NCBI RefSeq assembly: GCF_021191695.1 | Contig: NZ_JAIWPT010000015.1 | Coordinates: 1-64,000 of the forward strand | DNA length: 64,000 bases | Direction: 5' to 3' | DNA from: Proluteimonas luteida | GTDB lineage: Bacteria > Pseudomonadota > Gammaproteobacteria > Xanthomonadales > Xanthomonadaceae | Part shown: piece after piece, positions 1 through 64,000 of the stretch | Layout of the letters: each line of letters begins with the position of its first letter | Numbering within the stretch: the stretch's first letter is position 1 | Notes under the pieces: generated by a model | What the model was told of the DNA's origin: nothing | Seen by the model: the letters and a program-made list of their open reading frames with translations, nothing else | Databases searched by the model: none | Translations under genes and position numbers: made by a program

Positions 1-29
1 TGCTGCTACTTGCCAGTCCGTGGTCCGGG

Positions 30-141
30 GCCTAACAATGCGTTCAAGCCGACACCGCTTCGTTACGCCAAGCACATGGCAGGTACAGCTTGCCATGTGC
101 TTGGCTCCACTACACGGCGCGGCTTAACTCAGGCGTTAGAG
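30..141 (+). repeat. attC site A, long form
   Basis: The left core GCCTAAC is at 30-36 and the right core GTTAGAG begins at 135. Between them lies a nearly perfect palindrome, CCAAGCACATGGCA paired with TGCCATGTGCTTGG, giving a long attC of about 112 bp. The inner arms CAAGCCG and CGGCTTAA are shared with the short sites. It belongs to the cassette upstream of the window; recombination would occur after the G of the right core. Confidence 0.88.
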
Positions 142-147
142 GTCACT

Positions 148-645
148 ATGATTGACCGCGAGGCACGTGACAGATTTGCACAAGCGATTCGAGCCTTGGT
201 TGCGGGCACCATTACCAATGACCAGTTTGAGGACATACTGCTCCCCGCTCTCAACACCGCAGACCCTGCCATTGCAGCGATCTATCAAGAGGGCGCCTGG
301 CACTTGTACTCTGACTTGGAAGAGCATCGGCTTCGTGGCAAGCACGCACTGTCCCGCAAGGATAAATCTCATGTCGCCCTCTGGGTTCTCTTCCTAAAGA
401 CCGACTTGCCATACGAGTGGCCAGAACTCCGTGGCATGCGGCTCTTTGCTCTTGGGCTCGCCAACCTGCTTACATTGGGGCTAACCAACCGATTCTATGC
501 AAATTGGTTCAAGCAGCAGGGGGAGGTAGAGGTATGGCCATTTATCCGTCACGCGGGCTATGCGGCTGCACTTGAACGCCCAGTGTATTTGGGGGTGACC
601 TCTAACAATTCGTCCAAGCCGATGCTGCTTCGCGGCACGGCTTAA
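148..645 (+). CDS. Cassette protein of unknown function, 165 aa
   Basis: The open frame runs back through attC A, but that part is only attC translation. The first sensible start is the ATG at 148, nine bases inside the cassette. The product is a soluble, mostly helical protein with Trp and Tyr clusters (YEWPELRG, FYANWFK). No signal peptide or long membrane segment is evident, apart from a hydrophobic stretch ALGLANLLTLGLT near residue 105. The frame has no stop before attC B, so the last ~15 residues are encoded by the attC itself, which is common for cassette genes. I recognise no family. The cassette has no obvious promoter of its own, so expression may depend on upstream integron transcription. 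Confidence 0.7.
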   Translation: MIDREARDRFAQAIRALVAGTITNDQFEDILLPALNTADPAIAAIYQEGAWHLYSDLEEHRLRGKHALSRKDKSHVALWVLFLKTDLPYEWPELRGMRLFALGLANLLTLGLTNRFYANWFKQQGEVEVWPFIRHAGYAAALERPVYLGVTSNNSSKPMLLRGTA

Positions 646-659
646 CTCAAGCGTTAGGC
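600..659 (+). repeat. attC site B, short form
   Basis: About 60 bp. The left core CTCTAAC (600-606) is the reverse complement of the first bases of its own cassette (GTTAGAG at 135-141), as expected for a cassette that once circulated. The right core GTTAGGC is at 653-659. A short GCTTCGCGGC apical loop replaces the long palindrome of site A. Confidence 0.9.
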
Positions 660-686
660 GCCTGATTTAAGCTCAAGGAGAGTCTT

Positions 687-1058
687 GTGAGAAAGAAAGA
701 ATTTGACTGGGATGGCTACTTTTCTTCTGCATCTTTTCGACAGATCAGAGAACTTTCACCTGAGCTATCCAATCGTAGAGTTCCCTCTGTCTATAGTCCC
801 GACCGCCAACTTCTTTACCTGACTTCACTGGACATTGACGTTCAAACAAACGATGAAGCAGAGTTGGTCGCTGCCCTCAACGAGGTGCGCAATCTGTATT
901 TCTCCGCAAGATCTGCCGGATCCACCAATGGTAAAGACGTCATTGCACACACTGACTTCGCAGAGATTTGTAGTTTACTTGCAAATTTAAGCGAAGACCC
1001 CGATGAGTACCTGGATCCGGATGCACTCCTTGAGCAGGCATCCACGTCAGGCGCCTAA
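687..1058 (+). CDS. Cassette protein of unknown function, 123 aa
   Basis: A GTG start follows a good ribosome-binding site, AAGGAG at 675-680, with a 6-base spacer, so the start is well supported. The product is acidic and soluble, with no signal peptide or membrane segment. Its C-terminal half is rich in Asp/Glu (LSEDPDEYLDPDALLEQ), suggesting an amphipathic helical tail. The stop codon TAA is part of the attC left core. No family is recognised. Codon use is less G+C-biased than in the chromosomal genes further right, consistent with acquired DNA. Confidence 0.75.
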   Translation: MRKKEFDWDGYFSSASFRQIRELSPELSNRRVPSVYSPDRQLLYLTSLDIDVQTNDEAELVAALNEVRNLYFSARSAGSTNGKDVIAHTDFAEICSLLANLSEDPDEYLDPDALLEQASTSGA

Positions 1059-1112
1059 CAATTCATTCAAGCCGAAGCCGCTTCGCGACTCGGCTTAATT
1101 CAGGCGTTAGGG
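1053..1112 (+). repeat. attC site C, short form
   Basis: The left core GCCTAAC is at 1053-1059 and the right core GTTAGGG at 1106-1112. Thirteen bases ending in the left core (1047-1059, TCAGGCGCCTAAC) are the exact reverse complement of the first 13 bases of the same cassette (653-665). That extended match is the expected signature of a cassette with its original attC. Confidence 0.92.
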
Positions 1113-1119
1113 GGCAGTA

Positions 1120-1371
1120 ATGAAGATTGCAGCATGTGCGATTCTTTTGTTCGCGGTGTTCCCTGCATTCGCAGGCGACTTCGGTCCATGGAGCTTCGGC
1201 ATGTCCGCCCAAGAAATCCAGGAGGTAAGCAGCCATGGTCCGTACAAATCGTTCTCTAATGGGGACCTTGAGACTTACAACGGGGACTTCGGGGGACGGA
1301 AAGAGAATGTCCAGTTCTTCCTCAAAGGACGGCACTTCCATTGTTCATCACCGCTTGGCACCATCGCCTAA
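1120..1371 (+). CDS. Small exported cassette protein, 83 aa, probably truncated
   Basis: It starts at the ATG at 1120, inside the first bases of the cassette. Residues 1-18 form a clear Sec signal peptide (Lys2, hydrophobic core, AFA cleavage motif), so the mature protein would be periplasmic. The mature part begins DFGPWSFGMSAQEIQ. After about residue 67 the sequence becomes low-complexity and ends in the attC. In the neighbouring frame the same DNA reads KDGTSIVHHRLAPS, so a frameshift near 1320-1330 may have shortened a longer protein. No function can be given. Confidence 0.65.
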   Translation: MKIAACAILLFAVFPAFAGDFGPWSFGMSAQEIQEVSSHGPYKSFSNGDLETYNGDFGGRKENVQFFLKGRHFHCSSPLGTIA

Positions 1372-1477
1372 CAGTTCATTCAAGCCGACACCGTTTCGTT
1401 CCGCCAAGCACATGGCAAGTACAGCTTGCCATGTGCTTGGCTCCACTACACGGCGCGGCTTAACTCAGGCGTTAGAC
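1366..1477 (+). repeat. attC site D, long form
   Basis: The left core GCCTAAC is at 1366-1372 and the right core GTTAGAC at 1471-1477. It carries the same ~50-bp palindromic insert as site A, here with a perfect 16-bp stem (CCAAGCACATGGCAAG and its complement). Outside the core it is almost identical to site A. Confidence 0.9.
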
Positions 1478-1482
1478 GGCAC

Positions 1483-2142
1483 ATGAAGAATGCGTTCCAC
1501 GGGCCGGAAGAGCTCAACACCGCACTTTTGGAGTCGTCACAGCGCCTGATGGAGAGCTGCGACGGTTGCCTGCTTCCATTCGATACCTACTGCATGTCCG
1601 CTGCTTTGCGCAGTATGGATACGGTGCGCGCGTATGCAGCACTGGCGGAGATAGACAACTTTAATGGCTGCTGCATCCTCACTCGGAGCCAATTGGACTC
1701 TCTTGTGAGGCTCAACCGCGTCCTACTGCAACCCACACCCCATACGCTAGCGCAACAACTTACGGACGGCGAAAAACTACGGCGGATCAAGGGATCAGAA
1801 GGAAAAAAATTAACAGATGGATACCTTGTTGAATTATTGGCAAGAAACAATCCATGGATCTCACCGGCATATGAACTTCTCAATGAATCCGTGCATCTGT
1901 CTCCCCTGCATTACAAAAGCATGATGGCCCAAGGCCTCCACCAACAGGACGGTGTTGTACGGATCCAATACATGGGTGACTCCAGCCATGTCAAAACAAA
2001 GGACAAAGTTGGGCTAAATACCATGTTTCTGAAAACGACTAAGGGGACTGCTTCCCTCCTGCGCTATTGGGCTTCTCGTAGGACAAATAATGCTGACACT
2101 CAGGCGTGGCGGGCAAAGGCGGAAGCAGCCGGTGCCATCTAA
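1483..2142 (+). CDS. Cassette protein of unknown function, 219 aa
   Basis: The open frame extends upstream into attC D, but the native start is most likely the ATG at 1483, at the usual short distance from the cassette junction. The product is a soluble protein of 219 residues without signal peptide or membrane segments. It is predominantly helical by composition, with a Cys-containing N-terminal part and a basic stretch near residue 110 (KLRRIKGSEGKK). The segment LLNESVHLSPLHYKS may be a functional site but matches no motif I can name. The TAA stop sits inside the attC left core. The DNA is A+T-richer than the chromosomal backbone. Confidence 0.75.
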   Translation: MKNAFHGPEELNTALLESSQRLMESCDGCLLPFDTYCMSAALRSMDTVRAYAALAEIDNFNGCCILTRSQLDSLVRLNRVLLQPTPHTLAQQLTDGEKLRRIKGSEGKKLTDGYLVELLARNNPWISPAYELLNESVHLSPLHYKSMMAQGLHQQDGVVRIQYMGDSSHVKTKDKVGLNTMFLKTTKGTASLLRYWASRRTNNADTQAWRAKAEAAGAI

Positions 2143-2196
2143 CAATTCATTCAAGCCGATGCCGCTTCGCGGCACGGCTTAATTCAAGCGTTAGGC
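2137..2196 (+). repeat. attC site E, short form
   Basis: The left core ATCTAAC is at 2137-2143 and the right core GTTAGGC at 2190-2196. Twelve bases ending in the left core (2132-2143) are complementary to the start of the same cassette (1471-1482) with one G-T type mismatch. The apical loop is short. Confidence 0.9.
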
Positions 2197-2206
2197 CGCA
2201 CAGGAC

Positions 2207-2902
2207 ATGTTTCCTCCGATCGAGCACCGCGAAATCCAAACAGTCGCAAAGGCTGTGCTGGCGCAGCTTGCTGCTTCGATCCACCCCTCCGACACCGAGC
2301 GCACCCTTGCAGAGCGCGCCGTATCACTACTTGCAGCGCACGGTATCACCGAGACTTGGTACTACAACTGTCCCGCCCTCGTTCTTCTAGGCACTCGCAG
2401 TTGCGAGTCACTTTCAGGCCGCGACTACCAACCTGACAGCGAGCCGGTAGGTGACTTCAATGTCATTACCGTCGATCTAAGTCCTATGCGCGGTGGTCTA
2501 TGGGGTGATTGCGCCAGGACCATCCCCGTAGAGAACGGACGGTTCACCTCTCAACCTCAAGCAGCCGAATTTAAAGCTGGACTGGAGGCGCAAGAGCTAC
2601 TTCATCAGTCAATGCGGAGTTTCGTCACGCCCACGACCACTTTCGCAGAACTGTTCGCCTTCAGCACTGCGCAGATAGCGAGCCTCGGCTTCCAGAACCT
2701 CGACTTCCGCGGGAACCTTGGCCATAGCATCGCGGCGGAACGTACCAAACGGTGTTATATTGAGGTTGGAAACTCTCAATCCTTGGGCTCTGTTCGGCTC
2801 TTCACTTTCGAACCACACATTCGCCAACTCAATGGGACGTGGGGTTTCAAGCACGAGGAGATTTACTACTTCGGGCCGGATCGGCAGCCGCATGCGCTCT
2901 AA
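2207..2902 (+). CDS. M24 (methionine/Xaa-Pro aminopeptidase-like) metallopeptidase on a cassette
   Basis: The 231-aa protein has the pita-bread fold signature residues in order: Asp in VITVDLSP (about residue 86), Asp in GDCARTI (about 101), His in LGHSIA (about 170), Glu in TFEPHI (about 200) and Glu in HEEIYYF (about 219). These are the five metal ligands of family M24, so it should be an active two-metal hydrolase or a creatinase-like relative. It lacks the extra N-terminal domain of aminopeptidase P and the N-terminal extension of many MetAPs. The TAA stop is about 60 bases before attC F. The substrate is unknown. Metabolic enzymes on cassettes are known but this family is not a common one. 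Confidence 0.8.
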   Translation: MFPPIEHREIQTVAKAVLAQLAASIHPSDTERTLAERAVSLLAAHGITETWYYNCPALVLLGTRSCESLSGRDYQPDSEPVGDFNVITVDLSPMRGGLWGDCARTIPVENGRFTSQPQAAEFKAGLEAQELLHQSMRSFVTPTTTFAELFAFSTAQIASLGFQNLDFRGNLGHSIAAERTKRCYIEVGNSQSLGSVRLFTFEPHIRQLNGTWGFKHEEIYYFGPDRQPHAL

Positions 2903-2965
2903 TCCACGATGTTTACGCAAGGCCAGCCAATTCGTTGCAGAAGGCCGTTGGCATTGTTGCCAGCG

Positions 2966-3025
2966 GCCTAACAATTCATTCAAGCCGATGCCGCTTTCCG
3001 GCGCAGCTCAACCCAGTCTTTAGGC
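2966..3025 (+). repeat. attC site F, right core altered
   Basis: The left core GCCTAAC is at 2966-2972 and the usual inner arm follows. The right core reads TTTAGGC (3019-3025) instead of GTTAGGC, changing the base at the crossover point, and the inner right arm is also degraded (CAACCCAGTC). Exchange at this junction may be impaired, which would freeze the NUDIX cassette next to it. Confidence 0.8.
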
Positions 3026-3030
3026 CTCAG

Positions 3031-3573
3031 ATGAAAGACCGCGTTCACTCGGAACTGGTATCGATCACTGCACACGATGCTCTGGAGCAGCAGCACCTGC
3101 GTGACGCAATCGCATGGGTCGAGTCGGGAGCACCACTGTTCCGCATCGAGAAACCCGCTGTACCGCCGAAACATCTGGTTTCGTATTTCGCTCTCGTCTG
3201 CGACGAACACATCCTGCTGGTGGATCACAAAAACGCGGAACTTTGGCTACCGACTGGCGGGCATGTCGAGCCGGATGAAGATCCACGCGCCACGGTGGTC
3301 CGCGAGCTCAAGGAAGAGCTTGGCATCGATATCCGACTGGACCAGATCGGCGCGCCTTTAATGGTCACCGTGACAGAGACGGTCGGCCTGACCTCGGGCC
3401 ACACCGATGCCTCGCTTTGGTACGCCGTCGCTGCAAACCGCAACGAGCCGATCGAGTTCGATCCCATCGAGTTCCATGACGCAAGGTGGTTTCCGTTTTC
3501 AGAAGTGCCGTTTCACCGCAGCGATCCGCATCTCCGCAGGTTTCTGGCCAAACTGCGGGGGACGGAAGGGTGA
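3031..3573 (+). CDS. NUDIX hydrolase, last cassette with a clear junction
   Basis: An upstream-extended frame exists, but the ATG at 3031 lies six bases after the attC core and is the natural cassette start (180 aa). A perfect Nudix box G-x5-E-x7-REU-x-EE-x-GU is present at about residues 77-99 (starting GGHVEPDEDP and ending RELKEELGI), giving the Mg-binding helix for cleaving a nucleoside diphosphate linked to another moiety. The N-terminal ~40 residues are a helical extension. The exact substrate cannot be told. NUDIX proteins are frequent integron cargo, often viewed as damage- or nucleotide-sanitising enzymes. No attC follows, so the cassette seems fixed. Confidence 0.88.
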   Translation: MKDRVHSELVSITAHDALEQQHLRDAIAWVESGAPLFRIEKPAVPPKHLVSYFALVCDEHILLVDHKNAELWLPTGGHVEPDEDPRATVVRELKEELGIDIRLDQIGAPLMVTVTETVGLTSGHTDASLWYAVAANRNEPIEFDPIEFHDARWFPFSEVPFHRSDPHLRRFLAKLRGTEG

Positions 3574-3793
3574 ATTGACATCCCAGGTGCCCCCGCTGAT
3601 AGTTCGCGGAGTCGTTCGATCGGTGTCTTGCAGCGATGACGCTTCTCGCGTTGTGACTTGGACTTCTGGGCAACGACGTCCATCAATCCCGCATCGGAGA
3701 CATCGCCAGCGTGCACACCCAGCTGAGCTCGGCAATCCCACGCAGGCGAGCTCGTTTCGCTGCGCGTCTCGATCCCGGCGTCTCGGGCGGCGC
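3574..3793. other. Gap without gene after NUDIX cassette
   Basis: This 220-bp gap contains no supported gene and no attC. If the NUDIX cassette once had an attC, it has been lost or decayed beyond recognition. Confidence 0.5.
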
Positions 3794-4162
3794 ATGAAGC
3801 ACCCGCTTCTCCTGATGGCAGCGGCAATCCTGGCCCCTGCCTGTGCAACAGCACAGGATCCAGAAATCCCGCTTGCCTCCGGTCGCTATGTGTTCCAGCA
3901 CCGCTTCGCCGAACACCCGACGATGCCCGGCATTGCGCTCGACGTGACGATCAGCGATTCACGCATTACCGTGGTCAATCCCACGGCTTCCGATCCATTT
4001 CCGGCGGGCGTCCTCACCGAAGGCCGGCTCATGTGGCACCCCGCGTCGAAGCAATGGATCATCGGCCACGGGGTTTCCGACAGGTCGGCGCAGGATGCAG
4101 GCGGCTGCAGCGACGGGCCGGAGGTGATCGACCTTGCGGCCAGGATCTACTGGACTTGCTAG
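3794..4162 (+). CDS. Small exported protein of unknown function, 122 aa
   Basis: The frame opens far upstream, but the ATG at 3794 begins a textbook signal peptide: MKH, a hydrophobic core, and a cleavage region near ATAQ at about residue 19. A Cys lies at about 17 in APAC, so processing as a lipoprotein is less likely but not excluded. The mature part reads SGRYVFQHRFAEHP and contains ITVVNPT, suggesting a small beta-rich periplasmic domain. Two Cys near the C terminus could pair. It is followed by a decayed attC, so it was probably once a cassette gene. No family is recognised. Confidence 0.7.
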   Translation: MKHPLLLMAAAILAPACATAQDPEIPLASGRYVFQHRFAEHPTMPGIALDVTISDSRITVVNPTASDPFPAGVLTEGRLMWHPASKQWIIGHGVSDRSAQDAGGCSDGPEVIDLAARIYWTC

Positions 4163-4174
4163 CGCCCCTGCGGC

Positions 4175-4213
4175 GCCTGACAATTCACGCCGTCGCCGCT
4201 TCGTGGCGCAACC
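4175..4213 (+). repeat. Decayed attC remnant
   Basis: GCCTGACAATTCA is followed, after a 6-bp deletion, by GCCGTCGCCGCTTCGTGGCGC. This lines up with the left half and apical loop of the intact sites (GCCTAACAATTCA and GCCG-CGCCGCTTCGCGGC). The core has A to G in GCCTAAC and the right half is unrecognisable. It lies 12 bases after the stop of the preceding small gene, exactly where a cassette attC belongs. Confidence 0.6.
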
Positions 4214-4286
4214 TGCTCCAGATGCCGGGTTGCGTGTGCGTGACGGCCTCACGATCAAGGATCGCCCTGCTCTCTTGGAGACTGCA

Positions 4287-4787
4287 GTGAAGAAATCCGG
4301 AAGCTTGCTGGTGGTGGCTGCAGCAATGTCCACGGCATCCGTAGCGACAGAACCTGCCGCACCCTCGGCCGACGACGCCCTAACCACCACGATCGCTGCG
4401 CTCGATTCCGCGGTCTTCGACGCGTTCAACCGTTGCGCGGCGCCGGATCAGCTTGCGAGGCATGCCAGCTACTTCGACGACGACGTGGAGTTCTATCACG
4501 ACAATGGCGGCGTGACCTGGAACCGCGACGACATGCTCGCCAACACGGCGAAGTACGCCTGCGGCAACTTCCGCCGCGAGCTGGTGCCGGGCACGCTCCG
4601 GGTGTTTCCGGTCCGGGACTTTGGCGCGATCGCGCAGGGCACGCATCGTTTCTGCCAGTTCGCTACCGGCGAGTGCGACGGCCTGGCGGATTTCACGATG
4701 ATCTGGCGGGAGCAGGCAGGCACCTGGCAGATCACGCGGGTGCTCAGCTATGGCCACCGGGCAGCCGCGAACGCGAACGCGCCCTGA
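4287..4787 (+). CDS. Exported NTF2-like (SnoaL/DUF4440-type) protein, 166 aa
   Basis: A GTG start at 4287 is chosen because TTGGAG (4275-4280) lies six bases before it and the next codons encode KK plus a hydrophobic signal peptide (to about residue 20). The mature part matches the NTF2-like cone fold of DUF4440 proteins: an N-terminal helix (IAALDSAVFDAFNRC), the loop with YFDDDVEFYHDNGG, a middle helix with MLANT, and the terminal strands DFTMIWREQAGTW and ITRVLSYGH. Such domains bind small ligands or act as isomerase/hydrolase-like enzymes; no specific activity can be assigned. The base composition matches the chromosome rather than the cassettes. It reads alone toward the tRNA pair. Confidence 0.78.
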   Translation: MKKSGSLLVVAAAMSTASVATEPAAPSADDALTTTIAALDSAVFDAFNRCAAPDQLARHASYFDDDVEFYHDNGGVTWNRDDMLANTAKYACGNFRRELVPGTLRVFPVRDFGAIAQGTHRFCQFATGECDGLADFTMIWREQAGTWQITRVLSYGHRAAANANAP

Positions 4788-4952
4788 CGGCACTCGCAGG
4801 TCGATCAGGACGGGTGACCCATGGCTCGCTTGCCCGGGAAACACGTCCACGGCGAAGGCCCGGCGCGTCACCAGGTCATCCTGTGGGCATGCATCGACGG
4901 CGCCGGTTTCGCCGGCTTCAAGATCGCGGGCGCAGCGCCCCCACCGCCCAAA

Positions 4953-4981
4953 GCAAAAAAGCCAATGGGGCGGGCCCATTG
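4953..4981 (-). terminator. Rho-independent terminator after the tRNA pair
   Basis: Read leftward, the stem CAATGGG with CCCATTG is followed by GCTTTTTTGC, a classic hairpin with a T run. It lies 20 bases beyond the 3' end of the tRNA-Arg gene and should end the csrA/tRNA transcript. Confidence 0.85.
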
Positions 4982-5000
4982 ACCTTTCTGATTTCCTGTT

Positions 5001-5077
5001 TGGCGCGCCCGGAAGGATTCGAACCTCCGACCCCCAAGTTCGTAGCCTGGTGCTCTATCCAACTGAGCTACGGGCGC
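5001..5077 (-). tRNA. tRNA-Arg (anticodon ACG)
   Basis: The 77-nt gene on the minus strand folds as a cloverleaf: acceptor stem GCGCCCG/CGGGCGC, D arm with AGCTCAGTTGGATAGAGC, anticodon stem CCAGG/CTTGG around the loop CTACGAA (anticodon ACG), and T arm with GGTTCGAATCC. The 3' CCA is encoded. The A at the wobble position is normally converted to inosine to read CGU, CGC and CGA. Confidence 0.97.
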
Positions 5078-5180
5078 GTGAAACAGAAGCGGAATTTTGC
5101 ATGCTGCACAAAATTCTGTCAACGCCTGCCGCGATGATTTCCGTCGGAATGATGACGCTTATTCCAGTGGATCAAGACGG

Positions 5181-5273
5181 TGGCGGAGAGTGAGGGATTC
5201 GAACCCTCGATGGAGCTTTTGACCCCATACTCCCTTAGCAGGGGAGCCCCTTCGGCCTCTCGGGCAACTCTCC
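5181..5273 (-). tRNA. tRNA-Ser (anticodon GCT)
   Basis: The 93-nt class II tRNA on the minus strand has acceptor stem GGAGAGT/ACTCTCC, a long variable arm, the anticodon loop CTGCTAA (anticodon GCT, reading AGC/AGU), T arm with GGTTCGAATCC and an encoded CCA. It lies between csrA and tRNA-Arg, the xanthomonad arrangement. Confidence 0.97.
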
Positions 5274-5324
5274 GAAGTACTGCGTCCGGCGGCTGGCGCC
5301 GAATGCGGTGCAAAGGATACCGAC

Positions 5325-5549
5325 TCACCTCGATTGCGGCAAATCCTCTGTCGCTTCGTCTGTGTCCTGCGGGGCTTCGACGCCTTCGCCGCGATGGATG
5401 CGCTGGTAGATTTCCTCGCGGTGCACGGCAACGTCCTTGGGCGCGGTGATGCCGATGCGCACCTGGTTGCCCTTGACGCCCAGCACGGTGACGGACACCG
5501 AGTCACCAATCATCAGCGTCTCTCCGACGCGTCGGGTCAGAATCAACAT
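5325..5549 (-). CDS. csrA: Carbon storage regulator CsrA (RsmA), RNA-binding translational regulator
   Basis: The 74-aa protein begins [16 protein letters not shown] and contains IRIG-type core strands and [11 protein letters not shown]. Leu4 and Arg44, the residues that contact GGA motifs in target RNAs, are present. The C-terminal tail is acidic and about 13 residues longer than the E. coli protein, as in xanthomonads. The ATG is preceded by AGGAGAG at five bases. It acts as a dimer in the cytoplasm, repressing or stabilising mRNAs for storage, motility and virulence. It sits immediately downstream of alaS on the same strand with the tRNA genes following. Confidence 0.97.
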
Positions 5550-5704
5550 AAAAACTCTCCTGGGGCCGACGCTTGAACCCCGTCGGCAGGCCTGTTCCGG
5601 ACCATCGTCGATGGTGGAAACCGATTTCAGGCCAAATCAATCTGTGAAGGATGTCGTCATACGCGCGGCCGGTCAACCGCTTCGCGACGATATTTAACGG
5701 GCGC

Positions 5705-8350
<2,646 letters not shown>

Positions 8351-8557
8351 GTGCCTGGCGTTGACGGAACGGGCCTGCGCCGTGCCGTCGATCCGCCCGC
8401 TGGCGGCGCCTGCCCGGACGTGTTCGCCCAACTTGTAAAGGGTAGCAGGCCTGCCCGGGCATGGCGCCGCCCTGCCCCGCGCCCTCGGCGCCTTGTCCAC
8501 GTCCGCCCGGCACACGGCGGTGACGCGGCGGCAGGGCCGGATGGCGCCAACCGGCGC

Positions 8558-9134
8558 TCAGCGGCCACAGAAGTCGCGGATCGCCTCGCGCAGGGTGTCG
8601 CCGGCGAAGCCGCGGCGCAGCAGGAAATCGCCGGCCTTGCGTCGTGCGCCGGGGTCGGTGGCAAGCACGTCGGCACGGAAGCGCCGTTGCAACAGGGCCA
8701 GCGCGCTTGCCCGCCAGTCGGCACCGCCGTCGTCGTCGAGAGCCCGGAACGCGGCCTCGATCCGGTCCGCACCCAGGCCATGGGTCGACAGTTCCGCCTC
8801 GATCCAGACCGGGCCATGACCACTGGCCGCGCGCATGCGCGCCAGCGCCACGGCGAAACGGCCGTCGTCCTGCCAGCCGGCATCGGTCATCCGGTCGACC
8901 GCCGCCTCCGCATCGGCACTGGCGATGCCGCGCGCCACCAGCTTGCGCAGCAACTCCGGCCGCGAATGCTCGCGCCGGACCAGCAGCGCCAGTGCGCGCT
9001 GCGCCGGGCTGAGTTGCTGGCGCTGGCGTCGACGCGGGGACGGCGGCGTATCGGTAATGCTGTCTTCCGCCACCACGCCGGCCCCATACCGGTCGCCAGC
9101 CTCCGGCAGGTCGTGCCCGCCGGGGCAGACATCG

Positions 9135-9157
<23 letters not shown>
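8558..9157 (-). CDS. recX: Regulatory protein RecX, modulator of RecA
   Basis: The 199-aa protein has a variable N terminus followed by three-helix RecX repeats: [51 protein letters not shown], and the C-terminal [17 protein letters not shown]. RecX binds in the groove of the RecA filament and limits its extension. The chosen ATG at 9157 overlaps the recA stop by 23 bases; a later start is possible because the first ~45 residues are poorly conserved in the family. Co-transcription with recA is likely. Confidence 0.9.
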
Positions 9158-10166
<1,009 letters not shown>

Positions 10167-10365
10167 CTTGGTGGTCCTTGTCATTCGTGTTCCGGTTGGG
10201 TGGAGCAATCCTCGCAGCCGTGGATCGCACAGGCTGCGACACACGGGCGTGGCATGGAAATTACCGGCGGGCGCGCGCCGCGCGCAGTGGCCGATGGCGC
10301 AGGCGGCTGTCGGGAAAGTCCGCGCGAGTGATGGGCGGGAACCGCCGTCATCCCTGTCACCCCAG

Positions 10366-11025
10366 TCACCGGTTGGGCCTGACCAGGCCGCAGTACAGCC
10401 CCTCGATCGCGAAGTCTTGGCCGGGCAGCACTTCGATCGCGGCGTAGTCGGGATTGCGCGGCAGCAGGCGGATGCGGTCCTTGCCGATCTTCAGCAGCTT
10501 GACGGTGATCGCGTCGTCGACGCGGGCGACGACGATCTGACCCGAACGCGCGTCGCGGGTGCGGTGCACGCCGATCAGGTCGCCCTCGAAGATGCCCTCG
10601 TCGCGCATCGAGTCGCCCTTGACCTTGAGCAGGTAGTCCGGGGACGGCGAGAACAGCACGCGGTCGAGCACGACGTAGTCGTCGACGCCGGAGAAATCGC
10701 CGGGCGCGTCGGCCCCGATCGGCAGGCCGGCCGCGACCTGGCCGAGCACCGGCAGGCGCAGCGCGCCGTCCTCGTGCGCAGGCGCCAGCGGCAATGCGGC
10801 CTGTGCGGCCTGCGGCGCGACCAGCACGCGGATGCCGCGGGCGCGGCCCGGTACCCGCTCGATCGCACCGGCCGCTTCCAGCGCATCGAGGTGGTACTGC
10901 GCGGCGCGAACGCCGCTGAAGCCGAAAGCGCGGGCGATCTCCGCCTGCGAGGGCGGCATGCCTTCGGCCTCGATGCGTTCGGCGATGAGTTCGAGGATCG
11001 CGCGCTGGGTCTGGGTCAGGTCCAT
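10366..11025 (-). CDS. lexA: SOS repressor LexA
   Basis: The 219-aa protein begins [14 protein letters not shown] with the winged-helix domain ([23 protein letters not shown], residues 24-46, the xanthomonad-type recognition helix). The self-cleavage bond is Ala99-Gly100 in QVAAGLP, and the catalytic dyad is Ser139 (KGDSM) and Lys176 (TVKLL). The open frame extends upstream but MDLT is the conserved start. It represses SOS genes until RecA filaments promote its cleavage. A perfect operator lies two bases upstream of its ATG, so it should be strongly autoregulated. Confidence 0.97.
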
Positions 11026-11027
11026 GG

Positions 11028-11046
11028 TTAGTAGTATTACTACTAA
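11028..11046 (-). promoter_or_regulatory. LexA operator in front of lexA
   Basis: The 19-bp perfect palindrome TTAGTAGTA-T-TACTACTAA fits the TTAG-N6-TACTA operator type described for Xylella and Xanthomonas LexA. It ends two bases before the lexA start codon, leaving no room for a normal ribosome-binding site. Confidence 0.9.
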
Positions 11047-11193
11047 CGGACTGCCGTGCAAGTGGTGCGGCAGTGCAGGCGCCCCTCGCCTCCCGCATCT
11101 CGTGAACAAGTGCTGCGGGCGCTCGATTACGACGCCTCCCCGACACGCGTGGATAGATGCCCGGAGAGCGGATCGAGGCCGCAGTCGAAAGCG

Positions 11194-11263
11194 CACCCTC
11201 ATCCGGCGCTGCGCGCCACCTTCTGCCCCGGAGGGCACGTCGTCCCGCACGCGGGAGAAGGGC
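11194..11263. repeat. Intergenic hairpin repeat, copy 1
   Basis: CCTCATCCGGCGCTGCGCGCCACCTTCT is followed about 30 bp later by GCGGGAGAAGG, with an inserted segment in the middle. The same motif recurs at 57566-57613 in compact form. It fills much of the lexA to oligomer-hydrolase gap (11026-11341). Similar sequences are widespread between genes of Xanthomonadaceae. Confidence 0.6.
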
Positions 11264-11341
11264 CAGCCGTCGTGGAATCTGGTTGGCGCCGATGTCGACT
11301 CTTCTCCAGCGCGCGGAAGAAGAGCGAGGAGCGATCTCGTC

Positions 11342-13210
11342 CTAGCGCGTCGGCACCATCAGGTTCTCCGCCTCCAGCACAGCGCCTGCGCCGCGCGGCA
11401 CGGTCTGGATGCGGGCGTCGCCGGGCAGCGGCGAACCGCCCGCCAGATGCGCGTCGACCCGGTCCAGCGCGGCATACAGGTAGGGCAGCAGCGGCACGTA
11501 GCGCGCGGCATAGTCGGGCAGCATCAGGAACCCGTCGAAATGCTGGGCGTTGGCGACCTCCCAGGAACGCACCTCGGCGCGGCCGGCCGCGCGCGCGGCG
11601 GCGACGTAGGGCGCGCTGCTGAAGGCCATCGGGATCAGGCCATCGTCGGCGCCGTGGACGACGACGACCGGCAGACCGTCGCGTGGCGGCGCGGCGCGGG
11701 TTGCGGCAATGCCGGCCTGCACCCGGCGCGCGTGGGCATCGTCGCCGGTCTGCAGCGCGCGCAGGCACAGCAGGCCCGGCAGCGTCGGATCGGCACCGGC
11801 CATGCGGCTGTCGATCAGGCCAACGCCGGCGCCCGGCGGGATGCCGCTGCCGTCGCTCCACCACCCGGCGCGCTCGGCCGCGGTGGCCGGGCGCGCACTG
11901 CCGTCGGCATCCTGCGCCGCGAAGTGGTAACCGCAGGGATGCGCGTCGACGCCGTAGCGGCCATAGGCGGACGCATAGGTCGCGGCGACCGCGCGCCACA
12001 GGTCGAAGCCGACCGACAGCGCGCCGGCGCGCAGCGCGTCATCGGTCCAGCCGCCGGCCCGCAACTGCGCATGGGCCGAACGGGCCTGGGCGGCAGTGTC
12101 GTCGCCTTCGACCAATCCGGCTTCGCGCAGCACGGCGCAGCGGCCCGCCCACAGCGGTGCGACCTGGGCCGTCAATGGCGGCTGCGGCAGGCCCTGCAGG
12201 TGCAGCAGCGCGCACGGCATCAGGATCGCCGCCTCGGTGGTGTAGTCGTACAGGGTGCGCGCGCCGGGCGCGTCGACGAACACGTTCGGCTCGCCGGCGA
12301 CCACGGCATCGAGCCAGTCGTCGTCCTGCTCGGCCGCACGCAGCACCGCGCCGCCGCCGTTGGAGATGCCGACCGCGATCACCCGGGTATTGTCGAAGGT
12401 GAACGGCGCCGCATCGGGGATCGCCTCGTCGAGCGCCTGCAGCGCGAACTCCGCGGCCTGGCGCACGTGGCGGCCCCAATCGGCCTCCGGGTTGTCGCCC
12501 GAATGCGCGTGCTTGAAGGCGACGCCGTGCACGCCGGCGGCATCGACCGCGAAGGTCGAGGCGGCACGATCGGTGGCCACCGTGCCGTCGGCGGCGATGC
12601 CGATTCCGGCGTCGAGGTCGAAGTAGTCGGTGCCCGCGCCCTTGTCGGTGTAGGCGACGGCACAACCCTTCGGCAGGCCCCAGGCGCCGGCGACGGCGAT
12701 CGAACCGTAGATCCCGCGCGATCCCGACGATGCGGTGACGACGATGCAGCGGCGCGCACGGTCGAAGGCATCGGGCACCTGGGTCAGGACCCGGTGCGGA
12801 TGGGTCGCGCCGGGCGCGGTCGCAAACGCGTGGAACTCCCGGCCGGGCACCGCACCGGCATCGCCATACAGCGTGCCGTAGCCGCCGCCCGGCGACAGGT
12901 CGGCGATGCCGCGCCAGTTGGCCCAGATCGCCCGTCGACGCGCCTCGGTCGCGGTCGCCGCGTCGGGGTCCGCAAAGCCGGGCGGCACCGTCGCCTGCAG
13001 GCCGGCCAGCCCGAGCCCGGCGGTCAACAGGTCGTCGCCATCGCGATGCTCTGTGCTGCGCTGCGCGGTGAACACGGTGGTCGCACTCCGGGTCGAGGCG
13101 CCGGCCGCGTCGCGCGACGGCGAACCGGCGCAGGCCGCCAGGCCGAGGCACAGCAGCAGCGGGACCGCCATTGCGGCGCGGGGCAAGGATGGGGACAGGG
13201 TCTTGTTCAT
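11342..13210 (-). CDS. 3-hydroxybutyrate oligomer hydrolase, predicted lipoprotein
   Basis: The 622-aa protein resembles the D-(-)-3-hydroxybutyrate oligomer hydrolase family (about 690 aa in Ralstonia). The ATG at 13210 starts a lipoprotein signal peptide ending in the lipobox LAAC (Cys near residue 27). The nucleophile region reads VGISNGGGAVLRAAE, and VVVVHGADDGLIPM near the C terminus suits the acid residue region of an alpha/beta hydrolase. It would cleave short 3-hydroxybutyrate oligomers to monomers. Family members have been reported both inside and outside cells; the lipobox here suggests the envelope. It is divergent from the response regulator gene with a 110-bp shared promoter region. 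Confidence 0.85.
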   Translation of the reverse strand: MNKTLSPSLPRAAMAVPLLLCLGLAACAGSPSRDAAGASTRSATTVFTAQRSTEHRDGDDLLTAGLGLAGLQATVPPGFADPDAATATEARRRAIWANWRGIADLSPGGGYGTLYGDAGAVPGREFHAFATAPGATHPHRVLTQVPDAFDRARRCIVVTASSGSRGIYGSIAVAGAWGLPKGCAVAYTDKGAGTDYFDLDAGIGIAADGTVATDRAASTFAVDAAGVHGVAFKHAHSGDNPEADWGRHVRQAAEFALQALDEAIPDAAPFTFDNTRVIAVGISNGGGAVLRAAEQDDDWLDAVVAGEPNVFVDAPGARTLYDYTTEAAILMPCALLHLQGLPQPPLTAQVAPLWAGRCAVLREAGLVEGDDTAAQARSAHAQLRAGGWTDDALRAGALSVGFDLWRAVAATYASAYGRYGVDAHPCGYHFAAQDADGSARPATAAERAGWWSDGSGIPPGAGVGLIDSRMAGADPTLPGLLCLRALQTGDDAHARRVQAGIAATRAAPPRDGLPVVVVHGADDGLIPMAFSSAPYVAAARAAGRAEVRSWEVANAQHFDGFLMLPDYAARYVPLLPYLYAALDRVDAHLAGGSPLPGDARIQTVPRGAGAVLEAENLMVPTR

Positions 13211-13320
13211 GCCGGCACCGTAGCAAACGCACGCCGCCGCACTCATCGTACTTTGGTACCACGACCGCAGGGCTCCGCGGCTTGCTATCGTGCCGGTCGA
13301 CGCTTCCGAAGCCGCCTCGC

Positions 13321-13986
13321 ATGCCCACGCTGCTGATCGCCGACGACCATCCGCTGTTCCGTGCCGCGCTGCGCAGCGCGGCCGCCGAGGCCGCGCCCGA
13401 CGTGGCCACCTGCGAAGCGGAAACCCTGGACGGGGTGCTGCAACGCCTGGAGGCCGACGACGCGATCGACCTGGTGCTGCTGGACCTGCACATGCCCGGC
13501 AATCACGGCCTGGCCGGGCTGGCGGCGATCCGCGCGCAGTATCCGGCAGTCGCGGTGGTGCTGGTGTCGGCCAACGAGGACCCGCAGGTGGTGCGCCGTG
13601 CGCTCGACCACGGCGTCGCCGGCTACATCCCCAAGAGCGCCAGCCTCGACGAACTGCGCGACGCGATCCGCACCGTACTGGCCTGCGAGCAATGGCTGCC
13701 GCCGGCGTTGCGCGCCGCCGTCGCGCGCGCGCAGTCGGCGCCGGGCGACGCCGACCTCGCCGCCCGCCTCGCCAGCCTGACGCCGCAGCAGTTCCGGGTG
13801 TTGAGCCTGGTCGCCGAGGGCCTGCTGAACAAGCAGATCGCCGATCGCCTGGACGTGCAGGAACGCACGGTCAAGGCGCACATGTCGGCGATCTTCGAGA
13901 AGCTGGGCGCGCGCAACCGTACCCACGCCGGGGTGATCCTGCGCGGGCTGGAGATCAGCGACCCGGCACAGCACGTCGCCCGCTGA
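13321..13986 (+). CDS. NarL/FixJ-type response regulator
   Basis: The 221-aa protein has a receiver domain at residues 1-115 with acidic pair Asp8-Asp9, phosphoacceptor Asp55 (LVLLDLHMPG), Ser83 and Lys105, so phosphorylation is expected. The LuxR-type HTH covers about 153-209 (LTPQQFRVLSLVAEGLLNKQIADRLDVQERTVKAHMS). No sensor kinase gene adjoins it. It is divergent from the 3-hydroxybutyrate oligomer hydrolase, so that gene is a reasonable target, but this is inference. Its stop is only 14 bases from that of convergent truD. Confidence 0.92.
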   Translation: MPTLLIADDHPLFRAALRSAAAEAAPDVATCEAETLDGVLQRLEADDAIDLVLLDLHMPGNHGLAGLAAIRAQYPAVAVVLVSANEDPQVVRRALDHGVAGYIPKSASLDELRDAIRTVLACEQWLPPALRAAVARAQSAPGDADLAARLASLTPQQFRVLSLVAEGLLNKQIADRLDVQERTVKAHMSAIFEKLGARNRTHAGVILRGLEISDPAQHVAR

Positions 13987-14000
13987 GCGGGGACCGGCGG

Positions 14001-15074
14001 TCAACCGTCCGTCGGCGCGGGGTCCACGTTCCGACGGGCGGTCGCGGCATTGGTGATGTCGCCCAGTTCGGCCAGCACGACGGTCGCGTAGGCGCCGGCC
14101 GGCAGCGCGAAACGCAGCGACAGCGTTGCAGGGTCCAGCCAGTCCCAGGCCAGGCCCTGCGGGCGCAGCCGGGTCGAACGGCGTTCCTGCTTCAGCCCCG
14201 CGCGCTCCAGCCCGTCGCGCAGCGCACGTGCGCGCGGGTCATCGATCGCCGCCAGTTCGCGCGCCAGTGCGTCGCCTTCGCTGCGCAGCGCGCCACGGCC
14301 CCACAGCGGCGCAGTCGGATGGATGTCGAACGCGGCCAGACGCGCGGCCAGCGCGTCGGACCACGGCTCCGGCCCGAACACGCTGCGGCTGCCGTCGAGC
14401 ATCCACACCTCGCCGTCGAGCCCGGCGTTCCAACTGCCGTCGGCGACCCGCGCGCCCAGCACGCGGTTGAACAGCTCCGAACGCGCGGCCGACAGCAGCA
14501 GGGTGCGCTGGTCGCGGCCGAAGCGGCGGCCGGCGAACATCGCCAGCGCCGCGTCCACGTTGCCGGCCTCGCGGCCGAAGCGCTGCTCGCCGAAATAGTT
14601 GGGGACGCCGTCGCCGGCGATCGCCGCCAGCCGCTCGTCGATGGCCGCGCGGTCGCCGGCGACATCCCGCAGCACCAGCGCGAACCGATTGCCGGCCAGG
14701 GCGCCGCGCGGCAGCTTCTTCGCGTGCCGTGTGTGCGCGAGGACGCGCAGGTCGTCGGATTCGAGCGTGGCGATCGCCGGCGCCTCGCGCCCCGGCAGGT
14801 GCACGCTGATGCGCTGGCGGGTGACCGCATGCCGATCCTTGAGCCCGGCATGGCCGATCGCCGCCTCGGGCACGCCGGCCCAGTCGGCAATGCGCTTCGC
14901 GGCGAACGCGGTGTTCATGCCGCGCTTCTCGATCGTCAGCAGCAGGTGCTCGCCGCTGCCGCTGGCCTCGAAGGCGTCGATCTCCTCGACCCGGAAATCC
15001 TCGGGCGTCGCGCGCATCAGCGCGGTCGCCACGGGTCCGCCGTACGCGCGCGGCTGCGCGGCCTGCAAGCTCAC
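14001..15074 (-). CDS. truD: tRNA pseudouridine(13) synthase
   Basis: The 357-aa protein has the TruD catalytic motif [12 protein letters not shown] with the active Asp. The long open frame upstream in this phase is only a shadow of ispF. The GTG at 15074 is chosen because it overlaps the ispF stop as GTGA, a typical coupled start; an ATG lies 18 codons further in. It modifies U13 of tRNA-Glu. It is the last gene of the pyrG-to-truD leftward train. Confidence 0.93.
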
Positions 15075-15562
15075 ACCGCGACCAGCAGACACACGGCCTG
15101 CGCCGCGATGCCCTCGCCGCGGCCGGTGAAGCCGAGCTTCTCGCTGGTCGTGGCCTTGACGCTGACGCAGTCGGCCGGCACGCCGAGATCGGCGGCGATG
15201 ACCTCGCGCATCGCGCCGGCATGCGGGCCGATCTTCGGCCGTTCGCAGACCACGGTGATGTCGGCGTTGCCGAGCCGCCAGCCGCGCTCGCCAGCCAACG
15301 CGTGGCAGTGGCGCAGGAACGCGCGGCTGTCGGCACCCTTCCACTGCGGATCCGACGGCGGAAAATGCACGCCGATGTCGCCCAGCGCCAGTGCGCCGAG
15401 GATCGCGTCGCACAGCGCGTGCAGCACCACGTCGCCGTCGCTGTGCGCGAGCACGCCGCGATCGTGCGCCACGCGCACGCCGCCGATGACGACATGGTCG
15501 CCGTCGCCGAACGCGTGGACGTCGTAACCCTGGCCGATACGGATGTTGGGAATGGCAGACAT
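15071..15562 (-). CDS. ispF: 2-C-methyl-D-erythritol 2,4-cyclodiphosphate synthase
   Basis: The 163-aa protein has full family length, with zinc ligands Asp14 and His16 (GYDVHAFG) and the HSDGDV motif. It performs the fifth step of the MEP isoprenoid route, cyclising CDP-ME 2-phosphate. The upstream frame extension crosses an intergenic repeat and is not coding. It overlaps truD by four bases. It is separated from ispD by a 244-bp gap that contains an inverted-repeat element. Confidence 0.96.
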
Positions 15563-15651
15563 GGGCGTGATGGGCGTCGGATGCGCCGCCGGAAAAGGGG
15601 ACGGCAGCTTGCCACGGATTCGCGGTAGGACAAGCGGGAAAGGCGTTTTCG

Positions 15652-15797
15652 GCCACGGATTGGCGCGGAGGACGCGGATCAAAGCCAATGAGGCAAGAAC
15701 AGTCCTGGCTCCAACCACCCTACGCGGTCGTGGCTCTTTCCCCTCGGCCTTGCTTCTATCCGCTTCTGATCCGCGCCATCCGCGCAGATCCGCGGCC
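15652..15797. repeat. Inverted-repeat intergenic element, copy a
   Basis: The arms GGCCACGGATTGGCGCGGA and the reverse complement of GCGCAGATCCGCGGCC enclose about 80 bp of unrelated sequence. The arms are built from repeated GCGCGGAT units. It lies in the ispD-ispF gap. Confidence 0.75.
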
Positions 15798-15806
15798 AAA
15801 CCTACT

Positions 15807-16523
15807 TCACCCGCGCTGCGCCAGGAGGAACTCGAAGCGCGCCAGGTCTGCCGGCGTGGTGACCTTGAAGTTGTCCTCGCGGCCTTCGATCAGCAACGGC
15901 CGCGCGCCCTGCCGCTCCATCGCCATCGCCTCGTCGGTGATGGCGACGCCAGCGTCACGCGCGGCTTCGAGCGCGCGCACAAGTTGCAGGCGCCGGAACA
16001 TCTGCGGGGTCAATGCGCGCCACAGGCGCTCGCGCGGCTCGGTGCCGTCGATGCCGCCGTCGTCGCCGGCGCGCTTGAGCGTGTCGCGCACCGGCGCGGC
16101 GAGGATCGCGCCGACCGGGTCGCCACGGCCGCGTTCGAGCAGCGCGTCCAGGTCGGCCGCGGCAAGGTTCGGCCGCGCCGCATCGTGGACCAGCACGAAA
16201 TCGTCGGCGCGTACGCTGTCGGGCAGCGCGGCGAGACCGGCCAGCACCGAATCGGCGCGGGTCTCACCGCCGGCCGCCAGCTGCAGTGGCTTACCGGCGA
16301 TCGCCGGCGACGCGGCATCCGCCGCGAACGGATCGTCCGCGGCCAGCACCAGTACCAAGCCGGCGATGCCCGGGTGCGCGGCCAATGCCTCGAGCGTATG
16401 CAGCAGCAGGCTGCGGCCACCGACCTCGACGTGCTGCTTGGGCCGCTCCGCGCCGAACCGGGTACCGCGACCGGCCGCGGGCACGACGACCCAGAGCCCG
16501 CCCCGGGCCAGGTCAGGGGTCAT
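15807..16523 (-). CDS. ispD: 2-C-methyl-D-erythritol 4-phosphate cytidylyltransferase
   Basis: The 238-aa protein has the nucleotidyltransferase signature [19 protein letters not shown] near its N terminus and VLVHDAARP in the middle, with TDEAMAMER and [11 protein letters not shown] toward the C terminus, all typical of IspD. It makes CDP-ME in the MEP pathway. The ATG at 16523 overlaps the ftsB stop as ATGA, so the two are translationally coupled. Confidence 0.96.
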
Positions 16524-16861
16524 GGCGCAGGCGGCTCCGCGGTGTCCGCGTCGACCGGTGCAGGTGGTGCCGGGACGCGGGCGTCGTCGACCACGCGGTA
16601 GAACACCTCGCCCGGCTTGATCATGCCCAGCTCGCCACGCGCGCGTTCCTCGATCGCCGCCTCGCCGGATTTCAGGTCGGCGACTTCCGCCGCCAGCGCG
16701 GCATTGCGCTGCTGCAGGCCCTCGTTCTGGCGGGCCTGCTGCTCGACACGCGCGCGCAGTTCCTCGACCTGCTCGGTGCCGCCGGCGCCGAACCACAGCC
16801 GGTACTGCAGCCACGCCAGCAACGCGACCAGCACCAGCAGCACGAGCCCGAACACGCGCAT
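16520..16861 (-). CDS. ftsB: Cell division protein FtsB
   Basis: The 113-aa protein has one N-terminal membrane span (residues about 3-19, [17 protein letters not shown]), then a coiled coil ([24 protein letters not shown]) and the conserved [17 protein letters not shown] box. It links FtsL and FtsQ in the divisome at the septum. The C-terminal Pro/Ala-rich tail is an extension relative to E. coli. It lies 15 bases after eno. Confidence 0.93.
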
Positions 16862-16876
16862 CGCGATGGCGTGCCG

Positions 16877-18309
<1,433 letters not shown>

Positions 18310-18312
18310 GAA

Positions 18313-19146
18313 TCAAAGTCCACTCTCGAGCAGACCGTGGCGCTTGGTCACCGCGTCCAGCTCGAGCATGGTTTCCAGCAGCGCGCGCATCCTGTCCAGC
18401 GGCCACGCGTTCGGGCCGTCGCTGAGCGCTTCTTCCGGTTTCGGATGCGTCTCCATGAACACGCCGGACACGCCGACCGCGACCGCGGCGCGCGCCAGCA
18501 CCGGCACGAACTCGCGCTGGCCACCGCTGGACGTGCCCTGCCCGCCCGGCAACTGCACCGAATGGGTGGCGTCGAACACGACCGGGCAGCCGGTCTCGCG
18601 CATGACGCTCAGCGAGCGCATGTCGCTGACCAGGTTGTTGTAGCCGAAGCTCGCGCCGCGCTCGCAGACCATGATCTGCTGGTTGCCGGTCGACTTCGCC
18701 TTCTCGACGACGGGTTTCATGTCCCACGGCGCTAGGAACTGGCCCTTCTTGATGTTGACCGGCTTGCCGGCCGCGCAGACCTTGCGGATGAAGTCGGTCT
18801 GGCGCACGAGGAAGGCCGGGGTCTGCAGCACGTCGACGACGGACGCGACCTCGTCCATCGGCGTGTACTCGTGCACGTCGGTCAGCACCGGGACGCCGAT
18901 CTGGCGCCTGACCTCGTCCAACACCCGCAGCCCTTCCTCCATGCCCGGTCCGCGGAACGCGGTGCCGGACGTGCGGTTGGCCTTGTCGAAGCTCGACTTG
19001 AAGATGAAGTTGATGCCCAGCGCGCCGGTGATCTCCTTGAGCTGGCCGGCGACGTCGAGCTGCAGTTGCTCGGACTCGATGACGCAGGGCCCGGCGATCA
19101 GGAAGAACGGCTGGTCGAGACCGACCTCGAATCCGCACAGCTTCAT
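18313..19146 (-). CDS. kdsA: 3-deoxy-8-phosphooctulonate (Kdo-8-P) synthase
   Basis: The 277-aa protein matches KdsA throughout: [10 protein letters not shown] near the N terminus, [40 protein letters not shown] and the C-terminal FMETHP. It condenses phosphoenolpyruvate with arabinose 5-phosphate for the lipopolysaccharide core. It follows pyrG and precedes eno, the latter supplying phosphoenolpyruvate. Both flanking gaps carry copies of the inverted-repeat element. Confidence 0.97.
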
Positions 19147-19161
19147 TGGACATCCTTTTTT

Positions 19162-19283
19162 GCCACGGATTGACGCGGAGATACGCGGATAGAGCGAATG
19201 CAGAAGCGGATATCAGCACCGGCCGCCTCGGCACGCCCCATGCTCCGGCTTTGATCCGCGCTCATCCGCGTGGATCCGTGGCC
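19162..19283. repeat. Inverted-repeat intergenic element, copy c
   Basis: The left arm GCCACGGATTGACGCGGAG is matched by the right arm CCGCGTGGATCCGTGGCC. Between them lie about 85 bp, including TTTGATCCGCGCTCATCCG. It fills the pyrG-kdsA gap. Confidence 0.78.
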
Positions 19284-19291
19284 AAACGCTT

Positions 19292-21007
<1,716 letters not shown>

Positions 21008-21175
21008 CTACAGGCTTGCGATGGCAGGCGTCCGGCCGGGGCCGAAAACGCCGCTGCCCGGAAGGGGCATCGCATGCCGCCGTTGCCCACATGGCCTGGG
21101 CCACGATCCCGACGCCCTGGGTCACGAGCATGCCCGCCCGCGGACGCCACGCCCGGAAACCGGGCCCGGAAAACG

Positions 21176-21207
21176 GCAACGCCCCGGCCGTCCGGCCGGG
21201 GCGTTGC
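21176..21207 (-). terminator. Strong hairpin terminator between the 92-aa gene and pyrG
   Basis: A perfect 14-bp stem GCAACGCCCCGGCC/GGCCGGGGCGTTGC encloses a 4-base loop. Read leftward it is followed by CGTTTTCC. It should end transcription from the small secreted-protein gene before pyrG. Confidence 0.85.
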
Positions 21208-21251
21208 GGGAAGCCACCGGACCCGCAGCGCGGATCCGGCGATCGCCAGCT

Positions 21252-21530
21252 TCAGGCCGGCACTTCTTCGGTCACTTCCTCTTCTTCCTCTTCGACCACA
21301 GGCGCGGTGTCGGTGGCCTCATAGGCCTCGTTCACCGCATCGGAAGCGTAAGACTCGTCGGCAGCCTGCTCGGCGGCTTCGGCAGCAGCCTCGGCGGTCT
21401 GGGCGGCTTCCTCGGCCTGCTGCGCAGCGATCGCCGCGTCGCGGGCCTGCTCCTGCGGATCCTGGGCGAAGGCCGGTGCTGCGAAGGCGGCGGCGACGAT
21501 GGCGGCGAACAGCACATTGCGATTCTTCAT
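21252..21530 (-). CDS. Small exported Ala/Glu-rich protein, 92 aa
   Basis: The ATG at 21530 begins a clear Sec signal peptide (MKNRNVLFAAIVAAAFAAPAFAQD, cleavage after AFA). The mature part is almost entirely Ala, Gln and Glu with heptad-like spacing (QAEEAAQTAEAAAEAAEQAA), predicting a periplasmic coiled coil, then a Tyr-containing linker and a run of seven Glu. The upstream frame extension is not coding. It is monocistronic, flanked by its own terminator and a ~310-bp upstream gap. No family is recognised; a Lpp-like or surface-filament role would be speculation. Confidence 0.78.
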   Translation of the reverse strand: MKNRNVLFAAIVAAAFAAPAFAQDPQEQARDAAIAAQQAEEAAQTAEAAAEAAEQAADESYASDAVNEAYEATDTAPVVEEEEEEVTEEVPA

Positions 21531-21842
21531 GGTGACTCTCCCGAAAGAAATGAAATGAAGCCAGTTGAAAAGTGGAGCCAGTGAGTGGTTCCAGAACACC
21601 GGTGCCGCTGGACGTCGCCGGCGCAATGAATCCCTCATCGACGCCCCGACCCTAGCCAGTCGGAACCGACCCGAGACTGAACAACAGCTTGCTTACAAGC
21701 GCTCCACGCGGCCCTAACAAATCCTGCAAACGCTTACATGCAGATGCCGCAAGGGCTCGCGGCGTTTCGGGGCGCCCGGCCGCGCGGCCGCCGGTGTGCA
21801 CAATTCCTTTACCATTCCGTGATTCCCCCGCAGCAGCGACGC
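21531..21842. other. Divergent intergenic region, 92-aa gene / parE
   Basis: This 312-bp gap between two divergent genes must hold promoters for both. It is locally less G+C-rich near 21690-21740 (AACAGCTTGCTTACAAGCG, with GCTTACA repeated 40 bases later). No gene or strong operator is seen. Confidence 0.5.
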
Positions 21843-23732
21843 ATGAACAACCGCTACAACGCAGCCGACATCGAAGTCCTCTCCGGCCTGGATCCGGTCA
21901 AACGCCGCCCCGGCATGTACACCGACACCACGCGCCCCAACCACCTGGCGCAGGAAGTCATCGACAACGCGGTCGACGAGGCCCTGGCCGGCCACGCACA
22001 CCGCATCGACGTGACGCTGTTCAAGGACGGCAGCTGCCAGGTGGCCGACGACGGCCGCGGCATGCCGGTCGACATCCACCCCGAGGAGAAGATGCCGGGC
22101 GTGGAGCTGATCCTCACGCGGCTGCATGCCGGCGGCAAGTTCAGCAACCGCAACTACACCTTCAGCGGCGGCCTGCACGGCGTCGGCGTCAGCGTGGTCA
22201 ATGCGCTGTCGACCCGCGTCGACGTCTACATCAAGCGCGACGGCAACGAGTACCACATGGGCTTCGCCGACGGCGACCGCACGTCCGCACTCGAGGTGGT
22301 CGGCAGCGTCGGCAGGAAGAATACCGGCACCCGCCTGCATTTCTGGCCGGACCCGTCGTACTTCGACACCGCGAAGTTCAACGTCCGCGCGCTGCGCCAC
22401 CTGCTGCGCGCCAAGGCGGTGCTGTGCCCGGGACTGACCGTCAGCCTGCTCGACGAGGCGACCGGCGAGCGCGACGAGTGGCATTACGAGAACGGCCTGC
22501 GCGACTACCTGCGCGGCGAGCTGGTCGACCGCGAACTGCTGCCGCCCGAGCTGTTCGTCGGCAACCTGGCGCGCACCACCGAGACCGTCGACTGGGCGGT
22601 CGCCTGGGTCGCCGACGGCGAACTGGTGCAGGAGAGCTACGTCAACCTGATCCCGACCGCGCAGCACGGCACCCACGTCAACGGCCTGCGCAGCGGGTTC
22701 ACCGACGCGCTGCGGGAGTTCTGCGACTTCCGCAACCTGTTGCCGCGTGGCGTGAAACTGGCGCCCGAGGACGTCTGGGACCGGGTCGCATTCGTGCTGT
22801 CGCTGAAGATGACCGACCCGCAGTTCTCCGGCCAGACCAAGGAGCGGCTGTCGTCGCGCCAGGCGGCGGGCTTCGTCGAGGGCGCCGCCCACGATGCGTT
22901 CTCGCTGTGGCTCAACCAGCACGTCGAGATGGGCGAGAAGATCGCGCAGCTGGCGATCGAACGCGCCAGCGCGCGGCTCAAGACCGAGAAGCAGATCACC
23001 CGCAAGAAGGTCACCCAGGGCCCGGCGCTGCCCGGCAAGCTGGCAGACTGCATCAGCCAGGACCTGTCGCGCACCGAGCTGTTCCTGGTCGAGGGCGATT
23101 CGGCCGGCGGCAGCGCCAAGCAGGCGCGCGACAAGGATTTCCAGGCGATCCTGCCGCTGCGCGGCAAGATCCTCAACACCTGGGAGGTCGCCTCCGGCAC
23201 CGTGCTGGGCTCGGAAGAGGTGCACAACCTGGCGGTCGCGATCGGCTGCGACCCGGGCAAGGACGACATCTCCGGCCTGCGCTACGGCAAGGTGGTGATC
23301 CTGGCCGACGCCGACTCCGACGGCCTGCACATCGCGACCCTGCTCAGCGCCCTGTTCCTGCGCCATTTCCCGGCGCTGGTCGAAGCCGGCAACATCTTCG
23401 TGGCGATGCCGCCGCTGTTCCGCATCGACGTCGGCAAGCAGGTGTTCTACGCGCTGGACGAGGAGGAGAAGCGACTGCTGCTGGAGAAGATCGCGCGCGA
23501 GAAGCTCAAGGGCCAGGTCAACGTGACCCGCTTCAAGGGCCTTGGCGAGATGAATCCCTCGCAGCTGCGCGAATCGGCGATCCACCCCGACACCCGCCGC
23601 CTGGTGCAGCTGACCAACGACGACGATCTGGAAACCCGTTCGCTGATCGACATGCTGCTGGCGAAGAAGCGGGCTTCGGATCGCAAGGCGTGGCTGGAGA
23701 CCAAGGGTGACCTGGCGACGCTGGAAGTCTGA
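21843..23732 (+). CDS. parE: DNA topoisomerase IV subunit B
   Basis: The 629-aa protein has the GHKL ATPase (EVIDNAVDEALAGH with the Mg-binding Asn, DDGRGMPV, GGLHGVGVSVVNALS) and the TOPRIM domain (LVEGDSAGGSAKQ, DADSDG). Length and FKGLGEMNP near the C terminus fit ParE rather than GyrB, which is larger. With ParC it decatenates daughter chromosomes. The ATG at 21843 precedes the conserved MNNRYNAADIEVL. Its last 14 codons (from WLETKGDLATLEV) are repeated three more times downstream in a tandem array. Confidence 0.97.
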   Translation: MNNRYNAADIEVLSGLDPVKRRPGMYTDTTRPNHLAQEVIDNAVDEALAGHAHRIDVTLFKDGSCQVADDGRGMPVDIHPEEKMPGVELILTRLHAGGKFSNRNYTFSGGLHGVGVSVVNALSTRVDVYIKRDGNEYHMGFADGDRTSALEVVGSVGRKNTGTRLHFWPDPSYFDTAKFNVRALRHLLRAKAVLCPGLTVSLLDEATGERDEWHYENGLRDYLRGELVDRELLPPELFVGNLARTTETVDWAVAWVADGELVQESYVNLIPTAQHGTHVNGLRSGFTDALREFCDFRNLLPRGVKLAPEDVWDRVAFVLSLKMTDPQFSGQTKERLSSRQAAGFVEGAAHDAFSLWLNQHVEMGEKIAQLAIERASARLKTEKQITRKKVTQGPALPGKLADCISQDLSRTELFLVEGDSAGGSAKQARDKDFQAILPLRGKILNTWEVASGTVLGSEEVHNLAVAIGCDPGKDDISGLRYGKVVILADADSDGLHIATLLSALFLRHFPALVEAGNIFVAMPPLFRIDVGKQVFYALDEEEKRLLLEKIAREKLKGQVNVTRFKGLGEMNPSQLRESAIHPDTRRLVQLTNDDDLETRSLIDMLLAKKRASDRKAWLETKGDLATLEV

Positions 23733-24068
23733 TGGCGATTCGTTCCGTCCTGCCGTGGCGACGGCCCCGACATCACCGCGACGGAACGCGATGCCTGGCG
23801 CGGCTGGAGACCAAGGGTGACCTGGCGACGCTGGAAGTCTGATGGCGATTCGTTCCGTCCTGCCGTGGCGACGGCCCCGACATCACCGCGGCGGAACGCG
23901 ATGCCTGGCGCGGCTGGAGACCAAGGGTGACCTGGCGACACTCGAAGTCTGATGGCAATTCGTTCCGTCCTGCCGTGGCGACGGCCCCGACATCACCGCG
24001 GCGGAACCCGATGCCTGGCGCGATTGGAGACCAAGGGTGACCTGGCGACGCTGGAAGTCTGATGGCGA
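23692..24068. repeat. 110-bp tandem repeat spanning the parE 3' end
   Basis: About 3.4 copies of a 110-bp unit: copies start at about 23692, 23802, 23912 and 24022 with GGCTGGAGACCAAGGGTGA or a near match. Each unit holds the last parE codons with the stop plus a spacer containing CGTTCCGTC and, in the first copy, GACGGAACG, a possible hairpin. The period is not a multiple of three. Differences between copies are few (for example GACACTCGAAG for GACGCTGGAAG in copy three), so the expansion looks recent. The rest of the gap to 24141 holds nothing recognisable. Confidence 0.95.
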
Positions 24069-24141
24069 TCCACGCGCTACCGCCGCGGTGACCGGCCGGG
24101 GAACATCGCCCCGGCGCATCCTGCGCGGCACGGTCTGAGCG

Positions 24142-25059
24142 GTGCTCGCCTACACCGTACCCGTCCTGCTGATCGTGCTGCTGGGCGCGTGGCTGCGCCG
24201 CGGCCGCTGGACGCCGGAGGGGTTCTTTCCGGCAATCGAGTGGTTCTCGTTCTACATCGCCTTCCCGGCCCTGCTTTTCATCAATACCGCGCGCCTGGAC
24301 TTCTCCGGCAGCGCGTTGCGCGACCTCACGGCCGCGACCCTGCTGCCGACGCTGGCGATGGTGGGCCTGCTGGTCATGGCGCTGCCGCTGGCCAGGCGCC
24401 TGCCCGACCCCAGCCGTTCGTCGATCATCCAGGGCGCGGTCCGCCCCAGCACCTATTTCGGGCTCGCCGTCGCCTCGCTGCTGTTCGCGCCCGATGCCGC
24501 AGCGCTGGTGATGCTGGCGCTGGCGATCTGCCTGCCGGTGGTCAACGTGGTCGCGGTCGCCGCGCTGGCGTGGTGGGGCGGGACCCGGGTCGGCCCCGCG
24601 CGCGTCGCGGCGATGCTGGCGAAGAATCCGATCATCCTCGCGACGCTCGCCGGCGGCCTGGTGAACGGCCTGGGCATCACCGTGCCCGCGCCGCTGGCCA
24701 ACGGACTGGACATCGTCGGCGGCGCCTCGCTCGCGCTGGGGCTGGTCTGCGTCGGCGGCGGCCTCGATTTCCGCTGGTCTTCGGCCCGTCCGCTGGCGCT
24801 GGGCGCGACGTCGGCGCTGAAACTGCTGGCATTGCCGCTGCTGGCGGTGCTGACCTGCCGCCTGCTGGGCGCCGACGACGACGTGACCCGTGCGGCCTGC
24901 TTCTACGCGGCGCTGCCCACCGCGTCCAACGCCTACATCATGGCCCGCCAGATGGGCGGCGACGCACCGTTGATGGCGTCGCTGATCACCCTGCAGACGC
25001 TGCTCGCGGTCGTCACGGTGCCGCTGGCGCTGCAGTTGCCGGTCTGGCTGCCCGGCTGA
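24142..25059 (+). CDS. AEC (auxin efflux carrier) family transporter
   Basis: The 305-aa hydrophobic protein has about ten membrane spans and the AEC pattern: two inverted five-helix halves with a central hydrophilic region (residues about 85-100, DPSRSSIIQGAVRP). The conserved C-terminal helices include FYAALPTASNAYIMARQMGGD. Such proteins export organic acids or related anions; the substrate cannot be inferred here. A GTG start at 24142 is used, giving an immediate membrane helix. It lies just after the parE repeat array and may depend on read-through from parE. Confidence 0.88.
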   Translation: MLAYTVPVLLIVLLGAWLRRGRWTPEGFFPAIEWFSFYIAFPALLFINTARLDFSGSALRDLTAATLLPTLAMVGLLVMALPLARRLPDPSRSSIIQGAVRPSTYFGLAVASLLFAPDAAALVMLALAICLPVVNVVAVAALAWWGGTRVGPARVAAMLAKNPIILATLAGGLVNGLGITVPAPLANGLDIVGGASLALGLVCVGGGLDFRWSSARPLALGATSALKLLALPLLAVLTCRLLGADDDVTRAACFYAALPTASNAYIMARQMGGDAPLMASLITLQTLLAVVTVPLALQLPVWLPG

Positions 25060-25242
25060 CCTGCGCGCCTGCCGGCAGCGCTCAGACGTAGATCGGGGCA
25101 ACGCCCCCGACACTTGGTGAATCCGGACATCGCGCACGTCGGCCGCGTAGGGCCGACCTACGGGATCAGGGCGACGATCCGCAGTCGCCGCCACGGACGT
25201 TCGGCGGCGGTCGCAGTCGGCTGGCAAATGACGCTTAGCCTC

Positions 25243-26025
25243 TCAGCGCAGCGTGGTCTCGAGCAGGGTGCGCAACAGTGCCTGCAACGGCGCCGCGCGC
25301 GCGGCGTCGAACGCGAAGCTGTCCTCGTTCATGTAGCAGCGCTGGCTGATCTCCATCTGCACGGCGTCGATGCCGCGCCCGGGATCGCCGAAATGCCGGG
25401 TGATGTGGCCGCCCTTGAAGCGGCCATTGGCGACCCAGCCGTAGGCGCCCTGCGCCGCCAGCACGTCCTCGAGCGCAGCCTGCAGCGCCGGACGGCAGCT
25501 GGCGCCGCCGGCGGTGCCGAGGTTGAGGTCCGGCAGCCGGCCGTCGAACAGGAACGGCAGCTCGCCCTTGATCGAATGTCCTTCCCACAGCACCACGCGC
25601 CCGTGAGCCTCGCGCAGCCGCGCCAGTTCCCCGCGCAGCGCGGCGTGGTAGGGCCGCCAGTAGCGCTCGACACGGGCGCGCACCTCCGCCTCGTCCGGGG
25701 CGGCGCCGTCGCGATAGACCGGCGTGCCGTCGAACTGCACCAGCGGGCACAGGCCCGTGGTGTTCTGGCCGGGATACAGCGAGACATCGTCCTCGGAGCG
25801 GTTGAGGTCGACGACATAACGCGAATGCGACGGCACCAGCACGGATGCGCCGAGGTCGCGCGCGAACGCATACAGCCGGGCGATGTGCCAGTCGGTGTCC
25901 GGCACCCGCCGTGCCGACGGCGTCAGCCGCGCGGCGATGTCGTCGGGTACGTGAGTGCCGTCGTGCGGCAGGCTGACCAGCAACGGCGCGGTGCCGCGAT
26001 GCAGGGCGAAGAGGGTGTCGGTCAT
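25243..26025 (-). CDS. hutG: N-formylglutamate amidohydrolase (deformylase)
   Basis: The 260-aa protein matches the N-formylglutamate amidohydrolase family: LLVSLPHDGTHVP at the N terminus, VVDLNRSEDD, VLWEGHSIKG with candidate metal ligands, FKGGHITRHFGDP and VQMEISQRCYMNE. It would release formate from N-formylglutamate in histidine breakdown. The other hut genes are not in the window, so the symbol rests on family alone. It converges with the AEC gene; two short hairpins (GGGGC/GCCCC near 25093, CGTAGG/CCTACG near 25147) lie in the gap. Confidence 0.85.
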   Translation of the reverse strand: MTDTLFALHRGTAPLLVSLPHDGTHVPDDIAARLTPSARRVPDTDWHIARLYAFARDLGASVLVPSHSRYVVDLNRSEDDVSLYPGQNTTGLCPLVQFDGTPVYRDGAAPDEAEVRARVERYWRPYHAALRGELARLREAHGRVVLWEGHSIKGELPFLFDGRLPDLNLGTAGGASCRPALQAALEDVLAAQGAYGWVANGRFKGGHITRHFGDPGRGIDAVQMEISQRCYMNEDSFAFDAARAAPLQALLRTLLETTLR

Positions 26026-26105
26026 GCTGCGATTGTAAGCGGTGGAGACGGCGTCCTGTCCGGGCGCAGCGGACGCGACGCGTGTCCGTGTCCCCTACCC
26101 CCGTG

Positions 26106-27488
26106 TCACCGCATCAGCACCACTTCTTCGGCGCTGGTCGGGTGGATCGCGATCGTGTCCTGCAGGTCGTCGAGGGTGATGCCGCGCTTGAGCGCGACCG
26201 CGAAGCCCTGCAGGATCTCGTCGGCGCCGTCGCCGAGCAGGTGCAGGCCGACCACGCGCCGCTCCGCGCCGACGCAGACCAGCTTGAACAGGCTGCACTG
26301 CGCGGTATCGGCCAGCGCTTCGATCATCGGCCGGAAGCGGCTGGTGTAGACGTGGACATCGTCGCCATGGGCCTCGCGGGCCTGCGCTTCGGTCATGCCG
26401 ACCATGGCCAGCGGCGGATGCGAGAACACCACGCTGGGCACGTTGTCCGCATCGAGCTTCGAGCCGGGGCGGCCGCCGAACAGCCGGTCGCAGAGCCGGC
26501 GCGCGGCGGCGATCGCGACCGGCGTCAGCGCCGGCCCGCAGCCGCAGATGTCGCCGACCGCATAGACGCCGGTGGCGGGTGTCTGCTGCCAGTCGTCGAC
26601 CGGGATGTTGCCGTCGGCATCGGGGGTGACGCCGACGCGCTCCAGGCCGAGGCCGGCGGTGTTGGGACGACGGCCGATGGCGAGCAGCGCCACGTCGCAG
26701 GCATGCGGCGCGGCGCCGTCGGCACCGTGCAGGCACAGGCTGCCGTCGGCCTCGCGCTCGATGCGCTCGAGCACGTAGCCGGTGTGCAGCCCGATTCCCA
26801 GCTGGTGGTAGTTGTCCTGCAGCTGCGCGACCAGTTCGGCCTCCGCCGGGCGCAGCAGGCGCGCATCGCGCACGAACATGTCGACCTGGCTGCCCAGCGC
26901 CTGCAACACGCCGGCCAGTTCCACCGCGACGTAGCCGCCGCCGACCAGCGCCACCCGTGCCGGCGCAGCGCGCAGGTCGAAGAAGTCGTCGGAGACGCCG
27001 GCCAGTTCCGCGCCCGGCAGGTCGGGCCGGCGCGGGCTGGAACCGGTCGCCAGCACGATGTGCGGCGCGGCCAGGCGCACGCCGTTGTCGGCCTCGACCA
27101 CGCCCTCGCCGGCCAGCCGGCCGCGCGCGGGCACGACCACGATGCCGTCGCGGTCGAGCCGGCTGCGGTAACTGTCGTGGATACCGTGGATGTAGCGCTC
27201 GCGGTCGGTGAGGAACTCGCACCAGTCGAACGCGACCCGGCCCGCGTCCGGCAGGACGAAGCCGAGCCGGGCGGCGGTCTGCAGCCGCATGCCGAGATCG
27301 GCCGCCAGCCACATCGCCTTCTTCGGCACGCAGCCGGCATTGACGCAGGTCCCGCCGAGCGGGCCGGGTTCGAGCAGGGCCACGCGCGCGCCGTGTTCGG
27401 CGGCGCGGAAGGCCGCGGCCAGCCCGCCCGAACCGCCGCCGATCACGATCAGGTCGAACGCCAGCGCGTCCGCGGCCGCGGCATTCAC
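26106..27488 (-). CDS. gor: Glutathione-disulfide reductase
   Basis: The 460-aa flavoprotein has an FAD Rossmann motif (VIGGGSGGLAAA), the redox disulfide motif GGTCVNAGCVPKK, a second nucleotide-binding motif (VALVGGGYVAVELAG), the FAD-closing VYAVGDICG and the C-terminal catalytic HPTSAEE, which contributes His to the partner subunit. It keeps glutathione reduced using NADPH. Its start overlaps the stop of the upstream DadA-like gene as ATGA. Confidence 0.92.
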   Translation of the reverse strand: MNAAAADALAFDLIVIGGGSGGLAAAFRAAEHGARVALLEPGPLGGTCVNAGCVPKKAMWLAADLGMRLQTAARLGFVLPDAGRVAFDWCEFLTDRERYIHGIHDSYRSRLDRDGIVVVPARGRLAGEGVVEADNGVRLAAPHIVLATGSSPRRPDLPGAELAGVSDDFFDLRAAPARVALVGGGYVAVELAGVLQALGSQVDMFVRDARLLRPAEAELVAQLQDNYHQLGIGLHTGYVLERIEREADGSLCLHGADGAAPHACDVALLAIGRRPNTAGLGLERVGVTPDADGNIPVDDWQQTPATGVYAVGDICGCGPALTPVAIAAARRLCDRLFGGRPGSKLDADNVPSVVFSHPPLAMVGMTEAQAREAHGDDVHVYTSRFRPMIEALADTAQCSLFKLVCVGAERRVVGLHLLGDGADEILQGFAVALKRGITLDDLQDTIAIHPTSAEEVVLMR

Positions 27489-28732
27489 GCGAATCGCGCC
27501 GGCGCGTAGGGAGCAGGATCAAGGCGCGGCTCGCGGCCGCAGATCAGGTCGGTCATCAGTTGTCCGGTCGCCACGCTCATGCTGACCCCGAGCATGCCAT
27601 GACCGGTCGCGAGCCAGAGGTGACGACGGCCGGGCACCGGCCCGAGGATCGGCACGTCGTCGACGCTGACCGGCCGCCAGCCGAACCACTCTTCCTCGCG
27701 CACCGCGCCGACCGGCTCGTGCAGGTACTCGCGTGCGCCGCGCTCGAGCGCGGCCAGCCGGACGGGATTGAGCGAACGGTCGTAGCCGGAGAATTCCATC
27801 GTGCTGCCGAGCCGGAAGCCGCTGTCCCAGACGGTCACGCAGACGCTGCGTTCGTGCAGCACCAGCGGCCGTTTCGGCACCAGCGCCGGCCGGCTGTAGG
27901 TGATCGAGTAGCCCTTGCCCGGCTGCACCGGAATGCGCAGGCCGAGGCTGCGGTCGAGCGTCGGCGACCACGCGCCGGCCGCCAGCAGCAGGTCGCGTCC
28001 CGTGAACACGCCACGCGCGGTCTGCGCGCGCACGCCGTCGCCGGTTTCCTCGAACGCCTGCACCTCGCAGTCCTCGACGATCACGCCGCCTGCCTCGCGG
28101 AACGCGCGGGCGAGGCCGGCGACGTAGCGGTCGGGACGCAGCCGCGCGTCGCCGGGGAAACGGACCGCGCCGGCCACGCCTTCGCGCAGCGCCGGCTCGC
28201 CGCGCAGGTACTCGGCGCCGTCGACCTGCTCCACCGCGATGCCGAGCGCGCGCAGCTGGTCGGCCTCGTCGGCGAAGGCGTCGAAGTCGGCGCGGCTGCG
28301 ATAGACGTGATCGACGCCGGAGGACTCGAACTCGCAGGCGATCCCGTGCCGTGCCAGCCAGACCGGCAGCGCGGCGCGCGAGTCCTGCAGGATCGCGACC
28401 CGCGCCTGCATCGCCTGCAGCCAGTCGCGGCGGTTGCAGCGCGCGGCGAAGCCGAGCATCCAGCGCCACAGGGCCGGGTCGAAGCGCGGGCTCACGCGGA
28501 ACGGCGCGTCGGGCGTCAGCATCCAGCGCAGCACCCTGGCGATGGTGCCCGGCGCGGCCAGCGGCGCGGCATGGCTGGGAGTGATGGTGCCGCAGTTGCC
28601 GTGCGAACTGCCGCAGCCGGCGGTGCCGGCCTCGAGCACGCGCACCTGGCGGCCGGCCTCGAGCAGCGCAAGACCGCAGGCCAGGCCGACGACGCCGCCG
28701 CCGACGATCAGCACGTCGTCGCGATCCGCCAT
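27485..28732 (-). CDS. FAD-dependent amino acid oxidase/dehydrogenase (DadA-like)
   Basis: The 415-aa protein belongs to the DAO/DadA fold: N-terminal VLIVGGGVVGLACGLALLEAG for FAD, GCGSSHGNCGTI, and the C-terminal GWRPVSVDDVPILGPVPG and LATGHGMLGVSMSVATG. It probably oxidises D-amino acids or a related amine, passing electrons to quinone. The frame is open far upstream but MADRDD at 28732 begins directly before the FAD motif. It lies five bases after the DUF418 gene and overlaps gor, so these form a leftward operon. Confidence 0.88.
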   Translation of the reverse strand: MADRDDVLIVGGGVVGLACGLALLEAGRQVRVLEAGTAGCGSSHGNCGTITPSHAAPLAAPGTIARVLRWMLTPDAPFRVSPRFDPALWRWMLGFAARCNRRDWLQAMQARVAILQDSRAALPVWLARHGIACEFESSGVDHVYRSRADFDAFADEADQLRALGIAVEQVDGAEYLRGEPALREGVAGAVRFPGDARLRPDRYVAGLARAFREAGGVIVEDCEVQAFEETGDGVRAQTARGVFTGRDLLLAAGAWSPTLDRSLGLRIPVQPGKGYSITYSRPALVPKRPLVLHERSVCVTVWDSGFRLGSTMEFSGYDRSLNPVRLAALERGAREYLHEPVGAVREEEWFGWRPVSVDDVPILGPVPGRRHLWLATGHGMLGVSMSVATGQLMTDLICGREPRLDPAPYAPARFA

Positions 28733-28737
28733 CGCCG

Positions 28738-29979
28738 TCACGCCGTCGCCGCAGCGTCGTCGCGGCGCCACGCCGGACGCCGCCCGTAGGTCAGCCAGCG
28801 CCACAGCCATTCCATCGGTCCATAGCGGTGACGGGCCAGCCACAGGTGGCTGACCGCCACCTGCAGCGCGAACACCAGCAGCACCAGTCCGGTCTGCGCC
28901 GCGCGACCGAGTTCGCCCCACAGCCCGAAGCCGTAGCCGTAGAACAGCAGCGAGCAGACCAGCGACTGTCCCAGGTAGTGGGTCAGGGCCATGCGGCCGG
29001 CCGGTGCGACCACGCCGAGCACGCGCGCACCGGTCGCGCTGGACCAGGCCAGCACCAGCAGCGCCACGTACGCCAGCGACAACGGCAATGCGCCCAGCAG
29101 CATCAGCGCCGCCGCCGCGACGCCGCGCGGATCGAACGCGCCAGCAGGGAAGCTGGTGCCCAGCGCAACCGATGCCGCGGTGAACAGCGCGCCCGGCGGC
29201 AGGGTGAAGGCCAGCAGCCGCCACCAGAAGCGGCGCTTCGACGCCGGATCGCGCAGCCAGCCGCCGCGCATCAGCCAGCTGCCGACCAGGAACACGGCCA
29301 GCACCATCGGCACGAACACCATGTTGCCCTGCAGCCCCACCATCGCGTAGTCGAGCACACGACGCAGCGTGACCGCGCCGAAACCGCCGTCCGGGTACAC
29401 CGCCGCGGCGGTGGCCGCGGCCGAGGCGAAGTCCGCCTGCATGCCGGCCATGACGTCGGCGGGCAGGACCAGCAACAGGCCGGCATTGGCCAGGTAGAAC
29501 AGGCACAGACCGAGGTACGCCAGCAGGCCGATCAGCAGTTGCCATTTCGGCGACAGGCCGCGCATCAGCATCAGCAGCAGGCCGGCCAGCGCATAGGTAT
29601 GCAGGATGTCGCCGGGCCACAGCAGCACGATGTGCAGCACGCCGAAGCAGAACAGCGCCGCCATGCGCCGTGCGAACACCCGCTCGACCGACTGCCCGGC
29701 CGCGGCGATGCGCTCGCTCATCAGCACGAAGCCCATGCCGAACAGCAGCGAGAACAGGGTCCAGAACTTGCCGGCGACGAAGACGTGCACGAACCAGGCG
29801 GCGGCGTGGTCGAGCCCGGTGGCATCGGCCGGGATGCCCGAGCCCATCTGCTGCATCGGCCGCGAGAACCACTCGATGTTCATCAGGAACACGCCCAGCA
29901 GCGCGACGCCGCGCAGCATGTCCATCACGCCGAGGCGCTCGCCCGCGCTTACCGGCCCCAATCCGTCCTGCCTGCCCAT
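28738..29979 (-). CDS. DUF418 family membrane protein
   Basis: The 413-aa protein has about nine membrane spans and the YeiB/DUF418 hallmarks: an N-terminal MDMLRGVALLGVFLMNI, FSLLFGMGFVLMSER, and the C-terminal DUF418 domain with PAGRMALTHYLGQSLVC. The family is related to membrane acyltransferases, but its reaction is not established. The ATG at 29979 is taken because the upstream frame is low-complexity shadow. It is transcribed with the DadA-like and gor genes. Confidence 0.85.
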   Translation of the reverse strand: MGRQDGLGPVSAGERLGVMDMLRGVALLGVFLMNIEWFSRPMQQMGSGIPADATGLDHAAAWFVHVFVAGKFWTLFSLLFGMGFVLMSERIAAAGQSVERVFARRMAALFCFGVLHIVLLWPGDILHTYALAGLLLMLMRGLSPKWQLLIGLLAYLGLCLFYLANAGLLLVLPADVMAGMQADFASAAATAAAVYPDGGFGAVTLRRVLDYAMVGLQGNMVFVPMVLAVFLVGSWLMRGGWLRDPASKRRFWWRLLAFTLPPGALFTAASVALGTSFPAGAFDPRGVAAAALMLLGALPLSLAYVALLVLAWSSATGARVLGVVAPAGRMALTHYLGQSLVCSLLFYGYGFGLWGELGRAAQTGLVLLVFALQVAVSHLWLARHRYGPMEWLWRWLTYGRRPAWRRDDAAATA

Positions 29980-30145
29980 GCCCCTGCTCCTGTTCCGCAA
30001 TGCCGCCCGGGCGGCACCAGTACCCGGGACGCCGCCTGCCCCCGCAGTGTGACCGACCGGCGGACCATCGGCACGTCCGCAACCGCATTGCGCGGGCAGC
30101 CGGGGCGGACGCGGCATCGCCGCGCGCCCCGGCTCCACGGCCCCG

Positions 30146-30625
30146 TCAGTGCTGGTGGCCGCCGTCGCCGTGCACGTGGCCGTGCTCGATCTCCTCGGCC
30201 GACGCCTCGCGCACCTCGACGATCTCGATGTCGAACTGCAGGTCCTTGCCGGCCATCGGGTGGTTGAGGTCGACGTCGACCACGCTCATGCCGACCTTCT
30301 CGATCGTCACCGCGCGCGGGCCGAAACTGGTGTTGAGCACGACCTGCTGGCCGGGCACGAGCTTCTGCGCGCCGAAGTGCTTCTTGGGCACGCGCTGGGT
30401 CATGCCCTCGCGGCGCTCGCCATAGGCCTCTTCGGCGGTCACGTCGGCCTTGAAGGTGTCGCCGGCCTCGTGTCCCTCCATCGCCTTCTCCAGGCCGGGG
30501 ATGATGTTGCCGTGCCCGAACAGGATCGCCAGCGGCTCGCGGCCCTGCGAGGTCTCCACCGGCTCCTGGCCAGCCTCGGCAACGCTGTAGTGGAAACGGA
30601 CGACGCGGTCTTTCTCGATCTTCAT
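30146..30625 (-). CDS. slyD: FKBP-type peptidyl-prolyl isomerase SlyD
   Basis: The 159-aa protein has the FKBP core split by the insert-in-flap domain: LFGHGNIIPGLEKAMEGHEAGD, then EEAYGERREG, and the closing strands with FDIEIVEVREA. The C-terminal tail HGHVHGDGGHQH is a short His-rich metal-binding segment, typical of SlyD. It is a cytoplasmic chaperone/isomerase that also handles nickel. The ATG at 30625 fits the family; it is divergent from an NlpC/P60 lipoprotein gene. Confidence 0.93.
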   Translation of the reverse strand: MKIEKDRVVRFHYSVAEAGQEPVETSQGREPLAILFGHGNIIPGLEKAMEGHEAGDTFKADVTAEEAYGERREGMTQRVPKKHFGAQKLVPGQQVVLNTSFGPRAVTIEKVGMSVVDVDLNHPMAGKDLQFDIEIVEVREASAEEIEHGHVHGDGGHQH

Positions 30626-30759
30626 GGCGATACTCGTTGGAGCGGGCGGGCCGCTTGAGGGAAAAGGCACGCTTGGGGCACGATGCCGGCAATCCGCAGA
30701 CAGGCGTCGCCCCCGTGCAAGGAACCCCGCATTATCCCGACTCGGCCGCGTCCGCGCCA

Positions 30760-31296
30760 ATGCGCCGCCGCCGCGGCGACGCGGGCCGCCGGCTCGCCGG
30801 ACTCGCGCTCGCCGGCCTGCTGCTGGCCGGATGCGGGCGCAACGACGTGCGCCCGGTCGCGCCGGCGCAGGCCCCGGCCGCGACCCGCGAATGGGCGCAG
30901 GTCACCCCCGGCAATCCGGCCGCGGCCAACGCGGTGCTGATGCGGGCGATCAGCCTGGTCGGCACGCCCTACCGCTACGGCGGCAACACGCCCGAGGGCG
31001 GCTTCGACTGCAGCGGACTGGTCAACTACGTGTATCGCGACATGCTCGACCTGCGCCTGCCGCGCACCTCTCGCGACCTCTACGCCTACCAGGGACCGAA
31101 GATCGCCCCCGAACGCTTGGCCGCCGGCGACCTGGTGTTCTTCGGCAGCGGCAACGCGGTCACCCACGTCGGCATCTATGTCGGCGAGGGCCGGTTCGTG
31201 CATGCGCCCAGCACCGGCGGCACGGTGCGGCTGGACCACCTCGACGGCAGCTACTGGCGGCGGACCTACACCGGATCCAAACGCGTCCTTCACTGA
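30760..31296 (+). CDS. NlpC/P60 family cell-wall peptidase, lipoprotein
   Basis: The ATG at 30760 starts a lipoprotein signal (arginine-rich, then LAGLLLAGC with the lipid-acceptor Cys near residue 25). The NlpC/P60 domain covers about residues 60-175 with the triad Cys in FDCSGLVNYVY, His in THVGIYVGEG and a polar residue in FVHAPSTGG. It should cleave peptidoglycan stem-peptide bonds at the outer membrane. A second NlpC/P60 gene follows 110 bp downstream; the gap is markedly A+T-rich and probably holds that gene's promoter. Confidence 0.9.
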   Translation: MRRRRGDAGRRLAGLALAGLLLAGCGRNDVRPVAPAQAPAATREWAQVTPGNPAAANAVLMRAISLVGTPYRYGGNTPEGGFDCSGLVNYVYRDMLDLRLPRTSRDLYAYQGPKIAPERLAAGDLVFFGSGNAVTHVGIYVGEGRFVHAPSTGGTVRLDHLDGSYWRRTYTGSKRVLH

Positions 31297-31406
31297 ATTG
31301 CGTTCAAAAACGAGCACTTGCACGCATTCATTAATCCTTTTTTAACACTCTGTCGACAATCGTCCGGTAGCTTCCCCCGCTGGTCCGCGACAGATGTGAA
31401 ACCCAC

Positions 31407-32069
31407 GTGACGAAAAAAGACGCTTCCCAAGGCGCTTCCGCCACCCACTCCCGCAAGACCTTCCGCATCCTCATCGCCACCGTGCTGCTGACTTCCGCAG
31501 CCGCCCCGGCCCTCGCCGGCCCCGGCCTGGCGGGCGACTCCGCCGACCAGATCGAACCGGTGACCTCGGTCGCCCGGACCCTCGCCACCCCGGCCACCCA
31601 GGTGGCGCAGCCCGAAGTGCTGCTGGCCAGCGACATCAACCAGCTGATCGCGCTGGACGTCGACAAGCCGATCCAGGTGCAGGCCGACGGCCGCATCGAA
31701 ACCGTACTCAAGCGCGCTCTGACCCTGCTCGGCACCCCGTACCGCTGGGGCGGCTCGTCGCCGGACAGCGGCTTCGACTGCAGCGGCCTGGTCGGCTACG
31801 TGTTCCGCACCGCGCTGGGCATCGAACTGCCGCGCGTCTCCCGCGACATGGCCCAGAACGGCGAGCGCGTCGATCGCGCCGCGCTGACCGCAGGCGACCT
31901 GGTGTTCTTCGGCCGCCGCGGCAACCGCATCGACCATGTCGGCATCTATCTGGGCGAAGGCCGCTTCGTGCATGCACCGCGCACCGGCAAGGACGTCATG
32001 GTGTCGGAGCTGGATTCCGGCTACTGGGCGGCCCGCTTCAAGTCCGCGCGCCGGGTCGCCGGCGTCTGA
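31407..32069 (+). CDS. NlpC/P60 family cell-wall peptidase, secreted
   Basis: The 220-aa protein starts with GTG at 31407 (no better start is in frame). It has a basic N terminus then a hydrophobic signal peptide ending near PALAG (about residue 38). An unstructured linker leads to the NlpC/P60 domain (about 95-215), with Cys in FDCSGLVGYVF and His in DHVGIYLGEG. Unlike its neighbour it has no lipobox, so it should be soluble in the periplasm. The two domains are about half identical by eye, suggesting a tandem duplication. Confidence 0.9.
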   Translation: MTKKDASQGASATHSRKTFRILIATVLLTSAAAPALAGPGLAGDSADQIEPVTSVARTLATPATQVAQPEVLLASDINQLIALDVDKPIQVQADGRIETVLKRALTLLGTPYRWGGSSPDSGFDCSGLVGYVFRTALGIELPRVSRDMAQNGERVDRAALTAGDLVFFGRRGNRIDHVGIYLGEGRFVHAPRTGKDVMVSELDSGYWAARFKSARRVAGV

Positions 32070-32099
32070 GCGGCGACGGCCACTGACGCTGCCGACCGA

Positions 32100-32123
32100 A
32101 GGCCGCCGCAGGGCGGCCTTTTC
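32100..32123 (+). terminator. Rho-independent terminator after the NlpC/P60 pair
   Basis: The stem AAGGCCGCC/GGGCGGCCTT with a 3-base loop is followed by TTTT. It lies 30 bases after the stop of the second NlpC/P60 gene. Confidence 0.9.
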
Positions 32124-32419
32124 GCGTTCGGGGACATGCGCCGTGCCGGCGGGCGGATAGCGGAGAGGAAGCAGGTCCCTCGCTGCGCTCGGGACGACGG
32201 TGACGGGGCGGAAACGACACGCGAATTGCCGACGCCGCGATGCCCCGTGTCGTCCCGGGCGCGGGGGCTTTCCCGGAACCCGCCCCGTCGGCGACGCAGC
32301 GCCGACCTGCGCGATGCGAACGCGATATCCACCGCCCGCATCGCGATGCGGTGGCGCAGCTTGCAGCGCGTGCCGCATGCGGCGATGCTGCGGTACGACG
32401 TCCGCGCTCGGGAGGCGCT
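32124..32419. other. Intergenic region with imperfect inverted repeat
   Basis: No gene is supported. CTCGCTGCGCTCGGGACGAC near 32177-32196 and the later GTGTCGTCCCGG near 32247 form an imperfect hairpin of a kind often seen between genes in this family. A GGAG at 32411 serves the next gene. Confidence 0.45.
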
Positions 32420-32830
32420 GTGATCCGCACGATCTTTTCGGTGATGGCCGGCATGCTGGTCGCGATGATGCTGATGCTCGGCCTCGAATTCCTCGGCAGC
32501 TGGCTGTTCCCGCTGCCCGGGGGCCAGCTGACCAGCGAAGCGGACCTGGCCGAGATCGTCGCCAACGCCTCGACCGGAAAGCTCGCCTGGGTGCTGCTGG
32601 GCTGGCTGGTCGCGGCCTTCGGCGGCGGCTGGGTCGCGGCGAAGCTGGCGCGCGTGCACCGGGTCGGCGCCGCGGTCGCGGTCGGCGTGCTGATCGTGCT
32701 GGGCGTGCTGCTCAATGCGTGGCTGCTGCCGCACCCGCTGTGGATGAGCCTGCTCGGCGTGCTCGGCCCGGTGCCGCTGGCCTGGACCGGCGGCCGTCTC
32801 GTGGCCCGCCGCCACGCGCCGGCCCGCTGA
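32420..32830 (+). CDS. Small four-helix membrane protein, 136 aa
   Basis: A GTG start at 32420 is supported by GGAGG at 32411. Four hydrophobic segments are visible: about residues 4-24 (IFSVMAGMLVAMMLMLGLEFL), 53-70, 80-98 and 105-122. Small polar loops separate them, and the tail is basic (RLVARRHAPAR), likely cytoplasmic. It resembles the many uncharacterised four-helix inner-membrane proteins; no function is claimed. It lies 12 bases before the bile-acid symporter-like gene, so the two are probably co-transcribed. Confidence 0.78.
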   Translation: MIRTIFSVMAGMLVAMMLMLGLEFLGSWLFPLPGGQLTSEADLAEIVANASTGKLAWVLLGWLVAAFGGGWVAAKLARVHRVGAAVAVGVLIVLGVLLNAWLLPHPLWMSLLGVLGPVPLAWTGGRLVARRHAPAR

Positions 32831-32842
32831 CGGCGCCGGGCG

Positions 32843-33718
32843 ATGGAATCGACCCTGCTGACGACGCTGCTGCTGCCGCTGGCCCTGGGCGTGATCATGT
32901 TCGGGCTGGGGCTGGGCCTGACGCTCGAGGATTTCCGCCGCATCGCCCGCTATCCGCGCGCGGTGCTGGTCGGCCTGCTGCTGCAGATCGGCGTGCTGCC
33001 ATGGGCCGCGCTCGGGCTCGCGCTCGCGTTCCGCCTGCCGCCGGAACTGGCGGTCGGCCTGATGCTGCTGGCCGCCTCCCCCGGCGGCGCGACGGCCAAC
33101 ATCTACAGCCACCTGGCACGCGGCGACGTGGCGCTCAACATCACCCTGACCGCGGTCAACAGCGTGCTGTGCCTGGTCACGCTGCCGGTCATCCTCAACC
33201 TGTCGCTGGAGTTCTTCCTCGGCGCCGGCCAGTACGTGCCACCGCCGACCCGCAAGATCGTCGAGGTCGCGGTGATCATCGTGCTGCCGGTCAGCCTGGG
33301 CATGCTGGTGCGGGCCTTCGCCACCGGTTTCGCCGGTCGCATGGAAAAGCCGATCCGGCTGCTGTCGGTGCTGGTGCTGGTGCTGCTGATCGGCGCCGCG
33401 GTCGCGCAGGCCTGGAGCACGCTGCTGGGCTATTTCGCCGCGGTCGGCATCGCCTGCCTGCTGTTCAACCTGGTCAGCATGGGCACCGGCTATCTCGCAC
33501 CGCTGGCCCTGAAACTGCCGCGCCGGCAGGCGATCGCGATCGCGATGGAGATCGGCATCCACAACGGCACGCTGGCGATCTTCATCGCGCTCAACGTGCT
33601 GCAGAGTCCGATGATGTCGGTGCCGGCCGCGGTCTACAGCCTGTTGATGTTCTTCACCGCGGCCGCGTTCGCGTTCTGGCTCAACCGCAGGCCGGCGACG
33701 GCGGCCGAAGCCGCCTGA
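32843..33718 (+). CDS. Bile acid:sodium symporter (BASS) family transporter
   Basis: The 291-aa protein has about nine or ten membrane spans and the BASS motifs ASPGGATANIYSHLARGDVALNITLTAVNS in the first half and EIGIHNGTLAIFIA in the second, the two crossover helix regions that hold sodium and substrate. Bacterial members import organic anions such as pantoate or pyruvate-like acids; the substrate here is unknown. It is convergent with the M16 peptidase pair. Confidence 0.9.
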   Translation: MESTLLTTLLLPLALGVIMFGLGLGLTLEDFRRIARYPRAVLVGLLLQIGVLPWAALGLALAFRLPPELAVGLMLLAASPGGATANIYSHLARGDVALNITLTAVNSVLCLVTLPVILNLSLEFFLGAGQYVPPPTRKIVEVAVIIVLPVSLGMLVRAFATGFAGRMEKPIRLLSVLVLVLLIGAAVAQAWSTLLGYFAAVGIACLLFNLVSMGTGYLAPLALKLPRRQAIAIAMEIGIHNGTLAIFIALNVLQSPMMSVPAAVYSLLMFFTAAAFAFWLNRRPATAAEAA

Positions 33719-33742
33719 GCACGCAGCGGAGCGATCGGTCCG

Positions 33743-33786
33743 CCACCTGCGTTGCCGGCCGGCGCAGGTGGCGGGTCGCGACCCGC
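33743..33786. terminator. Hairpins between convergent genes
   Basis: CCACCTGCG (33743-33751) pairs with CGCAGGTGG (33763-33771), followed by the palindrome GGCGGGTCGCGACCCGCC. There is no T run. They lie between two convergent genes and probably act as a bidirectional transcription barrier. Confidence 0.45.
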
Positions 33787-33811
33787 CACCGATGGCCGGC
33801 CACCTTGCCGG

Positions 33812-35281
33812 TCAGTCCTGCCTGAACGCGCCGTAGGGCGCGAGCTGCTCCGCGACCCCGGCATCGCCGACCACGACGATGCTCTGCTGCTTCGGGTCGA
33901 AGAACTCGCGCGCGACCGACTGCACCTGGCGCGCGGTGACCGCGTTGGTCTTCTCGACGTAGGTGCTGAGGTAGTCGGCGGGACGGCCCAGCAGCCAGTT
34001 GCCGGCCAGCGCCGAGGCGACCGCGCCCTGCAGCTGGTTCTGGAACAGGTAGGTGCCGGCGGTGAAGCGCTTGGCCCGCTCCAGCTCGTCGGCCGGCACG
34101 GGGCGCTCGCGCATCTGCTCGAATTCCTTGAGGAATTCGCCGATCGCCGCACCGGTGACCTCGTTGCGCACGTCGGCCTGGGCCTGGAACGCGCCGCCGA
34201 GCGCGCGCAGGCCGAAGCTGCTGCCGGCGCCGTAGGTGTAGCCCTTCTCCTCGCGCAGGTTGCGCATCAGCCGGCTGTCGAAACCGCCGCCGAGGATGGT
34301 GTTGGCCAACGCCGCGGGAATCGCGCGCTCGTCGTCGGCGGCGAAGGCGGGACGCCCGATGCGCACCGCCGACTGCACGCTGCCGCTGCGCGGCACCAGC
34401 ACGAACTGCGGCGCCTGCGGATAATCCGGCGCCGCGACCTCGGGCAGCGTGCCGGCGGCGCCCTGCCAGTCGCCGAAGACCTGGTTCGCCAGCGCGACCG
34501 CCGCGTCGGCGTCCAGCGGCCCGGCGATCACCAGCAGCGCACGCTCGGGGTGGAAGCGCGCGGCATGCGCGGCCTGCAGGCCGGCGATGTCGGTGCCGTT
34601 GATGCCGGCCTCGGTCGGCAAGGTGTTGCCGTAGGGATGGCTGCCGTACAGCACCCGCCCCATCGCCAGATTGGCCTGGTACGACGGCTGCGCCTGCATC
34701 GCCTTGAGGCTCTGCAGCGCGTTGACCTTCGCCAGCTGCACCTCGTTCTCCGGGAACGCCGGATTGCGCACGACGTCGGCGAACAGCGCCGCCAGCGGCC
34801 GCGCCGACGACGACAGGCCCGAGGCGCTGACGAACACGCCGTCGCTGCTGGCGCTGGCGCCGAGCGAGGCGCCGAGGCGCTCGAGTTCCTCGGCGATCTG
34901 CACCGAACTGCGCGTGGCCGTGCCTTCCTGCAGCAGGCCGGCGAGCAGGTTCGACATGCCGGGCAGTTCCGTGGGATCGCTGGCCAGCCCGCCACGCACG
35001 GCCAGCACGAAATCGACCTTCGGCAGGCCGCCCTGGCGCGGCAGCACCCAGACGGTCAGGCCATTGTCGAGCCGGCGCTCGACCAGGCCCAGTTCCGGCA
35101 ATGGCCTGTCGGCGTCGTAGGCCGGCAGGCCGGCGGGGAGTTCGGTCGGCGGCGCGGCTTCGGGCGCAGGCGCAGCGCCGTCCTGGGCGTGCGCGGACAG
35201 GGCGAACAGGCAGGCGCCGAGCGCCAGGGCCAGCGGGCGCAGCGCGCGGGTGCCGCGACGGGATGGGTTGCGGATGTCCAT
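33812..35281 (-). CDS. M16 family peptidase-like protein, inactive-type subunit
   Basis: The 489-aa protein has a signal peptide (ALGACLFALSAHAQD) and two M16 domains. The zinc motif HxxEH is absent: the matching place reads GMSNLLAGLLQEGT. The second domain keeps the substrate-side features (RNLREEKGYTYGAGS). In this family such a subunit pairs with a catalytic partner encoded next to it, as in mitochondrial processing peptidase. The upstream neighbour, 10 bases away, keeps the motif. Both should work together in the periplasm. Confidence 0.92.
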   Translation of the reverse strand: MDIRNPSRRGTRALRPLALALGACLFALSAHAQDGAAPAPEAAPPTELPAGLPAYDADRPLPELGLVERRLDNGLTVWVLPRQGGLPKVDFVLAVRGGLASDPTELPGMSNLLAGLLQEGTATRSSVQIAEELERLGASLGASASSDGVFVSASGLSSSARPLAALFADVVRNPAFPENEVQLAKVNALQSLKAMQAQPSYQANLAMGRVLYGSHPYGNTLPTEAGINGTDIAGLQAAHAARFHPERALLVIAGPLDADAAVALANQVFGDWQGAAGTLPEVAAPDYPQAPQFVLVPRSGSVQSAVRIGRPAFAADDERAIPAALANTILGGGFDSRLMRNLREEKGYTYGAGSSFGLRALGGAFQAQADVRNEVTGAAIGEFLKEFEQMRERPVPADELERAKRFTAGTYLFQNQLQGAVASALAGNWLLGRPADYLSTYVEKTNAVTARQVQSVAREFFDPKQQSIVVVGDAGVAEQLAPYGAFRQD

Positions 35282-35291
35282 GTCGGTCTCC

Positions 35292-36749
35292 TCAGTCCTG
35301 GCCCGGCGCGACGGCCGGGGCGGCGGGCGGGGTCGGCGCTTCGAGGCCGCGGGCGGGGGCCATCGCGGCCGGCACGCGGTCGATGACGGTGCGGTTGGCG
35401 TCGGTCAGGTAGGTCCGCGCGACGCGCTGCACGTCGGCCACGGTGACCGCCTGCACCCACTGCGGCACCTTGTTCAGGGTCTCGGCATCGCCCCACAGCA
35501 GCTGCGCCTTGGCCAGTTCGTCGGCACGCGAGATGAACGGCTCCAGGCCGTCGACGTAGTCGGCCAGCAGCTTGGTCTTGGCCGCGGCCAGGGTCTCGGC
35601 GGGCACGCCCTCGGCGACGATCTTCGCGATTTCCTCGTCGATCGCGCCCAGTACCGCGTCCGGCTCGACATCGGGCTTGTACAGCGCGAACAGCGTCAGC
35701 AGCGTCGGGCCGTCGTAGTCCCAGGCATGGCCCAGCGGCCAGCCCATGCCGCCATTGATGTTGAGCAGCTGTTCGCGGCCCTTGACCAGCCCCTGGTACA
35801 GCCGCGACGCGTCGCCGCCGGCCAGCAGTTGGGCCAGCACCGCCATCGGCGCCTGGTCGTCGCTGCCGCGGCCGGGCACCTTCCAGCCGACCGCGAGCGC
35901 CGGCACCTGCGCCAGCGCGTCGGCCTGCGCCTCGCGCCGGCCCTCGGTGTTCAGCGGTTCGGACACGTCCGGGCGCGCGGGCGTCGGCCGCGCCGGGATG
36001 TCGCCGAAGTATTCCTCGACCAGGGCGAAGGCCTCGTCGGCCGAGATGTCGCCGGCGATGCCGACGACCGCGTTGTTCGGCCCGTAGTAATCGCGGTGGA
36101 AGGCCTCGACGTCGGCCAGCGAGGCGTTCTCCAGGTCCTCGAAGCTGCCGTAGCCGTCGTGCGCGTTGGCCCACTTCGAGAACGCCAGGCGGTTCATGTC
36201 GAACACGAAGAACAGGCCGTAGGGCTGGTTCTGCACGTTGACCCGGATCTCCTCCTTGACCACGTCCTGCTGGTTCCTGAGGTTCTCCTGGGAGAAGTCC
36301 AGCGTCTTCATGCGGTCGGCCTCGAGCCACAGGATCGGCTTGAGCGCGGACACCGGCGCGGTCTCGATGTAATTGGTGTAGTCCGGCCGGGTGGAGCCGT
36401 TGAGGCGGCCGCCGCCGCCCTGGATCACGCGGTCGAACACCCCCTTGGGCGCGGTCGGCGTGCCCTGGAACATCAGGTGTTCGAACAGGTGGGCGAAGCC
36501 CGTGCGGTTCTCCGGCTCCAGCCGCATGCCGACGTGGTAGACCACGCTGACGCCGACGGTTGGCGAACTGCGGTCCTCGGAGACGACGACGGTCAGGCCG
36601 TTGTCGAGCTTGCGGGTTTCGATCGGCAGGCGCCATGCCGCCGTGCCTTCCGTCTGCGTGCTCTCCGTCTGCGTGCCTTGCGCCGCCACCGGGGCGGCGA
36701 ACATCGCGAGCAGCGCTAACGCGCCACCCAGCCCTGCGAATCGCTTCAT
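35292..36749 (-). CDS. M16 family zinc peptidase, catalytic subunit
   Basis: The 485-aa protein has a Sec signal peptide (to about residue 23) and the inverted zinc motif HLFEH at His87, Glu90 and His91, with the downstream Glu in VVKEEI. The first domain also has RTGFAHL and NGSTRPDYTNY; the second domain is the usual degenerate half. A short repeat follows the signal peptide (TQTES-TQTEG). It degrades peptides in the periplasm with the inactive-type partner that follows. Confidence 0.94.
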   Translation of the reverse strand: MKRFAGLGGALALLAMFAAPVAAQGTQTESTQTEGTAAWRLPIETRKLDNGLTVVVSEDRSSPTVGVSVVYHVGMRLEPENRTGFAHLFEHLMFQGTPTAPKGVFDRVIQGGGGRLNGSTRPDYTNYIETAPVSALKPILWLEADRMKTLDFSQENLRNQQDVVKEEIRVNVQNQPYGLFFVFDMNRLAFSKWANAHDGYGSFEDLENASLADVEAFHRDYYGPNNAVVGIAGDISADEAFALVEEYFGDIPARPTPARPDVSEPLNTEGRREAQADALAQVPALAVGWKVPGRGSDDQAPMAVLAQLLAGGDASRLYQGLVKGREQLLNINGGMGWPLGHAWDYDGPTLLTLFALYKPDVEPDAVLGAIDEEIAKIVAEGVPAETLAAAKTKLLADYVDGLEPFISRADELAKAQLLWGDAETLNKVPQWVQAVTVADVQRVARTYLTDANRTVIDRVPAAMAPARGLEAPTPPAAPAVAPGQD

Positions 36750-36851
36750 CGTCGGTTCCCTTGTCCCACCCCGCTCCCCGGGGCCCGGATTTCCGACTAT
36801 AGGGACCTGGACATTATTGGCGTGTGCAGATCGTCATGACCCGCGGCCGCG

Positions 36852-38186
36852 TCAGTCGTGGCGATCCAGCGACGATGCCGGCTCCCGGGCTTCCCGCGCC
36901 GTCTCCGGCTCGTCGTCGAGCCCGACGTTGCTCGACGCGGCCTCGTAGACGTCGCGGTCCAGCAGCCCGGTCTCGCGGGCGACCAGCACCGGCACCAGCA
37001 TCTGCCCGGTGACGTTGGTCATCGTGCGCATCATGTCGAGGATCCGGTCGATCGCCAGCAGCAGGCCCAGGCCTTCCAGCGGCAGCCCGGCGGCCGACAG
37101 CACCACGGTCGCCATCACCACCGCCGTGCCGGGCACGCCGGCGGTGCCGAAGCTGCCCAGCACCGAGGCCAGCAGGATCGCAGCGAACTGGGCGAAGCTC
37201 AGCTCGATGCCGAAGTACTGGGCGATGAACACCGAGGCCAGCGTCGGATAGATCGCGCCGCAGCCGTCCATCTTGATGGTCGCGCCCAGCGGCACCGCGA
37301 ACGCGGCGTAGTCCCTGTTGACGCCGAGGTTGTGGGTGACCGCGCGCAGCGCCACCGGCATCGACGCCAGGCTCGACGAACTGACGAACGCGACCTGCAT
37401 GCCCGGCGCGGCGCCGCGGAAGAACTTCAGCGGATTGAGCCCGTGCGCCAGCAGCAGCCCGCCGTAGACGAACACGATGTGCGCGGCGCAGGCGACGTAC
37501 AGCGCAACGACGAAGCTGCCCAGCGGCAGCAGTTTGTCGAAGCCGTAGGTGCCGACCAGCGCCGCGATCAGGCCGAAGGTCCCCAGCGGGGTCATCTCCA
37601 GCACGAAACGGGTGACCTGGATCATCGCGTCGCTGGCCTGCCCGACCAGCGTGCGCAGCGCCGCGACCCGCGCGCCGAGCTTGACCAGGGCGAAGCCGAG
37701 CAGGCCGGCGAAGAAGATCACCTGCAGGATGCGTCCTTCCGCCAGCGCCGCGAAGGGATTGGTCGGCACGACATTGAGCAGCACCTCGACCGGCGTCGGC
37801 ACCTCGCGCGGGGTGTAGTCGGCCGGCGGAGTCAGCGAGCCGGCCTCGACGCTCAACCCCGGATTGAAGAGGTAGGCGGCCGCGAAACCGACGCCGACCG
37901 CGAGCACCGCGGTCGCGGCGAACCAGCCGAAGGTACGGCCGCCGAGCGCGGCGATCGACTGCTGCCCGTGCAACGCCGACACCGCGTTGATGACCGCGAA
38001 GAACACCAGCGGGACCGCGATCATGCGGATCAGGTTGACGTACAGCGTGCCCAGCGGCTGCAGCCAGGTGCCGGCCGCCGGCCCCATCAGCCAGCCGACC
38101 AGGGCGCCGAGCACGAAGGCGCCGAGCACGCGCTGCCAGAACGGAATGCGGAACCAGGCGGAAAACAGCGACGAAAACAGGGACAT
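36852..38186 (-). CDS. Dicarboxylate/amino acid:cation symporter (DAACS family)
   Basis: The 444-aa transporter has about eight spans plus two hairpins. The serine-rich hairpin SSSSLASMPVAL, the PLGATIKMDG motif and the sodium/substrate helix with RILDMMRTMTNVTG are all present, as in glutamate or C4-dicarboxylate carriers. The start at 38186 (MSLFSSLFSAW) is followed at once by a membrane helix. The exact substrate is open. The acidic tail EDEP-type residues near the C terminus are cytoplasmic. It is divergent from the alkaline phosphatase gene. Confidence 0.92.
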   Translation of the reverse strand: MSLFSSLFSAWFRIPFWQRVLGAFVLGALVGWLMGPAAGTWLQPLGTLYVNLIRMIAVPLVFFAVINAVSALHGQQSIAALGGRTFGWFAATAVLAVGVGFAAAYLFNPGLSVEAGSLTPPADYTPREVPTPVEVLLNVVPTNPFAALAEGRILQVIFFAGLLGFALVKLGARVAALRTLVGQASDAMIQVTRFVLEMTPLGTFGLIAALVGTYGFDKLLPLGSFVVALYVACAAHIVFVYGGLLLAHGLNPLKFFRGAAPGMQVAFVSSSSLASMPVALRAVTHNLGVNRDYAAFAVPLGATIKMDGCGAIYPTLASVFIAQYFGIELSFAQFAAILLASVLGSFGTAGVPGTAVVMATVVLSAAGLPLEGLGLLLAIDRILDMMRTMTNVTGQMLVPVLVARETGLLDRDVYEAASSNVGLDDEPETAREAREPASSLDRHD

Positions 38187-38328
38187 GGCGGCGCCGGACG
38201 CGGAATTGGGCACCATACCGGACCCTTGTCGGCGTGGCGACGGCATCGCCGAAACGTCGGCGTGTCATTGGCGGGACACTGAAGACCCGCATAATTGCCG
38301 GCTGCCAACCCGCACAGGATCCCTGCCG

Positions 38329-40035
38329 ATGTCGCGTCACCGCCTGCTCCAGGCCATCTCCACCGGCCTCGCCACCGCCCTGCTGGCGGCCTGCGCCGCC
38401 ACCCCGGACCGCGCCGCCGCCGTCTCCGTCGACGTGCCGTCCGCGGCCACCCGCGCCGACGAAACCGCCGAATGGTGGTACCGCAGCGGCGCGTCGCGCG
38501 CGGCCGGCAACGGCGCGATGGCCGGCAACGCGAAGAACGTCATCGTGTTCCTCGGCGACGGCATGAGCCTGACCACGGTCGCCGCCGCGCGCATCCTCGA
38601 GGGCCAGCGCGCCGGCCGCAGCGGCGAGGAGAACCAGCTCAGCTGGGAGCACTTCCCCAATACCGGCCTGTCCAAGACCTACAACACCGATTCGCAGACG
38701 CCCGATTCGGCCGGCACGATGACCGCGATCGCGACCGGGGTGAAATCGCACATGGGCGCGATCGGCGTCTCCGCCGGCAACCGCTTCGACTGCGCCGACA
38801 GCCAGGGCCGCCACCTGCAGTCCTGGCTGCGCCTGGCCAGCGACGCCGGGCTCGCCACCGGCATCGTCACCACCGCGCGCCTGACCCATGCGACGCCGGC
38901 GGCGACCTACGCGCACGTGCCCGAGCGCAATTGGGAGAACGACACCGACCTGCCCGAAGAGGCCGTCGCCGCCGGCTGCCGCGACATCGCCCAGCAACTG
39001 CTCGACTTCGACGCCGGCCGCGGCCCGCGGGTGCTGATGGGCGGCGGGCGCGGCGAGTTCCTGCCGGTGTCCGAGCGCGACCCGGAAAACCCCGACAAGG
39101 TCGGCCAGCGTCTCGACGGACGCAACCTGCCGGCCGAATGGCTGGCCGCCAATCCCGGCGGGACCTATGTCTGGAACACCGCGCAGCTGCGCGCGTCGGC
39201 CGCTGCCGACGCGGTGCTCGGCCTGTTCGAATACGACCACATGCAGTACGAGCACGATCGCGACCGCGGCGACGACGGCGAGCCGGACCTGGCCGAGATG
39301 ACCCGCTTCGCGATCGAGAACCTGCAGCGCGACGGCAACGGCTACGTGCTGCTGGTCGAGAGCGGCCGCATCGACCACGCCAACCACGAAGGCAACGCCT
39401 TCCGCGCGCTCGACGAGACCGTGGCGATGTCGCGCGCGGTGCAGGCCGCGGCCGAGATGACCTCGGCCGACGACACCCTGATCCTGGTCACCGCGGACCA
39501 TTCGCACACGCTCAACTTCGTCGGCTACCCGGTGCGCGGCAACCCGATCCTCGGCAAGGTGCGCGGGCGGGTCAACGAGGACGACGACCCGAACGCCTAT
39601 GCGCTCGACGCCACCGGTCTGACCTACACCACCCTGGTCTACGCCAACGGTCCCGGCTACACCGGCGCCAGCAACCAGCAGCCGGCCGGCCCCAAGACCC
39701 ACCTGCACAAGCCCAGCCGCTTCCAGCCCGCCGACGGCCGGCCGGACCTGCTCGAGGTCGACACCGAGCATCCGGATTTCATGCAGGAGGCGCTGGTGCC
39801 GATGAACAGCGAATCCCATGGCGGCGACGACGTCGGCATCTGGGCCCGCGGCCCGGGCAGCGACGCGGTGCGCGGCACGATGGAGCAGAACGTGATCTAC
39901 CACATCCTCGTGCAGGCCACGCCGGCGCTGCGCGCGCAGCTGTGCGCCCAGGGCCGCTGCAATGCCGACGGCGTGCCGGTCGAGCTGCCACGCCTGCAGC
40001 CCGTCCCGGCCCCGGCGCCGGCGACGGCCGAGTAA
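38329..40035 (+). CDS. Alkaline phosphatase, lipoprotein
   Basis: The 568-aa protein starts with a lipoprotein signal (LLAAC, Cys22). The phosphatase core has Asp77 in VIVFLGDGMS, the nucleophile Ser127 in TPDSAGTMTAI, a metal site in ESGRIDHANHEGNA, VTADHSHT, and ESHGGDDVGIWARGPG near the C terminus. It is larger than E. coli PhoA and resembles the diverged alkaline phosphatases of xanthomonads. It would release phosphate from organic esters at the outer membrane or periplasm. No clear Pho box was found. Confidence 0.9.
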   Translation: MSRHRLLQAISTGLATALLAACAATPDRAAAVSVDVPSAATRADETAEWWYRSGASRAAGNGAMAGNAKNVIVFLGDGMSLTTVAAARILEGQRAGRSGEENQLSWEHFPNTGLSKTYNTDSQTPDSAGTMTAIATGVKSHMGAIGVSAGNRFDCADSQGRHLQSWLRLASDAGLATGIVTTARLTHATPAATYAHVPERNWENDTDLPEEAVAAGCRDIAQQLLDFDAGRGPRVLMGGGRGEFLPVSERDPENPDKVGQRLDGRNLPAEWLAANPGGTYVWNTAQLRASAAADAVLGLFEYDHMQYEHDRDRGDDGEPDLAEMTRFAIENLQRDGNGYVLLVESGRIDHANHEGNAFRALDETVAMSRAVQAAAEMTSADDTLILVTADHSHTLNFVGYPVRGNPILGKVRGRVNEDDDPNAYALDATGLTYTTLVYANGPGYTGASNQQPAGPKTHLHKPSRFQPADGRPDLLEVDTEHPDFMQEALVPMNSESHGGDDVGIWARGPGSDAVRGTMEQNVIYHILVQATPALRAQLCAQGRCNADGVPVELPRLQPVPAPAPATAE

Positions 40036-40055
40036 CGAGTAACCGGCGGGCGGAC

Positions 40056-40075
40056 GGCGGGCCCCGTGGCCCGCC
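40056..40075 (+). terminator. Hairpin after alkaline phosphatase
   Basis: GGCGGGCC and GGCCCGCC form a perfect 8-bp stem with a 4-base loop, 20 bases after the stop codon. A T run is lacking. Confidence 0.45.
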
Positions 40076-40164
40076 ACCGCGCGGCGGGCAAGCTGCACCA
40101 AGGTACGAGGCAGCCGTCATCGGCTGCGGCTAAGCTGGAACTCCCGCAATTCCGGAGCAACAGC

Positions 40165-40950
40165 ATGAACCGTCTCGATGGCAAGGTCTGCGTGGTCACC
40201 GGCGCGGCCAGCGGCATCGGCAAGCGCATCGCCGAGGTCTATGCCGGCGCCGGCGCGAAGGTCGCGATCGCCGACCTCAAGCTCGACGCCGCCGAGGCCA
40301 CCGTATCGGCGATCCGCGACGCCGGCGGCGACGCGCTGGCGGTGGCGATGGACGTCACCGACGAGGCCCAGGTCGTTGACGGCATCGCCGCCGTCGTCGC
40401 CCGCTACGGCAAGGTCGACGTCCTGGTGTCGAACGCCGGCATCCAGATCGTCAACAAGGTCACCGACTTCAGCCTCGCCGACTGGCGGAAGATGCTCGCC
40501 ATCCACCTCGACGGCGCCTTCCTGACCACGCGTGAGTGCCTGCGCGACATGGAGAAGCGCGGCGACGGCGGCGCGATCATCTACATGGGCTCGGTGCATT
40601 CGCACCTGGCCTCGAAGCTGAAGGCGCCCTACGTCACCGCAAAGCATGGCATCCTCGGCCTGGCGCGCACGGTCGCCAAGGAGGCCGCCGCCTACGGCGT
40701 GCGGGCCAACGTGATCTGCCCGGGTTTCGTGCGTACGCCGCTGGTCGAGAAGCAGATCCCCGAGCAGGCGCAGGAACTGGGTATCAGCGAGGAGGACGTG
40801 GTGAAGAACGTCATGCTCAAGGACACCGTCGACGGCGAGTTCACCACCGTCGACGACGTCGCCAACGTCGCGCTGACGCTGGCCGCGTTCGAGACCAATG
40901 CGCTGACCGGCCAGAGCCTCGTCGTCAGCCACGGCTGGTTCATGCAATGA
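40165..40950 (+). CDS. 3-hydroxybutyrate dehydrogenase (short-chain dehydrogenase)
   Basis: The 261-aa SDR has the NAD motif TGAASGIGK at residues 12-20, NAGIQ, a catalytic Ser (YMGSVHSH), the YVTAKHG Tyr-x3-Lys pair, and the C-terminal VVSHGWFMQ. The motifs [19 protein letters not shown] and GWFMQ are those of D-3-hydroxybutyrate dehydrogenases. It oxidises 3-hydroxybutyrate to acetoacetate in the cytoplasm. Its stop overlaps the start of the patatin gene (ATGA), and the PHB depolymerase gene is 2.5 kb away. Confidence 0.9.
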
Positions 40951-42152
40951 ACGCCGCGCCCGCCAGCGCTGCGGTGCAGGCGCAGGTGGCGCGCTATCCC
41001 ACCGTCGCGCTGGTACTGCAGGGCGGGGGCGCGCTCGGCGGCTACCAGTGCGGCGTCTACGAGCGCCTGCACACCGCCGGCATCGATCCCAACTGGTTCG
41101 CCGGCATCTCGATCGGCGCGATCAACGCCGCGATCCTGGCCGGCAACCCGCCCGAATCCCGCGTCGCGCAGCTGCGCGCGTTCTGGCAGCTGATCGTCGA
41201 GCCGGCCGGGCCGATGGCGGTGTCGGCGCTGGCGATCCGCACCCTCGTCGCCGGCCTGCCCGAGCACCCGGCGCTGCTGTCGTGGGCGCGCGGCATGAGC
41301 GCCTACAGCGCGCTGCTGCAGGGCCAGCGCGGCTTCTTCGAGGCACGCACCGCCTCACCCTTCCTGTACGGCGACGGCAGCGACGCGGCGACGAGCTTCT
41401 ACGACACCACGCCGCTGCGCGAGACCCTGCTGCGCTTCGTCGACTTCGACCGCATCAACGACGACCCGGACATCCGCCTGACGGTCGGCGCGGCCAGCGT
41501 GACCCGCGGCAACTTCCGCTACTTCGACAGCGCGCTGGAGACGATCCGGGTCGAGCACATCCTCGCCTCGGGCGCGCTGCCGCCGGCGTTTCCCGCGGTG
41601 GAGATCGACGGCGAGCCGTACTGGGACGGCGGCATCGTGTCGAATACGCCGCTGGAATACATCCTCGACTGCCGCCCGCACGAGGACACGCTGGTGTTCC
41701 AGGTCGACCTGTGGAGCGCACACGGCCCGCGTCCGCAGACGATGATGGACGTGCTCGAACGCATGAAGGACGTGCGCTTTTCCAGCCGCACCCGCCACGG
41801 GACGCAGATGGTCGAGATGGCGCAGAAGCTGCGCACCTCGCTGAAGGAGCTGATCGCCCGGCTGCCGGACCGCAAGCTGCCGCCGCACCTGCAGGAGGCG
41901 CTGTCGCCCTACCTCGACGACCGCGTGTTCAACATCATCCACCTGATCTACCAGACCAAGCCGCACGAGCAGCAGAGCAAGGACTACGCGTTCGGCCAGA
42001 TCCCGCTGCGCGAGCACTGGGAGAGCGGCGTGCGCGACATGGACCGCACCCTGCAGCATCCCGAATACTTCGCCCTGCCCGACCGTGCGATCGGCTCGGC
42101 GACCCATGACGTGCATCGTGCGCGGCGCAGGAAACGCGCGGACAAGACTTGA
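40947..42152 (+). CDS. Patatin-like phospholipase with DUF3734
   Basis: The 401-aa protein has the patatin oxyanion loop [13 protein letters not shown] (about 24-36), the nucleophile Ser55 in GISIG, and the catalytic Asp in [10 protein letters not shown] about residue 230. The C-terminal DUF3734 domain follows. It is a serine lipid hydrolase. In many bacteria this family is adjacent to 3-hydroxybutyrate dehydrogenase, as here, so a role at PHB granules or their lipid coat is plausible. Translational coupling to the dehydrogenase is clear. Confidence 0.9.
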
Positions 42153-42168
42153 GCCATGCCGCGGATCC

Positions 42169-42202
42169 GGTTGCCCGCTTCCGCAGCCGGCGGCGGGCAA
42201 CC
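42169..42202. terminator. Hairpin between convergent genes
   Basis: GGTTGCCCGC (42169-42178) pairs with GCGGGCAACC (42193-42202). It lies between the convergent patatin and HemJ-like genes; no T run. Confidence 0.5.
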
Positions 42203-42216
42203 GCAACGGCGGGACG

Positions 42217-42678
42217 TCAGAACGGCTTGGCCAGCACCAGCCAGACCACGCCGACCAGCAGCAGCACCGGGATCTCGTTGAACCAGCGCAGGGTCTTCGT
42301 CGACGGCAGCGCGCGGCCGGCATCGACGCCCTTCAGCCAGCGGCCGGCGACGACGAAATGCACCACCAGCAGCACGACCAGCAACAGCTTGGCGTGCAGC
42401 CAACCGTCGCCGCCACTGCCGAGCGGCGCCATCGTCGGGAAGTCCGGGATCACCGTATAGCCCAGCCACAGCACCAGACCCAGCAGCAGCGCCAGGCCCA
42501 GCATCACGTGGCCGAAGCGGTACAGCCGCCGCCCCATCAGCACCAGCCGCGCGCGCACGTCGGCGGCCGCGCCGGCCTCGACCAGGTTGATCAGGATCCG
42601 CGGCAGATAGAACGCGGCCGCGACCCAGGCCATGACGAACACGAGATGGAAGGTCTTGGTCCACAGATAGGCTTGCAT
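42217..42678 (-). CDS. hemJ: HemJ-like protoporphyrinogen oxidase (CopD/UPF0093 membrane protein)
   Basis: The 153-aa protein has four membrane helices. Conserved family residues are His in KTFHLVFVMAW near the N terminus with the following PRIL Arg, and WLHAKLLLVVLLVVHF in the third helix. HemJ oxidises protoporphyrinogen IX in heme synthesis in many Gram-negative bacteria. A CopD-like relative cannot be fully excluded. The ATG at 42678 is the natural start; the upstream frame is shadow. The gene stands alone. Confidence 0.72.
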   Translation of the reverse strand: MQAYLWTKTFHLVFVMAWVAAAFYLPRILINLVEAGAAADVRARLVLMGRRLYRFGHVMLGLALLLGLVLWLGYTVIPDFPTMAPLGSGGDGWLHAKLLLVVLLVVHFVVAGRWLKGVDAGRALPSTKTLRWFNEIPVLLLVGVVWLVLAKPF

Positions 42679-42779
42679 GCGGCGCTGGCTCCTCTGGCAG
42701 GCGCATAGGATCGCACGTGCCCTCCGTGGAGCGGGATGGTTGCCCCTAGAATGACCGCCCGCCACGCAGACCCCGCCCG

Positions 42780-43370
42780 ATGAACAAGCAGTACGACCGC
42801 GCCTACTTCGACCGCTGGTACCGCGCCGGCGGCATCGGCGGCCCGCAGCGGCTGGCGCGCAAGGTCGCGCTGGCGGTCGCGACCGCCGAGTACCACCTCG
42901 ATCGCCCGCTGCGCACCGTGCTCGACATCGGCTGCGGCGAAGGCGCCTGGCGCGCGCCGCTGCTGAAACTGCGGCCGAACGCACGCTATCTGGGCTTCGA
43001 CAGCAGCGAATACGCGGTTGCCCGATATGGCCGCGCGCGCAACCTGCGCCTGGCATCGTTCGCCGACTTCCAGCATCTGCGCCCGTGCCCGCCGGTCGAC
43101 CTGCTGGTCTGCAGCGACGTGCTGCACTACCTGCCGGCGCGCGAGATCGACCGCGGCCTGCCGGGCCTTGCCGAGCTGACCGGCGGCATCGCCTTCCTCG
43201 AATGCTTCGCGCGCGGGGACGGCGCCGAAGGCGACGACGACGGCTTCCTGCAACGGCCGGCCCGCTTCTACCGCCAGCGTTTCGCCGCCGCCGGTTTCCG
43301 CGCACTGGGTTCGCACTGCTGGCTGTCCCCGGCGCTGGCGGAGGCCGCAACCGCGCTGGAAACCGCGTAA
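42780..43370 (+). CDS. Class I SAM-dependent methyltransferase
   Basis: The 196-aa protein has the SAM-binding motif I VLDIGCGEGAW (about residues 47-57), an acidic motif II in YLGFDSSEYAV and motif IV near VDLLVCSDVLHYL. The substrate is unknown. The N terminus (MNKQYDRAYFDRWYR) resembles small-molecule methyltransferases. It precedes phaZ by about 130 bp and is in the same direction. Confidence 0.85.
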   Translation: MNKQYDRAYFDRWYRAGGIGGPQRLARKVALAVATAEYHLDRPLRTVLDIGCGEGAWRAPLLKLRPNARYLGFDSSEYAVARYGRARNLRLASFADFQHLRPCPPVDLLVCSDVLHYLPAREIDRGLPGLAELTGGIAFLECFARGDGAEGDDDGFLQRPARFYRQRFAAAGFRALGSHCWLSPALAEAATALETA

Positions 43371-43501
43371 CGGCGGCTTTTCCCGCACCTGCGCCGGCGT
43401 GGATCCGCGTCCGCAGCCTGTTCGCGGGCCCGGCCACGGTGCGGAATCGTTAACAGGGGCTACTATATGCTGCGACGCAGCACCCTGGAGCCGGACTGGC
43501 G

Positions 43502-44842
43502 ATGTTCTATCAACTGCACGAACTGGGCCGCGCCTGGATGAAGCCATGGACGCTGCTGGCCGATGCCAACGCCAAGGCGTTCGCGCACGACGCCACCTGG
43601 CTGTCCAACCTGCCCGGCGCCGACCAGATCTCGGCGACCAATGAACTGCTCTACCGCATCGGCAAGGACTACGAGAAGCCGGCCTTCGGCATCCACGAGG
43701 TCGAGAACAACGACAACGGCCGTACCTATCCCGTCGTCCAGCTCGACGCGCTGGTCAAGCCGTTCTGCAGGCTGCTGCGCTTCAAGCGCTACACCGACGA
43801 CTTCCAGCACCTGGAAGTGATGCGTGCGCAGCCGACCGTGCTGGTCGTGGCGCCGCTTTCCGGCCACCACGCGACCCTGCTGCGCGACACCGTGCGCACC
43901 CTGCTGCGCGACCACAAGGTCTTCGTCACCGACTGGGTCGACGCGCGCATGGTGCCGACCGAAGCGGGCGAGTTCTCGCTCGACGACTACGTCGCCTACA
44001 TCGAGGAATTCATCCGCCACATCGGCGCCGACGAACTGCACGTGATCAGCGTCTGCCAGCCGACCGTGCCGGTGCTGGCCGCGGTCTCGCTGATGGCCGC
44101 GCGCGGCGAGGCCACGCCGCGCTCGCTGGTGATGATGGGCGGTCCGATCGACACCCGCCAGTCGCCGACCGCGGTCAACAACCTCGCGACGGAAAAGCCG
44201 CTGTCGTGGTTCCGCCAGAACGTCATCAACCCGGTGCCGCTGAACTATCCCGGCCACGGCCGTCTGGTCTATCCCGGGTTCCTGCAGCACATGGGATTCA
44301 TGGCGATGAATCCCGAACGCCACCTCGAATCGCACTGGGACTTCTACCAGGACCTGATCAAGGGCGACCTCGAGGACGCCGACGCCCACCGCCGCTTCTA
44401 CGACGAGTACAACGCCGTGCTCGACATGCCGGCCGACTACTATCTCGACACGATCCGCGTGGTGTTCCAGGAGCACCTGCTGCCGCGCGGCAAGTGGGAC
44501 GTCGCCGGCGAGCGCGTGGATCCGTCGAAGATCACCGGCACCGCGCTGCTGACCATCGAGGGCGAACTCGACGACATTTCCGGCGAAGGCCAGACCCGCG
44601 CCGCGCACACGCTGTGCACGGGTGTGGCCAAGGCCGACCGCGCGCACATCACCGTCGAGGGCGCCGGCCACTACGGCATCTTCAGCGGCCGGCGCTGGCG
44701 CAACCAGGTCTACCCGCAGGTGCGCGACTTCATCGCCGCACATGCACCGCCCGCGGCGGGCGCCGCGGCGAAGACGAAGACGGCGAACAAGCCCGCCGCG
44801 CGCAAACGCACTGCGAAGCGGTCGTCACGCCAGGGCGGGTAA
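43502..44842 (+). CDS. phaZ: Intracellular polyhydroxybutyrate depolymerase PhaZ
   Basis: The 446-aa protein matches intracellular PHB depolymerases of the PhaZa1 type. The nucleophile is Cys185 in VISVCQPTVP, with Asp in TIEGELDDISG and His in GAGHYGIF as the rest of the triad. The N terminus MFYQLHELGRAWMKP is typical. The last ~30 residues form an Ala/Lys/Arg-rich tail (KTKTANKPAARKRTAKR), reminiscent of DNA- or granule-binding tails. It opens stored PHB to 3-hydroxybutyrate or its oligomers. It is close to the dehydrogenase and patatin genes. Confidence 0.92.
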   Translation: MFYQLHELGRAWMKPWTLLADANAKAFAHDATWLSNLPGADQISATNELLYRIGKDYEKPAFGIHEVENNDNGRTYPVVQLDALVKPFCRLLRFKRYTDDFQHLEVMRAQPTVLVVAPLSGHHATLLRDTVRTLLRDHKVFVTDWVDARMVPTEAGEFSLDDYVAYIEEFIRHIGADELHVISVCQPTVPVLAAVSLMAARGEATPRSLVMMGGPIDTRQSPTAVNNLATEKPLSWFRQNVINPVPLNYPGHGRLVYPGFLQHMGFMAMNPERHLESHWDFYQDLIKGDLEDADAHRRFYDEYNAVLDMPADYYLDTIRVVFQEHLLPRGKWDVAGERVDPSKITGTALLTIEGELDDISGEGQTRAAHTLCTGVAKADRAHITVEGAGHYGIFSGRRWRNQVYPQVRDFIAAHAPPAAGAAAKTKTANKPAARKRTAKRSSRQGG

Positions 44843-44894
44843 CCGCGGAGATGCCGGAGGGCGCGTCGGGTCGGACTGCGCCCCGAACATAGAG

Positions 44895-44928
44895 CGGACC
44901 GGCGACCCGCCTTGGTGTCGCCGGTCCG
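44895..44928. terminator. Hairpin between convergent genes
   Basis: CGGACCGGCGAC and GTCGCCGGTCCG form a 12-bp perfect stem with a 10-base loop, between phaZ and the HAAS gene. There is no T run, so it is weakly supported as a terminator. Confidence 0.55.
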
Positions 44929-44984
44929 TGGATCTGGACCCGACGCGGGTCAGGACCCGATGCATGTACTGCAAGCCGCCGCGC

Positions 44985-45893
44985 TCAGCTGTACTGCGCG
45001 GTCTTGACCAGCAGATGCTTGGCGATCGCGCCGTGCATGCGGCCGATGCCGCGGAACAGGTGCAGGCTGGCGAACAGCAGCAGCACGCCGACCGCCGACA
45101 CCGCCGGCAGCAGCCACGGCGCGTGCTTCGGGATGTCGAGGCCGAACAGGTACACGTTCAGGTCGACGCCGGGCAGCAGCGCCAGCGTCGCGACCACCAG
45201 CGACAGCGAGAAGCTGAGCAGCGACACCGCGATGGTGAAGTACGCCAGTCCCAGCGGCAGCATCAGCAGCATGTACAGCAGCGTGCTCCAGGTACGCGCG
45301 TCGGTGAACATGTCGCCGATGCGCTGCATCCAGTCGCGTCCGCGCGCGGCGTACAGCGGCCGGCGCGGCATGCGCTCGCCGAGCATCACCTCGACGACGC
45401 GCCCCTCGACCAGCGACAGCAGCCGCACCGAGCCGAAGAACAGGATCAGCAGCGGGATGCCGATCAACGCGATGCTCAGCCCCAGCGACACCGACAGGCC
45501 GACCACCACCCACAGGAAGTAGAACAGGCCCGTCGCCAGCGACAGCATCATGTAGAACAGCGACGAATAGGTGCGTGGATCGGCGGCGACGCCGAAGAAG
45601 CGGCCCACCAGCGAACTGCGCGGCTTCGGCGCGGGCGGCCGCAGCGCGGTCTGCACCGTGACCTCGGTGTCGCGGTAGATGTCGGCGACCTCGTCGGGCG
45701 CGCCGTAGCTCGACGCGACCGCGGCGATGACCTCGGCCTCGCTCCTGCCGGGGTTCTCGGCCAGCTCCGAGCGCAGGTATTCCTCGGCGTCGTACAGCGC
45801 GTCCTGGATCAGCGCGGGATCGGCGCCGGCCAGCGAGCGCCGCAGGTGTTCGAGATATTCGGGGATGTTGTTGGGCAGGCGGCTGCTGTTCAT
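44985..45893 (-). CDS. HAAS/DUF1700-type membrane signalling protein
   Basis: The 302-aa protein begins with a helical HAAS-like domain (IPEYLEHLRRSLAGADPALIQDALYDAEEYL), then about six membrane helices in two sets. Such proteins are often paired with a PadR regulator, exactly as here: the ATG at 45893 overlaps the PadR stop as ATGA. The pair is thought to sense envelope stress or small molecules, but no ligand is known. It converges with phaZ. Confidence 0.82.
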   Translation of the reverse strand: MNSSRLPNNIPEYLEHLRRSLAGADPALIQDALYDAEEYLRSELAENPGRSEAEVIAAVASSYGAPDEVADIYRDTEVTVQTALRPPAPKPRSSLVGRFFGVAADPRTYSSLFYMMLSLATGLFYFLWVVVGLSVSLGLSIALIGIPLLILFFGSVRLLSLVEGRVVEVMLGERMPRRPLYAARGRDWMQRIGDMFTDARTWSTLLYMLLMLPLGLAYFTIAVSLLSFSLSLVVATLALLPGVDLNVYLFGLDIPKHAPWLLPAVSAVGVLLLFASLHLFRGIGRMHGAIAKHLLVKTAQYS

Positions 45894-46267
45894 GTGCGTA
45901 TCCCCTCCAGGACGGCGTCGACGGAATCGCGGGTCGCACGCCAGGCGGCGGCCCATTGGCGCAGGGAAGTCCGCCCTGCCTCGGTGATGCGGTAGTAGCG
46001 GCGCGGCGGACCCGCGACCGACGGTTCGACATGGCTGTCAAGCAGGCCGGCCGCGCTGAGGTTGCGCAGCACCGGATACAGCGCGCTCTGCTTGCCGCTG
46101 AGCACGCCGTCGCCGACCTGTTCCAGCCGCTTGGCGATCTGGTAGCCGTACATCGGCGCCTCGCTGCCGGCCAGCACCGCCAGCAGCGCCAGCGACACCG
46201 TGCCCGCGCTCAGTTCCTTCTGGAACTTGCGCAGCTGCGGGTCGCTGTCGTCGAGGCTGTCGGCCAT
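45890..46267 (-). CDS. PadR family transcriptional regulator
   Basis: The 125-aa protein has the PadR winged helix: LALLAVLAGSEAPMYGYQIAKRLEQ, then SALYPVLRNLSAAGLLDSHVEP and RRYYRITEAGRTSLRQW. An N-terminal extension of about 20 acidic residues precedes it. PadR proteins repress genes next to them until a ligand binds. It heads the two-gene operon with the HAAS protein, so it probably controls its own transcription. Confidence 0.9.
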   Translation of the reverse strand: MADSLDDSDPQLRKFQKELSAGTVSLALLAVLAGSEAPMYGYQIAKRLEQVGDGVLSGKQSALYPVLRNLSAAGLLDSHVEPSVAGPPRRYYRITEAGRTSLRQWAAAWRATRDSVDAVLEGIRT

Positions 46268-46388
46268 GTCCCTTCTCCGCTAGGTCGACATCGATCCTAT
46301 TGCGAAGTTCGCTATAGCGGATGTGCCGGTAGTCACGTGCGACCACGACTCGGCCACAATCGCAGGCTTCGCCGCCCGGAATCCGTCC

Positions 46389-47339
46389 ATGTCCCGCATC
46401 GTGTCCCGCTCCGCCCTGCTGTCCGCCGCGCCGCTGCTCACCGCGCTCGCCCTCGCGCTTCCGGGCTGTACGACAACGCCGGCGTCCGGCGCCCCGGCGC
46501 GCACCGCGGAGACGCGCTCGACCCAGGAGCTGCTCGACGCCTCGACGCCGGCGGACTGGCGCACGCCGGACCCGGCGGACACGCTGTACATGGAATTGGC
46601 GGGCGGCCGCGTGGTCATCGAACTGGCGGCGGATTTCGCTCCGGAACACGTGGCCAACATCCGCACGCTGGCGCGCGAGGGCTTCTGGGACGGGCTGAGC
46701 GTGTACCGGTCGCAGGACAACTTCGTCGTGCAGTTCGGCGACATCACCGAGGACGATGCGCCCGGCAAGCCGATCGGCGGCGCGAAAGCGGCGTTGCCGG
46801 CGGAGTTCGACCGTTCCGCGGCCGGTCTCGCGTTCCACGCCCTGCCCGATCCCGACGGCTGGGCCGCGCAGACCGGCTTCGTCGACGGCTTCCCGGCCGC
46901 GCGCGACGCGCGGACCGGGCGCGCCTGGCTGGCGCACTGTTACGGCACCCTGGGCGCCGGACGCGACATGGCCGCCGATTCGAGCAACGGCACCGAGCTG
47001 TACGTCGTCATCGGCCAGTCGCCGCGCCAGCTCGACCGCAACATCACCATCGTCGGCCGCGTGCTGCAGGGCATGGAGCTGCTGAGCGTGCTGCCGCGCG
47101 GCAGCGGCCCGCTGGGCTTCTACGAGGACCCCGCGCAGCGCACGCCGATTCGCGCGATCCGGCTCGCCTCGGAGGTGCCCGCCGCGCAGCGCACGCCGAT
47201 CGAAGTACTGCGTACCGACACGCCGCTGTTCGACGCGGTCGTCGAATCGCGCCGCAACCGCCGCGACGACTGGTACCTGCAGCCGGCCGGGCACATCGAC
47301 CTGTGCAACATCGGCGTGCCGGTGCGGCTGGCGCCGTGA
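46389..47339 (+). CDS. Cyclophilin-type peptidyl-prolyl isomerase, lipoprotein
   Basis: The 316-aa protein starts with a lipoprotein signal (LALPGC, Cys near residue 26). The cyclophilin domain begins at [55 protein letters not shown] and continues to [25 protein letters not shown]. The Arg/Phe/Gln catalytic pattern is only partly kept. A C-terminal extension (about 80 residues) beyond the fold ends with a Cys. It should act in the periplasm on outer-membrane proteins. Confidence 0.88.
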
Positions 47340-47869
47340 CCACGATCGAGACCCCGCGCCTGCGCCTGCGGCCGCACCAGATCGGCGATTTCGCCGCGAT
47401 CCACGCGATGCTGTCCGATCCCCAGGTCGTCCGGCACATCGCGCCGGCGCCGCCTCCGGAAGAGGACGTCTGGAACCGCCTGCTGCGCTACATCGGCCAT
47501 TGGCAGGCATTCGGCTACGGCATCTTCGCGGTGACCGGACGCGACTCCGGCCGGTTCCTCGGCGGCGCGGGCTTCGCCGATTTCCACCGCGGGCTGGGAC
47601 CGGACTTCGACCGCTCGCCGGAAGCCTCCTGGGTGTTCGCGCGCGAGGCGCAGGGCCGCGGCATCGCAAGCGAGGCCGCGACCGCGATGCATGCCTGGTT
47701 CGACGCGCAGCCGTTCGGCGGCCGCAGCGTCTGCATCATCGATCCGGACAACGCGGCCTCGCGCCGGCTGGCCGCACGGCTGGGCTATGTCGAAACCGGC
47801 GAAGTGCACTACCACGCTGCGCCGACGCTGGCGTTCGAACGGCTGCGCGGCGCAAGCCCGCGGACGTGA
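47336..47869 (+). CDS. GNAT family N-acetyltransferase
   Basis: The 177-aa protein is a RimJ/RimL-like GNAT: N-terminal [24 protein letters not shown], motif [15 protein letters not shown] in the CoA-binding loop, and [22 protein letters not shown]. The GTG start at 47336 overlaps the cyclophilin stop (GTGA), giving a coupled pair. The substrate is unknown; the family acetylates ribosomal proteins or small amines. Confidence 0.88.
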
Positions 47870-48001
47870 TGCGACGCGCATGCGATCCGCCGTTCCCGCC
47901 GCGGCGCCTGCGGGCAACGCGTTCATCAGGCAACGCGCTCATCACGCCGCCTTGGCCCGCCGCTGCCTAGCCTGCGGTTCCCCGTCCCACGAGGAACCGA
48001 C

Positions 48002-48295
48002 ATGTCCATGCTCCGCATCCGCCTGACCGGCAGTGACGACACCGCGCGTGCGGTCATCAATCTCCTGCAGAGCGTGGAGGGCATCGAGCACGTCGAGGAG
48101 ATCGACGACCTGATGCCGCACATGGACGATGCCGACTCCAGTTCCGCGGGCCTGAGTGACGTCGAAGGCCCGCAGATGCACGAGATCGAGGTCGAGGCCG
48201 GCAATCCGTCGACCGCGCGCAAGGTCCGCGAGGCCGTCGAGGCGCTGGCGTTCGACCTCGACGCGCTGGTCGAGTTCGAGGAAGACGAAGGCTGA
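48002..48295 (+). CDS. Small acidic protein of unknown function, 97 aa
   Basis: The ATG at 48002 follows a GAGGAA at about seven bases. The protein alternates beta (MLRIRLTGSDDTARAVINLLQ) and acidic stretches (EEIDDLMPHMDDADSSS, ALVEFEEDEG). No signal peptide or membrane helix is present. The N-terminal half with HVEEIDDLM and the later HEIEVEAG suggest a small alpha/beta fold of ferredoxin-like type, but no family can be named. It stands alone between a GNAT gene and the aldo/keto reductase. Confidence 0.75.
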   Translation: MSMLRIRLTGSDDTARAVINLLQSVEGIEHVEEIDDLMPHMDDADSSSAGLSDVEGPQMHEIEVEAGNPSTARKVREAVEALAFDLDALVEFEEDEG

Positions 48296-48349
48296 GGTCG
48301 CCGCCACCGCAGTGGAGAGGGTAGCGCGCGGGACGCGCGACCGCCCGGA

Positions 48350-49303
48350 TCAGGCTGCCGGCAGTGACTCGACCAGTTCGATCATCCGCTGCCGCTGCGC
48401 CGCGTCCGGCAACCGGCCGCGTCCGGCGCCGAGGTTGTCGATCAGGTTGCTGGCACGACTGGTCGCCGGGGTGACGCAGGTCACCGCCGGATGCGCGGCC
48501 ACGTATTTCAGGAAGAACTGCCCCCAGGTCGTCGCATCGAATTCCGCCGCCCATTCGGGCAGCGCGCGGTCGCCGACCCGGTTCCACAGGCGGGTGCGGC
48601 CGAACGGCACGTAGACCAGCACGCCGATGCCGCGTTCGGCCGCCAGCGGCAGGATCGTCTCCTCGACGTCGCGGTTGTCGATCGCGTAGTCGACGCCGAT
48701 GAAATCGATCGGTTCGTTCTGCATCACCTCGATCAACCGCGGGTACGCCGGCTTGCTGGTCGAGGTGACGCCGACGTAGCGCACCCGACCGGCTTCCTTG
48801 AGCCCGCGCAGGATGCCGAGCTGGGTCGGCACGTCGCCGAGGTTGTGGACCTGGATCAGGTCGACGACCGGCTTGCCGATGCGTTCGAACGAGGTTTCGA
48901 TCTGCGCCCGCGCCGCCGCCGGATCGGCCTGTGCGTTGGGCTCGCGCCCGGCCACGTTGACCTTGGTGGCCCAGAAGATCTCGTCGGTGATGCCCAGTTC
49001 GGTCGCGATCCGGCCGGCCACTTCCTCCGAGGCGCCATAGCTGGGCGCGGTATCGAATACCTTGCCGCCCTGGTCGATCAGGGTCCGCAGCACCTCGCGC
49101 AACGCGCTGATGTCCTCGCTGCGCGCCACCTGCGAGAACGTGGCCGAACTGCCCAGCCCGATCAGCGGCAACTGCTGCCCGCTCGACGGGATGGCGCGGG
49201 TCAGCAGGGGTTGCCGGGTGGCGGCCAGCAACGCGGCGGACGGCAGGGCCAGCGACAGGCCGGCACCGAGGGTGAGTTTCAGGCAATCGCGACGTGAAGG
49301 CAT
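48350..49303 (-). CDS. Aldo/keto reductase with Tat signal peptide
   Basis: The 317-aa protein starts MPSRRDCLKLTLGAGLSLALPSAA, a twin-arginine signal (RRDCLK) of about 27 residues, then the aldo/keto reductase barrel: LPLIGLGSSATF, FDTAPSYGASEEVAG, KVNVAGREPNAQ and DLIQVHNLGDVP. The catalytic Tyr is in APSYG and the His in QVHN; Lys of WATKVN is present. Export through Tat means it folds, with its cofactor, before transport. The substrate is unknown. Confidence 0.9.
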   Translation of the reverse strand: MPSRRDCLKLTLGAGLSLALPSAALLAATRQPLLTRAIPSSGQQLPLIGLGSSATFSQVARSEDISALREVLRTLIDQGGKVFDTAPSYGASEEVAGRIATELGITDEIFWATKVNVAGREPNAQADPAAARAQIETSFERIGKPVVDLIQVHNLGDVPTQLGILRGLKEAGRVRYVGVTSTSKPAYPRLIEVMQNEPIDFIGVDYAIDNRDVEETILPLAAERGIGVLVYVPFGRTRLWNRVGDRALPEWAAEFDATTWGQFFLKYVAAHPAVTCVTPATSRASNLIDNLGAGRGRLPDAAQRQRMIELVESLPAA

Positions 49304-49486
49304 GGAGAGACTCCTGGTGATCGACGCGGCATCGCGTCGCGCGCCGCGGGGCGCCTGCCGCGGAACGGCGACAGGCAGGGATCGGGCGACCGGCCCGTCA
49401 CGCCCGCATCGGGGCATCGATCGCGCCGGACAACGCGTTCAAGGTATCGAGGTGTCGCCCGAGTCTGCAGCAGGCACCGCGAGGCT

Positions 49487-51358
49487 TCAACCCGGATGCG
49501 ATGACCTGCCGCCGCGCGACGCGACGGAGCCCTTGCCGTCGCCTCGTCCGAGCGTCGAACGCTCCAGCGCCCACAGCCCGGCGACGACCGCCAGCCAGGC
49601 CGCGAACCAGGGCCAGGACGCACCGCGTCGCGGCTGCGCTGCACGCATGTCGCCGGACGCTGCCGTGCCCGATTCGCGTACAAGGGCAACGGTCGCATCG
49701 CGCAGCGCCGCCGCATGCAGCGCGATGCCGACGTCGGGCGATGCCACGTGGAACGGGCGTTCGACGCCATCGTCGGCGATCACGCGGTGCCACCCGGCAA
49801 GGCGGGGCCAGAATCCCGCGCAGTCTCCTTCCCCTGCCCGTGGATCGACCTGCAACTGCGCCGGACCACCGTCGGGCGCGACGACACGGTCGTCTGCGCC
49901 GAGGCCGCACAGCACGAGCCGCTGGCCGACCCGGCGTTCGCCGCGGACGTCGACCGCGGCGGCGTCGCCCGCACGCGCCAGCGTGGAGAACCAGCCGCTC
50001 CACAGCTCCGCATGCACGTCGCCGCGGCCGGCGGTCGCCAGCTGCCAGCTGTCCTCGATGGCGGTCACGCCGATGCGGCCCCGCCCCAGTGCCTGCCACA
50101 GCGCGAGATCGTCCGGTCCGCGCAGGCCGTCGAACGCGGCCGCATCGCCGCGCAACGGGCGATACGCCAGCGTCGGCAGCGCTTCGGTCGCGAGCGTGGC
50201 ATCGAACGGCGCGTCGTCGCTGCCCCCGCCGAGCCGCGCGCGCAGGACCGCGACATCGCGCGTGTCCGCCGCGAACTGCAGGGGACGTGCGTTCGTCTCC
50301 GCGGCGACGTCGAGTCCGAACGCGCGCAGCTGGGGGCGCAGCGCATCCGGCATCCCGCCCGGGGCGTGCACCAGCACGCCGAGCCCGCCCTGCACGGCCT
50401 CGCGCAGGGCCGCGCGCTGCGCGGGGCCGAGGCTGGCGAACGCACGCGCATCGGACACCACGAGATCGAGCGCCGCGAGCGCGGCGCGGTCGAGCGAGGT
50501 CCCCGGATCGGCGACGCGCGCGCCACCGCCGAGCTCGATGCGCAGGCGCGTCGACAGCCCGGCATCGTCGGCCCAGCGCCGCAGGTACTTGGTTTCCGGA
50601 TTCGGCGCGGCCGCCAGCAGCAGGACCCGCGGCGGCGTCTGCGCGAGGGTCCACACCGGCACCGGCAGGCGCTCGACGATCGCATCGACACCATCGCCGA
50701 GCTGCAGCGCGTAGAGCGCCGTGCCCGCGATCCGCGCCGTGGCATCCAGCGCGAACCTGCCCGCCGCGTCCGGCGTGCCGACCGCGACGCGACGGCCCGC
50801 GGGGTCCAGCAGCGCGATGCGCGCGTCGTCGACGCCGGCGACGCGCCCGTGCACGACGAAGCGCTGTCCCGGTGCGACCGCATCCGGTGCCGACACGGCG
50901 ACGATGCCGCGCGGCGGCGGCGCTGCCGAGAACGCCACCGCACGTCCGTCGACCGCATCGCGGTCGCGCGCTTCCAGCCCGGCGCCGACGATGTGCAGGC
51001 GCGCGGTCCGCGGGTGGCGGCGCAGCGCGGTCGCCAGATCCGGCACCGCGTCCGCGCCCGCGACCTCGCCCGCCTCCGGCAAGGACACGACGCGGTCGCC
51101 CGCGGCGGCATCGAGCTGCGCACGCGTCGCCCCCGCGGTCGCGACCACCAGCGTGCCGGACGCGGCCGGCAGCGATGGCGGCAGCAGGGTCAGGTACAGC
51201 AGGCCGGCGGCCGCCGCCTGCAGCACGAGGATCGCGACGACGCGCCATGTCCGCGGTCGCGCCGCGGCCGGACTGCGACGGGTGCCGAGCAGCAGCCGCA
51301 ACGTCGCGACAGCGACGGCGGCGACGAGCGCAATGGCGATGATCCGCTCCGGCGTCAT
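49487..51358 (-). CDS. Large membrane protein of a MoxR-type cluster, glutamine amidotransferase-like, 623 aa
   Basis: Two N-terminal membrane helices (about residues 5-23 and 38-58), a large periplasmic part, and a C-terminal helix (WPWFAAWLAVVAGLWAL, about 590-607). The middle contains alpha/beta segments such as PPRVLLLAAAPNPETKYLRRWADDAGL and LDLVVSDARAFASL, which resemble glutamine-amidotransferase-like domains seen in such clusters, but no catalytic Cys is apparent. It starts with ATG at 51358, overlapping the previous stop (ATGA). It is the last gene of the moxR operon. Confidence 0.75.
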   Translation of the reverse strand: MTPERIIAIALVAAVAVATLRLLLGTRRSPAAARPRTWRVVAILVLQAAAAGLLYLTLLPPSLPAASGTLVVATAGATRAQLDAAAGDRVVSLPEAGEVAGADAVPDLATALRRHPRTARLHIVGAGLEARDRDAVDGRAVAFSAAPPPRGIVAVSAPDAVAPGQRFVVHGRVAGVDDARIALLDPAGRRVAVGTPDAAGRFALDATARIAGTALYALQLGDGVDAIVERLPVPVWTLAQTPPRVLLLAAAPNPETKYLRRWADDAGLSTRLRIELGGGARVADPGTSLDRAALAALDLVVSDARAFASLGPAQRAALREAVQGGLGVLVHAPGGMPDALRPQLRAFGLDVAAETNARPLQFAADTRDVAVLRARLGGGSDDAPFDATLATEALPTLAYRPLRGDAAAFDGLRGPDDLALWQALGRGRIGVTAIEDSWQLATAGRGDVHAELWSGWFSTLARAGDAAAVDVRGERRVGQRLVLCGLGADDRVVAPDGGPAQLQVDPRAGEGDCAGFWPRLAGWHRVIADDGVERPFHVASPDVGIALHAAALRDATVALVRESGTAASGDMRAAQPRRGASWPWFAAWLAVVAGLWALERSTLGRGDGKGSVASRGGRSSHPG

Positions 51359-53682
51359 GGGCCCGCCTCCCCGCGCAGGCCATCGAGATAGCGCGCACCG
51401 GCCGCGTCGACCGGCGCGCGCCGCAGGACGGCGGGCGGCGGGCGCCGAAGCGCGGTCCACAAGGCGGCACGCAGGGCCTGCCTGCAATCGTCGCAGGCCG
51501 GCTCGCGTCGCAGGGCGTCGATCGCGGCGACCAGCGCCAGCGGATCCTCGATGCGCGACGGATGCGATCGCAGCCAGGCCTCGAGGGCATCGAGGTCCGG
51601 TTCGACAGTATCGGCCCCCGCACCGGCCGTCCCCGGATCGAGCAGTGCGGTCCACGCTGCATCGAGCGCGGCGCCGTCGTCGTCGCGCACGACATCGGGC
51701 ACGCGCCGCGGCGCGATGCCGTCGCGGTCGCCGCCGAGCCGCCGCGTCGGGTCGACGGGCGGCAACTGCTGCCCGACGCGCGCCAGATAGATGCGATCGG
51801 CCTGCTGGACCTGCTTGATCAGCTCCAGCGCGCGGTTCGCGTACGGCAGCGCTTGGTCGGGCGCGGCCTGGCGCAGGTGCAGTTCGGACTGCCACATCTC
51901 GCGCAGGGCGCCGCGCAGCAGTTCGCGGGTCTTCGGGTCGAGCAGCGTCGCCGCTTCCGGCAGGTCGTGGGTATGCCCGAACTCGGCGAGCACGTCCTCG
52001 GCGCGGCCGAACACCGGCGTTCCGGCATCCGGCTCGCCGGGGCCGTGGTCATGATCATGGTCGTGATCATGGCCGCCGGCGCCCGCAGGGGCCGTCGCGC
52101 CGTCGTGCCCGTGGTCGCGAGCGTGTCCGTCCGTGTCGTGCGCGTCGTCGGAAACCGCGGGCGCATCGTCCTGCCCGTAGTCGTCGATCGGCAACGGTCT
52201 GCGCGGGGGCGGGGGCGGCGCATCGTCGGCATCGGCGGTGGGCAACGGGCGGCGGCCGCCCTCGCTCTCCTCGCCGAGGAACTGGCCATAGCGCAGCCGC
52301 AGCAGGCGCTGGTCGACGCCGATCGTGTCCGATCGCGTCGCGAACGTGTCCGCCGCCAGCCGCGGCTTCTCGCGCAGCAGCGCCTCGGCGTCGATGATGA
52401 CCTGGCGCTGGCTGCGGAAGTACGCCGGCAGCACGTCGCGCGCAAGGCCTTCGAGCCCATCGGCATCCGGCGGCGCCGGCACGGGCCAGCGCAGGATCAG
52501 GCTCGGGCTGCGCGCGCGCTGCGGCTGCGGCGCGCGGTTGTCGCCGACCTCGAGCTGGGCGACGAGATCCCCGCCTTCGGCAAGCCCCTGGGCGACCGGA
52601 TCGATCGCGATCGCGTACCGCTTCGTGCGCGCGTCGCCGTCGCCGCGCAGCGGCAGGCTGCGCTCGACGAACGTGATGTTCTCGCCCGTGCCCAGCGCCA
52701 GCGTCAGCCGCAGGGTCGCATCGGCGGCGATGCCGTGGTCGTCCTCGGCCTCGAAACGCAGATCCCAGCGACGCTGGCCGGGCGCCAGCATCGTCAGCGT
52801 GTCCGCGGGCTGCAGCACGCGGACCCGTGGCGGCCGGTCGGCGACCGCGTCGAGCCGCCACAGCCGCGCGGTCGCCTCGTCGGTGGCCGGCAGGTCGACG
52901 CCACCGACGGTCGGCACGATGCGGTACAGCGTCGAACGCGCCAGCACCTGCGTGGTCGTCCAGGACTCCCCCTCGCGGACCAGCGGCAGCGTTCCGCCAT
53001 CGTGGAAGCGCAGCGCCACGCCATCGGGCGGTGCGGAGAACCGCAGGGTCCAGCGCAACGTGCTGCCGGCCGGCGCCTGCACCGCCAGGGTTTCGGCATC
53101 GCGCGCCGGCAGGCCGGTGTAGGCCGGCGGCGCGACATGGAGGGTCGCCTCCACGATGCGCGGTGCGGCCGCGCCGGCCGCCGCGGCGGCCGTCGGGCTC
53201 GGCTGCCGGTCCTGCGGCGGGGTCGCCGGCCAGAACACCGCGAACGCGCACAGGATCGATGCGAGCGCCCACGCGATGCCGATCCAGCGCCAGGGCAGCG
53301 GCGGCGGCGCGAGCGCCTGCCGACCGGCCGGCAGGCGCGCAAGCAGGCGCGCGCGCTGCAACCGTTGCAACGGTGCCAGTTGCCGGTCGTCGGCGAACAG
53401 CAGATCGGCGCTGTCGTCCATGTCGCCGCGACCGGCATTGAGCCGGCGCAGCAGCCAGGTGCGGTCGCGGCGGCGCGCACGCTGCGCCGCGATCGCCGCG
53501 GCGATCGCGCTGCCCGTTGCCGCCAGCACCACGGCAACCCATGGCGTCCCGACCCGCAGGGCAATGGCGACGACCGCCAGCACCGCCGCGCCTGCGATCG
53601 CGGCGACACCTGCGATCGCACGCCAGCGGGCCCCGCGCAGCATCTGCCGCAACTGCGGGGCCATGTCCGCCGCGGGGCTCAC
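51355..53682 (-). CDS. Large membrane protein of the MoxR-type cluster (DUF4175-like), 775 aa, His-rich
   Basis: A GTG start at 53682 overlaps the previous stop (GTGA); an ATG six codons in is possible. Helices lie at about residues 21-42, 46-66 and 132-151. The large C-terminal region, likely periplasmic, has beta-sandwich-like stretches and, near residues 525-545, a His/Asp run (GGHDHDHDHDHGPGEP) plus HDTDGHARDHGHDG just before, potential metal-binding sites. The last ~150 residues are helical. The DUF4175 label is by general resemblance and position in the cluster. It probably acts with the MoxR, DUF58 and BatA-like proteins. Confidence 0.75.
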   Translation of the reverse strand: MSPAADMAPQLRQMLRGARWRAIAGVAAIAGAAVLAVVAIALRVGTPWVAVVLAATGSAIAAAIAAQRARRRDRTWLLRRLNAGRGDMDDSADLLFADDRQLAPLQRLQRARLLARLPAGRQALAPPPLPWRWIGIAWALASILCAFAVFWPATPPQDRQPSPTAAAAAGAAAPRIVEATLHVAPPAYTGLPARDAETLAVQAPAGSTLRWTLRFSAPPDGVALRFHDGGTLPLVREGESWTTTQVLARSTLYRIVPTVGGVDLPATDEATARLWRLDAVADRPPRVRVLQPADTLTMLAPGQRRWDLRFEAEDDHGIAADATLRLTLALGTGENITFVERSLPLRGDGDARTKRYAIAIDPVAQGLAEGGDLVAQLEVGDNRAPQPQRARSPSLILRWPVPAPPDADGLEGLARDVLPAYFRSQRQVIIDAEALLREKPRLAADTFATRSDTIGVDQRLLRLRYGQFLGEESEGGRRPLPTADADDAPPPPPRRPLPIDDYGQDDAPAVSDDAHDTDGHARDHGHDGATAPAGAGGHDHDHDHDHGPGEPDAGTPVFGRAEDVLAEFGHTHDLPEAATLLDPKTRELLRGALREMWQSELHLRQAAPDQALPYANRALELIKQVQQADRIYLARVGQQLPPVDPTRRLGGDRDGIAPRRVPDVVRDDDGAALDAAWTALLDPGTAGAGADTVEPDLDALEAWLRSHPSRIEDPLALVAAIDALRREPACDDCRQALRAALWTALRRPPPAVLRRAPVDAAGARYLDGLRGEAGP

Positions 53683-54854
53683 GACGCCACGACCCGACGA
53701 CGCGCGGTCGCCATCCAGCGCTCCAGCACGCACAGCAGCGCGATCAATGCCGCAAGCCACGGGCGCAGGTCGCGCGGGGGCTGCGCATGGCCGCGCGCGC
53801 CGGTGCCCGGCGCGTGATCGAGCGCGCGCACGCGTGCCGGTTCCGGCACTGGCTGCAGCTGCGCGCGCAGCGCACCCGGAAACGTCGGCGCCAACAGGTC
53901 CGGCATCGCGGCGGCGGTCAGCGGGCGCGCGAACTGCAGCATCCGGCCTGCCCCGAGCGGCCGGGCGAACAGCAATGGCTGCCCGGCCTCGTCGGACCAT
54001 GCCACCTGCATCGCATCACGGTCGATGCCCGTGGTCGCGGCATCGACCAGCGCGGTGCCGCCCCCTTCGATCCAGTCGATCACCGGCGGCGGCAGCGCGT
54101 CCGCGCGCAGCCAGACCAGGACGCTGCGCGTGTCGCCCGGCGGCGCCACGGATGCGTCGTCCCCCAATGCCGGCGGCGCCGCATCGTCGGGCCGCCACGC
54201 CTGCGCGGCGGCCCGCAGCCAGTTCGCGGCCGGCGCGTGCGCGGCATCGTGGCGCACCTGCAGCACCGGGGGTGCGGCGGCGGACACCCGATCCGCGGCT
54301 GCTGACCCGCCCGGCACGACACGCCAGTCGACCTGGCGCGACAGCACGATGCGCTGTGCATCAACGCCGTCGAGGACTTCCGGCACGAAGACCGTCAACC
54401 GTGCGTCCGCGGGGAGTTCGGCATCCAGCTGCCGCAGCAGGCTCGAGGGCGACGCGTCCGCCGGACCGGCATCCGCGCCGGCAGCCTGCCCGTCGTCCAG
54501 CGCCGGAAATCCCGGAAGCAGCCAGTGCAGGCGCGCCTCATCCCCGTCGGCGCGCACCGCCGCGGGATCGACACCCGGCACGACGGCGATCCAGTGGGTG
54601 CGCGCCGCTTCGCCGACCTGCACCGGTCGTGCCAGCCACAGCGCCAGCAGCGCGAGCAGCAGCAGCCGCACCAGCAGCAGCGGCCAGTCGTCGAAACGCA
54701 GCCGCCGCCTCGGCCGCGGCTGCCGGCGCAGCCAGCGCAGCGCGGCGAATGGGGTCGGCCGCTGCTCGGTGCGTCGCGCGAGATGCAGCAGCAGCGGCAC
54801 GGCCAGGGCAAGCAGCGCGGCCAGCGCACCGGGCAGGAGCAAGGCGAGGTTCAT
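53679..54854 (-). CDS. BatA-like (aerotolerance N-terminal domain) membrane protein, 391 aa
   Basis: Residues 1-80 form the BatA N-terminal domain: one helix (ALLLPGALAALLALAVPLLLHL), a basic loop RRTEQRPTPFAALRWLRRQ, then a second helix (LLLVRLLLLALLALWLAR). The remainder is a poorly conserved periplasmic part with a final helix (LAALIALLCVLERWM). No VWA MIDAS is seen. Its ATG overlaps the DUF58 stop (ATGA). In Bat-type operons such proteins hold the partner complex in the membrane. Confidence 0.85.
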   Translation of the reverse strand: MNLALLLPGALAALLALAVPLLLHLARRTEQRPTPFAALRWLRRQPRPRRRLRFDDWPLLLVRLLLLALLALWLARPVQVGEAARTHWIAVVPGVDPAAVRADGDEARLHWLLPGFPALDDGQAAGADAGPADASPSSLLRQLDAELPADARLTVFVPEVLDGVDAQRIVLSRQVDWRVVPGGSAAADRVSAAAPPVLQVRHDAAHAPAANWLRAAAQAWRPDDAAPPALGDDASVAPPGDTRSVLVWLRADALPPPVIDWIEGGGTALVDAATTGIDRDAMQVAWSDEAGQPLLFARPLGAGRMLQFARPLTAAAMPDLLAPTFPGALRAQLQPVPEPARVRALDHAPGTGARGHAQPPRDLRPWLAALIALLCVLERWMATARRRVVAS

Positions 54855-55747
54855 CGGCCGCGTCCCGGGGCCTGTGGACCGAACAGCGGCTGCAGCACCG
54901 CATCGGCCTCCGCGTCGAGCGCCGCGGACGCGAAGCGGATGCCGGCCGCGTCAAAGCGCGCACGCAGTGCGCGCTGCGCCTCGCCGAAGCGTTCCAGATA
55001 CCCGGCACGCAGCGCCGGACCATCGCCGAGCAGCGCTTCGCCGGTTTCCGGATCGACGAAGCGGCGCCCGTCGCGGAACGGGAAGTCGCGCTCCTCGACG
55101 GTCAGCAGCTGCAGGGCGACGACCTCGCGGCCGGCCGCGGCGAGCTTCTCCAGCAATGCGACCGCGTTGTCGTCGAACCAGTCGCCGATCGCCACCACCA
55201 GATCGTCGCTGCCGATGCGTTCCCACACCGGCGACAACCGCGCACCCGACGGAAACGCGCGCCCCGGCACGAGCGCCTGCAGTTGCAGGCGCAGCCGGTC
55301 GCGCTGGCGCAGCCCGCCATCGGCCGGCACGAGCCCCAGGCCGCCGTCGTGCAGGACGATCAGCCCGAAGGCATCGCCCTGCCGCAACGCGACCTCGGCG
55401 ATGCACGCGGCCAGCAGCCGCGCCGCATCGAAGCGCGACCAGTCCGGACGCGCCTCGTCGGCCTGCGCCATCGATGCGCTGGCATCGAGCAGGATCCACA
55501 GCCGCAGCGGGCTCTCGCGCTCGGCCTCGCGGACGAAGAAGCGGTCGCTGCGTCCGTACAGCTTCCAGTCGATCTGCCGCGGCTCGTCGCCGGGCTCGTA
55601 CGCGCGGTACTGGGCGAATTCCAGGCCCGCGCCACGACTGCGGCTGGCGTGCAGGCCGATCCCGCCACGCCCGGCCGCGCGCCGCGGCACGATCCGCAAG
55701 CCGGCCAGCCGGGCACGCAGCGACGGCGGAATCGGATCGGAGGTCAT
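54851..55747 (-). CDS. DUF58 protein of the MoxR-type cluster
   Basis: The 298-aa protein has the DUF58 hallmark FAQYRAYEPGDEPRQIDWKLYGR (about residues 44-66) followed by a VWA-like fold with an intact metal-site motif ILLDASASM (Asp88-x-Ser90-x-Ser92). It has no membrane segment, unlike many DUF58 proteins. DUF58 proteins pair with MoxR ATPases; the VWA part would bind client proteins or partners. It lies 10 bases after moxR and overlaps the BatA-like gene. Confidence 0.92.
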   Translation of the reverse strand: MTSDPIPPSLRARLAGLRIVPRRAAGRGGIGLHASRSRGAGLEFAQYRAYEPGDEPRQIDWKLYGRSDRFFVREAERESPLRLWILLDASASMAQADEARPDWSRFDAARLLAACIAEVALRQGDAFGLIVLHDGGLGLVPADGGLRQRDRLRLQLQALVPGRAFPSGARLSPVWERIGSDDLVVAIGDWFDDNAVALLEKLAAAGREVVALQLLTVEERDFPFRDGRRFVDPETGEALLGDGPALRAGYLERFGEAQRALRARFDAAGIRFASAALDAEADAVLQPLFGPQAPGRGR

Positions 55748-55757
55748 GCGGGGAAGA

Positions 55758-56759
55758 TCAGCCCGCGTCGAACGGCACGGCCTGCAGCAGCCCGGCGATC
55801 ACCATGTCCGGCGTCCTGCGCTCGGCCTCGGCCGCGAACGACAGCAGCAGGCGATGCCGCAGCACCGGCGCGAGCAGCGCAACCACGTCCTCGCGCGTCG
55901 CCGCGAGACGGCCGTGCAGCAGCGCGCGCGCCTTCGATGCCAGCACCAGCGACTGCCCCGCGCGCGGACCGGCGCCCCAGCGCACGTAGTCGCGCACGAC
56001 ATCGGGCGCCCCGTCGCCGGGACGCGTCGCGCGCACCAGCCGGGTGATCCAGCGCAGCAGGTCGTCGCCGACGTGGACCTCGCGCACCAGCGCCTGCAGC
56101 GCGAGCACGTCGCCGGCATGCATCACCCGCGGGACGTCGGCAGCCGCGCTGCCGGTGGTCTGCGCCAGGATCGCCTGTTCCTCGGCCTCGTCCGGATACG
56201 CCAGCGCGATGTGCAGCAGGAAGCGGTCCAGCTGTGCCTCCGGCAACGGATAGGTGCCGGCCTGCTCGATCGGGTTCTGGGTCGCCAGCACGAAGAACGG
56301 CGACGGCAGCGGGCGGGTCACGCCGGCCTGGCTGACGGTGCGTTCCTGCATCGCCTCCAGCAGCGCGGCCTGGGTCTTGGGCGGCGTACGGTTGAGCTCG
56401 TCGGCCAGCAGCAGGTTGGTGAAGACCGGGCCTTCCTGGAAACGGAAATGGCGGTGACCGGTGCCGTGGTCCTCCTCCAGCAGCTCGGTGCCGAGGATGT
56501 CGCTGGGCATCAGGTCCGGCGTGAACTGCACGCGGCGGAACTGCAGGTCCAGCGCCTGGCCCAGCGTGCGCACCAGCAGCGTCTTGCCCAGGCCGGGCAC
56601 GCCTTCGAGCAGGCAGTGCCCGCCGGCCAGCAGGCCGATCAGCAACTGCTCGACGACCGCCGCCTGGCCGACGACGGCCTGGCCGATCGCGCCGCGCAGC
56701 GCCTCCAGGCGCTCGCGCCAGGCATCGAGGTCGGCTTCGGTGGGGTTGGAAACGGTCAT
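55758..56759 (-). CDS. MoxR family AAA+ ATPase
   Basis: The 333-aa protein has Walker A GVPGLGKT (residues 53-60), Walker B LLADELNR (about 117-124), sensor 1 LATQNP, and the MoxR-specific FTPDLMPSDILGTE and PLPEAQLDRF. It is a full-length single AAA+ module with the C-terminal lid (SLVLASKARALLHGRLAATREDV). MoxR ATPases act as chaperones in assembling or activating membrane or metalloprotein complexes. It is the ATPase of the cluster whose other members are DUF58, BatA-like and large membrane proteins. Confidence 0.95.
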   Translation of the reverse strand: MTVSNPTEADLDAWRERLEALRGAIGQAVVGQAAVVEQLLIGLLAGGHCLLEGVPGLGKTLLVRTLGQALDLQFRRVQFTPDLMPSDILGTELLEEDHGTGHRHFRFQEGPVFTNLLLADELNRTPPKTQAALLEAMQERTVSQAGVTRPLPSPFFVLATQNPIEQAGTYPLPEAQLDRFLLHIALAYPDEAEEQAILAQTTGSAAADVPRVMHAGDVLALQALVREVHVGDDLLRWITRLVRATRPGDGAPDVVRDYVRWGAGPRAGQSLVLASKARALLHGRLAATREDVVALLAPVLRHRLLLSFAAEAERRTPDMVIAGLLQAVPFDAG

Positions 56760-56856
56760 GCGGCAGTCCTGTATGGATCGGTGGGCGCGGGCTCGCGCGC
56801 GGTGCGGCGTTCGGCGCGGAATCCGCCGCAGGCAAGCGTGCGCCGGTGGAAAGCGG

Positions 56857-57555
56857 TCATGCGGTCAGCGCGTACATGACGATGTTGACCGCGAACTTCG
56901 TGTTGTCGTCGGCGAGGAAACGCTTGTTGCGCCAGTCGTAGTCCCATTCGCAGCCATAGTCCTTGTTGCTGTAGAGCACGGCCAGGCGCCCGTCGATCTC
57001 GATGCCCTTGAGGTAGTCGTGGACCAGGTCGTCGCCCCAGCCGTTGAGCTCGAAGCTGGTCGCCGGCGGGCCGTCGGGAAAGCGGAAGAAGCTGCTGTAC
57101 AGCGGGTGGCTGTTGGGCAGTTTCTTCAGCGCGCCGGCGCCGAAGATCGCCGCCACCTGGGCCTCGAACGACTTCGCGAACAGGCCGTCGATGTCGTGGT
57201 TGCAGTCGTCGACGAACACGAAACCGCCGCTGCGCACGTAGCGCTCGAAGTTGCGCCGTTCGGCCGGATTGAACTCCACGAGCTTGTGGCCGGCGAGATA
57301 GCAGAACGGCGCGGCCAGCATCTTCGGGTCCGACAGCGCGACGACGCGCTCCTCGGGGTCGACGCGCAGGTTGGTGTAGTCGATCAGCGAGGTCAGCACG
57401 TTGGACGGCATCCGCGCATCGACGTCCCAGTCGCCCGAGTCGTAGCGCAGGCGGGTGAACCAGAAGTCGTAGCGGGCGGATTGCGCGGCGAGCGGCGGCA
57501 GCGCAAGGACCCCCGCGCCGCCGAGCATCAACTTCAGGAACTGGGCGCGGGTCAT
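56857..57555 (-). CDS. DUF4159 family exported protein, 232 aa
   Basis: The protein begins MTRAQFLKLMLGGAGVLALPPLAAQS, a Tat-like signal in which the second Arg is replaced by Ala (RAQFLK). The body is DUF4159: YDFWFTRLRYDSGDWD, FVFVDDCNHDIDGLF, PNSHPLYSSFF and DDNTKFAVNIVMYALTA. The family is a diverged glutamine amidotransferase-like fold without known activity and is typical of MoxR clusters. It lies about 100 bp before moxR and follows tldE. Confidence 0.87.
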   Translation of the reverse strand: MTRAQFLKLMLGGAGVLALPPLAAQSARYDFWFTRLRYDSGDWDVDARMPSNVLTSLIDYTNLRVDPEERVVALSDPKMLAAPFCYLAGHKLVEFNPAERRNFERYVRSGGFVFVDDCNHDIDGLFAKSFEAQVAAIFGAGALKKLPNSHPLYSSFFRFPDGPPATSFELNGWGDDLVHDYLKGIEIDGRLAVLYSNKDYGCEWDYDWRNKRFLADDNTKFAVNIVMYALTA

Positions 57556-57565
57556 GCGGAGAGCG

Positions 57566-57613
57566 CCCTCATCCTGCGCTGCGCGCCCCCTTCTCCCGCG
57601 GGCGGGAGAAGGC
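57566..57613. repeat. Intergenic hairpin repeat, copy 2
   Basis: CCCTCATCCTGCGCTGCGCG, then CCTTCTCCCGCGGGCGGGAGAAGG, which contains the hairpin CCTTCTCCCGC/GCGGGAGAAGG. It is a compact relative of the copy at 11194-11263 and lies between the DUF4159 and tldE genes. It may act as a transcription or mRNA-processing barrier. Confidence 0.65.
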
Positions 57614-57636
57614 CCCGGACACGGGCAGTCCCTGCC

Positions 57637-58971
57637 TCATACCGCATCCGACAGCGACGTGAACGTGAAGTCCCTGAGCCGCATCGGCGGCAGCATCATC
57701 ACCATCGACGACTCGTCGCCGCCGACACGGACCGGCCTGCCGAGCTCGTCGATGTTGTTGAGCATGATCACCGGCGACTCGTTGAAGCGGAAGTTCTTCA
57801 GCGGGTACTTGATCTCGCCGTTCTCGATGTAGAAGGTGCCGTCGCGGGTCAGGCCGGTCAGCAGCACGGTCTGCGGGTCGACCATGCGGATGTACCAGGT
57901 GCGGGTGACCAGGATGCCGCGGTCGGTGCCGCGGATCAGGTCCGCGGTCGAGGCCTCGCCGCCCGACATCAGCAGGTTGCCCGGGCGGCCGACCGCGCGC
58001 TTGCCCTGCTGCTGCGCCCAGAAGCGCGAGTAGTCGAGGTTGGCGATCCTGCCGTTCTCGATGATCGCCATCTTCTCGCGCGGCAGGCCCTCGCCGTCCC
58101 ACGGCATCACCGCGGCTTCGGGATGCCAGGGGTCGGCCACGATATTGACGCGCGGATCGTAGACCTGCTCGCCGAGCTTGTTGCCGCCGCCGCGTTTGGA
58201 CAGGAAGCTGCGGCCCTCGTCGGCGGTGCGCGCATCGAAGAAGCGCATCATGAACGAGATCAGGCCCGCGGCCGCCGCGGGTTCCAGGATCACGGTGTAC
58301 TTGCCCGGCTCCAGCGCCTGCGCGTCGGCCGAATCGCTGGCCTTGCGCATCGCGATGCGCACGTCGCGGCCGGCATCGAACTCGCTGGCGTCCTTGAGGT
58401 TGCGGCCGACCCAGCCCGAACCGCGGCCGTCCTCGGTGCGCACGGTGCAGGTGTAGTTGAAACTGGTCGCCTGCTGGTAGCCGAAGTTGCCGTTGCTGTT
58501 GGCGAACGCGACGAAGCGCTTGCCGTCGTCGAGGAAGCCGGCGGCGATCAGCTGTTCCGCCCGGCATGGCCCGATCGAGCCGGCAGCCACGTTGGCGCGG
58601 AATTCCGGCGTGATCGCCGCGGTGGATTCGCTGAACGTCGGGCTGGGCCGGTACGCCTGCCTGCCGATCGCCGGCAGGAATTCCGGGTTCTCGGGCGCCA
58701 GCCGCGCAAGGTCTTCGGCACGCCTGACCACGCTCTGCAGCGAGGCATCGTCGAAGGCGTTGATGCTGGCGGTGCCGACGCGCTTGCCGAACGCGACCTG
58801 CACCGCCAGCTCGGCATTGCTGACCAGGCCGCTGGTGGACACGTTGTTGAGCGCAAAGCGGATGTTGCCGTCGACGGCGCCCGACAGGGTCGCGGTGCAT
58901 TCGTCGGCGGTCGACAGGGCCACGGTCTTCTCGAGGATCTCGCGCGCCTGGGCTTCGGTGAAGATGGTCAT
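57637..58971 (-). CDS. TldE/PmbA-type subunit of a TldD/TldE metalloprotease
   Basis: The 444-aa protein starts MTIFTEAQAREILEKTV with no signal peptide. The TldD/PmbA C-terminal domain is present (IANLDYSRFWAQQQGKRAVGRPGN, DLIRGTDRGILVTRTWYIRMVD, FYIENGEIKYPLKNFRFNESP). It lacks the HExxxH metal motif, as TldE subunits do. It should form a heterodimer with one of the adjacent TldD proteins to cleave unfolded peptides or peptide leaders. The gene order tldD-tldD-tldE is one transcription unit. Confidence 0.9.
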   Translation of the reverse strand: MTIFTEAQAREILEKTVALSTADECTATLSGAVDGNIRFALNNVSTSGLVSNAELAVQVAFGKRVGTASINAFDDASLQSVVRRAEDLARLAPENPEFLPAIGRQAYRPSPTFSESTAAITPEFRANVAAGSIGPCRAEQLIAAGFLDDGKRFVAFANSNGNFGYQQATSFNYTCTVRTEDGRGSGWVGRNLKDASEFDAGRDVRIAMRKASDSADAQALEPGKYTVILEPAAAAGLISFMMRFFDARTADEGRSFLSKRGGGNKLGEQVYDPRVNIVADPWHPEAAVMPWDGEGLPREKMAIIENGRIANLDYSRFWAQQQGKRAVGRPGNLLMSGGEASTADLIRGTDRGILVTRTWYIRMVDPQTVLLTGLTRDGTFYIENGEIKYPLKNFRFNESPVIMLNNIDELGRPVRVGGDESSMVMMLPPMRLRDFTFTSLSDAV

Positions 58972-58984
58972 GGTTCAGGGCTCC

Positions 58985-60619
58985 TTAGCCAAGCGAACGC
59001 GCGGTGTTGATGACGTTGATGCCGTTGAAACGCGCGGTCGAGGAACCGTGCGAGACCGCCGAGACCTGGCTCGGCTGGCCCTTGCCGTCGAAGAACGAGC
59101 CACCGAGGCGGTAGTCGCTTTCGTCGCAGATGGCGACGCAGGCGTTCCAGAACTCCGGCGTGCGGATCTGGTAGGCGACGTCCTCGACCATGCCGGCGAT
59201 CGCGCCGTCCTTGATCTCGTAGAACAGCTGGCCGCCGAACTGCGCGTTGTAGCGCTGCTGGTCGATCGAGAACGAGCCGTCGCCGATGATGTAGATGCCG
59301 TTCTCGACGTCCTTGATCATGTCTTCGACGCTGAGCCGCGCCTTGCCGGGCGCCAGCGAGACGTTGGGCATGCGCTGGAACTGCACGCTCGACCACGAAT
59401 CGGCGTAGCAGCAGCCGTCCGATTCGGTCTTGCCCAGGATGTGGGCCTGGTCGCGGATCGCCTGGTAGTCGACGAGCTTGCCGTCGGTGATCATGTCCCA
59501 GCGCTTGGTGGCGACGCCCTCGTCATCAAAGCCGACCACGCCGAGGCTGCCCGGCTGGGTCTTGTCCGCGAACACCGTGACCAGGTCGCTGCCGTACTGG
59601 AAGCGCTGCTCGCGCTTGTCGAGCGTGGCGAAGCTGGTGCCGGCGTAGTTGGCCTCGTAGCCGAGCACGCGGTCGAGCTCCAGCGGGTGGCCGATCGACT
59701 CGTGGATCGTCAGCCAGGTGTGCGAGGGGTCGAGCACGAGATCGTAGCGGCCGGGCTTGACCGACGGCGCGCGCAGCTTCTCCCGCGCCTGCCGGGCCGC
59801 GGCGATCGCGTCCTCGCGCATGTCGTAGGAACCGCTGTAGTTGACCACGCCGTTGGGCGAGACGACCTTGCCCGACGCCGCGCCATCGAGATATTCGTAG
59901 CCCAGCCCCATCGGCGACGACAGGCCGCTGCGGGTGCGGAACTTGCCGCTGTCCTTGTCGATCGCGGTCACCGTCATCGGTGCCCAGATCCGGTGCACGT
60001 CCTGGTCGATGTAGGAGCCGTCGGTGCTGGCGAAGTACTTCTGTTCGTTGACCAGGAACAGCGTCGAGTTGACGAAACTGGCGCCCGCCTCCAGCGCCGC
60101 GGCGTTGACGCCAAGCAGCAGCTCCACTTTCTCCTCGACCGGGACTTCCATGCCGTTCTTGACGATCGGCGTCCGCCAGGAGACCTCGCCGACGCCGGTG
60201 ACCGGCGCCAGCTGTACCGGCGCGGTCTGGATCTTCGCGTTCGCCTGCGCGATCGCCACCGCCTGGCGCGCGGCCTCGGCCACGCCCTGCTCGGTCAGCG
60301 TGTTGGTCGCGGCGAAGCCCCAGGCGCCGCCGGCGACCACGCGTACGCCGACGCCCGTCGATTCGGTGCTGACGACGTTCTGCACCTTGTCCTCGCGGGT
60401 CATGACGAACTGGCGCAGGTAGCGGCCGACGCGCACGTCGCAGTAACTGGCGCCGGCCGCGGTCGCGGCGTTGAGGCCGGCGTCGGCCAGCCGCTTCTTG
60501 AAGCCGACGTCGAGCGTCGACAGCAGTTGTTCGGCGGCGATGACCCTGCCGAACACGGCAGGCAGCAGCAGGCCGCCCGCGCCGACACCAGCGAGGGCGA
60601 GGAAGTCGCGTCTAAGCAA
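58985..60619 (-). CDS. TldD-type metalloprotease with Tat signal, copy 1
   Basis: A TTG start at 60619 is preferred: GGGAGAG precedes it by five bases and the product then begins with the twin-arginine motif (LRRDFLALAGVGAGGLLLPAVF), matching the paralog's N terminus. A start at the ATG at 60688 is the alternative. The metal motif HExxGH is in TIHESIGHPLELD. The body matches TldD throughout. The Tat signal predicts export to the periplasm, unlike the cytoplasmic E. coli protein. It lies 13 bases upstream of tldE. Confidence 0.9.
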   Translation of the reverse strand: MLRRDFLALAGVGAGGLLLPAVFGRVIAAEQLLSTLDVGFKKRLADAGLNAATAAGASYCDVRVGRYLRQFVMTREDKVQNVVSTESTGVGVRVVAGGAWGFAATNTLTEQGVAEAARQAVAIAQANAKIQTAPVQLAPVTGVGEVSWRTPIVKNGMEVPVEEKVELLLGVNAAALEAGASFVNSTLFLVNEQKYFASTDGSYIDQDVHRIWAPMTVTAIDKDSGKFRTRSGLSSPMGLGYEYLDGAASGKVVSPNGVVNYSGSYDMREDAIAAARQAREKLRAPSVKPGRYDLVLDPSHTWLTIHESIGHPLELDRVLGYEANYAGTSFATLDKREQRFQYGSDLVTVFADKTQPGSLGVVGFDDEGVATKRWDMITDGKLVDYQAIRDQAHILGKTESDGCCYADSWSSVQFQRMPNVSLAPGKARLSVEDMIKDVENGIYIIGDGSFSIDQQRYNAQFGGQLFYEIKDGAIAGMVEDVAYQIRTPEFWNACVAICDESDYRLGGSFFDGKGQPSQVSAVSHGSSTARFNGINVINTARSLG

Positions 60620-60785
60620 GGGAGCTCTCCCGGAACGGGTCCGCAGCGGCGTTCGCCGTGGACGGGGTTGGCAAGGGTGGCATCGCATCCTGCGGAGCCC
60701 TCCCGATTCTCGACGCGGCCGCGGCGCAGCGTCCAGTGACTTTTGGCATAGAGATCACCCGGGATGTCTCAATCCAGCAAATCCC

Positions 60786-60811
60786 GTCATTCCCGCGAAA
60801 GCGGGAATGAC
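60786..60811. repeat. Palindromic repeat GTCATTCCCGC-GAAA-GCGGGAATGAC
   Basis: An 11-bp perfect stem with a GAAA loop (60786-60811), a widely dispersed palindrome in proteobacterial genomes. It lies in the 215-bp gap between the two tldD genes, just downstream of the copy-2 stop codon, and could attenuate read-through. Confidence 0.85.
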
Positions 60812-60834
60812 GGAGTTAGAAATCTCTGCTCTGG

Positions 60835-62466
60835 TCACAGATTCCGGGCGGTATTGATGATGTTGATCCCATCGAACCGCGTCGTGGCCGATCCGTGCGA
60901 CACCGCCGAGACCTGGCTGGGCTGGCCCTTGCCGTCGAAGAACGAGCCGCCGAGGCGGAAGTCGCGCGCGTCGCAGATCGCGCTGCAGGCATTCCAGAAT
61001 TCCGGCGTGCGGATCTGGTAGGCGGCATCCTCGACCATGCCGGCGATCTCGCCGTTGCGGATCTCGTAGTACAGCTGGCCGCCGAACTGGGCGTTGTAGC
61101 GCTGCTGGTCGATCGAGTACGAACCGCGGCCGTGGATGTACAGGCCGCGCTCGACGCCGGCGATCATCTCCTTCACCGTCAGCGGCGTACGGCCCGGCGC
61201 CAGCGACACGTTGGGCATGCGCTGGAACTGCACGCTCGACCACGAATCGGCGTAGCTGCAGCCGTCGGACTCGGTCTTGCCGAGGATATGGGCCTGGTCG
61301 CGCGTGGCCTGGTAGTCGACGAGGATGCCATCGCGCACCAGGTCCCAGCGCCTGGTCGCCACGCCCTCGTCATCGAAGCCGACCGCGCCGAGGCTGCCCG
61401 GCTGGGTCTTGTCGGCGAAGAAGTCGACGATGTCGCTGCCCCAGCGGAAGCCCGCCTCGCGCTTGTCGAGCGTGGCGAAGCTGGTGCCGGCGTAGTTGGC
61501 CTCGTAGCCGAGCACGCGGTCGAGCTCCAGCGGATGGCCGACGTTCTCGTGGATCGTCAGGAACAGGTTCGACGGATCGAGCACCAGGTCGTAGCGGCCG
61601 GGCGTCACCGACGGCGCGCGCAGCTTCTCGCGTGCCTGCCCGGCGGCGGCGACCGCGTCCTCGCGCATGTCGTAGGCCTGGCCGTAGGCGACGACGCCAC
61701 CGGGCAGTTCGAAGCGCTGCGCCGGATCCGGCGTCAGGTATTCGTAGCCCAGGCCCATCGGCGCCGACAGTCCGTCGCGCGTGCGGAATTTTCCGCTGGC
61801 CTTGTCCACCGCGGTCACGGTGAACGGCGCCCAGATCCGGTGCACGTCCTGGTCGATGTAGGAGCCGTCGGTGCTGGCGAAGTACTTCTGTTCGTTGACC
61901 AGGAACAGCCGCGAGCTGACGAAATCGGCACCTGCGGCGGTCGCCGCGGCGTTGACGTCCATCAGCAGCGCGACCTTTTCCTCCAGCGGCACGGCCATGC
62001 CGTTGCGACGCACCGGCGTCGCCCACGTCACCTCGCCGACGCCCTGCACCGGGGCCAGGCGGACCGGCGCGGTCTGGATGCGCGCGTTGGCCCTGGCGAT
62101 CGCCAGCGCCTGGCGCGTGGCCTCGGCGATGCCGTCGGGATCGAGCCGGCGGGTCGCGGCGAAACCCCAGGCGCCATCGGCGATCACCCGGATGCCGACG
62201 CCGGTCGATTCCTCGTTGACGACGTTCTCGACCTTGTCCTCGCGCGTCATCACGAACTGCCGCAGGTAGCGGCCGATGCGCACGTCGCAGTAGCTGGCGC
62301 CGCCGCCGGTCGCGGCCTGCAGCGCGACATCGGCCAGGCGCTTCTTCAGCGCGACGTCGAGCGTTGAGACCAGCTCCTCGGCGGCGATTGCGCGGCCGAT
62401 GCCGCCGGGCAGCAGCAGGCTGCCGAGCCCGACGCCGCCCCAGGCCAGGAATTCGCGTCGCTGCAT
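60835..62466 (-). CDS. TldD-type metalloprotease with Tat signal, copy 2
   Basis: The 543-aa protein starts MQRREFLAWGGVGLGSLLLPGGIGRAIAA, a clear twin-arginine signal; GGAGGA lies a few bases before the ATG at 62466. The metal motif is HENVGH in TIHENVGHPLELD. It is closely similar to copy 1 over its full length (for example YFASTDGSYIDQDVHRIWAP in both), so the two are a tandem duplication. Differences lie mostly in the N-terminal half. It should form a dimer with TldE or with copy 1 in the periplasm. Confidence 0.93.
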   Translation of the reverse strand: MQRREFLAWGGVGLGSLLLPGGIGRAIAAEELVSTLDVALKKRLADVALQAATGGGASYCDVRIGRYLRQFVMTREDKVENVVNEESTGVGIRVIADGAWGFAATRRLDPDGIAEATRQALAIARANARIQTAPVRLAPVQGVGEVTWATPVRRNGMAVPLEEKVALLMDVNAAATAAGADFVSSRLFLVNEQKYFASTDGSYIDQDVHRIWAPFTVTAVDKASGKFRTRDGLSAPMGLGYEYLTPDPAQRFELPGGVVAYGQAYDMREDAVAAAGQAREKLRAPSVTPGRYDLVLDPSNLFLTIHENVGHPLELDRVLGYEANYAGTSFATLDKREAGFRWGSDIVDFFADKTQPGSLGAVGFDDEGVATRRWDLVRDGILVDYQATRDQAHILGKTESDGCSYADSWSSVQFQRMPNVSLAPGRTPLTVKEMIAGVERGLYIHGRGSYSIDQQRYNAQFGGQLYYEIRNGEIAGMVEDAAYQIRTPEFWNACSAICDARDFRLGGSFFDGKGQPSQVSAVSHGSATTRFDGINIINTARNL

Positions 62467-62637
62467 GTCGTCCTCCCCGCGGCGATGGCCGCACAGCGTC
62501 CGATTCTTCTGTGCGGGCGCCACGCGCGTCAAATCCCCGTCGCGTGGCGCGGCGCGGCATATCGACACGATCGGCACATGCACGGCGGCCGACACGAACC
62601 TATGCTTGCCCGTTGTCCCAACCTCCGGAACCTACGC

Positions 62638-64000
62638 ATGCGCCCTTCCCTGCTCGCCGCCGCCGTGCTCGCCGCCGCCCTCGCCGGCTGCAAGGGCGAG
62701 GCGCCCGCCACCTCCGCCAACGCGCAGGACCCCGCGCAGTCCGCGACTGCCGCGTCCGAGGCCGATGCCGCGTTCGCGGCGCTGTCGCAGCGCTATCTCG
62801 ACCAGATGCTGGCGCTGTCGCCGGTGTGGGCGACGCAGATCGGCGACCACCGTTTCGACGGCGAGATCGAAGACCTGTCCGAGGCCGGCCGCCAGGCGGG
62901 CCTGGACTTCAACCGCCGCACCCTGGCCGAGCTCGACGCGATCGACGCCTCGCAGCTCTCGCGCGACAACCACGTCGACGCCCTGATCCTGCGCAACCAG
63001 CTGGAGTACGGCATCTGGGACACCGAGACGGCGCAGAGCTGGGCCTGGGATCCGCAGATCTACAGCGGCCTGGCCGGGAGCGCGATCTACAACCTGATGG
63101 CGCGCGAGTTCGCGCCGCTGCCCGAGCGCCTGAAGTCGGCGACCGCGCGCATGGAGAAGCTGCCGGCGATCTTCGCCCAGGCCCGCGAGAACCTCGACCC
63201 GGCACGCGTGCCGCCGACCCACGCCCGTACCGTCGCCGCGCAGAACAGGGGCGTGCTGGCGCTCGTCGACACCTTCATCACCCCGAATGCCGACCAGCTG
63301 GGCGCCGAGGACCGTGCGCGCCTGGACGCGGCGGTCGCGGCGCTGCGCGGCGCCGTCGAGGAACATCAGGCCTGGCTCGACGGCACCCTGGTGCCGAATG
63401 CGAAGGGCGAGTTCCGCATCGGTGCCGAGCACTACGACCAGAAGCTGAAGTTCGCGCTGAATTCGTCGCTGACCCGCCAGGACATCCACCGGCGCGCGGA
63501 AGCCGAGCTGGCACGCATCCGCGACGAGATGTACGTCGTCGCGCAGACCGTGCTCGAGGGCCGCGAGAGCGTGCCGGAGACGCCCGCCTCGCCGACCGAG
63601 GACCAGCGCCAGGCCGCGATCGAGGCCGCGATGGAGCTGGCCTATGCCGACAAGCCCGGCCGCGACGAGGTGGTGCCGTTCGCCGAGCACACGCTCGACG
63701 TCGCGACCGCCTTCACCCGGAAACACGACCTGGTCACCGTGCCCGACGACCCGGTCAGGATCATCCTGATGCCCGAGTTCCAGCGCGGTGTCGCCGTCGC
63801 CTACTGCGACTCGCCCGGCCCGCTCGACAAGGGCCTGGACACCTACTACGCGATCTCGCCGATCCCCGAGGACTGGGACGACGCCCAGGTCGATTCGTTC
63901 CTGCGCGAATACAACAAGCACATGATCCACGTGCTGACGATCCACGAGGCGATGCCCGGCCACTACCTCGAGGGCGCGCACTCGGTGAACCATCCCTCGA
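62638..64000 (+). CDS. DUF885 family lipoprotein, metallopeptidase-like, 3' end outside window
   Basis: The ATG at 62638 begins a lipoprotein signal (LAAALAGC, Cys18). The frame is open to the window end, so at least 454 residues are encoded; full-length DUF885 proteins are about 590. The motif HEAMPGHYLEG near residue 440 is the HExxxH-type zinc motif of this family. The function is unknown; it may be a periplasmic peptidase. It is divergent from tldD copy 2 with a 170-bp shared promoter region. Confidence 0.9.
   Translation, partial: MRPSLLAAAVLAAALAGCKGEAPATSANAQDPAQSATAASEADAAFAALSQRYLDQMLALSPVWATQIGDHRFDGEIEDLSEAGRQAGLDFNRRTLAELDAIDASQLSRDNHVDALILRNQLEYGIWDTETAQSWAWDPQIYSGLAGSAIYNLMAREFAPLPERLKSATARMEKLPAIFAQARENLDPARVPPTHARTVAAQNRGVLALVDTFITPNADQLGAEDRARLDAAVAALRGAVEEHQAWLDGTLVPNAKGEFRIGAEHYDQKLKFALNSSLTRQDIHRRAEAELARIRDEMYVVAQTVLEGRESVPETPASPTEDQRQAAIEAAMELAYADKPGRDEVVPFAEHTLDVATAFTRKHDLVTVPDDPVRIILMPEFQRGVAVAYCDSPGPLDKGLDTYYAISPIPEDWDDAQVDSFLREYNKHMIHVLTIHEAMPGHYLEGAHSVNHPS

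Follow-up and report, generated by a model that had tools for sequence, protein, structure and literature searches.

TldD and TldE (PmbA) have been studied as an intracellular peptidase of microcin and unfolded-peptide processing, and the Escherichia coli proteins are treated as cytoplasmic. Structural and biochemical work on the E. coli proteins describes activity only when both subunits are present, and a heterodimer interface that is larger than that of the TldE homodimer (PMC5810440). According to a sequence comparison in the same paper, aspartate can replace the cysteine metal ligand in some TldD/PmbA members, Gemmatimonas being named for it, so that this cysteine is not a strict requirement of membership (PMC5810440). 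For the Tat pathway, PaoABC provides a precedent of a hitchhiker complex (PMC4273604).

A related set of genes, NIPOLPBK_01784-01792 of Stenotrophomonas maltophilia, has been described as an uncharacterized operon, the products of which comprise two TldD proteins and a putative protease, besides a MoxR-like ATPase, a membrane protein and three hypothetical proteins; in each of the seven isolates, some of its genes were lower in biofilm (PMC7688217). Where that paper deals with the operon, it refers to TldD as a gyrase inhibitor and does not mention an export signal (PMC7688217). Judged from gene content, compared as a whole and not gene by gene, it would be the same operon as the one treated here. 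In the open-licence PMC literature, a search linking TldD to Tat or a twin-arginine signal gave only an unrelated match, and one for DUF4159 found nothing. PmbA, peptidase U62 and modulator of DNA gyrase were absent from the top matches of broader searches of the same literature, as was TldD from those on exoproteomes; for TldD in the Tat literature on Xanthomonas and Lysobacter, only an unrelated match stood among the top ones.

The window (the whole analysed stretch of 64,000 nucleotides) contains an operon composed of both TldD genes, TldE and the genes for a DUF4159 protein, a MoxR-type ATPase, a DUF58 protein and a BatA-type protein (Table 1). The original prediction had placed two TldD copies with Tat-type hydrophobic N termini in this region, next to a TldE that starts directly in its domain, and a direct reading of the translations agrees with it on each of these points; all three genes lie on the minus strand. 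The gap between D1 and TldE measures 13 bases. PF01523, PF19290 and PF19289 all score above their curated cut-offs in each of the three proteins, and the NCBIfam equivalog cut-offs for canonical TldD are missed by far (107 and 115 bits vs 635; 69 and 76 vs 513). A separate, canonical TldD/PmbA pair is present in the same genome on contig C49.

Table 1. Features of the TldD/TldE operon and their positions in the window
Feature	Position	Strand	Basis or remark
TldD paralog 2 (D2), 543 aa	60835..62466	-	ATG start; Pfam PF01523/PF19290/PF19289 above cut-off
D2 Tat signal MQRREFLAWGG...GRAIAA/E, ~29 residues	62380..62466	-	putative cleavage point at the slash
D2 HExxxH motif, HENVGH	61534..61551	-	counterpart of E. 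coli HEAVGH in the alignment
D2 Asp511, equivalent in position to E. coli TldD Cys454 (third metal ligand)	60934..60936	-	alignment
REP-like palindrome in the D2/D1 gap	60785..60812	none	
TldD paralog 1 (D1), 544 aa	58985..60619	-	TTG start; Pfam
D1 Tat signal (M)LRRDFLALAG...GRVIAA/E, ~29 residues	60533..60619	-	putative cleavage point at the slash
D1 HExxxH motif, HESIGH	59687..59704	-	alignment
D1 Asp511, equivalent in position to E. coli TldD Cys454	59087..59089	-	alignment
TldE (PmbA-like), 444 aa, without signal and HExxxH	57637..58971	-	ATG start; Pfam
DUF4159 protein, Tat-like N terminus with single arginine (MTRAQFLKLMLGG)	56857..57555	-	Pfam PF13709
MoxR-type AAA+ ATPase	55758..56759	-	Pfam PF07726
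DUF58 protein	54851..55747	-	Pfam PF01882
BatA-type membrane protein, N-terminal double-transmembrane domain	53679..54854	-	Pfam PF07584, TIGR02226

Concerning the N termini of the TldD proteins, D1 and D2 each begin with M-x-R-R-x-F-L and continue through a hydrophobic core to an IAAE end, such that Tat motif, core and small-residue cleavage site are all present in both; at the first position of the consensus S/T-R-R-x-F-L-K, D1 has Leu. By a rule of our own (not a published predictor), applied identically to TldD and TldE, such a signal was found in 150 of 153 TldDs from 80 Xanthomonadaceae loci (the best 80 of 549 confirmed relatives in the contig scan, all of Xanthomonadaceae type), the remaining three being genes truncated by contig ends (L024, L054, L069). 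The rule was also satisfied by 38 TldDs of 28 further loci and by the two of the window, i.e., by 190/190 untruncated genes, where L125 and L150 duplicate L021 and L056 so that three TldD and two TldE entries are counted twice. Among other stop-to-stop frames of at least 250 aa, many of which are not genes, it picked out 34 of 2945. Of 29 genomes with a match in one of the scans, the window's own and 17 others were examined. Further entries carry the label truncated: L003 is the cut locus of the genome's own canonical gene, and in L126, L127 and L128, three of the 13 genomes with E above 1e-60, the alignment (about 30% identity) stops short of the N terminus and the rule was left unapplied; no RR signal was seen in the N termini of these three.

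A start codon lies at most four residues before the RR in all 190 Tat-type TldDs (GTG in 75, TTG in 61, ATG in 54), which disfavours a longer D1 frame from an ATG at 60688; the TTG at 60619 is preceded by a GGGAGAG stretch. The motif reads RRxF in 188 and RRxV in two of these proteins, and R3, R4, F6, L7, A28, A29 and E30 are invariant in an alignment of 30 TldDs (D1 and D2 of the window and 28 D1s). TatC has one match in the genome (E 2.4e-68). At the level of sequence, Tat export of both TldDs is thus strongly supported by the conservation of the signals, of the start codons and of the residues at the cleavage site.

It appears highly improbable that these N termini are unused for export and that all three proteins stay in the cytoplasm, as E. 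coli TldD/E are regarded to do. The citation of TldD proteins as gyrase inhibitors in the Stenotrophomonas paper (PMC7688217) fits such a location, but the rate at which the rule is satisfied by TldDs, compared with background frames, speaks against it, and so does the genome's own canonical TldD, whose N terminus lacks an RR (its extended frame scored as hydrophobic).

Alternatively, the signal might remain uncleaved as an anchor that holds TldD and bound TldE on the outer face of the inner membrane, beside BatA and DUF58. The operon does encode membrane proteins, and certain Tat substrates remain in the membrane (PMC10924467); however, the short hydrophobic stretch ends in a small-residue site, with the invariant A28, A29 and E30, like that of cleaved signals, and we regard anchoring as rather unlikely. 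It shares the hitchhiker step with our preferred explanation and differs from it in the final place only, such that the likelihoods of the two overlap.

TldE lacks a signal, by the same rule, in 79 of the 80 Xanthomonadaceae loci (best 80 of 549 relatives) and in 29/29 cases of the 28 further loci; the single flagged one, L024, is due to an in-frame start codon upstream. TldE was found in 27 of the 28 loci that were located through TldD, the remaining one (L139) ending with its contig, and its start follows TldD by 10-50 nt in 75/80 Xanthomonadaceae loci (again the best 80 of 549) and in 26/29 further cases. As expected of a Tat hitchhiker complex, the signal lies on one partner only and the other partner is encoded alongside. 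One locus, L145, possesses a Tat-bearing TldD and a signal-less TldE and groups with TldDs that lack the signal, for which reason two gains of the Tat signal, each on TldD alone, make the shorter account; in the lineage of L145 the signal seems to have been gained separately. The cysteine content of TldE was considered as a sign of export and set aside, as it does not differ between 108 TldEs of Tat loci (2.94) and seven others (3.0), two of which (L024, L054) come from Tat operons whose TldD is cut.

Probably, the metallopeptidase TldD and its partner TldE fold together in the cytoplasm and are co-exported through Tat. Of the original prediction, which had proposed this model, the Tat export of the TldDs is strongly supported by the sequences; co-export of TldE would be the best fit, because a signal-less TldE is kept beside a Tat-bearing TldD and the E. 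coli activity needs both. It is unlikely, in our view, that the TldDs are exported alone, as homodimers or D1-D2 heterodimers, with TldE acting inside as folding partner, inhibitor or retention factor and leaving TldD before export. In favour of this reading, the TldEs of the examined loci are without a signal, 73 of the 80 Xanthomonadaceae loci (best 80 of 549 relatives) contain two TldDs and one TldE, which makes D1-D2 pairing possible, and PMC5810440 cites a report of an active TldD homodimer from Sulfolobus, such that TldE need not travel. Against this stand the 28 further loci, of which 16 have one TldD and one TldE, one has D-E-D-E and one has a single TldD with two TldEs, and the E. coli system, whose activity needs both subunits and whose TldD homodimer is unstable (PMC5810440); moreover, a purely cytoplasmic TldE would serve no obvious purpose in a genome which, like this one, has a separate canonical pair.

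Evolutionary rates, compared over 70 loci with relatedness controlled through MoxR and DUF58 only, covary between TldE and D1 (partial r 0.56) and between TldE and D2 (0.48), and less between TldE and DUF4159 (0.15). Values as high as these were found for D2-DUF4159 (0.50) and for D1-D2 (0.47), the latter in keeping with export of the TldDs alone; the covariation is thus unspecific and gives weak support to pairing of TldD with TldE. The structure of D1 predicted by AlphaFold on the basis of 30 sequences (mean pLDDT 48) was too poor to use.

Concerning the metal site, HExxxH is found in 201/201 TldD and 0/115 TldE entries. The place of the E. coli ligand Cys454 is occupied by Asp in 189/190 Tat-bearing TldDs, among them both TldDs of the window, which lack Cys as third ligand. 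The remaining 11 TldD entries have Cys (8) or Asp (3), the latter three being contig-cut genes of Tat operons. This change from Cys to Asp, which would leave the Asp to bind the metal, is a new observation, absent from the original prediction, as is the wider operon.

The AlphaFold model of the DUF4159 protein matches PDB 4i66. Its N terminus was scored as Tat in 21, hydrophobic in 51 and none in seven of 79 Xanthomonadaceae entries (best 80 of 549 loci), and as Tat in 12, hydrophobic in 11, none in one and cut in two of 26 others. In the seven Xanthomonadaceae entries scored as none, both RR and a hydrophobic stretch are present, with no ATG, GTG or TTG in range, so that RR is undercounted. 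Some relatives thus have the RR, the window copy has one arginine, and L121, L141 and L143 are without any N-terminal extension; because of this unevenness, export is not uniform over the operon, and the idea of the whole operon as Tat substrates was rejected.

Taken together, the locus probably encodes an exported TldD/TldE protease, in an envelope-targeted branch of this metallopeptidase family, with TldE as a Tat hitchhiker. The sequences themselves show the signals of TldD and their absence from TldE, a conserved order of the genes, the active-site residues and the operon. From these it would follow that D1 or D2, binding a metal through the two His of HExxxH and the Asp, pairs in the cytoplasm with the inactive subunit TldE, and that the folded pair crosses the inner membrane via Tat on the signal of TldD, with probable cleavage of the signal close to the conserved IAA. 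Once exported, the complex may act with the DUF4159 protein in trimming peptides or unfolded chains; MoxR, DUF58 and BatA would act at the inner membrane.

More tentatively, TldD/TldE may have left the cytoplasm once in a clade spanning several families of Pseudomonadota, and apparently again elsewhere; in the large clade, the thiol ligand may have given way to an Asp that would withstand oxidation in the envelope, and the pair may have joined a dedicated machine for peptide trimming or quality control with DUF4159, MoxR, DUF58 and BatA. If true, the export of this branch and the rebuilding of its metal site would mean a second compartment for TldD/TldE, extend the range of known Tat hitchhiker complexes to a peptidase and give a lead on the targets of MoxR/DUF58/BatA gene sets. 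Export offers a testable reason for the exchange of the ligand; it would also contradict the gyrase-inhibitor role of TldD cited in PMC7688217 and change the reading of the Stenotrophomonas genes.

The distribution of signals is the same as in Ni-Fe hydrogenases, formate dehydrogenases and PaoABC, where one subunit has a twin-arginine signal and its partner has none; those hitchhikers, however, are redox enzymes with cofactors and reported co-export, whereas a peptidase is concerned here, the co-export of which we infer. The nearest outgroups by sequence (Mycobacterium L129, Nonomuraea L130, L124 and L152; 41-42% identity) possess a TldD-TldE gene pair like that of the window, but with a signal on neither protein and with Cys, not Asp, as third ligand; in their examined stretches, DUF4159 had no match. 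The TldD/TldE of E. coli (PDB 5NJ5; PMC5810440) share the same three Pfam domains and HExxxH in TldD only, with one TldD and one TldE. Despite this similarity, the TldDs of the window differ from E. coli TldD in their Tat signal, in Asp for Cys454, in six extra residues after HExxxH according to the alignment and in NCBIfam scores far below the cut-offs, and their genes are neighbours of TldE inside an operon with DUF4159, MoxR, DUF58 and BatA.

Both TldD paralogs of the operon carry a Tat-type start (M-x-R-R-x-F-L, then hydrophobic residues and, at the end, A-A-E), as the original prediction had it, and the second half of that claim, a TldE devoid of such a signal, is equally borne out, its first residues (MTIFTEAQAREIL) belonging already to the domain. 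Behind the signal, TldD1 and TldD2 have 401 of 515 aligned positions in common. The records nearest to the window's TldE, among the best 80 of 549 relatives, are from Luteimonas and other Lysobacteraceae (93-95% identity), a group to which the window probably belongs. The palindrome between the TldD genes may attenuate or stabilize the transcript. Close past the operon end, an aldo/keto reductase (49303-48350, minus strand; PF00248, E 2.7e-28) possesses a Tat-type start of its own, MPSRRDCLKLTLGAGLSLALPSAALLAA. TatC has one match in the genome.

Features of the operon in their order on the minus strand
Feature	Position	Strand	Remarks
TldD2	62466-60835	minus	
REP-like palindrome	60812-60785		between the two TldD genes; CGTCATTCCCGC...GCGGGAATGACG
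TldD1	60619-58985	minus	TTG start
TldE	58971-57637	minus	
DUF4159 protein	57555-56857	minus	
MoxR-type AAA+ ATPase	56759-55758	minus	
DUF58	55747-54851	minus	
BatA-type membrane protein	54854-53679	minus	

The same sequence rule for a Tat signal, devised for this analysis as opposed to a published predictor, was applied to TldD and TldE in two sets of loci, for neither of which presence of a signal was a criterion of choice. The first comprises the best 80 of 549 relatives retrieved via TldE, all of Xanthomonadaceae type; the second comprises 28 loci retrieved via TldD, 6 from the window's family and 22 from other families, some of these from another class of Pseudomonadota. Two loci are common to both (L125 = L021, L150 = L056), such that 3 TldD and 2 TldE rows are counted twice. 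In the first set, TldD bears the signal in 150 of 153 rows, the remaining 3 being cut by contig ends, and in the second set in 38 of 38; TldE is without signal in 79/80 and 29/29, respectively, and the TldE of L024 is flagged by the rule because of an upstream start codon. The 190 Tat-bearing TldD rows (window included) exhibit RRxF (188) or RRxV (2), 168 of them RRxFL, and each has a start codon at most 4 residues ahead of the motif; as background, 34 of 2945 other stop-to-stop frames match the rule. In the outgroup loci L124, L129 and L130 (by the rule) and L152 (by reading), TldD and TldE both lack a signal; the alignment of L126-L128 (around 30% identity) stops short of the N terminus. TldE is found in 27 of the 28 loci retrieved via TldD, a contig end cutting the 28th, and follows a TldD after 10-50 nt in 75/80 and 26/29 cases.

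In E. coli, according to excerpts of PMC5810440, both subunits are needed for activity and the metal sits in TldD. If this requirement applies here, TldD and TldE would have to meet, and since no route out for TldE other than that of TldD was seen, they probably leave the cell interior together as one folded pair. Pairing of TldD with TldE fits the D-E-D-E order of L121 and the arrangement of L137 (genome G1120), where a single TldD accompanies two TldE genes, the opposite of the common composition with two TldDs to one TldE. With MoxR and DUF58 controlled for, evolutionary rates of TldE covary with those of TldD1 and TldD2 (partial r 0.56 and 0.48; 70 loci) and less with DUF4159 (0.15). The support that this lends to the pairing is weak, since D2-DUF4159 (0.50) and D1-D2 (0.47) are as high.

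Concerning DUF4159, the rule calls a Tat signal in 21/79 Xanthomonadaceae and 12/26 other rows, and 51/79 and 11/26 are hydrophobic without a Tat call; in 7 Xanthomonadaceae rows called 'none', RR is present with no ATG/GTG/TTG in range. In L121, L141 and L143 the domain begins at the first residue, without N-terminal extension or signal, and the protein is either retained inside or itself carried by a partner. The predicted model (mean pLDDT 77.5) has a single PDB match at E <=0.001, the Haliangium protein 4i66 (E 4.1e-14), followed by weak ones to gamma-glutamyl hydrolase (E 0.013). Excerpts of PMC7688217 describe a Stenotrophomonas gene set of like content as a not-yet-characterized operon, some genes of which are lower in biofilm in 7/7 isolates, and cite TldD proteins as gyrase inhibitors.

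At E 1e-60 or better, and with the window's own genome counted where drawn, TldD1 has matches in 29/150 genomes of the window's order, 4/370 of its class, 14/397 of the phylum sample, 2/387 of another class, 4/118, 2/120 and 1/80 of three other orders, and 1/2 of one further small sample. Of the 14, one (G166) is without the signal, and inspection covered 9 of the remaining 13; both matches in the order of G166 (2/121 genomes) are signal-less. Tat-type TldD is frequent near the window and scattered farther off. PF01523 has 3 to 6 matches per genome in 40 genomes with such a TldD1 match, the signal being inspected in 29 of them; by count per genome, where the operon was read, these are mostly the operon's own genes plus two. 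The window's genome possesses a second, canonical TldD/PmbA pair on another contig (C49), its TldD with the motifs HEAVGH and GVCGKDGQ; judged by its three matches, G121 may lack this pair. G483 likewise has three, with one gene left out.

The HExxxH of TldD1 and TldD2 aligns to HEAVGH of E. coli and was not found in TldE; Asp511 (motif FFDGKGQ) aligns to E. coli Cys454. Out of 201 TldD rows, 190 bear a Tat signal, and 189 of these show Asp at this position, the exception being L145 with Cys. Among the 11 rows without Tat call, Asp occurs in 3, all of them contig-cut genes of Tat operons (L024, L054, L069), and the other 8 have Cys: L124, L126-L130 and, each representing the canonical gene of the window's genome, L001 and L003. 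L152 likewise has Cys. L145 (G483; minus strand, around 3107-1521 and 1491-163) combines its Tat-bearing TldD with a signal-less TldE, and its contig stops 162 bases behind TldE, such that absence of DUF4159 there is uninformative. In a quick tree, the 49 rows with both Tat signal and Asp cluster as one clade (SH-aLRT 97), and L145 joins the signal-less L152 and L124 (SH-aLRT 98), a position made unsure by long branches. The signal of L145 was likely gained separately, and these sequences are most parsimoniously explained by a signal acquired twice and a single switch to Asp; one acquisition followed by losses may also account for them. The Asp ligand may be linked to export: in the envelope, a thiolate ligand could be open to oxidation, but Asp not. 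That Asp may stand in for the Cys ligand is mentioned, with Gemmatimonas named, in the excerpts of PMC5810440.
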